Below the pieces are notes generated by a model. It saw only the letters and a list, made by a program, of their open reading frames with translations. It had not been told where the DNA came from and did not search any database. Positions 1 to 38,477 of a stretch of 38,477 nucleotides of DNA are shown here, piece by piece. The first letter of the stretch is position 1; each line of letters starts with the position of its first letter. The position numbers and the translations under genes are program-made. The DNA comes from Lentisphaerota bacterium (GTDB lineage Bacteria; Verrucomicrobiota; Kiritimatiellia; PWTM01), in assembly GCA_016873715.1 (NCBI GenBank), contig VGWF01000030.1, positions 1 through 38,477 of the forward strand, given 5' to 3'.

Positions 1-19
1 GGGGGCGGGCGCCAACGTG

Positions 20-83
20 GTCCTCACGCTCCGCGTGAGGACATCTCGGCAATCCGGATCGTCATCACGCGGAGCGTGATGAC
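20..83. repeat. Pair of perfect hairpin palindromes
   Basis: Two palindromes lie 18 bases apart. The first (20-42) is GTCCTCACGC, loop TCC, GCGTGAGGAC. The second (61-83) is GTCATCACGC, loop GGA, GCGTGATGAC. Each has a 10-bp perfect stem and they share the core CACGC-N3-GCGTG, so they look like members of one dispersed REP-like family. No T-run follows either one, so they are not obvious terminators for a gene entering from the left. Confidence 0.7.
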
Positions 84-128
84 TACTATGGGCGGCCACC
101 GCCGATCTTGCATAGGGTGACGGCCGGA

Positions 129-204
129 GGGGCGCATCTCCGGTCCTGCGCAGCGAGGACGAAGGCGCCCGCACGATCGGGTCCATGAATCGGAGATGCG
201 CCCC
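129..204. repeat. 14-bp perfect inverted repeat with 48-bp interior
   Basis: GGGGCGCATCTCCG at 129-142 is the exact reverse complement of CGGAGATGCGCCCC at 191-204. The region from 1 to 276 contains no convincing gene. The inverted repeat could bound a small non-autonomous repeat unit or form a long cruciform. Its proximity to the methyltransferase start at 277 also leaves room for a regulatory role, which the sequence alone does not show. Confidence 0.6.
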
Positions 205-276
205 GGGGCCGCGATTGCGGGGTTCCCTTCGCCCCCGGCGGCGGGTAGGATCGCCGGGAAGCGGAGGCATCGGACC

Positions 277-1185
277 ATGGCGCGGAACCGGATTGCGGAC
301 ATCGTGGCGGGCGGGCGGGTGCTGGTCTCGGACGGGGCGTGGGGCACCTTCCTCCAGAAGAAGGGGCTGCAGCCCGGCGACTGCCCCGAGCTGTGGTGCA
401 TCGACCGGCCCGCCGACGTCGCCGACGTCGCCCGGTCCTACATCGAGGCCGGCGCCGACATGATCGAGACCGACAGCTTCGGCGGCACGCGGATCAAGCT
501 CGCCGACTACGGCCTCGCGGACCGCGCCGCGGAGATCAACGAGGCCGCCGCCCGCATCTCCCGGGAGGCCGCCGGGCCGGACCGCCTCGTCATCGCCTCC
601 GTCGGCCCGACCGGGAGGATGCTGATGCTCGGCGACGTCAGCGAGGCCGAGGTCTTCGGCGCGTTCGCGGAGCAGGCCGTCGCCCTCCACCGCGGCGGGG
701 CCGACGCGCTGTGCATCGAGACGATGACCGCGGCGGACGAGGCCGCCCTGGCGGTGCGCGCCGCCCGCGAGAGCACCTCCGCCGAGGTCATCTGCACGTT
801 CACGTTCGACCGCATCGCCTCCGGCGAGTACCGCACGATGATGGGCCTTTCGCCCGTCGACGCGGCCCGGGCCGCGCTCGACGCGGGCGCGCACATCGTC
901 GGCACCAACTGCGGGAACGGCATCGCCGGCATGATCGACATCGTCCGCGGGATGCGCGCCGCGTTCCCCGGCGTGCCGATCCTCGTCCACGCCAACGCGG
1001 GGCTACCGACGATCGTCAACGGCGCCAACACCTGGCCCGAGGGCCCGGCCGACATGGCCGGGCGCATCGCGGAACTCGTCGAGGCCGGCGCCGGCATCGT
1101 CGGCGGCTGCTGCGGCACCACGCCGGACCACATCCGCGCGATCCGCAAGGCCGTCGACGCCATCAACGCCCGGCGTTCGGCCTGA
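277..1185 (+). CDS. Zinc-dependent homocysteine S-methyltransferase family protein
   Basis: This 302-residue protein has the homocysteine-binding TIM barrel found in BHMT and in the N-terminal module of MetH. The zinc-ligand cysteines are visible: C212 in GTNCGNG and the pair C278-C279 in GGCCGTTPDHI. The N-terminal SDGAWGTFLQ region is also typical. Such enzymes pass a methyl group to homocysteine to make methionine. The folate-binding, corrinoid-binding and activation modules of a full MetH are absent from this gene, so the donor must come from betaine, another methyl compound or a separate corrinoid protein. A corrinoid protein and a corrinoid reactivase lie at 24369-26919. The ATG at 277 is preceded by GCGGAGG; an in-frame ATG at 196 lies inside the right arm of the upstream inverted repeat and was not used. 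Confidence 0.88.
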   Translation: MARNRIADIVAGGRVLVSDGAWGTFLQKKGLQPGDCPELWCIDRPADVADVARSYIEAGADMIETDSFGGTRIKLADYGLADRAAEINEAAARISREAAGPDRLVIASVGPTGRMLMLGDVSEAEVFGAFAEQAVALHRGGADALCIETMTAADEAALAVRAARESTSAEVICTFTFDRIASGEYRTMMGLSPVDAARAALDAGAHIVGTNCGNGIAGMIDIVRGMRAAFPGVPILVHANAGLPTIVNGANTWPEGPADMAGRIAELVEAGAGIVGGCCGTTPDHIRAIRKAVDAINARRSA

Positions 1186-1204
1186 CCGGAAGCCGCGGCG
1201 GCGG

Positions 1205-1257
1205 GCCGGGTCCCGGACCCGGCGCCGGCCCGTCCGCCGGATCCTGGCGGTCGTTTT
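1205..1257 (+). terminator. Candidate Rho-independent terminator after the methyltransferase
   Basis: A near-continuous palindrome GCCGGGTCC-C-GGACCCGGC (1205-1223) is followed by a second hairpin, CCGCC (1234-1238) pairing with GGCGG (1246-1250), and then the T-rich stretch TCGTTTTT. This fits termination between the methyltransferase and the glycosidase. Confidence 0.6.
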
Positions 1258-1315
1258 TCGGCTCGCCCGGGGGGCCGCAAATGCGCAGAATCGCGGGCGT
1301 CAGCGGAGGGGTGTC

Positions 1316-3109
1316 ATGAATCGGTGGCGGGCAATCGTTTCGATCGCGGTCGCGGCGCTGTGGGCGACCGCCAGGGTATCCGGCGGGCCGGAGAAGGCGG
1401 ACGGCGCGCCGTCGATCCTCACGGCGATGGATGTCGCCCCGGCGCTCTTCTTCGCGGGGCCGCTTTCGACCGTGACCGAGCGGAAGGCGGACTGGCTGAA
1501 GAAGGCGGAGGCGGCGACCCCGCCGCTGCTTCGGACCCGGCGCGAGCCGGTCGGCCTGGTCCGCGTCGAGAAGGACGCCGCCGCGTTCCAGGGCTGGAAG
1601 GCGGTCCGCGAGGGCGACATGGCCGACCTGGAGAAGCGCCCGCTGGGCGTCGGGGACTCGTTCATCCTCGATTTCGGCGAGCACCTGACGGGCCACCTGA
1701 CCTTCCGCGTCGCGCCGGCCTCCTACCCCATCGACGCGCCGGTCCGCCTGGCCTTCCTCTTCGCCGAGGTCCCGGCCGAGCTCGGCGAGCCGCTCGACCC
1801 GCACCCGACGAACTCGCTGTCGCGCTCGTGGATGCAGGACGAGATCGTCAACATCGACGACACGCCGGCCGAGATCCGCCTGCCGCGGCGCTACGCGTTC
1901 CGCGGCGTCAAGGTCACGGTCGTCGCCGGCAGTCCGCACGCGAAATTCCACCTCTCCGGCTTCGCCGCCGAGGCGGTGACGTCGGCTGACGAATCGAAGG
2001 TGCCGCCGTTTGACGCGGCGTCGGAATCCGACGCCGCCCTCGATCTCGTCGCGCGCCGGACGCTGCGCGACTGCATGCAGACCGTCTTCGAGGACGGCCC
2101 CAAGCGCGACCGCCGCCTGTGGCTCGGCGACCTGCGCCTGCAGGCGCTGGCGAACTACGCGACCTTCCGCAACTTCGACCTCGTCAAGCGATGCCTCTAC
2201 CTCCACGCCGGCACCGCGACCGACCGCGGCCTCGTCGCGACCTGCCTCTTCGAGCGCCCCGCGCCCGTGCGCGGCCGCAACAACATCCTCGACTACACCG
2301 CGCTCTTCGCGCCGACCGTGCTCGAGTACCTCGACGCCAGCGGCGACCGCGCGACGGCCGAGGACCTCTGGCCGATGTGCCTCCGCCTGCTGGAATTCAC
2401 GCTCGAGTACGTCGACCCGGACGGCCTCTTCCAGCCGCCGAAGTCGTGGTGGCTCTTCGTCGACTGGAACAAGAACCTCGACCCGCAGGCGCCCGAGCAT
2501 GCGATCGTGCTCTTCGGCCTGCGCGCGACGCTCGACCTCGCGAAGCGGCTCGGCCGCGAGTCCGAGGCGCCGTTCCTGCCCGCCGCGATCGAGAAGATGG
2601 AGAAGGCCGCGCTGAAGAAGCTGTGGGACAAGGACCTCGGCCTCTTCGTCAGCGGGAAGCAGCGGCAGGTGTCGTGGGCCTCGCAGGCCTGGATGGTTCT
2701 CGCCGGCGTGCCGGCCGCCGCCCAGGCCCGCAGCGCGCTCCAGCGCGTCATGGTCTTCGGCGGCGCGCAGAAGCCCGTGACGCCGTACATGCACCACTTC
2801 GTCGTCGAGGCGATGCTGAAGGCCGGCCTGCGCGACGAGGGCCTCGCCCACCTGCGGTCCTACTGGGGCGGCATGATCGCGCGCGGCGCCGACACGTTCT
2901 GGGAGGTCTGGGTGCCGGAGAACGAGCTCGAATCGCCCTACAAGACCCACCTCATCAACAGCTACTGCCACGCGTGGAGCTGCACGCCCTCCTACTTCCT
3001 CCGCCCGCCCGTTCCGCGCGCGGAGGGCTCGCCCGCCCCGGCGGAGGGCGGGGACGTCGGGGTGCGCCGCAAGTTCACCACCCGGGCGCAGAGCCCGGCG
3101 GAAAAGTGA
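1316..3109 (+). CDS. Exported GH78-like alpha-L-rhamnosidase family protein
   Basis: The 597-residue protein starts with a likely signal peptide (basic MNRWR, hydrophobic stretch to about residue 20). A beta-rich front half leads into an (alpha/alpha)6 six-hairpin barrel. The GH78-type acidic motif DGPKRDRRLWLGD is present near residues 262-274. Later landmarks are WLFVDWN, DTFWEVW and SYCHAWSCTPSYFL, typical of the catalytic barrel in GH78-like enzymes. The family releases terminal L-rhamnose from polysaccharides or glycosides. A GGAGGG ribosome-binding site sits 5 bases before ATG 1316. A RhaT-like L-rhamnose symporter at 36178-37245 and two sulfatases in the window support a role in rhamnose-containing, perhaps sulfated, glycan use. 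Activity on another sugar is possible because the protein is shorter than many GH78 enzymes. Confidence 0.8.
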   Translation: MNRWRAIVSIAVAALWATARVSGGPEKADGAPSILTAMDVAPALFFAGPLSTVTERKADWLKKAEAATPPLLRTRREPVGLVRVEKDAAAFQGWKAVREGDMADLEKRPLGVGDSFILDFGEHLTGHLTFRVAPASYPIDAPVRLAFLFAEVPAELGEPLDPHPTNSLSRSWMQDEIVNIDDTPAEIRLPRRYAFRGVKVTVVAGSPHAKFHLSGFAAEAVTSADESKVPPFDAASESDAALDLVARRTLRDCMQTVFEDGPKRDRRLWLGDLRLQALANYATFRNFDLVKRCLYLHAGTATDRGLVATCLFERPAPVRGRNNILDYTALFAPTVLEYLDASGDRATAEDLWPMCLRLLEFTLEYVDPDGLFQPPKSWWLFVDWNKNLDPQAPEHAIVLFGLRATLDLAKRLGRESEAPFLPAAIEKMEKAALKKLWDKDLGLFVSGKQRQVSWASQAWMVLAGVPAAAQARSALQRVMVFGGAQKPVTPYMHHFVVEAMLKAGLRDEGLAHLRSYWGGMIARGADTFWEVWVPENELESPYKTHLINSYCHAWSCTPSYFLRPPVPRAEGSPAPAEGGDVGVRRKFTTRAQSPAEK

Positions 3110-3113
3110 GGCG

Positions 3114-3707
3114 ATGCGCGGGGGCCTCCTGAGACTGACGTGGCGGGCGGTCGCCTGGGACGTGGGCATCGCCGCCGCGATGATCGTTATCGGCCTCGGC
3201 GTCCTGTACTGGCGCGCCCACCGATTCGACGGCGCCTTCGAGGAAGCCGGCACCGCGCACAACGTCGACCCGGACCTGCTCCGCGCCATCGCGTGGAAGG
3301 AGAGCCGCTTCGATCCCGGCGCGCTCGGCAAGGCCGGCGAGGTCGGCCTCATGCAGGTGACGTCCGTCGCCGCCGCGGACTGGGCCGCCGCGGAGAAACG
3401 CCCGAAGCCGTCGCGCCACGAACTGCTCGATCCGCGAACCAACGTCCGCGCCGGGGCGTGGTACATCGGCCGCGCCATCCGCCGCTGGTCCGAGCGGCCC
3501 GATCCGCTCCCCTTCGCCCTCGCCGAGTACAACGCCGGCCTCTCCAACGCGGACCGGTGGGCCCTGAACGCGCGCGACTCGCTCGAGTTCTGGAACCGGA
3601 TCGGCTTTCCGACCACGAAGCGCTACGTCGAGGACATCCTGAAACGCTACCGCGGCGGCGTCGTGCCCCCGCCCGCGCCGCGCGTGGCCCGATCGGAGGC
3701 GAAATGA
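3114..3707 (+). CDS. Membrane-anchored lytic transglycosylase (SLT domain)
   Basis: The 197-residue protein has one N-terminal membrane segment (about residues 16-33) followed by a soluble lytic transglycosylase domain. The catalytic glutamate is E63 in IAWKESRFDP; GEVGLMQV and AEYNAGLSNADRW are the other family motifs. It should cleave the glycan strand of peptidoglycan from the periplasmic side of the inner membrane, leaving 1,6-anhydro ends. It starts 4 bases after the glycosidase stop, and its own TGA overlaps the ATG of the lipoprotein gene, so it probably heads a translationally coupled set reaching to 4928. Confidence 0.87.
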   Translation: MRGGLLRLTWRAVAWDVGIAAAMIVIGLGVLYWRAHRFDGAFEEAGTAHNVDPDLLRAIAWKESRFDPGALGKAGEVGLMQVTSVAAADWAAAEKRPKPSRHELLDPRTNVRAGAWYIGRAIRRWSERPDPLPFALAEYNAGLSNADRWALNARDSLEFWNRIGFPTTKRYVEDILKRYRGGVVPPPAPRVARSEAK

Positions 3708-4207
3708 CGACGGAACGACACGGAACGCCGCGGGTTTCCAACCCTTGGACGACACTGCGCCGCGGACTTCCAATCCTTGGAAGCCTGCTGGCCGCCGCCG
3801 TTCTCGCGGCCGGCTGCGGCCTCGGGAGGAAGTACTGGGTGCCCACCGCGGACCAGATGGCCGAGGCGGAGCGGATCGCGAAGTTCCACGTCTTCAAGGC
3901 GATCGGCGACCAGGCCGGCCCGGAGGCCGCCGCGGGGCTGGCGACCGGGCCCGACGGGCTGCCGAAGGAGTACCCGATCGCCTTCACGATCGGCGGCACC
4001 CCCTACTCGCGCTACCGGTTCAAGTACTGGGGCGGCATCACGAAGGGCGTGCAGCTGATCCACGTCCAGTACTTCGACCCGATCGCGATCCCGGGCTGGG
4101 AGAAGGATCCGGACGCGACGGGCGCCTTCCCGGCCCATTTCACCGTTTCGGTCGACGTGGCCGGCCGCCGGGCCGTGTCCGACTCGCGCACCGCGAAGAC
4201 GCCGTGA
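3704..4207 (+). CDS. Putative lipoprotein of unknown function
   Basis: This 167-residue protein has a signal sequence ending in the lipobox LAAGC (residues 34-38), so it is probably a lipoprotein with C38 lipidated. I do not recognise the mature domain. The start overlaps the transglycosylase stop as ATGA. The codons before the hydrophobic core contain two palindromes, TTCCAACCCTTGGA (3736-3749) and TTCCAATCCTTGGAA (3768-3782). They encode the SNPW and PILG stretches and make the n-region unusually long (about 25 residues), as if a repeat had been captured into the reading frame. No alternative ATG lies between them and the lipobox. Confidence 0.72.
   Translation: MTTERHGTPRVSNPWTTLRRGLPILGSLLAAAVLAAGCGLGRKYWVPTADQMAEAERIAKFHVFKAIGDQAGPEAAAGLATGPDGLPKEYPIAFTIGGTPYSRYRFKYWGGITKGVQLIHVQYFDPIAIPGWEKDPDATGAFPAHFTVSVDVAGRRAVSDSRTAKTP
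3736..3782. repeat. Two TTCCAA-N3-TTGGA palindromes inside a coding region
   Basis: TTCCAACCCTTGGA (3736-3749) and TTCCAATCCTTGGAA (3768-3782) are separated by 18 bases. A third copy, TTCCAAGGGTTGGA, lies at 23267-23280 in a promoter region. All have the form TTCCAA-N3-TTGGA(A), so they look like a dispersed family. Confidence 0.75.
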
Positions 4208-4548
4208 AGCTCGTCGAACTCGACGCGGTCGCGCCGGAGGGGCTTTCGCACGACACGGCCATCCTCAAGCGGCCGCTGCTGCGCTCCGGCGAGGCGCCGG
4301 GCCTCACGCAGTTCGCGCGAAGCACGATCCCCGCCGGGCGGGCCACCTCGCCGCACGCGCACGCCGACATGACGGAGGTCTTCTTCGTCCTCGCCGGGCT
4401 CGGGCGGGCGGTGGTCGACGGCCGCGCGCACCCGCTCGGTCCCGGGGCCTGCCTGCGGATCGATCCCGGCGAGACCCACGCGATCGAGGCCGGGGCGGAC
4501 GGCCCCGTCGAACTGCTCTACTTCGGCCTCGCGGAGACGACGGCATGA
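4204..4548 (+). CDS. Small cupin-domain protein
   Basis: The 114-residue protein is a single cupin barrel. Metal-binding residues of motif 1 are visible in SPHAHADMTEVFFVLAG (two histidines and a glutamate) and of motif 2 in DPGETHAIEA (histidine). I chose the GTG at 4204 because it overlaps the preceding stop as GTGA and gives a natural cupin N-terminus. The substrate or signal cannot be deduced. The 3' end overlaps the YjbQ gene as ATGA, suggesting co-translation. Confidence 0.8.
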   Translation: MKLVELDAVAPEGLSHDTAILKRPLLRSGEAPGLTQFARSTIPAGRATSPHAHADMTEVFFVLAGLGRAVVDGRAHPLGPGACLRIDPGETHAIEAGADGPVELLYFGLAETTA

Positions 4549-4928
4549 AGACCCTTGAAATCGAGACCCGGTCGCGCACGCAGTTCGTCGCCATCACGGA
4601 CCTCGTCCAGGCGGCGGTCCGCGAGCTGGGCCTCCGCGACGGCGCGGTGACAGTCTTCGTTCCGCACACCACCGCCGGCGTCACGATCAACGAGAACGCC
4701 GACCCCGACGTCGTCGCCGACATGGCGATGGCGCTCGACCGGATCGTCCCGTGGACCGCGGGCTACGCCCACGACGAGGGCAACGCCGCCGCCCACGTGA
4801 AGGCCAGCCTGATGGGCTCGTCCGTCCGCGTGCTCGTCGAATCCGGCCGCCTCCGCCTCGGCACCTGGCAGGGCATCTACTTCTGCGAATTCGACGGCCC
4901 CCGCACGCGCACCGTGTGGGTGGGATAG
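4545..4928 (+). CDS. YjbQ/UPF0047 family protein
   Basis: This 127-residue protein covers the whole UPF0047 fold. Family signatures are TVFVPHTTAGVTINENADPDV, HDEGNAAAHVKASLMG and GTWQGIYFCEFDGPR. Members show weak thiamine-phosphate synthase activity and often appear in compact operons, but their true role is unsettled. It is the last gene of the coupled set 3114-4928, followed at once by the repeat element at 4938-5187. Confidence 0.9.
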   Translation: MKTLEIETRSRTQFVAITDLVQAAVRELGLRDGAVTVFVPHTTAGVTINENADPDVVADMAMALDRIVPWTAGYAHDEGNAAAHVKASLMGSSVRVLVESGRLRLGTWQGIYFCEFDGPRTRTVWVG

Positions 4929-4937
4929 GCGTCACGC

Positions 4938-5187
4938 GCAGACGCGGGGACGACGCGGGCGCGGCGCCTTTCGGTCGGCGGGGCGCGGAGTGGCTGGTCG
5001 ACGCTGGAGCGCTTGCGGTTGCGGGGGTGCGACGCGCACCAAGCCGGCCGGTGCGCGCCGCGGCATCGCCTTCGCCTTGATTCAAGGATCGTTCGGCTGG
5101 GATCTCCCTTTCCCGGCGATGGAAGGGGAAGCCTGAGGATCCCGCGCACACGGCCCGGTTTCGACAGGAATCAAGATGCGTCTGCCC
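4938..5187. mobile_element. MITE-like repeat element, copy 1
   Basis: The stretch from GGCGCCTTTCGG (4963) to GCGTCTGCCC (5187) is nearly identical, about 225 bases with only a few mismatches, to 22371-22732 on the same strand, apart from a 138-bp segment present only in copy 2. The ends carry an inverted repeat: GCAGACGC at 4938-4945 and GCGTCTGC at 5178-5185. In both copies exactly 17 bases separate the left CAGACGC from GGCGCC. No transposase or credible gene lies inside. It occupies most of the 354-base gap between yjbQ and hemA. Confidence 0.75.
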
Positions 5188-5208
5188 TGCCCGGAACCGC
5201 GGCCCGGC

Positions 5209-5237
5209 TTGTCAGGGACTGCGGGCGGGGGTACCCT
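5209..5237 (+). promoter_or_regulatory. Candidate promoter of the heme operon
   Basis: TTGTCA (5209-5214), a 17-base spacer and TACCCT (5232-5237) resemble a sigma-70 promoter. They sit just after the repeat element and about 45 bases before the hemA start, so the six heme genes are probably transcribed from here. Confidence 0.5.
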
Positions 5238-5282
5238 TTTGCGTTTGTGCCGCGCCCCGGGTGGGACGCGTCACGGTTGCCT

Positions 5283-6179
5283 ATGGATCTCGTCGGGTGC
5301 GAATTGCAGTTGGACTCGCCCGGGGCGCGGGAGGCGGTCGTCAGGAACCTGCGCCGGCCCGGGGCGGGCGCGTTTGTCGTCCTCGACACCTGCCAGCGCC
5401 TCGAAGTCTACGGCGCGGCGGTGCCGGAGGCGGCGGGCGCGCGCGTCGCCCGCGTCTGGAGCGGCCGGGAGGCCTTCGAGCGGCTGGCCCGCATCGCGGC
5501 CGGACTCGAAAGCCGGGTGCTGGGCGAACTCGAGGTGCTTGGACAGGTCCGCGAGGCCTACCGGCTCTTCCGCGAGCAGACCGAAGGCAACCACGCGGCG
5601 CTGGACCGGATCTTCCAGGACGTCCTCTCCGTCGCCCGCAAGGCGCGCCGCGAGAGCCGGCTCGACCAGACGCTGACCTCCCTCGCCGCCCTCGCCGCCG
5701 AGGTTCTCCTGGACCGCGTCGCGCCCGGGGCGCCGATCGCCGTGATCGGGTCGGGCTCGCTCGCCTCGTCCGTCACCCGCCGCCTCGCCGAACGCGGCGG
5801 CGCGGCGCTGCGCATCGCGGGCCGCTGCCCGGAGAACGCGCTCCGGCTCGCCGGCGAGGTGCAGGGGTTCGGCGCCGGCCTCGACGACCTCGTCCCGATG
5901 CTGGACGGCGTCGCCGGCATCGTCGCCGCCACGGCCGCCCCCCACCCCGTCCTCTACGCCCACCACCTGGAGAAGGCGGCGCGCCCGCTGGTCATCATCG
6001 ACCTCGGCGTCCCCCCGGATTGCAGCGACGACGCCCGGGCGCTGCCCGGCGTCCTCTACGTCTCCCTCGGCGAGGTCGAGGCGCGCGCGCAGGTGAATCT
6101 GGACGAGCGGCGCCGGGGCGGCGAACTCGCAGCGGACATCGTCCGGGACGGCGCACGGCAATGGGCCTCCTCCCCCTAG
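5283..6179 (+). CDS. hemA: Short glutamyl-tRNA reductase
   Basis: The enzyme reduces glutamyl-tRNA(Glu) to glutamate-1-semialdehyde with NADPH, the first step of C5 tetrapyrrole synthesis. The active-site cysteine is C37 in VLDTCQRLEVYG, and the hallmark GLESRVLGELEVLGQVREAY region follows. A nucleotide-binding domain with IAVIGSGSLAS starts near residue 155. At 298 residues it is well below the usual 400 or more: the front of the catalytic domain is shortened and the C-terminal dimerisation domain is missing. The next gene begins 25 bases after the stop, so no lost C-terminal part is hidden behind a frameshift. ATG 5283 has a poor ribosome-binding site; the upstream frame belongs to the repeat element. 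It precedes hemL in the same operon, which makes the next pathway enzyme. Confidence 0.87.
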   Translation: MDLVGCELQLDSPGAREAVVRNLRRPGAGAFVVLDTCQRLEVYGAAVPEAAGARVARVWSGREAFERLARIAAGLESRVLGELEVLGQVREAYRLFREQTEGNHAALDRIFQDVLSVARKARRESRLDQTLTSLAALAAEVLLDRVAPGAPIAVIGSGSLASSVTRRLAERGGAALRIAGRCPENALRLAGEVQGFGAGLDDLVPMLDGVAGIVAATAAPHPVLYAHHLEKAARPLVIIDLGVPPDCSDDARALPGVLYVSLGEVEARAQVNLDERRRGGELAADIVRDGARQWASSP

Positions 6180-6204
6180 ACCCGGGGCGGGAAGGACTCC
6201 TTCC

Positions 6205-7593
6205 ATGACCCCTCCTTCGCCGCTCCATCTCCGCGTGGCCGCGCGGGCGAGCCGGCTGTCGCGCGCACAGACCGGCGAGGCGCTCCGGGCCGTACGCGCG
6301 GCCCTGCCCCCGGAAACCCTCTTCGAGGTCTTCCACCTCGACACGCCCGGCGACCGCGACAAGCGGACGCCGCTCTCCGACCCCTCCGTCCCGGACGACT
6401 TCTTCACGCGCGACCTCGACAAGGTCGTCCTCGACGGCTGCTGCGACCTGACCGTGCACTCCGCCAAGGACCTGCCCCGGCGCACGCCCCCCGGCCTGGC
6501 GGTGGCCGCGATCCTGCCCTGCGCCGACCCGCGCGACGCGCTCGTCCTGCGCGCCGGGCTCGCCTCCGCGGCCGGCGCGCGGACCGTGGGCACCAGCAGC
6601 CCCCGCCGCGACGCCGCGGTGCGCGCCCTCTGCCCGCACGCCGAACCGCGCCCGCTGCGCGGCACCATCGACGAACGGCTCGCCGCCCTCGACCGCGGCG
6701 ACTACGACGCGGTCGTCATCGCCGCCTGCGCCCTCGAACGCCTCGGCCTCGCCGGACGCATCGCCGCCTTCGTCCCGGGAGAGACCACGCCCCTCCAGGG
6801 CCACCTGGCCCTGGTCACGCGCGCGGACGACGACCGGCTGGCCGGCCCGTTGCGCGGCCTCGACTTCCGCCGGCATCTCTTCGACTCGCCCGACGCCGGA
6901 CCCGCGGCGACGGCGGGCGCGGACGCGACCCCGGCGACCACGCTCTTCCTCGGAACGCATCCCGGGCACTTCCCGCACCTCGCGCCGCTCCTGCCGTGGC
7001 CGATGATCCGCCTCGCCCCGCGGCCGCTGGAGGAGCGGACCGCGCTGCTCGATCGCCACCTCGACGGCTGCGCCTCGGTGGCCTTCGCCTCGGCCTTCGC
7101 CGCGCGCGCCTTCGTGCATGCGCTCCTGCACGCGCGCGACGCGCGCGCGGCGGCGCGCCGCGCGCTGCTGGCCGTCGGCCCGGCGACCGCCGACGCCCTG
7201 GAGCGGCTCGGGTTCCGCGCCGATGCGGTCGTCCACGACTTCGGCGGCATCGCGTCCCTCGCGCCGCGCGCGGCGGAGATCGCCCGCGGCCGGTGCCTCT
7301 ATCCCTGCTCCTCCGCCTCGCCCGCCACGGACCGCATCCGCACCCTCGCCGCGCACGGGATCGAACTGGTGCCCGCCGTGTTCTACGACACGGTCGAGGC
7401 CTGCCCGGGGCCGCTGCCGGACGGTCCCTTCGGCCGCGTTTTTTTCACAAGTCCGAGCACCGTCCGCTCGTATTTCGGGCATTATCCCGCCGAGCGGACC
7501 GCACGACGACGGTGGCTGGCCATCGGGGCCTCGACGCTGGCGGCCTTGCGGGCCGAGGGGCTGAACGGGGAGATCGCCGATGAACCGCGTTGA
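6205..7593 (+). CDS. Fusion of truncated porphobilinogen deaminase and uroporphyrinogen-III synthase
   Basis: Residues 8 to about 225 match HemC domains 1 and 2: RVAARASRLS, HSAKDLP (85-91, with the catalytic aspartate D89), DPRDALV, GTSSPRR (129-135), RGTIDERL (162-169) and the QGHLALV stretch. The third HemC domain, which carries the cysteine that anchors the dipyrromethane cofactor, is absent; after LRGLD the chain passes through a short Ala/Gly-rich linker straight into a HemD-like domain (about 252-462, with VAFASAFAAR, VGPATADALE and VFFTSPSTVRSYF). HemC polymerises porphobilinogen to hydroxymethylbilane; HemD closes the ring. How a HemC without the cofactor cysteine primes the reaction is unclear. 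HemC-HemD fusions are known, but this domain loss is unusual. hemB begins 14 bases before the stop. Confidence 0.87.
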   Translation: MTPPSPLHLRVAARASRLSRAQTGEALRAVRAALPPETLFEVFHLDTPGDRDKRTPLSDPSVPDDFFTRDLDKVVLDGCCDLTVHSAKDLPRRTPPGLAVAAILPCADPRDALVLRAGLASAAGARTVGTSSPRRDAAVRALCPHAEPRPLRGTIDERLAALDRGDYDAVVIAACALERLGLAGRIAAFVPGETTPLQGHLALVTRADDDRLAGPLRGLDFRRHLFDSPDAGPAATAGADATPATTLFLGTHPGHFPHLAPLLPWPMIRLAPRPLEERTALLDRHLDGCASVAFASAFAARAFVHALLHARDARAAARRALLAVGPATADALERLGFRADAVVHDFGGIASLAPRAAEIARGRCLYPCSSASPATDRIRTLAAHGIELVPAVFYDTVEACPGPLPDGPFGRVFFTSPSTVRSYFGHYPAERTARRRWLAIGASTLAALRAEGLNGEIADEPR

Positions 7594-8551
7594 ATTGCAC
7601 CCGGGCTGCGGGCACGAGACGCTCCGCGCGTGGCAGGCCGACGGGCCGCCCGCGGCGGACCGGCTCGTGTGGCCGCTGTTCGTCACCGACCGCGACGACG
7701 CGTGCGAGCCGATCGCCGCGATGCCGGGACAGCACCGGTGGGGCGTCGGACGGCTTCGCGAGGCGCTCGACGGGCCCGTCCGCAACGGCCTCCGCGCCGT
7801 GCTGGTCTTCGGGGTGCCCGGCGGGGCCAAGGACGGCCGCGGCTCCGGCGCCGACTCGCCCGGGTCGCCGGCGGTGCGCGCCCTCGCCGCGCTGCGGGAG
7901 GCCTACCCGGGGCTGCTCCTGATCGCCGACGTCTGCCTCTGCGCCTACACCGACCACGGGCACTGCGGCATCCTGCAGTCCGACGGCACGGTCGACAACG
8001 AGGCCAGCGTCACGCGCCTCGCGGCGGTCGCCGCCGCCTACGCCGCGGCCGGCGCCCACGTCGTGGCGCCGTCGGACATGATGGACAACCGCGTCGCCGC
8101 GATCCGCGCCGCGCTGAAGACCGCCGGCTGCGGCGGCACCGCGATCCTCAGCTACGCCGCCAAGTTCGCCTCGTGCTTCTACGGCCCCTTCCGCGACGCC
8201 GCGCAGTCGCGGCCCGCGTTCGGCGACCGCCGCGCCTACCAGCTTCCGCCCGCGGGGCGGCGGCTCGCGTTGCGGGCCGTCCTCCGCGACGTCGACGAGG
8301 GCGCGGACCTCGTCATGGTGAAGCCCGGCGGCCCCTACCTGGACATCGTGCGCGAGGTGCGCGACGCCGTCCGCGTGCCCGTCCTCGCCTACCAGGTCTC
8401 CGGCGAATACGCGATGCTCCACCACGCCGCCGCCGCGGGCGCGTTCGACCTGCGGACCGCGGTGCTCGAGTCGCTCGACGGCCTCCACCGCGCCGGCGCC
8501 GGCGCCGTCATCACCTACTTCGCGCCCCAGGCGCTGGGATGGGTGCGGTGA
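7580..8551 (+). CDS. hemB: Porphobilinogen synthase (delta-aminolevulinic acid dehydratase)
   Basis: The 323-residue enzyme joins two 5-aminolevulinate molecules into porphobilinogen. The Schiff-base lysines are K195 (SYAAKFAS) and K248 (VMVKPGGPYLD). The cysteine triad of the zinc-dependent type is present in DVCLCAYTDHGHCG (C119, C121, C129). Length and motifs are normal, unlike the two shortened enzymes before it. The start overlaps the hemCD stop by 14 bases and the end overlaps hemL, so translation is probably coupled. Confidence 0.95.
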   Translation: MNRVELHPGCGHETLRAWQADGPPAADRLVWPLFVTDRDDACEPIAAMPGQHRWGVGRLREALDGPVRNGLRAVLVFGVPGGAKDGRGSGADSPGSPAVRALAALREAYPGLLLIADVCLCAYTDHGHCGILQSDGTVDNEASVTRLAAVAAAYAAAGAHVVAPSDMMDNRVAAIRAALKTAGCGGTAILSYAAKFASCFYGPFRDAAQSRPAFGDRRAYQLPPAGRRLALRAVLRDVDEGADLVMVKPGGPYLDIVREVRDAVRVPVLAYQVSGEYAMLHHAAAAGAFDLRTAVLESLDGLHRAGAGAVITYFAPQALGWVR

Positions 8552-9843
8552 ATCCGCCCCCTTCCCTCCGCGCCCGCGCCGAGGCCGTGATGCCGGGCGG
8601 GGTGAACAGCCCGGTCCGCGCGTTCCGCGGCGTCGGCGGCGAGCCGATCCACGCGCGCCGCGCCGAGGGCGCGATCCTGGAGACCGCCGACGGCCGGCGG
8701 CTGGTCGACTTCTGCATGTCGTTCGGGCCGCTGATCCTCGGCCACGCGCACCCGGACGTGACGCGCGCGATCGCGGAGGCGGCGGCGCGCGGCACGAGCT
8801 ACGCGGTCACCACGGAGGCGGAGATCGAGATGGCGGAGACGATCCGCGGCGCGATCCCGTCGGTGGAGAAGGTCCGCCTGGTGAGCTCCGGGACCGAGGC
8901 GTGCATGACCGCCGTGCGCCTCGCGCGCGGCGCGACGGGCCGCAACAGGATCCTCAAGTTCAGCGGCTGCTACCACGGCCACGCGGACGGCCTGCTCGTC
9001 CGCGCCGGCAGCGGCGTGGCGGGTCTCGCCGCGGCGACCTCGGCCGGCATCCCGGCCTCGTACGTCGAGCACACGCTGGTCGCGCGCTACAACCATCTCG
9101 ACGACGTCGAACGCATCGTCGCGGAGTTCGGCTCCGACCTGGCCGCCATCATCCTCGAGCCCGTCGCCGCGAACGTCGGCCTGCTGCAGCCGTACAAGGG
9201 CTTCCTGCGCGAGGTGCGCGACCTCGCCGCCCGCTGCGGCGCGCTGCTGATCTTCGACGAGGTCATCACCGGCTTCCGGCTGACCTTCGGAAGCTACCAG
9301 AGCGTCTGCCGGTGCGGCCTGCGGCCGGACCTCGTCTGCCTCGGCAAGATCATCGGCGGCGGTCTGCCGGTCGGCGCGCTCGGCGGGAGGGCGGACATCA
9401 TGGACCGCCTCGCCCCGCTGGGACCCGTCTACCAGGCCGGCACGCTCAGCGGCAACCCGGTCTCCGTCGCGGCCGGCCTCGCCGCGCTGCGGCGGCTGAA
9501 GTCGGACATGCCCTACGATTCGCTCGCGCAGCGCACCGGGGCCTATGTCGCCGGCCTGGCGGAGGCGGCGAGGAAGGCGGGCGTCACCGTGCAGATCCCC
9601 ACGATCGGCAGTATCTTCTCGCTGTTCTTCATGGACCGGGTCCCGGCCTCGTTCGAGGACATCCAGCAGACGAACGCGGAGCGCTACAAGGCGCTCTTCC
9701 ATTCGCTCCTGGCCGACGGCGTCTACCTGCCGCCGTCCCCGTTCGAGGTGGGCTTCCTGTCCACCGCGCACGACGAGGCCCTGCTCGAGGGCACGCTGCC
9801 GGCGTGGGAACGGGCCTTCGCCGCGGCCGCGCGGGTGGGATGA
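8539..9843 (+). CDS. hemL: Glutamate-1-semialdehyde 2,1-aminomutase
   Basis: This 434-residue PLP enzyme of aminotransferase class III isomerises glutamate-1-semialdehyde to 5-aminolevulinate. Typical sequences are VMPGGVNSPVRAF at the front, SSGTEACMTAVRLARGATGR, FDEVITGFR, the PLP-lysine region CLGKIIGGGLPVGALGG and YQAGTLSGNPV. ATG 8539 overlaps hemB by 13 bases; the GTG at 8548, which forms a GTGA overlap with the hemB stop, is an equally possible start three codons later. It acts directly after HemA. Confidence 0.95.
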   Translation: MGAVNPPPSLRARAEAVMPGGVNSPVRAFRGVGGEPIHARRAEGAILETADGRRLVDFCMSFGPLILGHAHPDVTRAIAEAAARGTSYAVTTEAEIEMAETIRGAIPSVEKVRLVSSGTEACMTAVRLARGATGRNRILKFSGCYHGHADGLLVRAGSGVAGLAAATSAGIPASYVEHTLVARYNHLDDVERIVAEFGSDLAAIILEPVAANVGLLQPYKGFLREVRDLAARCGALLIFDEVITGFRLTFGSYQSVCRCGLRPDLVCLGKIIGGGLPVGALGGRADIMDRLAPLGPVYQAGTLSGNPVSVAAGLAALRRLKSDMPYDSLAQRTGAYVAGLAEAARKAGVTVQIPTIGSIFSLFFMDRVPASFEDIQQTNAERYKALFHSLLADGVYLPPSPFEVGFLSTAHDEALLEGTLPAWERAFAAAARVG

Positions 9844-9864
9844 GGCGGCGACGGGGATCGAACG

Positions 9865-10596
9865 ATGGCGCATGACACGAACGACGGGGCGGCCGTGCCC
9901 GACCTGCGGGAACGCGGGCGCGGGGCGGACGGGCAGCCGGTCTTCAGCGACCGGCGGCTCTGGATCCAGCTGCTCGTGTTCGACGGCGCGTCCGATCCCG
10001 GCCCGCTGGCCCGCGCCCTGGGCGGCTCGCCCGTCCTCGGCGCCCTGTACGCCGACGTGAACCATCCGCGCGGCGTCGGCCTCGCCGTGGCGCACGAGGA
10101 TCCGGAGTTCTTCGCCGGTCCGCTGCGGTCGCTCCTCAACCGCCCGCCGTTCGACGCCCTCGACCTCCGCCCCGGGTTCACGATGCTCGGCCGCACCTAC
10201 GCGCTCGGCCACGAGCCCGACCTCGACCGCGTGCTGCTGACGCGGCCCGTCGAGCGCCTCTGCAACCCCGCGTGGCCCTGGGCGGTGTGGTATCCCGTCC
10301 GCCGCGCCGGCGCGTTCGAGACGCTCGCCCCTTCCGCCCAGCGCGAGATCCTGATGGAGCACGCGCATCTCGGCGCCGCATGGTCGAACGGCGGGTACGC
10401 CCACGACATCCGCCTCGCGTGCCACGGCGTCGACCGGGCCGACAACGACTTCGTGCTCGGCCTCGTCGGGCCGGAGCTTCACCCGCTCTCCGCGATGGTG
10501 CAGGCGATGCGCAGGACGCAGCAGACCTCGCGCTACCTCGCCGGCCTCGGACCGTTCTTCGTCGGCCGCGCGGTGTGGCAGTCCCGACCCGCATGA
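9865..10596 (+). CDS. hemQ: HemQ-like coproheme decarboxylase (chlorite dismutase family)
   Basis: The 243-residue protein has two ferredoxin-like halves of the chlorite dismutase family. The C-terminal half is recognisable from YPVRRAGAFETL, REILMEHAHLGAAW, NDFVLGLVG and RRTQQTSRYLAGLGPFFVGR. In this context, between hemL and hemE, it is best read as HemQ, which decarboxylates coproheme to heme b in the coproporphyrin-dependent route. The alternative of true chlorite detoxification is unlikely because its neighbours are all heme genes. The proximal heme histidine could not be placed with certainty. It begins 21 bases after hemL, and its TGA overlaps the hemE ATG. Confidence 0.8.
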   Translation: MAHDTNDGAAVPDLRERGRGADGQPVFSDRRLWIQLLVFDGASDPGPLARALGGSPVLGALYADVNHPRGVGLAVAHEDPEFFAGPLRSLLNRPPFDALDLRPGFTMLGRTYALGHEPDLDRVLLTRPVERLCNPAWPWAVWYPVRRAGAFETLAPSAQREILMEHAHLGAAWSNGGYAHDIRLACHGVDRADNDFVLGLVGPELHPLSAMVQAMRRTQQTSRYLAGLGPFFVGRAVWQSRPA

Positions 10597-11654
10597 GCGA
10601 CGGCCCCCCCAGTGATCCGCGCGCCACGCGCCTCCTCCGCGCCTGCCGGCGCGAGCCGGTCGACCGCACGCCGGTGTGGCTGATGCGGCAGGCCGGGCGC
10701 TACATGCCGGAGTACCGCGCGCTGCGCGCCCGCCACTCGATGCTCGACCTCGTCCGCACGCCGGACCTGGCCGCGCAGATCACGCTCCAGCCCGTCGACG
10801 CCTTCGAGGTCGACGCGGCGATCGTCTTCGCCGACATCCTCCCGCTGCTCGACGGCCTCGGCCTCGGGCTGGAGTTCGTCGCCGGCGAGGGGCCGCGCAT
10901 CCCGCGCCCCGTGCGGACGGCGGCGGACGTCGACCGCATCGCCGTGCGCCCCGCGGAGGAGACGCTCGGCTTCACGCTGGAGGCCGTCCGCCTCGCGCGG
11001 CGCGCGCTCGCGGGCCGCGTGCCCCTGATCGGCTTCTCCGGCGCGCCGTTCACGCTCGCGTGCTACGCGATCGAGGGCGGATCGTCGCCGGACTTCCCGC
11101 TGGCGCGCCGCTTCCTGCGCGAGCAGCCCGCCGCGTGGGCCGCGCTGATGGAGAAGCTCGCGGCCGCGGTGGGCGACTACCTCGCCGCCCAGGTCCTCGC
11201 CGGCGCGCAGGCGGTGCAGCTGTTCGACTCGTGGGCGGGACGGCTGACGGCGGACGAGTACCGTGCGTCGGTCCTGCCGTTCAGCGCCGCGGCGCTCCGC
11301 CGCGCGGCGGACGGCGGCGTGCCGGTGATCCACTTCGCGACCCAGTCCGCCCACCTCCTGCCGCTGCTGCGCGAGGCGGGCGGGACGGTCTTCGGCGTCG
11401 GCAACGATGTCCCGATCGACGAGGCCTGGCGCCGGCTCGGCGACGGCGTCGCCGTGCAGGGCAATCTCGACCCCGACTCGCTCCTGGGGCCGGAGGACGC
11501 GATGCTGCGGCGGGCGGCGGACGTTCTCGACCGCGCCGCCGGGCGCCCCGGCCACATCTTCAACCTCGCCCACGGCGTGAAGAAGGAGACCGACCCGGCG
11601 CGCGTCCGCGCCCTGGTCGATTTCGTCCACGCCCCGCCGCGCACCCCCCGCTGA
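10593..11654 (+). CDS. hemE: Uroporphyrinogen decarboxylase
   Basis: The 353-residue TIM-barrel enzyme removes four acetate carboxyls from uroporphyrinogen III to make coproporphyrinogen III. The N-terminal signature TPVWLMRQAGRYMPEYR, the GFSGAPFTLACYAIEG region and the C-terminal GNLDPDSLL and HIFNLAHGVKKETDP stretches are all intact. It overlaps hemQ by ATGA and ends the operon. The ferrochelatase and the coproporphyrinogen oxidase needed to complete heme are not in this window. Confidence 0.95.
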   Translation: MSDGPPSDPRATRLLRACRREPVDRTPVWLMRQAGRYMPEYRALRARHSMLDLVRTPDLAAQITLQPVDAFEVDAAIVFADILPLLDGLGLGLEFVAGEGPRIPRPVRTAADVDRIAVRPAEETLGFTLEAVRLARRALAGRVPLIGFSGAPFTLACYAIEGGSSPDFPLARRFLREQPAAWAALMEKLAAAVGDYLAAQVLAGAQAVQLFDSWAGRLTADEYRASVLPFSAAALRRAADGGVPVIHFATQSAHLLPLLREAGGTVFGVGNDVPIDEAWRRLGDGVAVQGNLDPDSLLGPEDAMLRRAADVLDRAAGRPGHIFNLAHGVKKETDPARVRALVDFVHAPPRTPR

Positions 11655-11679
11655 CCGGCCCCGGCATCGCCGGCCCCCC

Positions 11680-11709
11680 TTGCATCCGTGTTCGGTCGCC
11701 GGATACACT
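11680..11709 (+). promoter_or_regulatory. Candidate promoter of the N-acetylneuraminate lyase gene
   Basis: TTGCAT (11680-11685), an 18-base spacer and TACACT (11704-11709). TTGCAT recurs as the -35 before HU (16492), and TTGCAG occurs before the PAP2 gene (15942). The leader to ATG 11808 would be roughly 90 bases, ending in a GGGGGGAG ribosome-binding site. Confidence 0.4.
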
Positions 11710-11807
11710 CCGCCCCCGTCGTGGACGCCATCGTTCCGTCCGGCCCCGGGAATGCCGAGGGGCGCCGGGGGATGGCGGGCGGTTGGATGCCGAACCGGGG
11801 GGAGAAC

Positions 11808-12731
11808 ATGAAGAAGCGGATTTCGTTCACCGGGTTGATCGCGGCGGCGCACACGCCGTTCAAGGCCGACGGGGCGCTGAACCTGAAGGCGGTCGAGCGG
11901 CAGGCGGAGCACCTGGCGCGGAACGGCCTCTCGGGGGTGTTCGTCGGCGGGTCGACGGGCGAGAGCCACTCGCTGACGGTCCCCGAGCGCCTCGCCCTGT
12001 CGGAGCGCTGGGCGGCGGTGCTGAAGGGGTCGGCGATGCCGCTGATCGTCCACGTCGGCCACAACTGCACGTCCGACGCCGCGACGCTGGCCGCGCAGGC
12101 CGAGCGCCTCGGCGCGGCCGCGATCTCGGCGCTGGCCCCGTCGTACTTCAAGCCGGGCAACGTCACCCGGCTCATCGAGTGCTTCGCGCCCGTCGTGCGC
12201 GCCGCGCCGCGGACGCCGTTCTACTACTACGACATCCCGTCGATGACCGGCGTCAGCCTGCCGGTCCCCGCGTTTCTCGCCGAGGCCCGCCGCTGGCTGC
12301 CGACGCTGGCGGGCATCAAGTACACCTGCGCGGACCTGATGCAGATGCAGGAGTGCATGCGGGCGGACGGCGGCCGCTGGGACATCCTGTTCGGCGTCGA
12401 CGAGCACCTCCTCGCGGGCCTTGCGCTCGGCGCGCGCGGCGCGGTGGGCAGCAGCTACAACTTCGCGGCGCCGCTCTACCTCCGCCTGATCCGCGCGTTC
12501 GAAGCCGGGGATCTCGCGGCGGCCCGCGAGCAGCAGTGGCGGTCGGTGCGGCTGATCCGCACGCTCGCCTCGCTCGGCTACATGGGCGCCGCGAAGGCGG
12601 TCATGGGGATGCTCGGCGTCGACGTCGGCCCGGCGCGCGCGCCGAACGGCAACCCGTCGCCCGCGCAGCGGCGGCAGCTCCGGAAGGACCTCGAGGCGCT
12701 CGGGTTCTTCGGCTGGATCCGCGGCGGCTGA
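11808..12731 (+). CDS. N-acetylneuraminate lyase-type aldolase (DapA/NanA superfamily)
   Basis: The 307-residue TIM-barrel aldolase has the Schiff-base lysine K171 in GIKYTCADL, the active-site tyrosine region FYYYDIP (138-144) and the GSTGES loop. The sequence FYYYDIPSMTGV, together with LFGVDEHLLAGLALGARGAVGSSYN, resembles the vertebrate-type sialic acid lyase more than bacterial DapA. The expected reaction is cleavage of N-acetylneuraminate to N-acetylmannosamine and pyruvate; another keto-acid sugar remains possible. ATG 11808 follows a strong GGGGGGAG site. It converges with a sulfatase gene 32 bases away. Confidence 0.82.
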   Translation: MKKRISFTGLIAAAHTPFKADGALNLKAVERQAEHLARNGLSGVFVGGSTGESHSLTVPERLALSERWAAVLKGSAMPLIVHVGHNCTSDAATLAAQAERLGAAAISALAPSYFKPGNVTRLIECFAPVVRAAPRTPFYYYDIPSMTGVSLPVPAFLAEARRWLPTLAGIKYTCADLMQMQECMRADGGRWDILFGVDEHLLAGLALGARGAVGSSYNFAAPLYLRLIRAFEAGDLAAAREQQWRSVRLIRTLASLGYMGAAKAVMGMLGVDVGPARAPNGNPSPAQRRQLRKDLEALGFFGWIRGG

Positions 12732-12763
12732 GGGACCCGGCGGCGGCCCGGCGGCGCCCGTCC

Positions 12764-14509
12764 TCAGGCCCCCGGCTTCCCGCCACGGATGAACTCGTCG
12801 CGGGAGAGGTCGCCGCTCTTGTCGGTGTCGAAGGTCGGGAAGCGCTTCGGCGCCTCGTCGGGGTCGGGCTGGCCGTCGAGGAACTCCTCGCGCGTCAGCC
12901 TGCCGTCGCGGTTCTTGTCGCGCTTGTCGAACATGGCGCCGCGGTCCTGGTTCGACCGCCCGCCTCCGGTGCGCCCGCCCTTTCCCCCGGCCTTCGCCCC
13001 GCCCGGCTCGCCACCGTCCTGGACCGGGGGCTTGGCCTCGGGGAACTTCGCGAGGATTGCGCGCAGCCGCGCGACGACGTCGGTCTTCTCGGCGGCGAGG
13101 TTGCGGGTCTCGAGCGGGTCGGACTCGTAATCGTAGAGCTCGAGGACGGCGTCCGCCGCCGGCGCGCCGGGCGCCTTCCATTCGACCAGCCGGTAGCGCG
13201 TCTCGCGCACGGCGCGGCCGATGAGCCCGCCGCCGCGCGGGTAGACGTGCAGCACGGCCTCCTTGGTGGCCGCGGCGGGGTCCTTCAGCGTCGCGACGAA
13301 GCTGCGGCCGTCGAGGCCCGCGGGCACGGGAAGACCGGCGAGTTCGCACAGGGTCGGGTAGAGGTCGACCGTCTCGGCGAGCGCGCCGGTCTTCACGCCG
13401 GTCCGGCCGGCGCCGGGCGCGGCGACGATCAGCGGGATCCGCGCGGCCTGCTCGTAGTTGGTGTGCTTGCACCACATGCCGTGGTCGCCGAGGTGCCAGC
13501 CGTGGTCGCCCCAGAGGACGACGATCGTGTTCGCGGCCAGTCCGGTCGCGTCCAGCGCGTCGAGGACGCGCGCGAGCTGGGCGTCCATGAAGCTCGTCGC
13601 CGCGTGGTAGCCGTGGATGAGGTGCCGCGTGAGCCGGTCGTCCAGATCCCCGACGCGGGGGATGTCGGTGTAGGCCCGCAGTTCGCCCCAGGTGGTCGGC
13701 GCGAACTCCGGCGCGCCCTTCGGCGGCGTGCGGAGTTCCGGCAGCGGGAAGTCCGACTCCTTGTAGAGGTCCCAGTACTTCTTCGGCGCGCAGAACGGCA
13801 GGTGGGGCTTCAGGAAGCCGACGCCCATGAAGAACGGCTCGCCGGGGGTCTTCGCGGCGGTCTGGAGGCGGCGGACGGCCTCGTCGGCGATCTGGCCGTC
13901 GCCGTAGACGTTGTCGGCGACGTCGGCGCATTCCGTCGAGGCGCCCTTCGCCTTGCTCGCCGGCTGCGTCGCCGGGGCGCCCGCGGCGCGGGCCCTGGCC
14001 TGCTCCTGCTTCGTGGCCTCCTGGTTCGCGGGCAGGGCGTAGCCGCCGCCGGGCTTCCAGTGCGGGACGGTCCACGAGGCGGCGTCCTCGTGGTTTCCGT
14101 GGCCGACGTGCATGATCTTGCCCATCGCCTCGGTGCGGTAGCCGTGGGCCTTGAAGTGCTGCGCGACGGTGACGGCGTCGGGCACGGCCTTCCGGAAGTT
14201 CGTGGCGAGGTCGTAGATGCCGATCGTCGCGGGCCGCAGCCCCGTCATCAGCGCGTTGCGCGACGGCGCGCAGACGGCCTGGTTGCAGAACGCGCGTTCG
14301 AAGACGACGCCGCGCGCGGCGAGGCGGTCGATGCCGGGGGTCTTCACGCGCGGATCGCCGTAGCAGCCGAGCAGCGGCTTGAGGTCGTCGACGCAGATCA
14401 GGAGCACGTTCGGCCGCGGGGCCGCCGCGGCGGCGGCGGACGCGGAGCCGGGGGCGAACGGGAGGATCGCGCCGGCCGCCAGCGCGCAGAGAAGGGATGT
14501 CCGGCTCAT
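12764..14509 (-). CDS. Exported type I sulfatase with C-terminal EF-hands
   Basis: The 581-residue protein has a signal peptide (about residues 1-28) and a sulfatase domain of the iduronate-2-sulfatase/choline-sulfatase-like kind. The cysteine to be converted to formylglycine is C80 in CAPSR. Other family marks are NVLLICVDDLKP near the N-terminus, GKIMHVGHG, FLKPHLPFCAPKKYW and WGDHGWHLGDHGMW. A Gly/Lys-rich linker leads to two EF-hand loops, DKNRDGRLTREEF and DTDKSGDLSRDEF, which could bind calcium or, in related PVC proteins, act as a dockerin-like end. It should desulfate a glycan in the periplasm or outside the cell; an anaerobic or aerobic formylglycine-generating enzyme must be encoded elsewhere. 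Confidence 0.9.
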   Translation of the reverse strand: MSRTSLLCALAAGAILPFAPGSASAAAAAAPRPNVLLICVDDLKPLLGCYGDPRVKTPGIDRLAARGVVFERAFCNQAVCAPSRNALMTGLRPATIGIYDLATNFRKAVPDAVTVAQHFKAHGYRTEAMGKIMHVGHGNHEDAASWTVPHWKPGGGYALPANQEATKQEQARARAAGAPATQPASKAKGASTECADVADNVYGDGQIADEAVRRLQTAAKTPGEPFFMGVGFLKPHLPFCAPKKYWDLYKESDFPLPELRTPPKGAPEFAPTTWGELRAYTDIPRVGDLDDRLTRHLIHGYHAATSFMDAQLARVLDALDATGLAANTIVVLWGDHGWHLGDHGMWCKHTNYEQAARIPLIVAAPGAGRTGVKTGALAETVDLYPTLCELAGLPVPAGLDGRSFVATLKDPAAATKEAVLHVYPRGGGLIGRAVRETRYRLVEWKAPGAPAADAVLELYDYESDPLETRNLAAEKTDVVARLRAILAKFPEAKPPVQDGGEPGGAKAGGKGGRTGGGRSNQDRGAMFDKRDKNRDGRLTREEFLDGQPDPDEAPKRFPTFDTDKSGDLSRDEFIRGGKPGA

Positions 14510-14605
14510 CGCATGGGTCTCCGCCCGGCGGCGGTCGCTTCCCGGCCGCCGGACGCGTCCACCCTGCCCTGCGCCGGCTCCGCGATCAAGCCCGGGGTTT
14601 CCGCC

Positions 14606-14635
14606 GTGACGCGGCGGGCGCTCACGGCGTAGGAT
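14606..14635 (+). promoter_or_regulatory. Candidate promoter of the phosphofructokinase gene
   Basis: GTGACG (14606-14611), an 18-base spacer and TAGGAT (14630-14635) lie 27 bases before ATG 14663 in the 153-base divergent gap between the sulfatase and phosphofructokinase genes. Confidence 0.35.
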
Positions 14636-14662
14636 GGCCGCCTTCGACACCCGGAGACCACG

Positions 14663-15928
14663 ATGACGGACGGCGGATTCATGCGGATCGACAGCCTGGG
14701 GGCGGCGGAGTTCGCGTCGCCGCTGCGGGGGTTCACGGCCGACGACGAGCGCGTCCCGCTCGGCCTCGGGCGCGCCGACGGCGGGGGCGCGTCGTTCGAA
14801 CGCGCCGGCCCGAGGGCGCGCCTGCACTTCAAGCCGGGCGCGGTGCGCGCGGGGATCGTCACGTGCGGCGGGCTCTGCCCGGGCCTGAACAACGTGATCC
14901 GATCGGTCTTCATGCAGCTCCACCACGGCTACGGCGCGGCCGGGGTGCTCGGGTTCCGCAACGGCTACAAAGGCCTCGACCCGCGGTCCGGCCTGGAGCC
15001 GGTGCGGCTCGACCCGGACATGGTCAACGACATCCACAAGGCCGGCGGCACGATGCTGGGCACGTCCCGCGGGCCGGTCGACCCGGCGGTCGCGGTGGAG
15101 AACCTCGCGACGCGCGGCGTGGACGTGCTCTTCTGCGTCGGGGGCGACGGCACGCAGCGCGGGGCGCTCCGGCTGCACGAGGAGGCCCGGCGCCGCGGTC
15201 TCGACCTGGCGGTGGTGGGGATCCCGAAGACGATCGACAACGACGTCGCCTTCGTCAGCCGCACCTTCGGCTACCAGACCGCGCTCGAGATCGCGCGCGG
15301 CGTGATCGACGCGGCGCACACCGAGAGCAAGAGCGTCGAGAACGGCATCAGCCTCGTGAAGCTGATGGGGCGCCAGGCGGGCTTCATCGCCGCCGGGGCG
15401 ACCGTCGCCAGCCAGGACGTCAACTTCACGCTGATCCCGGAGGTGCCGTTCGCGCTCGGGGGGCCCGGCGGCTTCCTCGAGGCGCTCCGGCGCCGGATCG
15501 AGGCGCGGCGGCACGCGGTGGTCGTCGTGGCCGAGGGCGCGGGCCAGGACCTCCTTCCGGGGGCGGACGGTTCCGACGCCTCGGGCAACGTCCGGCTGCA
15601 GGACATCGGGACGTTCCTCAAGGAGCGCATCGAGACCCATTTCCGGACGGCCGGGGTTCCGGCGGTGGTCCGCTACTTCGACCCGAGCTACCTCGTCCGC
15701 AGCCACGCGGCGGACGCTGAGGACTCGATCCTGTGCGATCTGTACGCGCGCCACGCGGCGCACGCGGCGATGGCGGGGAAGACGGGCGTGCTGATCGGGT
15801 ACCTGCACGATGCGTTCATCCACGTCCCGATCGCGGCCGCGGTCGGGCGGGTGCAGCGGGTCGACCCCGAGGGCGTCCTCTGGCGCGCCGTGCTCGCCGC
15901 CACGGGCCAGCCCGCCCGGCTGGGCTGA
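14663..15928 (+). CDS. ATP-dependent 6-phosphofructokinase, plant/trypanosome-like group
   Basis: The 421-residue protein has the glycine-rich site CGGLCPGLNNVIR (68-80), GGDGT (160-164) and PKTIDND (188-194). The glycine in GGDGT is typical of ATP use, while the lysine in PKTIDND is shared with pyrophosphate enzymes. That combination, with FGYQTALEIARGVIDAAHTES and EGAGQDLL, marks the plant-like clade of ATP enzymes. It phosphorylates fructose 6-phosphate in glycolysis. Pyrophosphate use cannot be fully excluded from sequence. It is transcribed away from the sulfatase and followed 50 bases later by the PAP2-like gene. Confidence 0.9.
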   Translation: MTDGGFMRIDSLGAAEFASPLRGFTADDERVPLGLGRADGGGASFERAGPRARLHFKPGAVRAGIVTCGGLCPGLNNVIRSVFMQLHHGYGAAGVLGFRNGYKGLDPRSGLEPVRLDPDMVNDIHKAGGTMLGTSRGPVDPAVAVENLATRGVDVLFCVGGDGTQRGALRLHEEARRRGLDLAVVGIPKTIDNDVAFVSRTFGYQTALEIARGVIDAAHTESKSVENGISLVKLMGRQAGFIAAGATVASQDVNFTLIPEVPFALGGPGGFLEALRRRIEARRHAVVVVAEGAGQDLLPGADGSDASGNVRLQDIGTFLKERIETHFRTAGVPAVVRYFDPSYLVRSHAADAEDSILCDLYARHAAHAAMAGKTGVLIGYLHDAFIHVPIAAAVGRVQRVDPEGVLWRAVLAATGQPARLG

Positions 15929-15941
15929 TCCGCCATCCCGC

Positions 15942-15970
15942 TTGCAGGATCGGGCGCGGAGGGCCACAAT
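15942..15970 (+). promoter_or_regulatory. Candidate promoter giving an almost leaderless mRNA
   Basis: TTGCAG (15942-15947), a 17-base spacer and CACAAT (15965-15970) are followed after only 8 bases by ATG 15979. Transcription starting 6-8 bases after the -10 would begin within a few bases of the start codon, leaving no room for a ribosome-binding site. Confidence 0.45.
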
Positions 15971-15978
15971 CGCCCGCC

Positions 15979-16431
15979 ATGTCGCTGAAGCCGGACGTCG
16001 CCTACAACCTGAGCATCTGGGTCGCGCTGACCGCGTGGACCGTTGCCCAGGCCGTCAAGATGACGCGCGGGTTCGTCCGGCACCGCGAGCTGGACTTCCG
16101 GCTGCTCTTCAGCACCGGCGGCATGCCGAGCGCGCACACGGCGATGGTGTGCGGGCTGGCGACGTCGATCGGGCTCCGCGAGGGATTCGCCAGCTCGATG
16201 TTCGCGATCGCGGTGGCGTTCGCCTCCGTCGTGATGTTCGACGCCCAGAGCGTTCGCCGCGCCGCCGGCCAGCAGGCGCGCCTCCTCAACCAGATCGTCC
16301 AGGAGCTCTTCAAGCAGCACCACCTCTCGGAGCAGAAGCTCGCCGAACTGCTCGGCCACACGCGGCTCGAGGTCTTCGCCGGCCTCGTGACGGGCGTCCT
16401 CGTCGCCCTCGCGATGCACGCGCTGGCCTGA
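15979..16431 (+). CDS. Divergent PAP2 family (DUF212/YuiD-like) membrane protein
   Basis: This 150-residue protein has several hydrophobic segments and the phosphatase-like motif STGGMPSAHTAM. The family is related to PAP2 phosphatases and is commonly fused to or found beside lipid or isoprenoid metabolism genes, but its substrate is unknown. The gene ends before a terminator-like structure that separates it from HU. Confidence 0.85.
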   Translation: MSLKPDVAYNLSIWVALTAWTVAQAVKMTRGFVRHRELDFRLLFSTGGMPSAHTAMVCGLATSIGLREGFASSMFAIAVAFASVVMFDAQSVRRAAGQQARLLNQIVQELFKQHHLSEQKLAELLGHTRLEVFAGLVTGVLVALAMHALA

Positions 16432-16447
16432 CCGGCCCGCCGGCGGC

Positions 16448-16479
16448 CGGAAGGGCCCTTCCGCAAACCTGCGTTTTTT
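16448..16479 (+). terminator. Candidate terminator after the PAP2-like gene
   Basis: The palindrome GGAAGGGCCCTTCC (16449-16462) is followed by a small hairpin CGCA-AACC-TGCG and six Ts (16474-16479). The stem next to the T-run is short, so confidence is moderate. Confidence 0.45.
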
Positions 16480-16491
16480 CTCGGAAAGTTG

Positions 16492-16519
16492 TTGCATCCT
16501 CGGGGCGCGCGGCTATTCT
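16492..16519 (+). promoter_or_regulatory. Promoter of the HU gene
   Basis: TTGCAT (16492-16497), a 16-base spacer and TATTCT (16514-16519) form the best sigma-70-like promoter on the plus strand. The leader of about 60 bases contains AGGAGAGGAG before ATG 16588. Confidence 0.6.
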
Positions 16520-16587
16520 CTCGACCGGACATCGGGGTCGCCGCAGGACCGGCAACCCCTACCGTACAGGAGAGGAGTGGGACTGAC

Positions 16588-16872
16588 ATGGCGAAGATGA
16601 CGAAGACGCAGGTTCTCGCGGCGCTCGCGGAAGCGGTCGGTATTACGAAGAAGCAGGCGGCGGCGGTGGTCGATCAGCTCGTCGCGCTGGCGTACAAGGG
16701 CGCGAAGGACGGGTTCACGATCCCCGGCCTCGGCAAGCTCGTCCTGGTCAACCGGAAGGCCCGCATGGGCATCAATCCGCAGACGAAGGAGCCGATCAAG
16801 ATTCCGGCGAAGCGCGTGCTGAAGTTCCGCATCGCGAAGGCAGCGAAGGATACGGTGCTCGGGAAGAAGTAG
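16588..16872 (+). CDS. HU-family DNA-binding protein
   Basis: The 94-residue protein is a complete HU/IHF-type histone-like protein: MAKMTKTQVLAALAEAVGITKK at the front, the FTIPGLGKLVLVNRKAR beta-arm base, GINPQTKEPIKIPAKRVLKFR and a lysine-rich end. It bends and compacts DNA as a dimer. The proline-containing arm tip NPQT is conserved. Its own promoter, a strong ribosome-binding site and a clear terminator make it a single-gene unit with high expression potential. Confidence 0.95.
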   Translation: MAKMTKTQVLAALAEAVGITKKQAAAVVDQLVALAYKGAKDGFTIPGLGKLVLVNRKARMGINPQTKEPIKIPAKRVLKFRIAKAAKDTVLGKK

Positions 16873-16893
16873 TCCGGGTTTCAGCGTATTCGG

Positions 16894-16927
16894 AATCGCG
16901 GCCCGGGTGGGCCGCGATTCTGTTTTT
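16894..16927 (+). terminator. Rho-independent terminator of the HU gene
   Basis: AATCGCGGCCC (16894-16904), a four-base loop and GGGCCGCGATT (16909-16919) form an 11-bp perfect stem followed by CTGTTTTT. It lies 22 bases after the HU stop. Confidence 0.92.
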
Positions 16928-16963
16928 CCGGGGGCCGCGCGACCGCGGCCGGGAGGCGAGGTC

Positions 16964-17443
16964 ATGGATCCGTTGTTGAAGCTGTTGACGATGCGGGCGC
17001 GCGAGTCGGTGGACGACCTGGCGGCGCTGCTGGACGAGAAGCCCGAGGCCATCCGCGCACGGATGGCGGACTACGAGCGGCGCGGGGTCATCCGCGGCTA
17101 CCGCGCGGTCCTCGACGAGGACACCGCCGCGGAGGACAAGGTCGTCGCGATCATCGAGGTCAAGGTCACGCCCGAGCGCGAGGGCGGGTTCGACCACATC
17201 GCGAGCCGCGTCTGCCGCTTCCCCGAGGTCGCGTCGGCCTACCTCGTCAGCGGCCAGGCGGACCTGCTTCTCTTCATCGAGGGACCGGACCTGCGGACCG
17301 TGGCGCGGTTCGTCAGCGAGAAGCTCTCCGTGATCCCCGGCGTGACGGCAACGGCGACCTCCTTCATGCTGAAGACCTACAAGTCGCACGGCTTCCTGAT
17401 GGATCCCCCGGATGAGCACGAACGGCTTGCCGTCAGCCCCTGA
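16964..17443 (+). CDS. Lrp/AsnC family transcriptional regulator
   Basis: The 159-residue protein has an N-terminal winged helix-turn-helix (about residues 1-55, ending RRGVIRGYRAVLDED) and a C-terminal ligand-binding RAM/ACT-like domain with VVAIIEVKVTP, ASAYLVSGQADLLLFIEG and VTATATSFMLKTYK. It probably senses an amino acid. The start ATG 16964 follows GGGAGGCGAGG. It overlaps the aminotransferase gene by 32 bases, so that gene is a likely target and source of its effector. Confidence 0.9.
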   Translation: MDPLLKLLTMRARESVDDLAALLDEKPEAIRARMADYERRGVIRGYRAVLDEDTAAEDKVVAIIEVKVTPEREGGFDHIASRVCRFPEVASAYLVSGQADLLLFIEGPDLRTVARFVSEKLSVIPGVTATATSFMLKTYKSHGFLMDPPDEHERLAVSP

Positions 17444-18602
17444 CCGGATCGCCCTCCACGTCCGCGACATCCCGCGGTCGGGCATCCGGGACTTCTTCGA
17501 CATCGTCAGCACGATGCGCGACGTCATCAGCCTCGGCATCGGCGAGCCCGATTTCGACACGCCGTGGCGCGTGCGCGAGGCGTCGATCTTCGCGCTCGAG
17601 CGCGGCGCGACGCACTACACGTCGAACCTCGGCCTGCTGAAGCTGCGCCGCGCGATCTGCGAGTACGTCGCGCGCGCCTACGGCACGGCCTACCGCGCGG
17701 ACGACGAGTGCCTGGTCGCCGTCGGCGTCAGCGAGGCGATGGACCTGGCCGTCCGCGCCCTGATCAACCCCGGCGACGAAGTGCTCTACCACGAGCCGTG
17801 CTACGTCTCCTACGCGCCGCTCGTCCGCCTCGCCCACGGGGTGCCCGTCCCGGTGCCGCTGTCGGGCGCCACCGGGTTCCGGCTCACGCGCGAGGCCCTG
17901 GAACGGCGCGTGACGCCGCGCACGAAGATGCTGATCCTGAACTTCCCGAACAACCCGACCGGCGCCGGGCTGGACCGGGCGGACGTCGAGGCCATCGCCG
18001 CGTTCGCGATCGAGCACGACCTGATCGTGCTCAGCGACGAGATCTACGCCGAGCTCACCTACACCGGGAGGCACGTCTCGATCACGACCGTGCCCGGCAT
18101 GCGCGGGCGGACGGTGTTCCTGCACGGCTTCTCCAAGGCGTGGGCGATGACCGGCTACCGGCTCGGCTACGCCTGCGCCCCGGCGCCGCTGATCGACGCG
18201 ATGATGCGGATCCACCAGTACACGATGCTCTGCGCGCCGATCCTCAGCCAGGAGGCCGCCGTCGAGGCGCTGAAGGGACCCGAGGCGGACGTCGCCCTGA
18301 TGCGCGAGGAGTACGATCGCCGCCGCAACTACCTCGTCCGCGCGTTCGCGGACATGGGCCTGCCCGTCTCCGAGCCGCGCGGCGCGTTCTACGTGTTCCC
18401 CTCCATCGCCGGCCTCGGGCTGACGTCGATGGACTTCGCCCTGCGGCTGCTCGAGGAGGAGCGGGTGGCGGCCGTCCCCGGCACCGCGTTCGGCGCCAGC
18501 GGCGAGGGCCACATCCGCTGCTCCTACGCGACGGCGACCGACGACATCAAGGAGGCCTCCGTCCGCATCCGCCGCTTCGTGGAGCGGCTGCGGGCGCGGT
18601 GA
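17412..18602 (+). CDS. PLP-dependent aminotransferase (class I/II)
   Basis: The 396-residue protein is a fold-type I aminotransferase. Visible motifs are ISLGIGEPDFDTP, LNFPNNPTGAGLD, LSDEIYAEL and the PLP-lysine motif GFSKAWAMTGYRLGY. The overall pattern is that of alanine/aspartate/aromatic aminotransferases of the AlaA/PatA kind; the substrate cannot be fixed. The start lies inside the upstream Lrp gene, indicating coupled translation and probably autoregulated control by that regulator. Confidence 0.9.
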   Translation: MSTNGLPSAPDRIALHVRDIPRSGIRDFFDIVSTMRDVISLGIGEPDFDTPWRVREASIFALERGATHYTSNLGLLKLRRAICEYVARAYGTAYRADDECLVAVGVSEAMDLAVRALINPGDEVLYHEPCYVSYAPLVRLAHGVPVPVPLSGATGFRLTREALERRVTPRTKMLILNFPNNPTGAGLDRADVEAIAAFAIEHDLIVLSDEIYAELTYTGRHVSITTVPGMRGRTVFLHGFSKAWAMTGYRLGYACAPAPLIDAMMRIHQYTMLCAPILSQEAAVEALKGPEADVALMREEYDRRRNYLVRAFADMGLPVSEPRGAFYVFPSIAGLGLTSMDFALRLLEEERVAAVPGTAFGASGEGHIRCSYATATDDIKEASVRIRRFVERLRAR

Positions 18603-18609
18603 GCGCCGC

Positions 18610-18645
18610 CCCGCCCCGCGACGGCGGAGGCCCGCGCGGGGCGGG
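18610..18645 (+). terminator. Long GC hairpin after the aminotransferase gene
   Basis: CCCGCCCCGCG (18610-18620) pairs perfectly with CGCGGGGCGGG (18635-18645) across a 14-base loop. No T-run follows, so it may be an imperfect terminator or an mRNA 3' stabiliser. Confidence 0.4.
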
Positions 18646-18657
18646 CGCGCGGCACGC

Positions 18658-18685
18658 TTGCGCCGCGCCGCATCCCGGGTAGACT
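18658..18685 (+). promoter_or_regulatory. Candidate promoter of the PhoH-family gene
   Basis: TTGCGC (18658-18663), a 16-base spacer and TAGACT (18680-18685). Transcription would begin near 18691-18693, leaving a leader of only about ten bases before ATG 18702, with no clear Shine-Dalgarno sequence. Confidence 0.4.
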
Positions 18686-18701
18686 CCATGGCGGGACACG
18701 A

Positions 18702-19997
18702 ATGAAGAAGAACTACATCCTCGACACCAACGTCCTCCTGCACGACCCCAACGCGATCCTTCACTTCGAGGACAACGCCGTTGTCCTGCCGATCGGGGTC
18801 ATCCAGGAGATCGACCACTTCAAGCGCGACCTTTCCGAGCTCGGGCGGAACGCCCGGCAGGTCAGCCGTACGCTCGACGAGCTGCGCGCGCGCGGCAAGC
18901 TCTCCGAGGGCGTCGCGCTGGACAACGGCGGGCACCTGAGCGTCGTCATGCGGCCCGACAACGCGCGCGCCGTCGCGCAGAACGGCCACGTCGACCAGGA
19001 GATCCTCGAGCTCGCCTTCCGGATGCGGTCGACCCGGCCCGAGCCCTGCATCGTCGTCAGCAAGGACATCAACCTCCGCATCCAGGCCGACGCCGTCGGC
19101 GTCGACGCCGAGGATTACGAGTCCGACCGCGTCGACATCACCGAGCTCTACCTCGGCTACTCCAGGCTCGAGATCCCGAAGGAGCAGATGGAGGCCTTCG
19201 CGGAGAAGGGCATGCTCCCCTACGAGGGCGAGCCGCGCCCCCCGAACGAGTACCTGCTGCTCGAGGACATCACCGACCCGAACCACACCATGCTCGGGCG
19301 GCTCGACCCCGAGGGGAAGGCCATCATCGCGCTTCTCCCGACGCCTCGGGAACTCGCCGCGATCCGGCCGCGGAACAAGGAGCAGCACTTCGCGATGGAC
19401 GCCCTCCTCGACGAGCGCATCAAGCTCGTCACCATCATCGGCAAGGCGGGCACGGGCAAGACCCTTCTGGCCGTCGCCGCCGGGCTCTTCGCGACGCTCG
19501 AGCGCAAGCTCTACCGCAAGCTGCTGGTCTCCCGGCCGACCATGCCGATGGGCAAGGACATCGGCTACCTCCCGGGCACCGTCGAGGAGAAGCTCAACCC
19601 GTGGATGCAGCCGATCTTCGACGCGCTGGACCTGCTCTCGAGCGAGCGCAAGGACGGCCGCAAGACGAAGGACCTCCTGGAGGAATCGGACCAGATCTCC
19701 ATCGAGCCGCTCTCGTTCATCCGCGGCCGCAGCATCCACCACCAGTTCATGATCGTCGACGAGGCCCAGAACCTCACGCCGCTCGAGGTGAAGACCATCG
19801 TCACGCGCGTCGGCCACGGGACCAAGGTCATCCTCACCGGCGACATCTACCAGATCGACAACCCGTACGTGGACAGCACCTCCAACGGCCTCTCGAAGGC
19901 CGTGAACAAGTTCCGCGCGCACGGCATCGCCGCGCACATCAGCCTGCAGAAGGGCGTGCGCTCCGACCTGGCCGAGCTTGCGGCCAACATCCTGTAG
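18702..19997 (+). CDS. PIN domain-PhoH family ATPase
   Basis: The 431-residue protein joins an N-terminal PIN ribonuclease domain (NYILDTNVLLHDPNAILHF and conserved acidic residues, about 1-140) to a PhoH ATPase domain with Walker A GKAGTGKT and Walker B FMIVDEAQNLTP. This is the PhoH2/YlaK architecture; studied members are ATP-driven RNA helicase-nucleases. VSRPTMPMGKDIGYLPGT and TGDIYQIDNPYVD are family landmarks. Although PIN-PhoH can accompany an antitoxin gene, none is seen here, so a general RNA-processing role is more likely. Confidence 0.92.
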   Translation: MKKNYILDTNVLLHDPNAILHFEDNAVVLPIGVIQEIDHFKRDLSELGRNARQVSRTLDELRARGKLSEGVALDNGGHLSVVMRPDNARAVAQNGHVDQEILELAFRMRSTRPEPCIVVSKDINLRIQADAVGVDAEDYESDRVDITELYLGYSRLEIPKEQMEAFAEKGMLPYEGEPRPPNEYLLLEDITDPNHTMLGRLDPEGKAIIALLPTPRELAAIRPRNKEQHFAMDALLDERIKLVTIIGKAGTGKTLLAVAAGLFATLERKLYRKLLVSRPTMPMGKDIGYLPGTVEEKLNPWMQPIFDALDLLSSERKDGRKTKDLLEESDQISIEPLSFIRGRSIHHQFMIVDEAQNLTPLEVKTIVTRVGHGTKVILTGDIYQIDNPYVDSTSNGLSKAVNKFRAHGIAAHISLQKGVRSDLAELAANIL

Positions 19998-20012
19998 GAC
20001 GCCGGCCGGATC

Positions 20013-21293
20013 TCAGGGCGGATCGCCGGTCACCCGGTAGAAGCGCGGCGCCCCGTCCGGCGCCGGCAGCGGATGCGACAGCATCTCGTTCACCGCCGAC
20101 GTGACCGCCCCGACCTCCGTCCAGGTCGCGGCCCCGGGATCCGGGGCGGATTCGACGCGGTAGACGCGCCCGCTCAGCGCCGTCCACGACAGCGCCATCG
20201 CGTCCCCCCCGGCCGGCGCCTGCAGCGCGCGCACCGCGGGCGGCGGAAAGGCCGGCTCGACCAGGATGCCGTGCAGGTCGGCGAGGTGATCGGACCATAC
20301 GATGCGGTTCGCCCCGGCGCCGGCCGCATGGACGCGGATGCGGTCGGCCGTGTGGTAGGTCGAGCTCCAGCTCACGGTCGGCAGCGCGCCGGGGCCGTTG
20401 TCGGCCACGATCTGCAGCCCGCCGGTCTCGTGGTCGGCCGCCACGAGGATCAGCACGTTCGTCCGGCCGCCGGCCCACGCGACGGCGACATCGACCGCCC
20501 GTTCGAACTCCAGCATCTCGTGCGTGCAGTACAGGATCGACTGCCCGTGGCACGCGAGGTCGATCTTGCCGCCCTCGACCATCAGGAAGAACGGCGCGTC
20601 GCCCCGGCCCAGGAACCGCAGCGCGGCGTCGGTCATCTCCCGGAGATGCGGCAGGGAGCCGTACCCGTCCACCTCGTAGGGCATCGTGGACGCGCCGAAG
20701 ACCCCCGCGAGCCGGGCGACGCCGGAGGTCGCCGCAACGGCCATCGAATCGCGGTCGGTCACCACGGTGAAGCCGGCGGCCGCGACCGTGGTGGGGTCCA
20801 GGAGGAGGCCTCCGCCCAGCAGCAGATCGGGGCCGTTCGTGGCGAGGTAGTGGGCGGCGATGCCGGCGTAGTCGCTCCGCGTGTTCGCGTGGGCGCCGAA
20901 GGCCGCGGGGGTGGCGTCGAGAAGGTACGACGTCGTGACCAGCCCGGTCCGCCGGCCCCGGTCGCGATGGAACTCGAGCGCGGTCGGGAGGTCCGACCCG
21001 TCGCCGGGAATCGCCCGGGCCACCACCGTGTTGTTGACGCGCCGGCCCGTCGCGATCGCGGTCGCCGCGGCGGGGGACTCCGGGATGCCGCCGCCCGCCG
21101 GTTCCGTGGCCACGACCGCGGCAAACGGGAACTCCTCGAAGTGGAGCGGGCGGCCGAGGTACGCGCGTGCGGCGGCGACCTGCCCGGTGCCCATGCCGTC
21201 GCCGATGAAGAGGATCACCGCGTGGGGCGGAGGCGCGGCCGGCGCGGCCCCGGCAAGCAGGGCGGCCGCGGCGAGATGGCGGAGCGTCGTCAC
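20013..21293 (-). CDS. Exported alkaline phosphatase (PhoA family) with C-terminal tail domain
   Basis: The 426-residue protein has a signal peptide (about 1-20). Metal and catalytic elements are ILFIGDGMG, ESPAAATAIATG with nucleophile S73, LLDATPAAFGAH, VEGGKIDLACHG, AADHETGG and a distal YHT histidine. In most relatives the residue before the nucleophile is aspartate; here it is glutamate (E72) and the next residue is proline, which may alter phosphate handling. The last 60 residues, with ALSWTALSGRVYRVES and FYRVTGDPP, form a small beta-rich tail of a type frequent on exported proteins of Kiritimatiella-like bacteria. It is the last gene of a three-gene minus-strand set. Confidence 0.88.
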   Translation of the reverse strand: MTTLRHLAAAALLAGAAPAAPPPHAVILFIGDGMGTGQVAAARAYLGRPLHFEEFPFAAVVATEPAGGGIPESPAAATAIATGRRVNNTVVARAIPGDGSDLPTALEFHRDRGRRTGLVTTSYLLDATPAAFGAHANTRSDYAGIAAHYLATNGPDLLLGGGLLLDPTTVAAAGFTVVTDRDSMAVAATSGVARLAGVFGASTMPYEVDGYGSLPHLREMTDAALRFLGRGDAPFFLMVEGGKIDLACHGQSILYCTHEMLEFERAVDVAVAWAGGRTNVLILVAADHETGGLQIVADNGPGALPTVSWSSTYHTADRIRVHAAGAGANRIVWSDHLADLHGILVEPAFPPPAVRALQAPAGGDAMALSWTALSGRVYRVESAPDPGAATWTEVGAVTSAVNEMLSHPLPAPDGAPRFYRVTGDPP

Positions 21294-21302
21294 GACGGGA
21301 TT

Positions 21303-21809
21303 CTAGCGGATCTCCCGGATTCCTTCGACCGTGGAAACGGACCGGATCCGCCAGCCGTCGGGCGTGCGCCGCCACTCGATCCGGACCTCCTGCACCGCCG
21401 ACTCGGGGTCCCCGCGGTGCCGCACCTCGGCCCGGACCGTGAACCCGTGCACGGCCGAGGCCCGGTCGGCGGAGACCGTCACGGAGGGGTCGTACAGCCC
21501 GATCCGGATCGAATCCAGCGCCGCCCGCGCCTGGAAGATCGCCTGGCGGAGCTCGCCGCGCGTCGCCACCGTGCCGAAGCCGGCCCGCTCGATCCTCACC
21601 TCGCAGTCGGGCAGGAACCACCCGGACGCCCGCTCCGCGCGACGGGCCGCCCCGACGGGCGATTCCGGGCCGTCCTTCCCGACCGCGGCGACAAGGTCCG
21701 CCAGCGCGCGCCGGATGCGGGCCTCGTCGGTGGGACGGAGCAGCCATCCGATGCCGACCGCGACCGCCAGCACCGCCGGAACCGCAACCAGGATCCGCGT
21801 CTTCACCAT
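21303..21809 (-). CDS. Single-pass membrane protein with NTF2/SnoaL-like domain
   Basis: The 168-residue protein has an N-terminal hydrophobic helix (about 5-24) and a soluble part, DEARIRRALADLVAAVGK followed by a beta-rich VRIEWRRTPDGWRIRSVSTVEGI end, that looks like the NTF2/SnoaL-like cone fold. No catalytic motif is recognised. ATG 21809 overlaps the signal peptidase stop region by 7 bases and the gene ends 9 bases before the phosphatase start, so all three are probably co-expressed. Confidence 0.7.
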   Translation of the reverse strand: MVKTRILVAVPAVLAVAVGIGWLLRPTDEARIRRALADLVAAVGKDGPESPVGAARRAERASGWFLPDCEVRIERAGFGTVATRGELRQAIFQARAALDSIRIGLYDPSVTVSADRASAVHGFTVRAEVRHRGDPESAVQEVRIEWRRTPDGWRIRSVSTVEGIREIR

Positions 21810-22309
21810 GCCAGCCTCCCCTCGATGCGGTCGCGCGTCGTGACGCCCGCCATGTGGCGCGAAAGCGGCGCGCTGCGGTTGTCGCCCGCAACAAGGTACT
21901 CCCCCTCGCCCAGCCGGATCGGCTCCGTCTGCCATGTTCCGGCCAGGCGGACGTAGGGCTCCGGGCGGAGGACGCCGTCGATCCACAACTCCCCCGCCCG
22001 GAACTGCACCCTCCGCCCGGGGACCGCCAGGACGCGCTTGAGGTACATGACGCTGCGGCCCGCCAGCCGGACCATCACGATGTCGCCCTCGCCCGGCTCG
22101 GCGAACGCGTAGGCCGTGAGCAGCCCGAACCGGAACGCGCCGTCATGGATCGTCGGCTCCATGCTGATGCCGCGGACGCGGACCGGCCGCAGGACGAACC
22201 CGAAGACCCCGAGGCACACCCCTGCGAGCACCGCGGTCCGCACCAGCGTCCGGCGCGGGCGCGACCCGACAACCCACCTGGACCACGCCGCCATGCCCTC
22301 ACGATGCAT
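21803..22309 (-). CDS. lepB: Signal peptidase I
   Basis: The 168-residue protein has one N-terminal membrane segment and the S26 peptidase boxes: SMEPTIHDG with the catalytic serine, VMYLKRVLAVPG with the general-base lysine, and GDNRSAPLSRHMAG. It cleaves signal peptides on the outer face of the inner membrane. I chose ATG 22309, preceded by GGAGGGG; ATG 22294, five codons later, is an alternative. The protein is short for LepB and may be a secondary, specialised peptidase. Its upstream region is the repeat element at 22342-22732. Confidence 0.87.
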   Translation of the reverse strand: MHREGMAAWSRWVVGSRPRRTLVRTAVLAGVCLGVFGFVLRPVRVRGISMEPTIHDGAFRFGLLTAYAFAEPGEGDIVMVRLAGRSVMYLKRVLAVPGRRVQFRAGELWIDGVLRPEPYVRLAGTWQTEPIRLGEGEYLVAGDNRSAPLSRHMAGVTTRDRIEGRLAW

Positions 22310-22341
22310 CCCCGGACGCCCCTCCGCAAGCGGGACCCCGG

Positions 22342-22732
22342 CAGGGCAGACGCATTTTCCTCGAGGTCGTGGCGCCTTTCGGTCGGCGGGGCGCGGAGTG
22401 GCTGGTGGACGCTGGAGCGCTTGCGGTTGCGGGGGTGCGGCGCGCACCAGGCCGGCCGGATCGCGCGGGATCCCGCCCCGCCTGCGGCGTTGCCGAAGGG
22501 GGCGCGGACACGAGTCCTACGCCCCCTTCGTCGCCTTGCATCCGGGGCGGTCTGCCGCGTTCCCGGCCGGGCCCCTCGCGGTCTCGGGGCCACCCGGTGC
22601 GCGCCGCGGCATCGCCTTCGCCATGATTCAAGGATCGTTCGGCTGGGATCTCCCTTTCCCGGCGATCGAAGGGGAATCCTGAGGATCCCGCGCACACGGC
22701 CCGGTTTCGACAGGAACAAGATGCGTCTGCCC
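22342..22732. mobile_element. MITE-like repeat element, copy 2, with flanking direct repeats
   Basis: GGGCAGACGCAT (22344-22355) and ATGCGTCTGCCC (22721-22732) are perfect 12-bp terminal inverted repeats. Immediately outside, AGCGGGACCCCGG occurs at 22329-22341 and again at 22733-22745, a perfect 13-bp direct repeat that looks like a target-site duplication. The interior from 22371 matches copy 1 (4963-5187) closely except for the extra 138 bases at 22460-22597. No transposase is encoded. It fills most of the 525-base gap between the signal peptidase and response-regulator genes. Confidence 0.8.
22494..22530. repeat. 11-bp stem hairpin inside the extra segment of copy 2
   Basis: CGAAGGGGGCG (22494-22504) pairs perfectly with CGCCCCCTTCG (22520-22530) across a 15-base loop. 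It is the core of the 138-bp segment (22460-22597) that copy 1 lacks; that segment is flanked by CCGG on both sides. Confidence 0.75.
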
Positions 22733-22834
22733 AGCGGGACCCCGGACCCCGCGGCCCGCCGCTTTTGCCGTGGCCTCGCGCGGGGGCCGTGGTAGAGTCC
22801 ACCGGGTTTCCGGTTGAGCCGGAGGGGGCCGAAG

Positions 22835-23230
22835 GTGTCGAGAGCCACGAAGATCCTGATTGTCGACGACGATCCCCTCATCGTGCGCATCTTCCTCCCG
22901 CACCTCGTCGGCGCCGGGTACGAGGTGCTGTCGGCCGCCGACGCCATCCAGGGCATCCAGTCGGCCATCCGGGACAAGCCGGACCTGATCCTGCTCGATC
23001 TCAACATGCCCGCCGGCGGCGGCATCAGCGTCTTCGAGTCGGTCCAGAAGAACATCCGCACCGCCCGCATTCCGATCCTCTTCGTGACGGCCGTGACGGA
23101 TCCCAAGGTCCGGGCGTCCTGCATGGCGTCCGGCGCCGCCGACTTCCTCGTCAAGCCCGTCGAGCCCGCCGACCTGCTGGCCCGGATCCGCCGGGCCCTC
23201 GGCGGGCCGGAGCCGTCCGTCCCCGCCTGA
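22835..23230 (+). CDS. CheY-like response regulator receiver protein
   Basis: The 131-residue protein is a stand-alone receiver domain. The acidic pocket DDD (11-13), phosphoacceptor D55 in LLDLNMP, the conserved threonine in LFVTAV and the lysine in FLVKPVE are all present. There is no output domain, so it must act by protein interaction. The GTG at 22835 is preceded by GGAGGGGG with 7-base spacing; the upstream in-frame TTG at 22814 has no such site. No histidine kinase is nearby. Confidence 0.9.
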   Translation: MSRATKILIVDDDPLIVRIFLPHLVGAGYEVLSAADAIQGIQSAIRDKPDLILLDLNMPAGGGISVFESVQKNIRTARIPILFVTAVTDPKVRASCMASGAADFLVKPVEPADLLARIRRALGGPEPSVPA

Positions 23231-23266
23231 CGGCCTCCAAGGTCCGGACCGCGCCCGGTTTCGGGA

Positions 23267-23295
23267 TTCCAAGGGTTGGACGCGGCCGGTATACT
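23267..23295 (+). promoter_or_regulatory. Candidate YchF promoter overlapping a TTCCAA palindrome
   Basis: TATACT (23290-23295) is a good -10 element, and exactly 17 bases upstream lies TTCCAA (23267-23272), the left half of the palindrome TTCCAAGGGTTGGA (23267-23280). The -35 position therefore lies inside the repeat. A second palindrome, GGTCCGGACC, lies at 23241-23250. A protein binding either palindrome could block transcription. Confidence 0.45.
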
Positions 23296-23314
23296 GCGCG
23301 GACGAGGCACCTTC

Positions 23315-24379
23315 ATGGCACTGGCCCTTTACCTGATCGGAACGCCGCGCTGCGGCAAGACGGCGGTCTTCGACGCGTTGACGAACACGCCCGCGGGCCC
23401 GAACTTCATGACCAAGGGCGGGCACCGCTACGGCACCGTCAAGGTTCCCGACACCCGGCTCGAGGCGCTCCGCGACCTCTTCAAGCCGAAGAAGTTCACC
23501 CCGGCGGAGGTCACCTTCACCGATGTCGCCCCGCCGGGCGGCGAGGCGATCCACTTCGGCGACATGACCCCCGTGCTCGGCAACGCCGACGCGTTCGTCC
23601 TCGTCGTCCAGGCCTTCGGCGAATTCGACTACGAGGGCAAGCCCCTCGACCCCGTCGCCCAGGTGGAGTCGGTCGTCCTCGAGATCACCGTCTCCGACTT
23701 CGAGCGCATTGAGAAGCGCATCGAGAAGGCCGTCACCGACAAGAAGCACGGCGGCAAGATCTCCGAGCAGGAGTTGAAGCTGCTCGAACGGTGCCGCGAC
23801 CATCTCGCGGCGGACAAGCCCCTCCGGACGATGGCGCTGCGCGACGACGAGGAGAAGATCCTCCGCACCTACCAGTTCCTTTCGCAGAAGCCGCTGCTGG
23901 TCGTCGCCAACATCTCCGAGGACCGCATCCGCACCGGCGGCCTCGAGGCCCTCGACGCGGCCGCGAAGGAGCGCGGGCTCGAGGTCCTGCAGTTCTGCGC
24001 GACGCTGGAGGCCGAGATCGCAACGCTCGATCCCGCCGCCCAGGTCGAGTTTCTCAAGGACTACGGCCTCGCCGAGCCCGCGCGCATCCGGCTGCTGCAC
24101 GCCGCCTACAAGGCGCTCCGGCTGATCAGCTTCTTCACGGTCGGCGAGGACGAGGTCCGCGCGTGGACGATCCACGAGGGGACCCACGCCCAGGCCGCCG
24201 CCGGGAAGATCCACACCGACATCGAGCGCGGCTTCATCCGCGCCGAGACCGTCGCCTCCGACGAGCTTCTCCGGCAGGGCGCCCTTTCGAAGTGCCGCGA
24301 ACACGGCACGCTCCGCCTCGAGGGCAAGGAGTACGTCGTCCGCGACGGCGAAGTCCTCCACTTCCGGTTCAGCGTGTAG
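23315..24379 (+). CDS. ychF: YchF/OLA1-like GTPase family protein
   Basis: The 354-residue protein follows the YchF layout: an OBG-type P-loop (IGTPRCGKTAVFDALTN), an inserted helical region and a C-terminal TGS domain (FFTVGEDEVRAWTIHEGTHAQAAAGKIHTDIERGFIRAE). YchF proteins bind the ribosome and usually prefer ATP because the NKxD motif is altered; here the corresponding stretch is VVANISED. The P-loop differs from the usual LPNVGKST, with an Arg-Cys pair before GKT. Start ATG 23315 follows the promoter by about 13 transcribed bases. The 3' end overlaps the convergent RACo-like gene by 11 bases. Confidence 0.87.
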   Translation: MALALYLIGTPRCGKTAVFDALTNTPAGPNFMTKGGHRYGTVKVPDTRLEALRDLFKPKKFTPAEVTFTDVAPPGGEAIHFGDMTPVLGNADAFVLVVQAFGEFDYEGKPLDPVAQVESVVLEITVSDFERIEKRIEKAVTDKKHGGKISEQELKLLERCRDHLAADKPLRTMALRDDEEKILRTYQFLSQKPLLVVANISEDRIRTGGLEALDAAAKERGLEVLQFCATLEAEIATLDPAAQVEFLKDYGLAEPARIRLLHAAYKALRLISFFTVGEDEVRAWTIHEGTHAQAAAGKIHTDIERGFIRAETVASDELLRQGALSKCREHGTLRLEGKEYVVRDGEVLHFRFSV

Positions 24380-26267
24380 GCGCGCTCATCTCGGACGTTG
24401 CCGCCGCGAAGGCGGAGGGGTCGGCGTTGGGGAGGAGCATCGAGTCGATGTAGGCGGACTCGAACTCCGGGCGGAGGTTGAGTTCGACCGGCTCGGCGAC
24501 GCGGACGATGCGCTCGAACTCCGCGGCGGCGCCGGGTCCGCCGAGTGCGAGGACCGCGCCGGCGAGCGACCCGTTGCCGATCACCTCGATCTTCCCGGCG
24601 GGGAGGTCGGGCAGCAGCCCCATCCACGCGGCGTGGCGCAGGTGGATGTGCCGCGCGAAACCGCCGGCGAGAATCAGCGTGTCGAGGTCGTCGAGCGTCC
24701 GGCCGGCGGCAGCCAGAAGGGTCACGATCCCCGCGTGGATCGCGGCCTTGGCCTTCAGGATCTCGGCGACGTCCGCCTCGGAGACCGTCAGCGCGTGTCC
24801 GGCGGCGGTCGCCTCGGCGGGCACGACGCGGCACGCGTGGATGGGCCGCCCGCGATGGTCCGCCCGGGCTTCGAGGCCGGCGGCGCGGAGGCGGTCCATG
24901 TCGAAACGGCCGAGCGCGTCGAGGAGTCCGGCCCGGAACGACTGGGCGACGAAGTCGATGATCGCCGATCCGCAGAAGCCGGCCGCCGGGGCGCCGCCGA
25001 TCGTCGTCCACTCGGCCTTCGGCCCCTCCGTCCAGCGCACGTGATCCACCGCGCCCTCGGCCGCTCGCATGCCGTGGCGAAGCCCCGCGCCCTCGAACGC
25101 CGGCCCCGCCGCGGTCGCGGCGCACAGGAGCCGGGCGCCGGGGCACAGCAGGATCTCGCCGTTGGTGCCGATGTCGACCAGCGCGACCAGCCCCTTGCGG
25201 TCGAGCAGCCGCGCCGCGCAGGCGTCGGCGACCAGGTCGCCCCCGACATGCCCCGTCATCGAGGGCAGCACGTCGACGATCGCGTTCGGATTCACCGCAA
25301 GGCCCAGGTCGCGCGCCCTGCACTCCGGATGGCGGCGGCGGACCGGCTGGAAGGGCATCGCGCCGATCCCGGCGGGCGGAAGCCCGAGGAACAGGTGGGC
25401 CATCACCGTGTTGCCGGCGGCCGTCACGCGGACGATCGCCTCCGGCGCGCAGCCGGCCTTCGCACACAGTTCGCCGACCAGCCGGTTGACCGTCTCGCAC
25501 ACGACGAGCGACTGCAACAGGTCCAGTCCCCCGGGCGCCAGGGAGGCCGTGATGCGGGCGGCCACGTCGTCGCCCCTCCGCATCTGCGCGTTGTAGGCGG
25601 ACGCGCGGCCGATCGCCGCGCCGGTGTCGAGGTCGGCCAGCAGCGCGACGACGGTCGTGGTTCCGATGTCGACCGCGAGCCCGAGGTGCCGGGCCGTCCC
25701 GGCCGGCGCCGCCGCCGTGACATCCACCCCGCCGCGGAAAGGCCCCCATGAGACATCGAGCCGGGGCGTCGCGGCCAGGCGTTCCGGAAGCTCCCGCGCG
25801 AGGCGGAGGTCCGGCGCCGCCCCGGCGGGGCCGCCGGCCGCGCCGAGCGCAAGGGCCAGCCGCTCGACGTCCGAGGAGGCCGTCTCCCAGTCGCCGGCGG
25901 ACACCGAGACCGTCGTCCGCCGCTGCACGGGCGTCCACGGGAAGGGCGGAATCGCGAAGTCATCCGCGATGCTGGCGCGCTGCTCGACCAGGGACTTGTC
26001 GGGGATCTCCACGAACGCATCCGCGGACACGGTTCGCGTGCCGCAGGCGAGCGCGCGGCGCGGCGAGCCCGGGGTCACGTTCACCTCGGCGCCGCGAATG
26101 GCGAAGGTGCCCTCGCGGAGGACGACGGCGCACCGGCCGCAGGCGCCGCGAGCGCCGCAAGCCGTGTTGAGCGGGATCCCGGCGGCGAACGCGAGATCCG
26201 CCAGTGCGGATCCGGACGGACCGTCCTGAATCCGGGTCTCGCCTCGGATCCGGAAGCGCACGCTCAT
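24369..26267 (-). CDS. RACo/RamA-like corrinoid reactivation protein (2Fe-2S, ASKHA ATPase)
   Basis: The 632-residue protein has an N-terminal plant-type 2Fe-2S ferredoxin domain (C37, C43, C46 and C75), a linker region, and a large ASKHA ATPase domain with LAVDIGTTTVVALLADLDTG, VTAAGNTVMAHLFLG, LVDIGTNGEILL and LAGGFARHIHLRHA. Such proteins use ATP hydrolysis to return oxidised Co(II) corrinoid to active Co(I). It lies 22 bases after the corrinoid protein gene on the same strand, so that protein is its natural client. No strong ribosome-binding site precedes ATG 26267. Confidence 0.93.
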   Translation of the reverse strand: MSVRFRIRGETRIQDGPSGSALADLAFAAGIPLNTACGARGACGRCAVVLREGTFAIRGAEVNVTPGSPRRALACGTRTVSADAFVEIPDKSLVEQRASIADDFAIPPFPWTPVQRRTTVSVSAGDWETASSDVERLALALGAAGGPAGAAPDLRLARELPERLAATPRLDVSWGPFRGGVDVTAAAPAGTARHLGLAVDIGTTTVVALLADLDTGAAIGRASAYNAQMRRGDDVAARITASLAPGGLDLLQSLVVCETVNRLVGELCAKAGCAPEAIVRVTAAGNTVMAHLFLGLPPAGIGAMPFQPVRRRHPECRARDLGLAVNPNAIVDVLPSMTGHVGGDLVADACAARLLDRKGLVALVDIGTNGEILLCPGARLLCAATAAGPAFEGAGLRHGMRAAEGAVDHVRWTEGPKAEWTTIGGAPAAGFCGSAIIDFVAQSFRAGLLDALGRFDMDRLRAAGLEARADHRGRPIHACRVVPAEATAAGHALTVSEADVAEILKAKAAIHAGIVTLLAAAGRTLDDLDTLILAGGFARHIHLRHAAWMGLLPDLPAGKIEVIGNGSLAGAVLALGGPGAAAEFERIVRVAEPVELNLRPEFESAYIDSMLLPNADPSAFAAATSEMSAPTR

Positions 26268-26289
26268 GCGGGGCGCGGGGGCGACGCCG

Positions 26290-26919
26290 TCAGCCGGCGA
26301 GGCCGAGGCACTTCTCGACGATGCCGACCGACGCGCCGGCGTCCTCGGCGTATCCGTGCGCGCCGATCTCGTCGGCGTAGCCCTGCGTCACCGGCGCGCC
26401 GCCGACGATCACCTTCACGCCCGCGCGGGCCTTGAAGTGGTCGGCCACGGCCTTCATGTAGGGCATCGTCGTGGTCAGCAGCGCGCTGAGCAGCACGGCC
26501 TGCGCCCCGTCGTTGACGGCCTTCTCGAACTTCGCGATGTCGACGTTGACGCCGAGGTCGATCACCTTGAAGCCGGCGCCCTTGAGCATCATCGCGACGA
26601 GATTCTTGCCGATGTCGTGCAGGTCGCCCTTCACGGTGCCGATGCAGATCGTCCCGAGCGGCTTGTGGCCCGCCTTCGCGACGAGCGGCTCGAGGATGTT
26701 CAGCCCCGCCTGCATCGCGCGCGCGCCGATCAGCATCTGCGGCACGTAGACCTCGTTGCGGGAGAACCGCTCGCCGAGGTCCCGCATGGCCGGGATCATC
26801 GAATCCATCAGGAGTTCGACGGGGTTGGCGCCCTTGGCCAGTTCCGTCTGGACGATGTCCTCGACTTCCTTCCGCTGCCCGGTGCTGACCGCCTTGAAGA
26901 GCGCATCGTTCTTTGCCAT
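26290..26919 (-). CDS. Corrinoid (B12)-binding methyltransferase subunit
   Basis: The 209-residue protein has the MetH-like helical cap (about 1-85) and a Rossmann B12-binding domain. The base-off/His-on motif is DLHDIG (D99, H101, G104); SALLTTTMPYM and GGAPVTQGYADEIGAHGYAEDAG complete the corrinoid site. It resembles MtaC/MttC-type proteins that shuttle a methyl group between two methyltransferases. No dedicated substrate methyltransferase (MttB, MtaB or similar) is adjacent; the homocysteine methyltransferase at 277-1185 is the only candidate acceptor in the window. Confidence 0.93.
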   Translation of the reverse strand: MAKNDALFKAVSTGQRKEVEDIVQTELAKGANPVELLMDSMIPAMRDLGERFSRNEVYVPQMLIGARAMQAGLNILEPLVAKAGHKPLGTICIGTVKGDLHDIGKNLVAMMLKGAGFKVIDLGVNVDIAKFEKAVNDGAQAVLLSALLTTTMPYMKAVADHFKARAGVKVIVGGAPVTQGYADEIGAHGYAEDAGASVGIVEKCLGLAG

Positions 26920-26946
26920 GACCAGTCTCCCTTGTTCTCCGCCTGC

Positions 26947-27384
26947 CTACACCATGTCGCCGGGTTTCTCGACCGTCGTGTCCTGGAGGATGTCCGTCAT
27001 GCGGTCCAGCGCCGCCTGGATCGTGGCCATCTCCTCGCGGATCCGTTCGAACCGGAGGGCGTGATCGATGCGGAGCTTCTCAAGATAGCGTTTGCGGTCG
27101 AGGACTTCCTCCATGGTGACCTGGAGCCGCTCGACCTTCTCCTTCAGGATCTCCTCCGGCGAGGCGTCGAGGCCGCCGGGGCCGACGAGTTCCGTGTCGG
27201 AGCCGGGCGGGCCCGCCATGGACTGTTCTTCGCGGGTGGGAACCTGCATGCGCTGGCCGCAGTCGGTGCAGGTGACGACGAGGCCCGCGCCGCGTTCGTC
27301 AATGCAGAGGCTCTTCCCGCATTGCGGGCAGTCGAACAGGATGTCGCGATCCGACACCTCGACGGACGTGGCGTCATCGTTCAT
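26947..27384 (-). CDS. Zinc-ribbon protein with coiled-coil tail
   Basis: The 145-residue protein starts with a four-cysteine zinc ribbon, FDCPQCGKSL and VTCTDCGQRM (two CxxC pairs), of a type common in PVC bacteria. The rest is a charged helical region, about residues 80-140, rich in Glu, Lys, Leu and Arg with heptad-like spacing (EEILKEKVERLQVTMEEVLDRK). Its function is unknown; it could be a scaffold or nucleic-acid-binding protein. It sits between the decarboxylase (55-base gap) and the corrinoid protein (27-base gap). Confidence 0.8.
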   Translation of the reverse strand: MNDDATSVEVSDRDILFDCPQCGKSLCIDERGAGLVVTCTDCGQRMQVPTREEQSMAGPPGSDTELVGPGGLDASPEEILKEKVERLQVTMEEVLDRKRYLEKLRIDHALRFERIREEMATIQAALDRMTDILQDTTVEKPGDMV

Positions 27385-27439
27385 GATCCAACCCTCTGAT
27401 TCCGGACCAAGAGTATCCCCGGAGCGCCTCTGCCACAAG

Positions 27440-28453
27440 TCAAACCCTCGGCCCGAACGGCCGGAGCTCGCGGAGCCCCGGAACGGCCGCGCACAGCGCC
27501 GGCCCGGAGGCGGCTTCGAACAGGAGCTTGAGGTTGGGGCCGGCATCCATGGTGAACCAGACCGGGATCCCGTCGTCGCGCAGCCGGGCGATCCGCGCCA
27601 TCGCATGCAGCGATTCGGGCAGCCAGTAGAGCACCGCCGGGCGCGCCGCGGCCGCCGTGGCATGCATGGCCATCGCGTTGCCCTCGGCCGCCGCCCCGAG
27701 CGCCGCCAGGTCGCGCGCGGCAATCGCCGGCTCCACGGCGGCGAGGTCCCCCGCGACGACGGACGGCCAGCCGGCGTACAGGGGCGAGGTCCCGACCGTC
27801 CGCAGCATCCCCTCGCGCGACCCCGTCGCCTTCGGCCGGTCGCTCACGACCCACAGCCCGACGCGCAGGTCCGGCCACTCGACGCCGAGCGGCTCGCCGC
27901 GCGAGTCGGAGCCGTCCGCCGCGACGCCGGCGCGCCAGCGGACGAAGCCGTCCCACAGCGACCGGCACGCGCTGCCGCTGCCGAGGCGCGCGAGCACGGA
28001 CAGCGAGGCCGCGTCGAGCCCCCAGCCGAGCAGGCCGTCCAGCGCGCGCACGAGCGCCGCGAAGCCCGAGGCCGACGACGCGACGCCCGCCGCCGTCGGC
28101 ACCGTGTTGACCGAATCGACCGCGAAGCCCGGGCAGGCGGGCGACCGGAACAGGTCGAGGAACCGCGCAAGGCGCGCCGCCTCCGGCGCGGCCGGGTCGA
28201 CCGCCCCGCCGTTCAACCGGAAACCGTCGCGCTCCGCCGCGGCGACGGTCGTCCGCGTGCCGGCGTCGCCCAGCGACACCGAAAGGCTGTCCGTCACGGG
28301 CAGGTTCAGGTCCGCGTCGCGCTTGCCCCAGTACTTCACGAGGGCGACGTTGGCCGGCGCGGTCGCCGTCGCCGGCGAGCCGGGGCGCGCGGCGCGGCCC
28401 CGCAGGACGGCCCCGACGGCGGCGCGGCGGCGGTCGGTCCCGGAGAGGCTCAT
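27440..28453 (-). CDS. mvaD: Diphosphomevalonate decarboxylase
   Basis: The 337-residue GHMP-family enzyme turns mevalonate diphosphate into isopentenyl diphosphate. Diagnostic stretches are ALVKYWGKRD, LPVTDSLSVSL, PTAAGVASSASGFAAL, GSGSACRSLWDGFVRW and MDAGPNLKLL. ATG 28453 overlaps the upstream kinase stop as ATGA, indicating a coupled pair for the lower mevalonate pathway. Confidence 0.93.
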   Translation of the reverse strand: MSLSGTDRRRAAVGAVLRGRAARPGSPATATAPANVALVKYWGKRDADLNLPVTDSLSVSLGDAGTRTTVAAAERDGFRLNGGAVDPAAPEAARLARFLDLFRSPACPGFAVDSVNTVPTAAGVASSASGFAALVRALDGLLGWGLDAASLSVLARLGSGSACRSLWDGFVRWRAGVAADGSDSRGEPLGVEWPDLRVGLWVVSDRPKATGSREGMLRTVGTSPLYAGWPSVVAGDLAAVEPAIAARDLAALGAAAEGNAMAMHATAAAARPAVLYWLPESLHAMARIARLRDDGIPVWFTMDAGPNLKLLFEAASGPALCAAVPGLRELRPFGPRV

Positions 28454-29373
28454 GCGACGGTCTCCACGACGAGGCCCTCGGCCCCGACCGACACGGCGAT
28501 CTCCTTCCGCTCGGGATCGAGCCGGGACGGACGCCCGAGCGCGACGACGCAGTCGCCCAACCCCGAGCCCGAGATCTTCGCGCCGAGTACCGCCGGATCC
28601 GCCCGCAGCGCGTGGACCAGGCCCGACAGCGTCGCGTCGCTCACCCCGATCGCGTCCATCAATCCCTGCGCCACGTTCATCAGCGCGCCCACGCGCGTCC
28701 AGTTGGCCTGCTCGACCGCGGCCGTCGCCTCCTCGGCGACGCGGTTCATCGCCTCGTAGACGGCGTTGAACACCGCCGGCATCGCGGCCCGCGAGGCCTC
28801 GACGCGGCGGATGACCTCGGGGGTCGGCGTCTTGTAGCCCGCGTAGACCAGCGTCACCGGCGGCGCCTGCGCGATGCGGCGGATCGCAAGCGGGTCGGCG
28901 CGGTACGCGACGACGCCGCCGAACACGCTCGCCGCGGCGTCCGCGCCCGAGCCCGCGCCCTGCACGCCCCGGATCACGTCGCGTGCGATCCGGACCAGCG
29001 CCTCGCGGGACGGCGTCCGCCCCGCGTGCGCCGCGAACGCCGCGAGGCTCGCGACCGTCACGGCGGCCGACGAGCCGAGGCCGACCGTGGACGGAAACTC
29101 GGACTCGATCCGCAGATCGAACCCGCCGGGGAGCGAAGCCGCCTCGCGCGCGAGCGAGGCCAGGACGAAGCGGAAGGGCTCGGACGGCACGGGCGCGTCC
29201 AGCGTCATCTCGTGCCGCCCGAGGACCGACCCGATCGTGACGTGGCGGTCCGCCCGGGGCGAGAGCGTCACGGTCAGCCGCGCCGACGCCGCGCACACCA
29301 GCGCCCGCTTGCCGTGCAGCACGGCGTGCTCGCCGAACAGCATGAACGAACCCGGGGCCGATGCGCGTATCAT
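28450..29373 (-). CDS. Mevalonate kinase-type GHMP kinase
   Basis: The 307-residue kinase has the N-terminal GHMP motif SAPGSFMLFGEHAVLHG, the ATP loop STVGLGSSAAVTVAS and the C-terminal GAKISGSGLGDCVVAL. The front resembles mevalonate kinase. GAGSGADAAASVFGG and GYKTPTPEVI recall phosphomevalonate kinases, so which of the two phosphorylations it performs, or whether it does both, is open: no second kinase is present here. The -10 element lies directly before the start codon (see promoter). Confidence 0.82.
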   Translation of the reverse strand: MIRASAPGSFMLFGEHAVLHGKRALVCAASARLTVTLSPRADRHVTIGSVLGRHEMTLDAPVPSEPFRFVLASLAREAASLPGGFDLRIESEFPSTVGLGSSAAVTVASLAAFAAHAGRTPSREALVRIARDVIRGVQGAGSGADAAASVFGGVVAYRADPLAIRRIAQAPPVTLVYAGYKTPTPEVIRRVEASRAAMPAVFNAVYEAMNRVAEEATAAVEQANWTRVGALMNVAQGLMDAIGVSDATLSGLVHALRADPAVLGAKISGSGLGDCVVALGRPSRLDPERKEIAVSVGAEGLVVETVA

Positions 29374-29379
29374 GCGGCC

Positions 29380-29409
29380 CTTATACCACGCCCGGCCTCC
29401 CCCCGACAT
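29380..29409 (-). promoter_or_regulatory. Candidate leaderless promoter of the mevalonate/corrinoid operon
   Basis: Read on the minus strand, ATGTCG (29409-29404), an 18-base spacer and TATAAG (29385-29380) precede ATG 29373 by just 6 bases. A transcript would begin at or within a base or two of the start codon. The -10 is good; the -35 is weak. Confidence 0.45.
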
Positions 29410-29488
29410 CCCCCACCCGCCCCGATCCTCGGCGAAGCCCGGACGATCGGGAACGCACGAAGCTACGGGGCCTCGCGACCGGCGCCGA

Positions 29489-29587
29489 CGGAGCGGCGCC
29501 CTCCAGAGCCAGCCATTCGCTCGCATCCCCGTCGGAGCGGCGCCCTCCAGCCCCACCCCCTGGCATCTCCAGGAACGGAGCCTGGAG
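29489..29587. repeat. Direct 18-bp repeats and hairpin in the 514-base intergenic region
   Basis: CGGAGCGGCGCCCTCCAG occurs at 29489-29506 and again, identically, at 29533-29550. A hairpin follows: CTCCAGG (29567-29573), loop AACGGAG, CCTGGAG (29581-29587). The region 29374-29887 carries no credible gene; besides the operon promoter at its left end these repeats are the only structure I see. Confidence 0.7.
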
Positions 29588-29887
29588 GACCGGGCCCGGC
29601 CGGCCACCCGACGCGAAACGGCGCGGGGGCGCGGCCGGATTCCTGCGTGCTTCGGACGGATCGTGCCCGCGCAGGGCGCGCCTGGCCGCCGATCGGGAAC
29701 CCGGCGTCCGGGTTGCACGCGCGATGCGGGGAGTGCATCGTCCCCTCCAGCGGAGGAACTCAGGGCTGATGAGCCGACGCCCGGCCATGCTTGCGGCGGT
29801 CGCGACGGGGCCGATCCGGGTCGCCTTCCGCCGCGGCACCACGGCGGACAGGGGTAACCGGTGCGTCGAACGGGAGGTCTTCGGCAG

Positions 29888-31600
29888 ATGAACGGGACGG
29901 GCGATGCGCGGGACTTCCCGATGCCCCCCGGCGCGGCGGCGCTGAACCTGCTGGGGGTCGACTACGCGCACGTGAAGACGGGCGACGGTGGCGATCTCTA
30001 CCTCACGCGATTCGGCGCGCCGTTCGCCGAGCACCTCAAACCCGAGTCGTGGTTCGAGCCGGGCTGGTTCGAACGCAACCGCGAGAAACTGGAGGGGACG
30101 AGCACCGTCTACCGCGTCCGCACGCGCCCCCTCGGCGGGCGCAGCAAGGACATCGTCGTGAAGTGGTGCCGCGTGGGCACGGAGATCCCGGTGGACACCT
30201 TCACGCTGACGAAGTTCGTCGAGGCCGAGTTCAACAGCCCGTACGAGGAGTTCTCGCTGGTGATGGAGATGCGCGCGGACCGATCGACGCCGCGCGTCCG
30301 CACGCACAAGCCGCTGGCGATCTACGTCCCGGCGAAGAAGTTCAAGCCCTGGCAGATCCGCCGCGTCGAGTCGAAGATGGAGCGGATGAAGGCCAAGTTC
30401 CGCGACGTCGAGCTCGACATCTTCCGCCAGTACATCCTGATCTACGAGTGGGTGAAGGGCGTCTCGCTGCCCGAGGCGTTCCTCGCGATGCCCGGGTCGA
30501 TCGACGAACGCCGCGCCCAGATCCGGCGTCTCGCCGGGGAGGGCGTCGGCGACCTGGCGGAGAAGGGATTCCGCGTCCTCGACATCAAGCCGGAGCACAT
30601 GATCGTGCGGCCGCGGCCGCCCGCGGATTTCCTCCGCCGGCGCGACGGGCGGATCGCCTACGCGCTCGTCGACTTCGAGCTGCTTCAGCGCACGCCCGAG
30701 CACGAGAGCGCCGTCGCTTCGGCGCGGCGCGCCGCCTATCTGCGGCACCAGAAGGACCGCTTCGCGGCGCCCTCGTCCGTGCCGCTCCCCCCGCACCTGA
30801 GGGCGGCGAGCGTGTTCGGCATCGACTACATCTGCGGGCACACGGAGAGCACGGGCGGCGAGCTGTGGGTGGTCGGCCGCGATCCCGAGCTCTTCGATTA
30901 CTTCCTGCCCGAGCGGTGGCGGCGGACGCCGCGCGAACGCCTGTCCGACGCGCGCGAGGTCTGGAAGACGCGCACGAAGGACCAGGTCAACCTTGTCTGG
31001 AAGGTCTCGCGCGTCGGCGAGGTGCCCGAGCCCGACCCGGCCGGCCCCCGCGCCGCGCGCATCCGCGAGCACGGCTTCAACAGTCCGTTCGAGGAGTTCG
31101 AGATCGCCCTCCGCCTCGCGCGCGACGGCGTGCCGGTCGTCTACCCCCGCGCCATCTACATGACCGGCCAGGAGGCGGCCGGCGCCGCGGCCTATGCCGC
31201 CGACACCCGCCGGTACGACCGCGACGCGGCGATCCCGGGGCCCGACGGACGCCCCGCCCTGCGCCGCGACCACAACTACATCACCGTGTGGGGCTACTGG
31301 AACGGGGCCGACGAGACCCTCGCCACGCGCGATGTCGCCGTCTGCTCGCCCCTCAGCCTCGCCCGCGCCCTCGCCGGGGGCCGCGTCACGGCGGCCGAGC
31401 ACGACGCCCTCCTCGCCGGCGCCGCCGAGGCCCTCGCCCGCGCGGGCTACGAGGACCTCAACCTCGGGGGCGGCCACCTGCTGCTTTCCGTGCCGCCGCA
31501 GGGCGGCTTCCTGCTCGGCGACGACGGCCGCCCGGTCGTGCGCTGGTGCAACTTCAGCCTGATGCGGGCGCGGGCCACGGCGTCAACGCCCGCGGCTTGA
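29888..31600 (+). CDS. Tandem protein-kinase-like/pseudokinase-like protein, unrecognised family
   Basis: The 570-residue soluble protein is an internal duplication. Half 1 (about 14-275) has VVKW (K92), FNSPYEEF (115-122), a hinge-like ILIYEWVKG (183-191), a catalytic-loop-like LDIKPEHMIV (D232, K234) and VDFE (D262), matching the order VAIK, helix-C Glu, hinge, HRD..N and DFG of protein kinase folds. Half 2 (about 300-560) repeats FGIDY, VWKV (K372), FNSPFEEF (397-404), ITVWGYWNG, then EDLNLGGGHLLLS and NFS (555-557), where the catalytic residues are lost. I infer an active lobe joined to a pseudokinase. Substrate and family are unknown; a sugar or lipid kinase of the LPS-kinase type is possible. 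ATG 29888 follows GGGAGG; the GTG at 29861 is an alternative. Confidence 0.75.
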   Translation: MNGTGDARDFPMPPGAAALNLLGVDYAHVKTGDGGDLYLTRFGAPFAEHLKPESWFEPGWFERNREKLEGTSTVYRVRTRPLGGRSKDIVVKWCRVGTEIPVDTFTLTKFVEAEFNSPYEEFSLVMEMRADRSTPRVRTHKPLAIYVPAKKFKPWQIRRVESKMERMKAKFRDVELDIFRQYILIYEWVKGVSLPEAFLAMPGSIDERRAQIRRLAGEGVGDLAEKGFRVLDIKPEHMIVRPRPPADFLRRRDGRIAYALVDFELLQRTPEHESAVASARRAAYLRHQKDRFAAPSSVPLPPHLRAASVFGIDYICGHTESTGGELWVVGRDPELFDYFLPERWRRTPRERLSDAREVWKTRTKDQVNLVWKVSRVGEVPEPDPAGPRAARIREHGFNSPFEEFEIALRLARDGVPVVYPRAIYMTGQEAAGAAAYAADTRRYDRDAAIPGPDGRPALRRDHNYITVWGYWNGADETLATRDVAVCSPLSLARALAGGRVTAAEHDALLAGAAEALARAGYEDLNLGGGHLLLSVPPQGGFLLGDDGRPVVRWCNFSLMRARATASTPAA

Positions 31601-31631
31601 TTGCACCGCGCGAATCGCCCACCATGCGCGC

Positions 31632-32543
31632 ATGAGCACAGCCGATGCCCTCAGCCGCCGTTCGTTCCTCGCCCGCGCGATCCGGGCCTCCGCGATCCTC
31701 GCCGCGGGGCGCACCGTCGCCGCGCCGGCCGCCACGCCCTGGCCGCCGCCGATCGCGGTGTTCAGCAAGCTCTACCAGGAACTGAAGCTCGACTACGACA
31801 AGGCCGCCGAGATCACCGCGGCCGCGGGGCTGGCCGGGATCGACTGCCCGGTCCGCGCCAAGGGCGAGATCGAGCCGGAGAAGGCGGCCGACGAGATGCC
31901 GCGCTACGCCGAGGCCCTCCGCAAGCGCGGCGTCGGGATGCTGCTGATCACCTCGGACCTTCTCTCCGCCGACTCGCCGCACGCCGAGTCCGTCCTCCGC
32001 GCCGCGAAGAAGCTCGGCATCGGCCAGTACCGCCTTGGCTTCCGCAGGATCCCGAAGACCGGCGGACTGGACCTCGACGCGATTCGCGCGGAGCTGAAGA
32101 GCCTGGCCGCCCTGAACCGCGCGGTCGGCATCACCGGCGCCATCCAGAACCACTCCGGCGCCTACGTCGGCGGCGACCTGGCCCAGATGCACGATCTCGT
32201 GAAGGACCTCCACCCCGACGAGATGGGCGTCGCCTTCGATCTCGGCCACGCGATCGTCACGCACGGCGCCGACTGGCCGCAGCACTTCGACCGCCTCGCG
32301 CCGCACATCCGCATCGCCTACGTGAAGGACGTGATCCCGCCCAAGCAGTGGCTCGCGCTCGGCAAGGGCGAGTTCGAGAAGGCCGGCTGGTTCCCGCGCG
32401 TCCGCAAGCTCAACCTCCGCGCCCCGATTTCGCTCCACATCGAGTACGACTGGGCCGCCGGCGCCGCGAAGACCTACGACGGCATGCTCGCCGCCCTCCG
32501 CGCCGACACGGATACGCTCAAGCGGTGGATGGCGAAGGCGTGA
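31632..32543 (+). CDS. Tat-exported xylose-isomerase-like TIM-barrel protein
   Basis: The 303-residue protein starts with a twin-arginine signal, LSRRSFLARAIRASAILAAG. The mature part is a sugar phosphate isomerase/epimerase (AP endonuclease 2-like) barrel; likely metal-site stretches are IQNHSGAYVGG, VAFDLGHAIV, IAYVKD and SLHIEYD. Export through Tat suggests it folds with metal before transport and acts on a periplasmic sugar. Many PVC genomes have large sets of such proteins with unknown substrates. It ends 7 bases before the CydD gene. Confidence 0.85.
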   Translation: MSTADALSRRSFLARAIRASAILAAGRTVAAPAATPWPPPIAVFSKLYQELKLDYDKAAEITAAAGLAGIDCPVRAKGEIEPEKAADEMPRYAEALRKRGVGMLLITSDLLSADSPHAESVLRAAKKLGIGQYRLGFRRIPKTGGLDLDAIRAELKSLAALNRAVGITGAIQNHSGAYVGGDLAQMHDLVKDLHPDEMGVAFDLGHAIVTHGADWPQHFDRLAPHIRIAYVKDVIPPKQWLALGKGEFEKAGWFPRVRKLNLRAPISLHIEYDWAAGAAKTYDGMLAALRADTDTLKRWMAKA

Positions 32544-32550
32544 CCGCCGC

Positions 32551-34293
32551 ATGAAGTTCGACCGGAGGCTGCTGCGGTGGACCCTCGGCGCGCGCGGCCC
32601 GCTCGCGGGCGCCGTCGCGGGGGGGTTGGTCTCGACGCTGCTGGCCGTCGCCCAGGCGACGATGATCGCCCGCATCCTGGGCGCCGTCTTCCTGCGCGGG
32701 GCGCGGGCGGAGGCCACGATGGGGGACCTGGCCTGGCTCGCCGCGGCCACCGTGCTGCGCGCGCTCGCCGGGGCCTCCGGCGCCGCTGCGGCCGCCCGCG
32801 CCGCCGCGCGGGTCAAGTCGTCCGCGCGCGAGGCCCTGCATGCCCACCTGGTGCGCCTCGGTCCGGCCGGCCTCGCGGCCGAACGCAGCGGGGAGCTTGC
32901 CACGACGCTGTCCCGCGGCGTCGAGGCGCTGGAGCCCTTCGCCTCCCAGTTCGTCCCGCAGGCCTTCCTCGCGGCGCTGGCCCCCCTGGCGGTGCTGGCG
33001 TTCGTCATCCCGAAGGACTGGCTCTCGGCCCTGATCTTCGCCCTGACCGGCCCGCTGATCCCCGTCTTCATGGCGCTGATCGGCATCGCCGCGGAACGGC
33101 GCACGCGGACGCAATGGCTCGTGCTCGGCGTGATGGGCGCGCGGTTCCTCGATACGCTGCAGGGCCTCGCCTCGCTGCGCCTTCTCGGACGGGCGCGCAG
33201 CCAGGCGCGGGAGATCGCGGAGGCGAGCGAGGAGTTCCGGCGCGCGACGATGAGCGTCCTGCGGGTCGCCTTCCTCTCGTCGCTGACCCTGGAATTGCTG
33301 GCGGTCCTCAGCACGGCGCTGGTCGCCGTGGTCATCGGCGTCCGCCTTCTCAAGGGCGGAATCGACTTCGAACCCGCGCTGGCGGTCCTGATCCTCGCGC
33401 CGGAGTTCTATGGCCCCCTGCGGGCCCTCGGTGCGCGCTTTCACGCCGGCGTCGAGGGCGCCGTCGCCGCGAGCCGGATGTCGGAGATCCTGGACACCCC
33501 CCCGCAGGTCCGGGTCGCCGCCGTCCCCGCCGTCCTGCCGCCGCAGGCGGCGCCTCCGTCGATCCGGTTCGACGACGTCCGCTTCGCCTACGACGGCGGC
33601 GCGCGCCCGGCGCTGCTCGGCGCCTCCTTCGAACTCCCCGCGGGGCGGATCACCGCGCTCGTCGGCGCCAGCGGATCGGGCAAGACCACCGCCGCGCGGC
33701 TGCTGCTGCGGTTCCTCGACCCGACCTCGGGGCGCATCGTGGCGGACGGGACCGACATCGGCCCGCTGGACCCCGACGCATGGCGCGACCGCATCGCATG
33801 GGTGCCGCAGCGCCCGCACCTGTTCCACGGCACGCTCGCGGACAACCTGCGCATGGCCCGGCCGCATGCGTCGGACGCCGACCTGCGGCGCGCCGCCGCC
33901 GCGGCCGGACTGGAGACGCTGCTGTCGCGCCTGCCCCGCGGACTGGAAGCGCCCGTCGGAGATCGCGGCCAGCGCCTGAGCGGCGGGGAAGCCCAGCGCC
34001 TGGCCCTCGCGCGCGCCTTCCTTCGCGACGCGCCCATCGTGATCCTCGACGAGCCGACCTCGTACCTCGACGCGGAGTCCGAATCGCTCGTCCGCGCGGC
34101 GATCGACCGTCTCGCCGCCGGCCGCACGACGCTCCTCATCGCGCACCGCCTGAACACCGTCCGCTCCGCCGCGCAGGTCGTCGTCCTCGACGCCGGCCGC
34201 GTCGTCGAGGCCGGCCCGCCGGCGGACCTCGCCGCGCACGGGGACGGCCGCTACGCGGCCATGCTGCACGCCTTCGAGGGGGCCACGGCATGA
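32551..34293 (+). CDS. cydD: ABC exporter subunit CydD
   Basis: The 580-residue protein has an N-terminal six-helix ABC exporter domain and a C-terminal ATPase with Walker A GASGSGKTT, signature LSGGEAQRLALARAF, Walker B IVILDEPTSYLD and a switch histidine in IAHRLNTV. With CydC it exports cysteine or glutathione (and affects heme handling) needed for cytochrome bd maturation. The pair shares an ATGA overlap. Confidence in CydD rather than another heterodimeric exporter comes from the paired layout and the transmembrane motif LARGxE-like region TTLSRGVEALEPF. Confidence 0.87.
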   Translation: MKFDRRLLRWTLGARGPLAGAVAGGLVSTLLAVAQATMIARILGAVFLRGARAEATMGDLAWLAAATVLRALAGASGAAAAARAAARVKSSAREALHAHLVRLGPAGLAAERSGELATTLSRGVEALEPFASQFVPQAFLAALAPLAVLAFVIPKDWLSALIFALTGPLIPVFMALIGIAAERRTRTQWLVLGVMGARFLDTLQGLASLRLLGRARSQAREIAEASEEFRRATMSVLRVAFLSSLTLELLAVLSTALVAVVIGVRLLKGGIDFEPALAVLILAPEFYGPLRALGARFHAGVEGAVAASRMSEILDTPPQVRVAAVPAVLPPQAAPPSIRFDDVRFAYDGGARPALLGASFELPAGRITALVGASGSGKTTAARLLLRFLDPTSGRIVADGTDIGPLDPDAWRDRIAWVPQRPHLFHGTLADNLRMARPHASDADLRRAAAAAGLETLLSRLPRGLEAPVGDRGQRLSGGEAQRLALARAFLRDAPIVILDEPTSYLDAESESLVRAAIDRLAAGRTTLLIAHRLNTVRSAAQVVVLDAGRVVEAGPPADLAAHGDGRYAAMLHAFEGATA

Positions 34294-36170
34294 AGGGCAG
34301 GCACGAGACCGATCCCAAGCCGGAAGTCCGCACGTCCGAAACGGACGGCCTGTCTGGATCATCCGGATCTCGCATTTCGAACTCCTTTCGTGCTTCGGGA
34401 TTCCGGTTTCTTGCTTCCTCCCGGCCCCTCGTCCGCGCCCTCGCCCTGGCGGCCCCGGAATGGCGCTGGATGCTCGGCGGTGCGGTGCTGGCGCTGCTGA
34501 CGGTCGGCGTCGGCGTGGCGCTGACGATGACCTCCGCGTTCCTGATCGCGACGGCGGCGCTGCGGCCGTCGATCGCCGACCTGCGCATCGCGGTCGCGGG
34601 CGTCCGCTTCTTCGGCACGTCGCGCGGCGTGCTGCGATACCTGGAGAGACTCGTCACGCACGAGGCGACGTTCCGGATCCTCGCGCGGCTGCGCACATGG
34701 TTCTGCGGGCGGCTGATCCCGCTCGCTCCGGCGCGCCTCCACGCGGAACGGAGCGGCGACCTCCTGAACCGCGTCGTCGCGGACGTCGAAAGCCTCGAGC
34801 ACGTCTACCTGCGCCTGCTCGCCCCGCCGTTCGTCGCGCTGTCCGCCGCCGTTTTCGCCGGCGCCTTCTTCGGCCGCCATGACCCCCGGATGGCCTTCGC
34901 GATTCTCACCGGCCTCGCGATCGCGGGCGCCGCCGTGCCCGCGGCGACGCGCGCGCTGGGACGCGCCACCGGACTCGCAATCCTCGGCGTGCGGAGCGAG
35001 TACCAGGCGCTCGCGATCGACGGCGTGCAGGGGCTCGCCGACCTCGTCGCGTTCGGCCGCGCCGCGGGACACCGCGCGCGCCTGGATGCCCTGGCGTCGG
35101 ACTGGGCCCGCCTGCAGCGGCGCATGTCGACCCTGACCGGACTCCACGAGGCGCTCACCGGCCTCTGCGCGGGCGCCACCGTCATGGCCATCCTCGGGCT
35201 TGGCGCGCCGATGGTGGCGGACGGCCGCCTCGGCGGCGTCACGCTCGCGGTGCTGGCCCTCGGGACCCTCGCGGTCTTCGAGGCCGTCGCCCCGCTTCCG
35301 CCGTCGTTCCAGTTCCTCGACCAGGCCGCCGGCGCCGCCGACCGCCTCTTCGCCCTCGCCGACCGGCCGCCTGCGGTCGCCCCGCTCTCGCCGGACGCCC
35401 GGCGGGCCGCGCCGGCCCCGGGCGCGATCGAGTTCGACGGCGTCACGTTCTCGCACGATCCGGCGGACGGCCCGGTGCTCCGCGGCCTCGATCTTCGCAT
35501 CGAGGCCGGCGCACGCGTCGCGATCGTCGGTCCCAGCGGCGCGGGCAAGACGACGCTCTCGCACCTTCTCGTCCGGTTCCTCGATCCCGACGCGGGCGCG
35601 GTCCGGATCGGCGGGGTCGACCTGCGGACGCTCGACACCGACGCGCTGGTCGGCACGGTCACGGTCGCGCCGCAGCATCCCTGGCTCTGCAACGGGACGG
35701 TCCGCGACCAGATGCGGCTGGCGCGGGAGGACGCCGGCGACGAAGCGCTCCGCGCATGCGCACGCGCCGCCGGCGCCCTGGAGTGGATCGAGTCGCTGCC
35801 GTCCGGCTGGGACACGCGTCTCGGCGAGCAGGGCCTCCTCCTGAGCGGCGGCCAGCGGCGGCGCCTGGCGCTCGCGCAGGCGCTGCTGCGCGACACGCCG
35901 GTCTACGTCTTCGACGAGCCGACGGCCGACCTCGATCCCGAGTCCGCCGGACGCGTGATGGAGGCCCTCTGGTCCCTCGCCGGAAGGACGGTCCTCGTCA
36001 TCACCCACCGCCTGACAGGCCTCGACCGGGCCGACGAGGTCGCCGTGCTTTCGGGTGGCCGCATCGTCGAACGCGGGCGCCACGCCGATCTCCTCGCCCG
36101 CGGCGGTCTCTACCGCACCCTCCACGCCCTGCAGCGGCAGGCCGAGACCCTCGGCACGCCGGAGGCGTGA
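34290..36170 (+). CDS. cydC: ABC exporter subunit CydC with extra N-terminal segment
   Basis: The 626-residue protein has the exporter membrane domain starting near residue 45 and an ATPase with GPSGAGKTT, LSGGQRRRLALAQAL and VYVFDEPTADLD. LRYLERLVTHEATFRIL and RSGDLLNRVVADVESLEHVYLRLLAP are typical CydC landmarks. The first 45 or so residues, rich in Ser, Arg, Phe and Gly, are encoded by a stretch with lower GC and short palindromes (34310-34425) and look like a repeat captured into the frame rather than family sequence. The gene converges with RhaT 7 bases away. Confidence 0.87.
   Translation: MKGRHETDPKPEVRTSETDGLSGSSGSRISNSFRASGFRFLASSRPLVRALALAAPEWRWMLGGAVLALLTVGVGVALTMTSAFLIATAALRPSIADLRIAVAGVRFFGTSRGVLRYLERLVTHEATFRILARLRTWFCGRLIPLAPARLHAERSGDLLNRVVADVESLEHVYLRLLAPPFVALSAAVFAGAFFGRHDPRMAFAILTGLAIAGAAVPAATRALGRATGLAILGVRSEYQALAIDGVQGLADLVAFGRAAGHRARLDALASDWARLQRRMSTLTGLHEALTGLCAGATVMAILGLGAPMVADGRLGGVTLAVLALGTLAVFEAVAPLPPSFQFLDQAAGAADRLFALADRPPAVAPLSPDARRAAPAPGAIEFDGVTFSHDPADGPVLRGLDLRIEAGARVAIVGPSGAGKTTLSHLLVRFLDPDAGAVRIGGVDLRTLDTDALVGTVTVAPQHPWLCNGTVRDQMRLAREDAGDEALRACARAAGALEWIESLPSGWDTRLGEQGLLLSGGQRRRLALAQALLRDTPVYVFDEPTADLDPESAGRVMEALWSLAGRTVLVITHRLTGLDRADEVAVLSGGRIVERGRHADLLARGGLYRTLHALQRQAETLGTPEA
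34310..34425. repeat. Repeat-like low-GC insert at the 5' end of cydC
   Basis: This stretch contains short inverted repeats such as GTCCG-AAA-CGGAC (34336-34348 region) and ATCCGGAT, and its base composition is clearly more AT-rich than the flanking exporter genes. It encodes an Arg/Ser/Phe-rich segment before the first membrane helix. I know of no matching domain. Confidence 0.5.
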
Positions 36171-36177
36171 CGCGTAC

Positions 36178-37245
36178 CTATAACCCGGCGGCGTCGCCGA
36201 GATGGTTCCCGTAGGTCAGCAGCAGCACCGCGGCGACGAGCACGAACAGGGCGACGGCGATCGCGCGGTGCGTCCGGTTCCGGCACCCGCGCCACTCGCG
36301 GAAGGCGACGCCGACGAGGTTGCTGAAGAGCACGAGCATGATCATGTGGATCGCCCAGCTCGTGAACCTGTAGGTCCCCATCCGCACGTGGCCGAGGTTG
36401 TAGAAAAAGAACTGGCCGTACCAGAAGAGCCCCGTGACGAACGACATCAGGTAGTTCATCGACAGCGCGCCGCCGCCCGCGTCCGGCCCCGCGCGCAGCA
36501 GTTCGCCGAACGTCCGCCCGCGCAGGTGCAGCAGCACGCAGTAGGCCGCCGAGGTCAGGAACGCGCCCGTGTTGGAGAAGATGTAGGTCACGTTGCCGCG
36601 GAACACGCCCGCGCCGTGCGCGGAGGCGACGTCGGCGATCGGCTCGCCGGCCTCGAGCGAGAAGCCGTAGACCGCCGACAGCACCCCGGCGAGCAGCGAG
36701 AGCAGCAACCCGCGCAGCAGGCGGAATTCGCCGCGGGTGCCGGCCGCCGTCAGGTCGGTCTCCTTCATCCGGCCCGCCCAGCCGGTCATCGCGATGCCCA
36801 GCGTGCCGACCGCGATGCCCGCGACGACCCAGTCCGCCCCGGCCCGCTGCAGCGTCGCGGCCAGCGTCCCCTTCACGAGCGGCGGAATCAGCGTTCCGAG
36901 CACGCTGGAAAGCCCGACGGCGATCGCGTAGGTCAGCGAGAAGCCGATGTGGCGGATCGAGATTCCGAACGCCGTCCCTCCGATCCCGTACGCCGCCCCG
37001 AGCAGGAACGACCGCGCCATCGCCTCCCGCGGCGCCTCGCGCAGCACCGCGCCCAGCTCCGGGATCGTCAGCCACGCGCCGAGGATCGGCAGCAGGAACC
37101 AGCAGAACGACGCCTGCACGAGCCAGTACGTCTGCCACGACCAGCCGCGCACCTTCTTCTGCGGCGCGTAACACGTCGCCGCGAACCCCGCCCCGACGGC
37201 GTGGAGCCCCACCCCCAGCAGCGGATTCGATGTCACCGGATTCAT
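36178..37245 (-). CDS. rhaT: L-rhamnose-proton symporter family protein (RhaT)
   Basis: The 355-residue protein is a ten-helix membrane transporter of the DMT superfamily. The N-terminal GVGLHAVGAGFAATCYAPQKKVRGWSWQTYW and the LGAAYGIGGTAFGISIRHIGFSLTYAIAVGLSSVLGTLIPP region are characteristic of RhaT. It imports L-rhamnose with protons. A strong GAGGAGG lies before ATG 37245. It probably belongs with the rhamnosidase at 1316 and with the sulfatase and gene remnant upstream on the same strand. No rhamnose isomerase or kinase is in the window. Confidence 0.9.
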   Translation of the reverse strand: MNPVTSNPLLGVGLHAVGAGFAATCYAPQKKVRGWSWQTYWLVQASFCWFLLPILGAWLTIPELGAVLREAPREAMARSFLLGAAYGIGGTAFGISIRHIGFSLTYAIAVGLSSVLGTLIPPLVKGTLAATLQRAGADWVVAGIAVGTLGIAMTGWAGRMKETDLTAAGTRGEFRLLRGLLLSLLAGVLSAVYGFSLEAGEPIADVASAHGAGVFRGNVTYIFSNTGAFLTSAAYCVLLHLRGRTFGELLRAGPDAGGGALSMNYLMSFVTGLFWYGQFFFYNLGHVRMGTYRFTSWAIHMIMLVLFSNLVGVAFREWRGCRNRTHRAIAVALFVLVAAVLLLTYGNHLGDAAGL

Positions 37246-37312
37246 GGTCGCCTCCTCAGGGCTGCTTCCCCGTCCTCGTCTTCGGCTTCAGCCGGTTCGC
37301 CGGCGGATGGCC

Positions 37313-37522
37313 TTACCCGTCGGCCGGGTGGCGCCGCGGGGCCGTGCGCCTGCCGTCCGGCACCCGTTCGTCCCACTCGGTCAACGGCCTGATCGTAGCC
37401 GGGGCCGCGTCGGACCGGAAGCGCAGTCTCACGGCCTGCGTCGGACGCACCGGGAACTCGAAGACCGGCCCGCCGGCGAGCCGCGCGCGACGGCCGCCGA
37501 CCCGAGAGTGTCGCGGGGACAA
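37313..37522 (-). pseudogene. C-terminal remnant of an unidentified protein
   Basis: A reading frame ending at 37313 has typical host codon use (G or C in nearly every third position) and reads sensibly as ARLAGGPVFEFPVRPTQAV followed by RPLTEWDERVPDG, like the C-terminal beta-sandwich end of an exported glycosidase. It has no believable N-terminus: upstream of about 37522 the sequence changes in composition and runs into the sulfatase gene. It may be a truncated gene left at a junction. The rest of the gap 37246-37537 holds nothing else I can support. Confidence 0.45.
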
Positions 37523-37537
37523 CGACGCGCTCGAAGT

Positions 37538-38477
37538 TCATTCGCGTTCTTCACGTTCTTCGCGGTCCGCCTTGCTGCCCTTGCCTTTGCGCATCTTCCC
37601 GCCCGACAGCAGCGTCTCCCAGCCGGATGTTTTCATGTCCGAGAAATACTCGTCCGGCTCAGGCAGGGTTTTGCGCCAATCTTCAAGGCTGGCCTTCATC
37701 CGCTGCGCCACTTCCGGGAATTCCGAGGCCAGGTTGTCTGTCTCCATCATTTGCTTTTGCAGATCATAGAGCTCGAGACGGCTGCCGTCGGGGTTCATCA
37801 GCAGTTTCCACGGGCCCTCGCGCATGGCCAGGCGCGGACTGAATTGCAGCGGGTAGCCCGTCTGCCCGCCGCGCTGTTCCCAGAACAGGGCCTTCGTTCG
37901 GGAGAAGGGCTGTCCCCGGAAGGCCGCGCTCAAATCCTCCCCATCGCCTTTCAACTCGGGCGGCTGGGTCACACCCGCGAGCCCCAGCAGACTGGGCAGC
38001 AGGTCCACTCCGCTGACCGGAAGTTCGCGATCCACCGTGCCACGGGGGATGCCGCCCTTGGGCCAGGAGATGATGAAGGGCACGCGGATGCCTCCGTCGT
38101 AAAGGCTGCGCTTTTGTCCGCGGAAGACCCCCGTGGAGCCGACCCCGCTGTGCATCGCCTTCGCGATGTGGATGGATTCGGGTCCGTTGTCGCTGCTGAA
38201 GATGAGGATGGTGTTCTCGTAGGTCCCCATCTCCTTGAGCTTCTGGATGAGACGCCCGATCTGCGTGTCCATCTCGGTCACCGAAGGGTAATACATCTCC
38301 TGCGGCGTGCTGATGTCTGCCCCGATCCCCTTCTTCTCGAGCAGGACATCGTGCAGTTTCCCGTGACTCCAGAATTGCTTGTAGCCGTCGCGCTGCTCCC
38401 TGGATGGGTTGAGAGACGCGTGGGGCACCATGAACCAGATGTTCATGAAGACCGGCCCCTGCTTGTGCCGCTCGAGG
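37538..38477 (-). CDS. Sulfatase, C-terminal part (cut by window end)
   Basis: Over 310 residues of a type I sulfatase are present; the active-site C/SxPxR region lies beyond the window. Recognisable stretches are VFMNIWFMVPHAS, YYPSVTEMDTQIGRLIQKLKEMG, ILIFSSDNGPES, LYDGGIRVPFIISWPKGG and WKLLMNPDGSRLELYDL. The tail is highly charged (KGKGSKADREEREERE). Base composition is clearly lower in GC than the rest of the window and codons ending in A or T are common, suggesting recent acquisition. It resembles arylsulfatase A/N-acetylgalactosamine-sulfatase-type enzymes rather than the sulfatase at 12764. Confidence 0.9.
   Translation of the reverse strand, partial: LERHKQGPVFMNIWFMVPHASLNPSREQRDGYKQFWSHGKLHDVLLEKKGIGADISTPQEMYYPSVTEMDTQIGRLIQKLKEMGTYENTILIFSSDNGPESIHIAKAMHSGVGSTGVFRGQKRSLYDGGIRVPFIISWPKGGIPRGTVDRELPVSGVDLLPSLLGLAGVTQPPELKGDGEDLSAAFRGQPFSRTKALFWEQRGGQTGYPLQFSPRLAMREGPWKLLMNPDGSRLELYDLQKQMMETDNLASEFPEVAQRMKASLEDWRKTLPEPDEYFSDMKTSGWETLLSGGKMRKGKGSKADREEREERE

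Follow-up and report, generated by a model that had tools for sequence, protein, structure and literature searches.

The locus described here raises the question of what a bacterium does with one gene that carries two kinase-like halves, only the first of which appears equipped for catalysis. The window, that is, the whole stretch of 38,477 nucleotides analysed, contains one gene in which a kinase-like domain occurs twice, one copy after the other; the catalytic residues are intact in the first copy and have been lost from the second in nearly every relative (Table 1). The reading best supported by sequence comparison and modelling is that domain 1 is an ATP-dependent phosphotransferase to which a pseudokinase is fused. 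For the whole of our preferred explanation, a soluble two-domain protein-kinase-like enzyme in which an active domain 1 is joined to a pseudokinase that controls it or presents its substrate, we estimate a probability only slightly better than even, roughly 0.55.

The frame listed in Table 1 was accepted as the gene because relatives align with it over nearly their full length at 44-64% identity, and a long antisense ORF was ruled out on the same grounds. The predicted protein is soluble, with no transmembrane-like stretch, and its own genome has a single copy of the tandem gene. A sigma-70-like promoter and an intrinsic terminator were looked for at the gene and neither was found.

Table 1. 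Features of the tandem gene and its predicted product (coordinates within the window).
Feature	Coordinates	Strand	Basis
Tandem kinase-pseudokinase gene, 570 aa plus stop	29888..31600	+	ORF with homologs in other genomes over residues ~13-563, 44-64% identity
Shine-Dalgarno-like GGGAGGT, ATG 9 nt downstream	29872..29878	+	Direct reading
Domain 1 (residues ~15-291), kinase-like, catalytically equipped	29930..30760	+	AlphaFold model, PDB fold matches, Hanks profile match
Domain 1 N-terminal extension (residues 18-67), family-specific, precedes glycine-rich loop	29939..30088	+	Shared by both halves and the single-domain genes
Glycine-rich-loop-like segment LEGTSTVYRV (residues 68-77)	30089..30118	+	G70 in 27/27 first halves, 7/8 single-domain genes, 1/27 second halves
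K92, beta-3 lysine	30161..30163	+	35/35 first halves and single-domain genes
E121, helix-C glutamate (FNSPYEEF)	30248..30250	+	35/35
Catalytic loop VLDIKPEHMIVR (residues 230-241), with D232 and H237	30575..30610	+	D, K, P and H each 35/35; aligned with DLKPxN loop of Hanks kinases
DFE motif (residues 262-264) at the place of DFG	30671..30679	+	D 35/35, E 35/35
Domain 2 (residues 299-570), pseudokinase	30782..31597	+	Homologous to domain 1 (99.8%), catalytic residues lost
Domain 2 N-terminal block (residues 309-352, SVFGIDYICGHTESTGGELWVVGRDPELFDYFLPERWRRTPRERL), best conserved long part	30812..30943	+	Mean column identity 0.75, against 0.62 in domain 1 counterpart
K372, domain 2 beta-3 lysine, retained	31001..31003	+	K 23/27, R 3, E 1
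Domain 2 catalytic loop, degenerate, N525-LGGG-H530	31460..31477	+	Asp 1/27; His 26/27
Domain 2 DFG region, degenerate, R552-W-C554-N555-F-S	31541..31558	+	Asp 0/27 (N 26, T 1); Arg 25/27, Cys 25/27

Of 193 related genomes, 41 carry the family: 33, the window included, have the tandem form and eight (L035-L042) have a single-domain gene resembling domain 1. A sample of 289 genomes from the phylum gave 20 matches, of which 19 came from the class that the window belongs to. One lone tandem member (L003) comes from a record labelled Candidatus Omnitrophota, its own genome being the only one with a match among 193 sampled from the phylum of that record, and represents either a transfer or a mis-binned contig. 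No relatives were found on viral contigs, and no separate domain 2 was found in the genomes with a single-domain gene. In another relative (L034, 7461-9172) a frameshift, real or due to assembly, falls at the domain boundary; this locus was rejected as a natural two-gene form, since no start codon occurs in the second frame until locus position 8405, which lies inside domain 2. The residue counts given here refer to 27 tandem copies, with both halves counted, and the eight single-domain genes; those out of 35 combine the 27 first halves with the eight single-domain genes.

A preliminary description of this DNA had quoted a series of motifs, in similar order, from the two halves, and all of these are present: FNSPYEEF (115-122) and FNSPFEEF (397-404), LLGVDY and VFGIDY, VVKW (K92) and LVWKV (K372), LDIKPEHMIV (231-240) and LNLGGGHLLL (524-533), and VDFE (261-264) and CNFS (554-557). 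Profiles of the two halves matched each other at 99.8% in hhalign (E 3.3e-28, P about 1e-30) over 240 columns. When this was repeated on the final alignments the score was 213, while none of the 60 column-shuffled profiles exceeded 22.5 and a reversed profile scored 13.6. With a single sequence as query, BLASTP was already enough to link half 1 with the second halves of relatives, at E about 1e-8. Judged by these comparisons, domains 1 and 2 are homologous and are products of duplication. A maximum-likelihood tree built from 62 domains separated the first halves, the second halves and the single-domain genes, each by a single branch, with support of 90, 100 and 93, respectively. Because this tree is unrooted and half 2 forms a long branch, it is compatible both with an origin of the tandem from single-domain genes and with an origin of the single-domain genes by loss of domain 2.

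Domain 1 has the motif order of the protein-kinase-like (PKL) superfamily, from the GTSTVY loop through K92, E121 and the LDxKPxH loop to D262-F-E. K92, E121, D232, K234, H237, D262 and E264 are invariant in the 27 tandem copies and eight single-domain relatives, and the series K92, E121, D232-x-K234-P235-x-H237 and D262-F-E264 has the order and spacing found in protein kinases, with F263 varying in 2 of 35. Ten key residues have been defined for the superfamily: K72, E91, D166, D184, N171, H158, H164, D220, G52 and P104 (Kannan et al. 2007, PMC1821047). The K72/E91 pair is present as K92 and E121, and the catalytic D166 and metal-binding D184 as D232 and D262, in all 35 sequences. G70 and P142 hardly vary; that they correspond to G52 and P104 is a reading of the alignment only. 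D220 has no counterpart, too little sequence lying beyond the DFE motif. The N171 position is occupied by His in 35/35, that of H164 (the HRD His) by Val, Ile or Met, and H158 is His in 2/35. The replacements at N171 and at the HRD His are unusual among active kinases and were counted against our preferred explanation.

Searched as a single sequence against Pfam, NCBIfam and PDB, the 570-residue protein gave no match, and no match of the family passed the cut-off in Pfam or NCBIfam, in agreement with the earlier statement that the protein belongs to no recognised family. Scans with single members gave weak Pfam matches, to ABC1 in 13 members (best E 9.6e-5) and also to Pkinase and Kdo. The best match to ABC1/UbiB (PF03109) scored 22.1 bits, under the cut-off of 22.9, and the matches inspected in detail spanned the hinge to DFG and stayed below this cut-off; as the KxGQ motif of UbiB is also absent from the protein, membership of this family was rejected. 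It should be noted that the ABC1 profile is not specific in these genomes, where many weak partial matches to it, again in that stretch, come from other frames that resemble ordinary kinases. The Hanks profile (PF00069) reached E 0.032 at best, in 2 of 35 members and under the cut-off, and both HRD and APE are absent from the protein. Among the profiles proposed earlier as a check, those of lipopolysaccharide kinases (Kdo/WaaP, PF06293) gave only a weak match below cut-off, in one member of the 35 (E 0.018), with an hhalign probability of 43% against local Kdo kinases; RIO, Fam20 and APH, and choline kinase as well, had no Pfam match among the members at E up to 5.

The ABC1/UbiB match, together with the invariant His in place of the metal-binding Asn and the missing HRD His, would fit an ATP-using PKL enzyme that is not a kinase, carrying out AMPylation or glutamylation or acting as an ATPase of the UbiB kind, and divergent PKL families with activities other than kinase are known (PMC10870513). 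We consider this unlikely. The equivalents of D166, K168, D184, K72 and E91 are all retained, as in phosphotransferases, and the ABC1 similarity is confined to the hinge-to-DFG stretch, lacks KxGQ and involves an unspecific profile.

Other comparisons point to protein kinases. The profile of domain 1 matched one of Hanks kinases from related genomes at 94.8% (P 5e-8; score 62.9, as against a shuffled maximum of 24.2), the ArgJ control giving 0.1%, and the first-half profile also found a Hanks kinase at E 3.8e-6. Against PDB, the top matches were the twitchin and CaMKII kinases, on the hinge and catalytic loop, at E of at least 0.24. An AlphaFold model of domain 1, made from eight alignment rows (both halves of four proteins), was confident (pLDDT 81, pTM 0.80). 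With this model Foldseek returned protein kinases for all of its best 50 PDB matches (E 3.6e-5 to 4.5e-4, probability 0.99-1.00), at TM scores of 0.30-0.38, which indicate that the kinase core is recognised and that global superposition is weak. The full-length model, from four sequences, had a pLDDT of 44.6 and was unusable. The kinase likeness that the preliminary description had read in LDIKPEHMIV and VDFE of the first half, one part of its interpretation, is thus supported by motifs, by profiles and, as far as the core is concerned, by the predicted fold.

In the model, only a single helix lies between DFE and domain 2. The usual protein-substrate subdomain (helices F-I) would therefore be missing, and a small-molecule or an unusual protein substrate is possible. 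Domain 1 could accordingly be conceived as a small-molecule kinase resembling choline kinase, APH or lipopolysaccharide kinase in function, with domain 2 as a non-regulatory half that binds substrate or has a structural role. The lack of room for helices F-I, the solubility of the protein and the position of a single-domain gene before the metabolic gene argJ in one family are consistent with this, as are the DFE motif and the Thr/Ser in the glycine-rich loop, both of which recall the choline-kinase/FadE group (PMC1821047). In that group, however, Arg replaces the beta-3 Lys, which is Lys in 35/35 here; APH, choline kinase and RIO gave no Pfam match at E up to 5, and the gene neighbours do not come from a single pathway. 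We regard a small-molecule kinase of this kind as conceivable but doubtful.

The preferred reading, of a kinase with a pseudokinase partner, depends also on domain 2. The catalytic Asp, found in 35/35 first halves and single-domain genes, is kept in only 1 of 27 second halves, and the DFG Asp, likewise 35/35, in none of the 27 (N 26, T 1). The Asp-to-Asn changes noticed earlier in the window protein are thus general to the family. A Lys-to-Gly change noticed alongside them is indeed present at residue 527, but is peculiar to this protein, the family having K in ten copies, R in six, E in four and others besides. The loop glycine is lost in 26/27, and the helix-C Glu is present in 26/27. Domain 2 is therefore a pseudokinase, as had been proposed, in the sense of a kinase-homologous domain from which at least one of the beta-3 Lys, catalytic Asp and DFG Asp has been lost.

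Constraint is evident on both domains, with a different distribution in each. Mean column identity in domain 2 is lower than in domain 1 in the catalytic loop (0.62 vs 0.80) and at DFE (0.60 vs 0.86), whereas 17 of the 46 columns of its N-terminal block are nearly invariant, more than in domain 1. R552 and C554, just before N555, are conserved residues new to domain 2, each in 25/27. That domain 2 might be a functionless, degenerating copy could be argued from its missing catalytic residues, from its lower median pairwise identity (0.49, against 0.54 for domain 1) and from the genomes that have domain 1 only. Such a copy would hardly be expected to remain full length and conserved in many families, as half 2 is across all 27 aligned tandem copies, with a nearly invariant block and a new RxCN motif, and we consider this very improbable. 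Domain 2, having lost its catalytic residues and yet being conserved, appears to be a maintained pseudokinase rather than debris, kept for something other than the usual kinase catalysis.

In the mechanism that we favour, domain 1 most likely binds Mg-ATP, with a K92-E121 salt bridge and D262 and H237 as metal ligands, and D232 would be the catalytic base in phosphate transfer. Domain 2, which stems from the same duplication as domain 1, is without the glycine-rich loop and the aspartates needed for catalysis and metal binding; the likeliest origin of the pair is an ancestral homodimer whose two partners were fused, one of them now dead. Domain 2 would pack against domain 1 and either control its activity or present substrate, probably via the conserved N-terminal block; by analogy with eukaryotic tandems such as JAK, domain 2 may regulate domain 1. 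A point against this mechanism is that eight genomes have domain 1 alone, which implies that domain 2 is unnecessary for catalysis as such. A bolder and quite tentative version has domain 2 as a ligand sensor that switches the kinase in cis through a retuned pocket, comprising the conserved K/E pair, H530, R552, C554, N555 and the LWVVG..P.LFDYF.PERW.RT block; a new PKL family would then have arrived on its own, in bacteria, at a counterpart of the control seen in JAK.

No neighbour is conserved across the family so as to point to a pathway, which also counts against the favoured mechanism, and those that recur do so locally. The window gene is divergent from a GHMP-family kinase gene, which with a gene reading like diphosphomevalonate decarboxylase occupies 27443-29373 on the minus strand; the two look like mevalonate-pathway genes. 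The window gene is followed by a TIM-barrel gene and by a pair of ABC transporter genes. Three genomes of the window's family have a nitroreductase-like gene upstream. The single-domain genes of one family (L038, 8771-9976, and L039-L042) directly precede an argJ-like gene (ornithine acetyltransferase), and rplM- and rpsI-like genes lie upstream of the single-domain gene in four of these five.

The preliminary description had also drawn attention to a 514-base repeat-bearing region before the gene. A 30-nt repeat is indeed present there in two copies (29485-29514 and 29529-29558), but its link to the gene did not hold: an 18-mer from it has 82 exact copies genome-wide (none for the reversed control), so that the repeat is dispersed and not a feature of the tandem gene. 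The core of the dispersed repeat, CGGAGCGGCGCCCTCCAG, often forms small tandem arrays with a spacing of about 99-230 bp, for example in L177-L180, and several arrays are followed by an inverted partner, CTGGAGGGCCGCGCTCCGTCGCGGCC, making long hairpins possible.

Both the PKL superfamily and kinase-pseudokinase tandems are already known. Our verdict is that the present proteins form a new PKL family with a kinase-pseudokinase tandem, which, like its residue pattern, was not found in the libraries searched (no match over a Pfam or NCBIfam cut-off) and may be listed in KINtaro. The family adds an unlisted PKL group with an unusual active site (DxKPxH and DFE) and appears to be a conserved bacterial kinase-pseudokinase fusion. 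Since single-domain relatives occur in neighbouring genera, nature provides both forms for comparison, and the contribution of a dead kinase to a live partner could be studied with them. In the open-access PMC literature that was searched no bacterial tandem of this kind was found, those that turned up being from animals and plants only. The bacterial pseudokinases ActPs1-3, GLW, CP1, DYD and DLHK resemble domain 2 in being bacterial domains with degraded catalytic motifs, but those families are of Ser/Thr-kinase type, and the word 'tandem' is absent from the text of the review that describes them (PMC12599244).

Compared with Hanks-type Ser/Thr kinases, the family has the same motif order, D-x-K-P-x-x loop and DF motif, and these kinases gave its best profile and fold matches. 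It differs from them in having no HRD His, His for Asn171, DFE for DFG and a long N-terminal extension, and in being without an APE activation segment, room for helices F-I or a Pfam match over the cut-off. ABC1/UbiB gives the best Pfam match of family members, but the N-lobe is different, in addition to the sub-threshold scores of the members shown and the absent KxGQ motif. In JAK the pseudokinase precedes the kinase, whereas in this family the kinase comes first and the pseudokinase second. What the family has in common with JAK and with plant tandem kinase-pseudokinase proteins such as wheat WTK1/Yr15 (PMC6170490) is that a single polypeptide holds both a kinase and a pseudokinase. Unlike these, it is bacterial, both of its domains belong to one separate PKL family, and its C-lobe is minimal.
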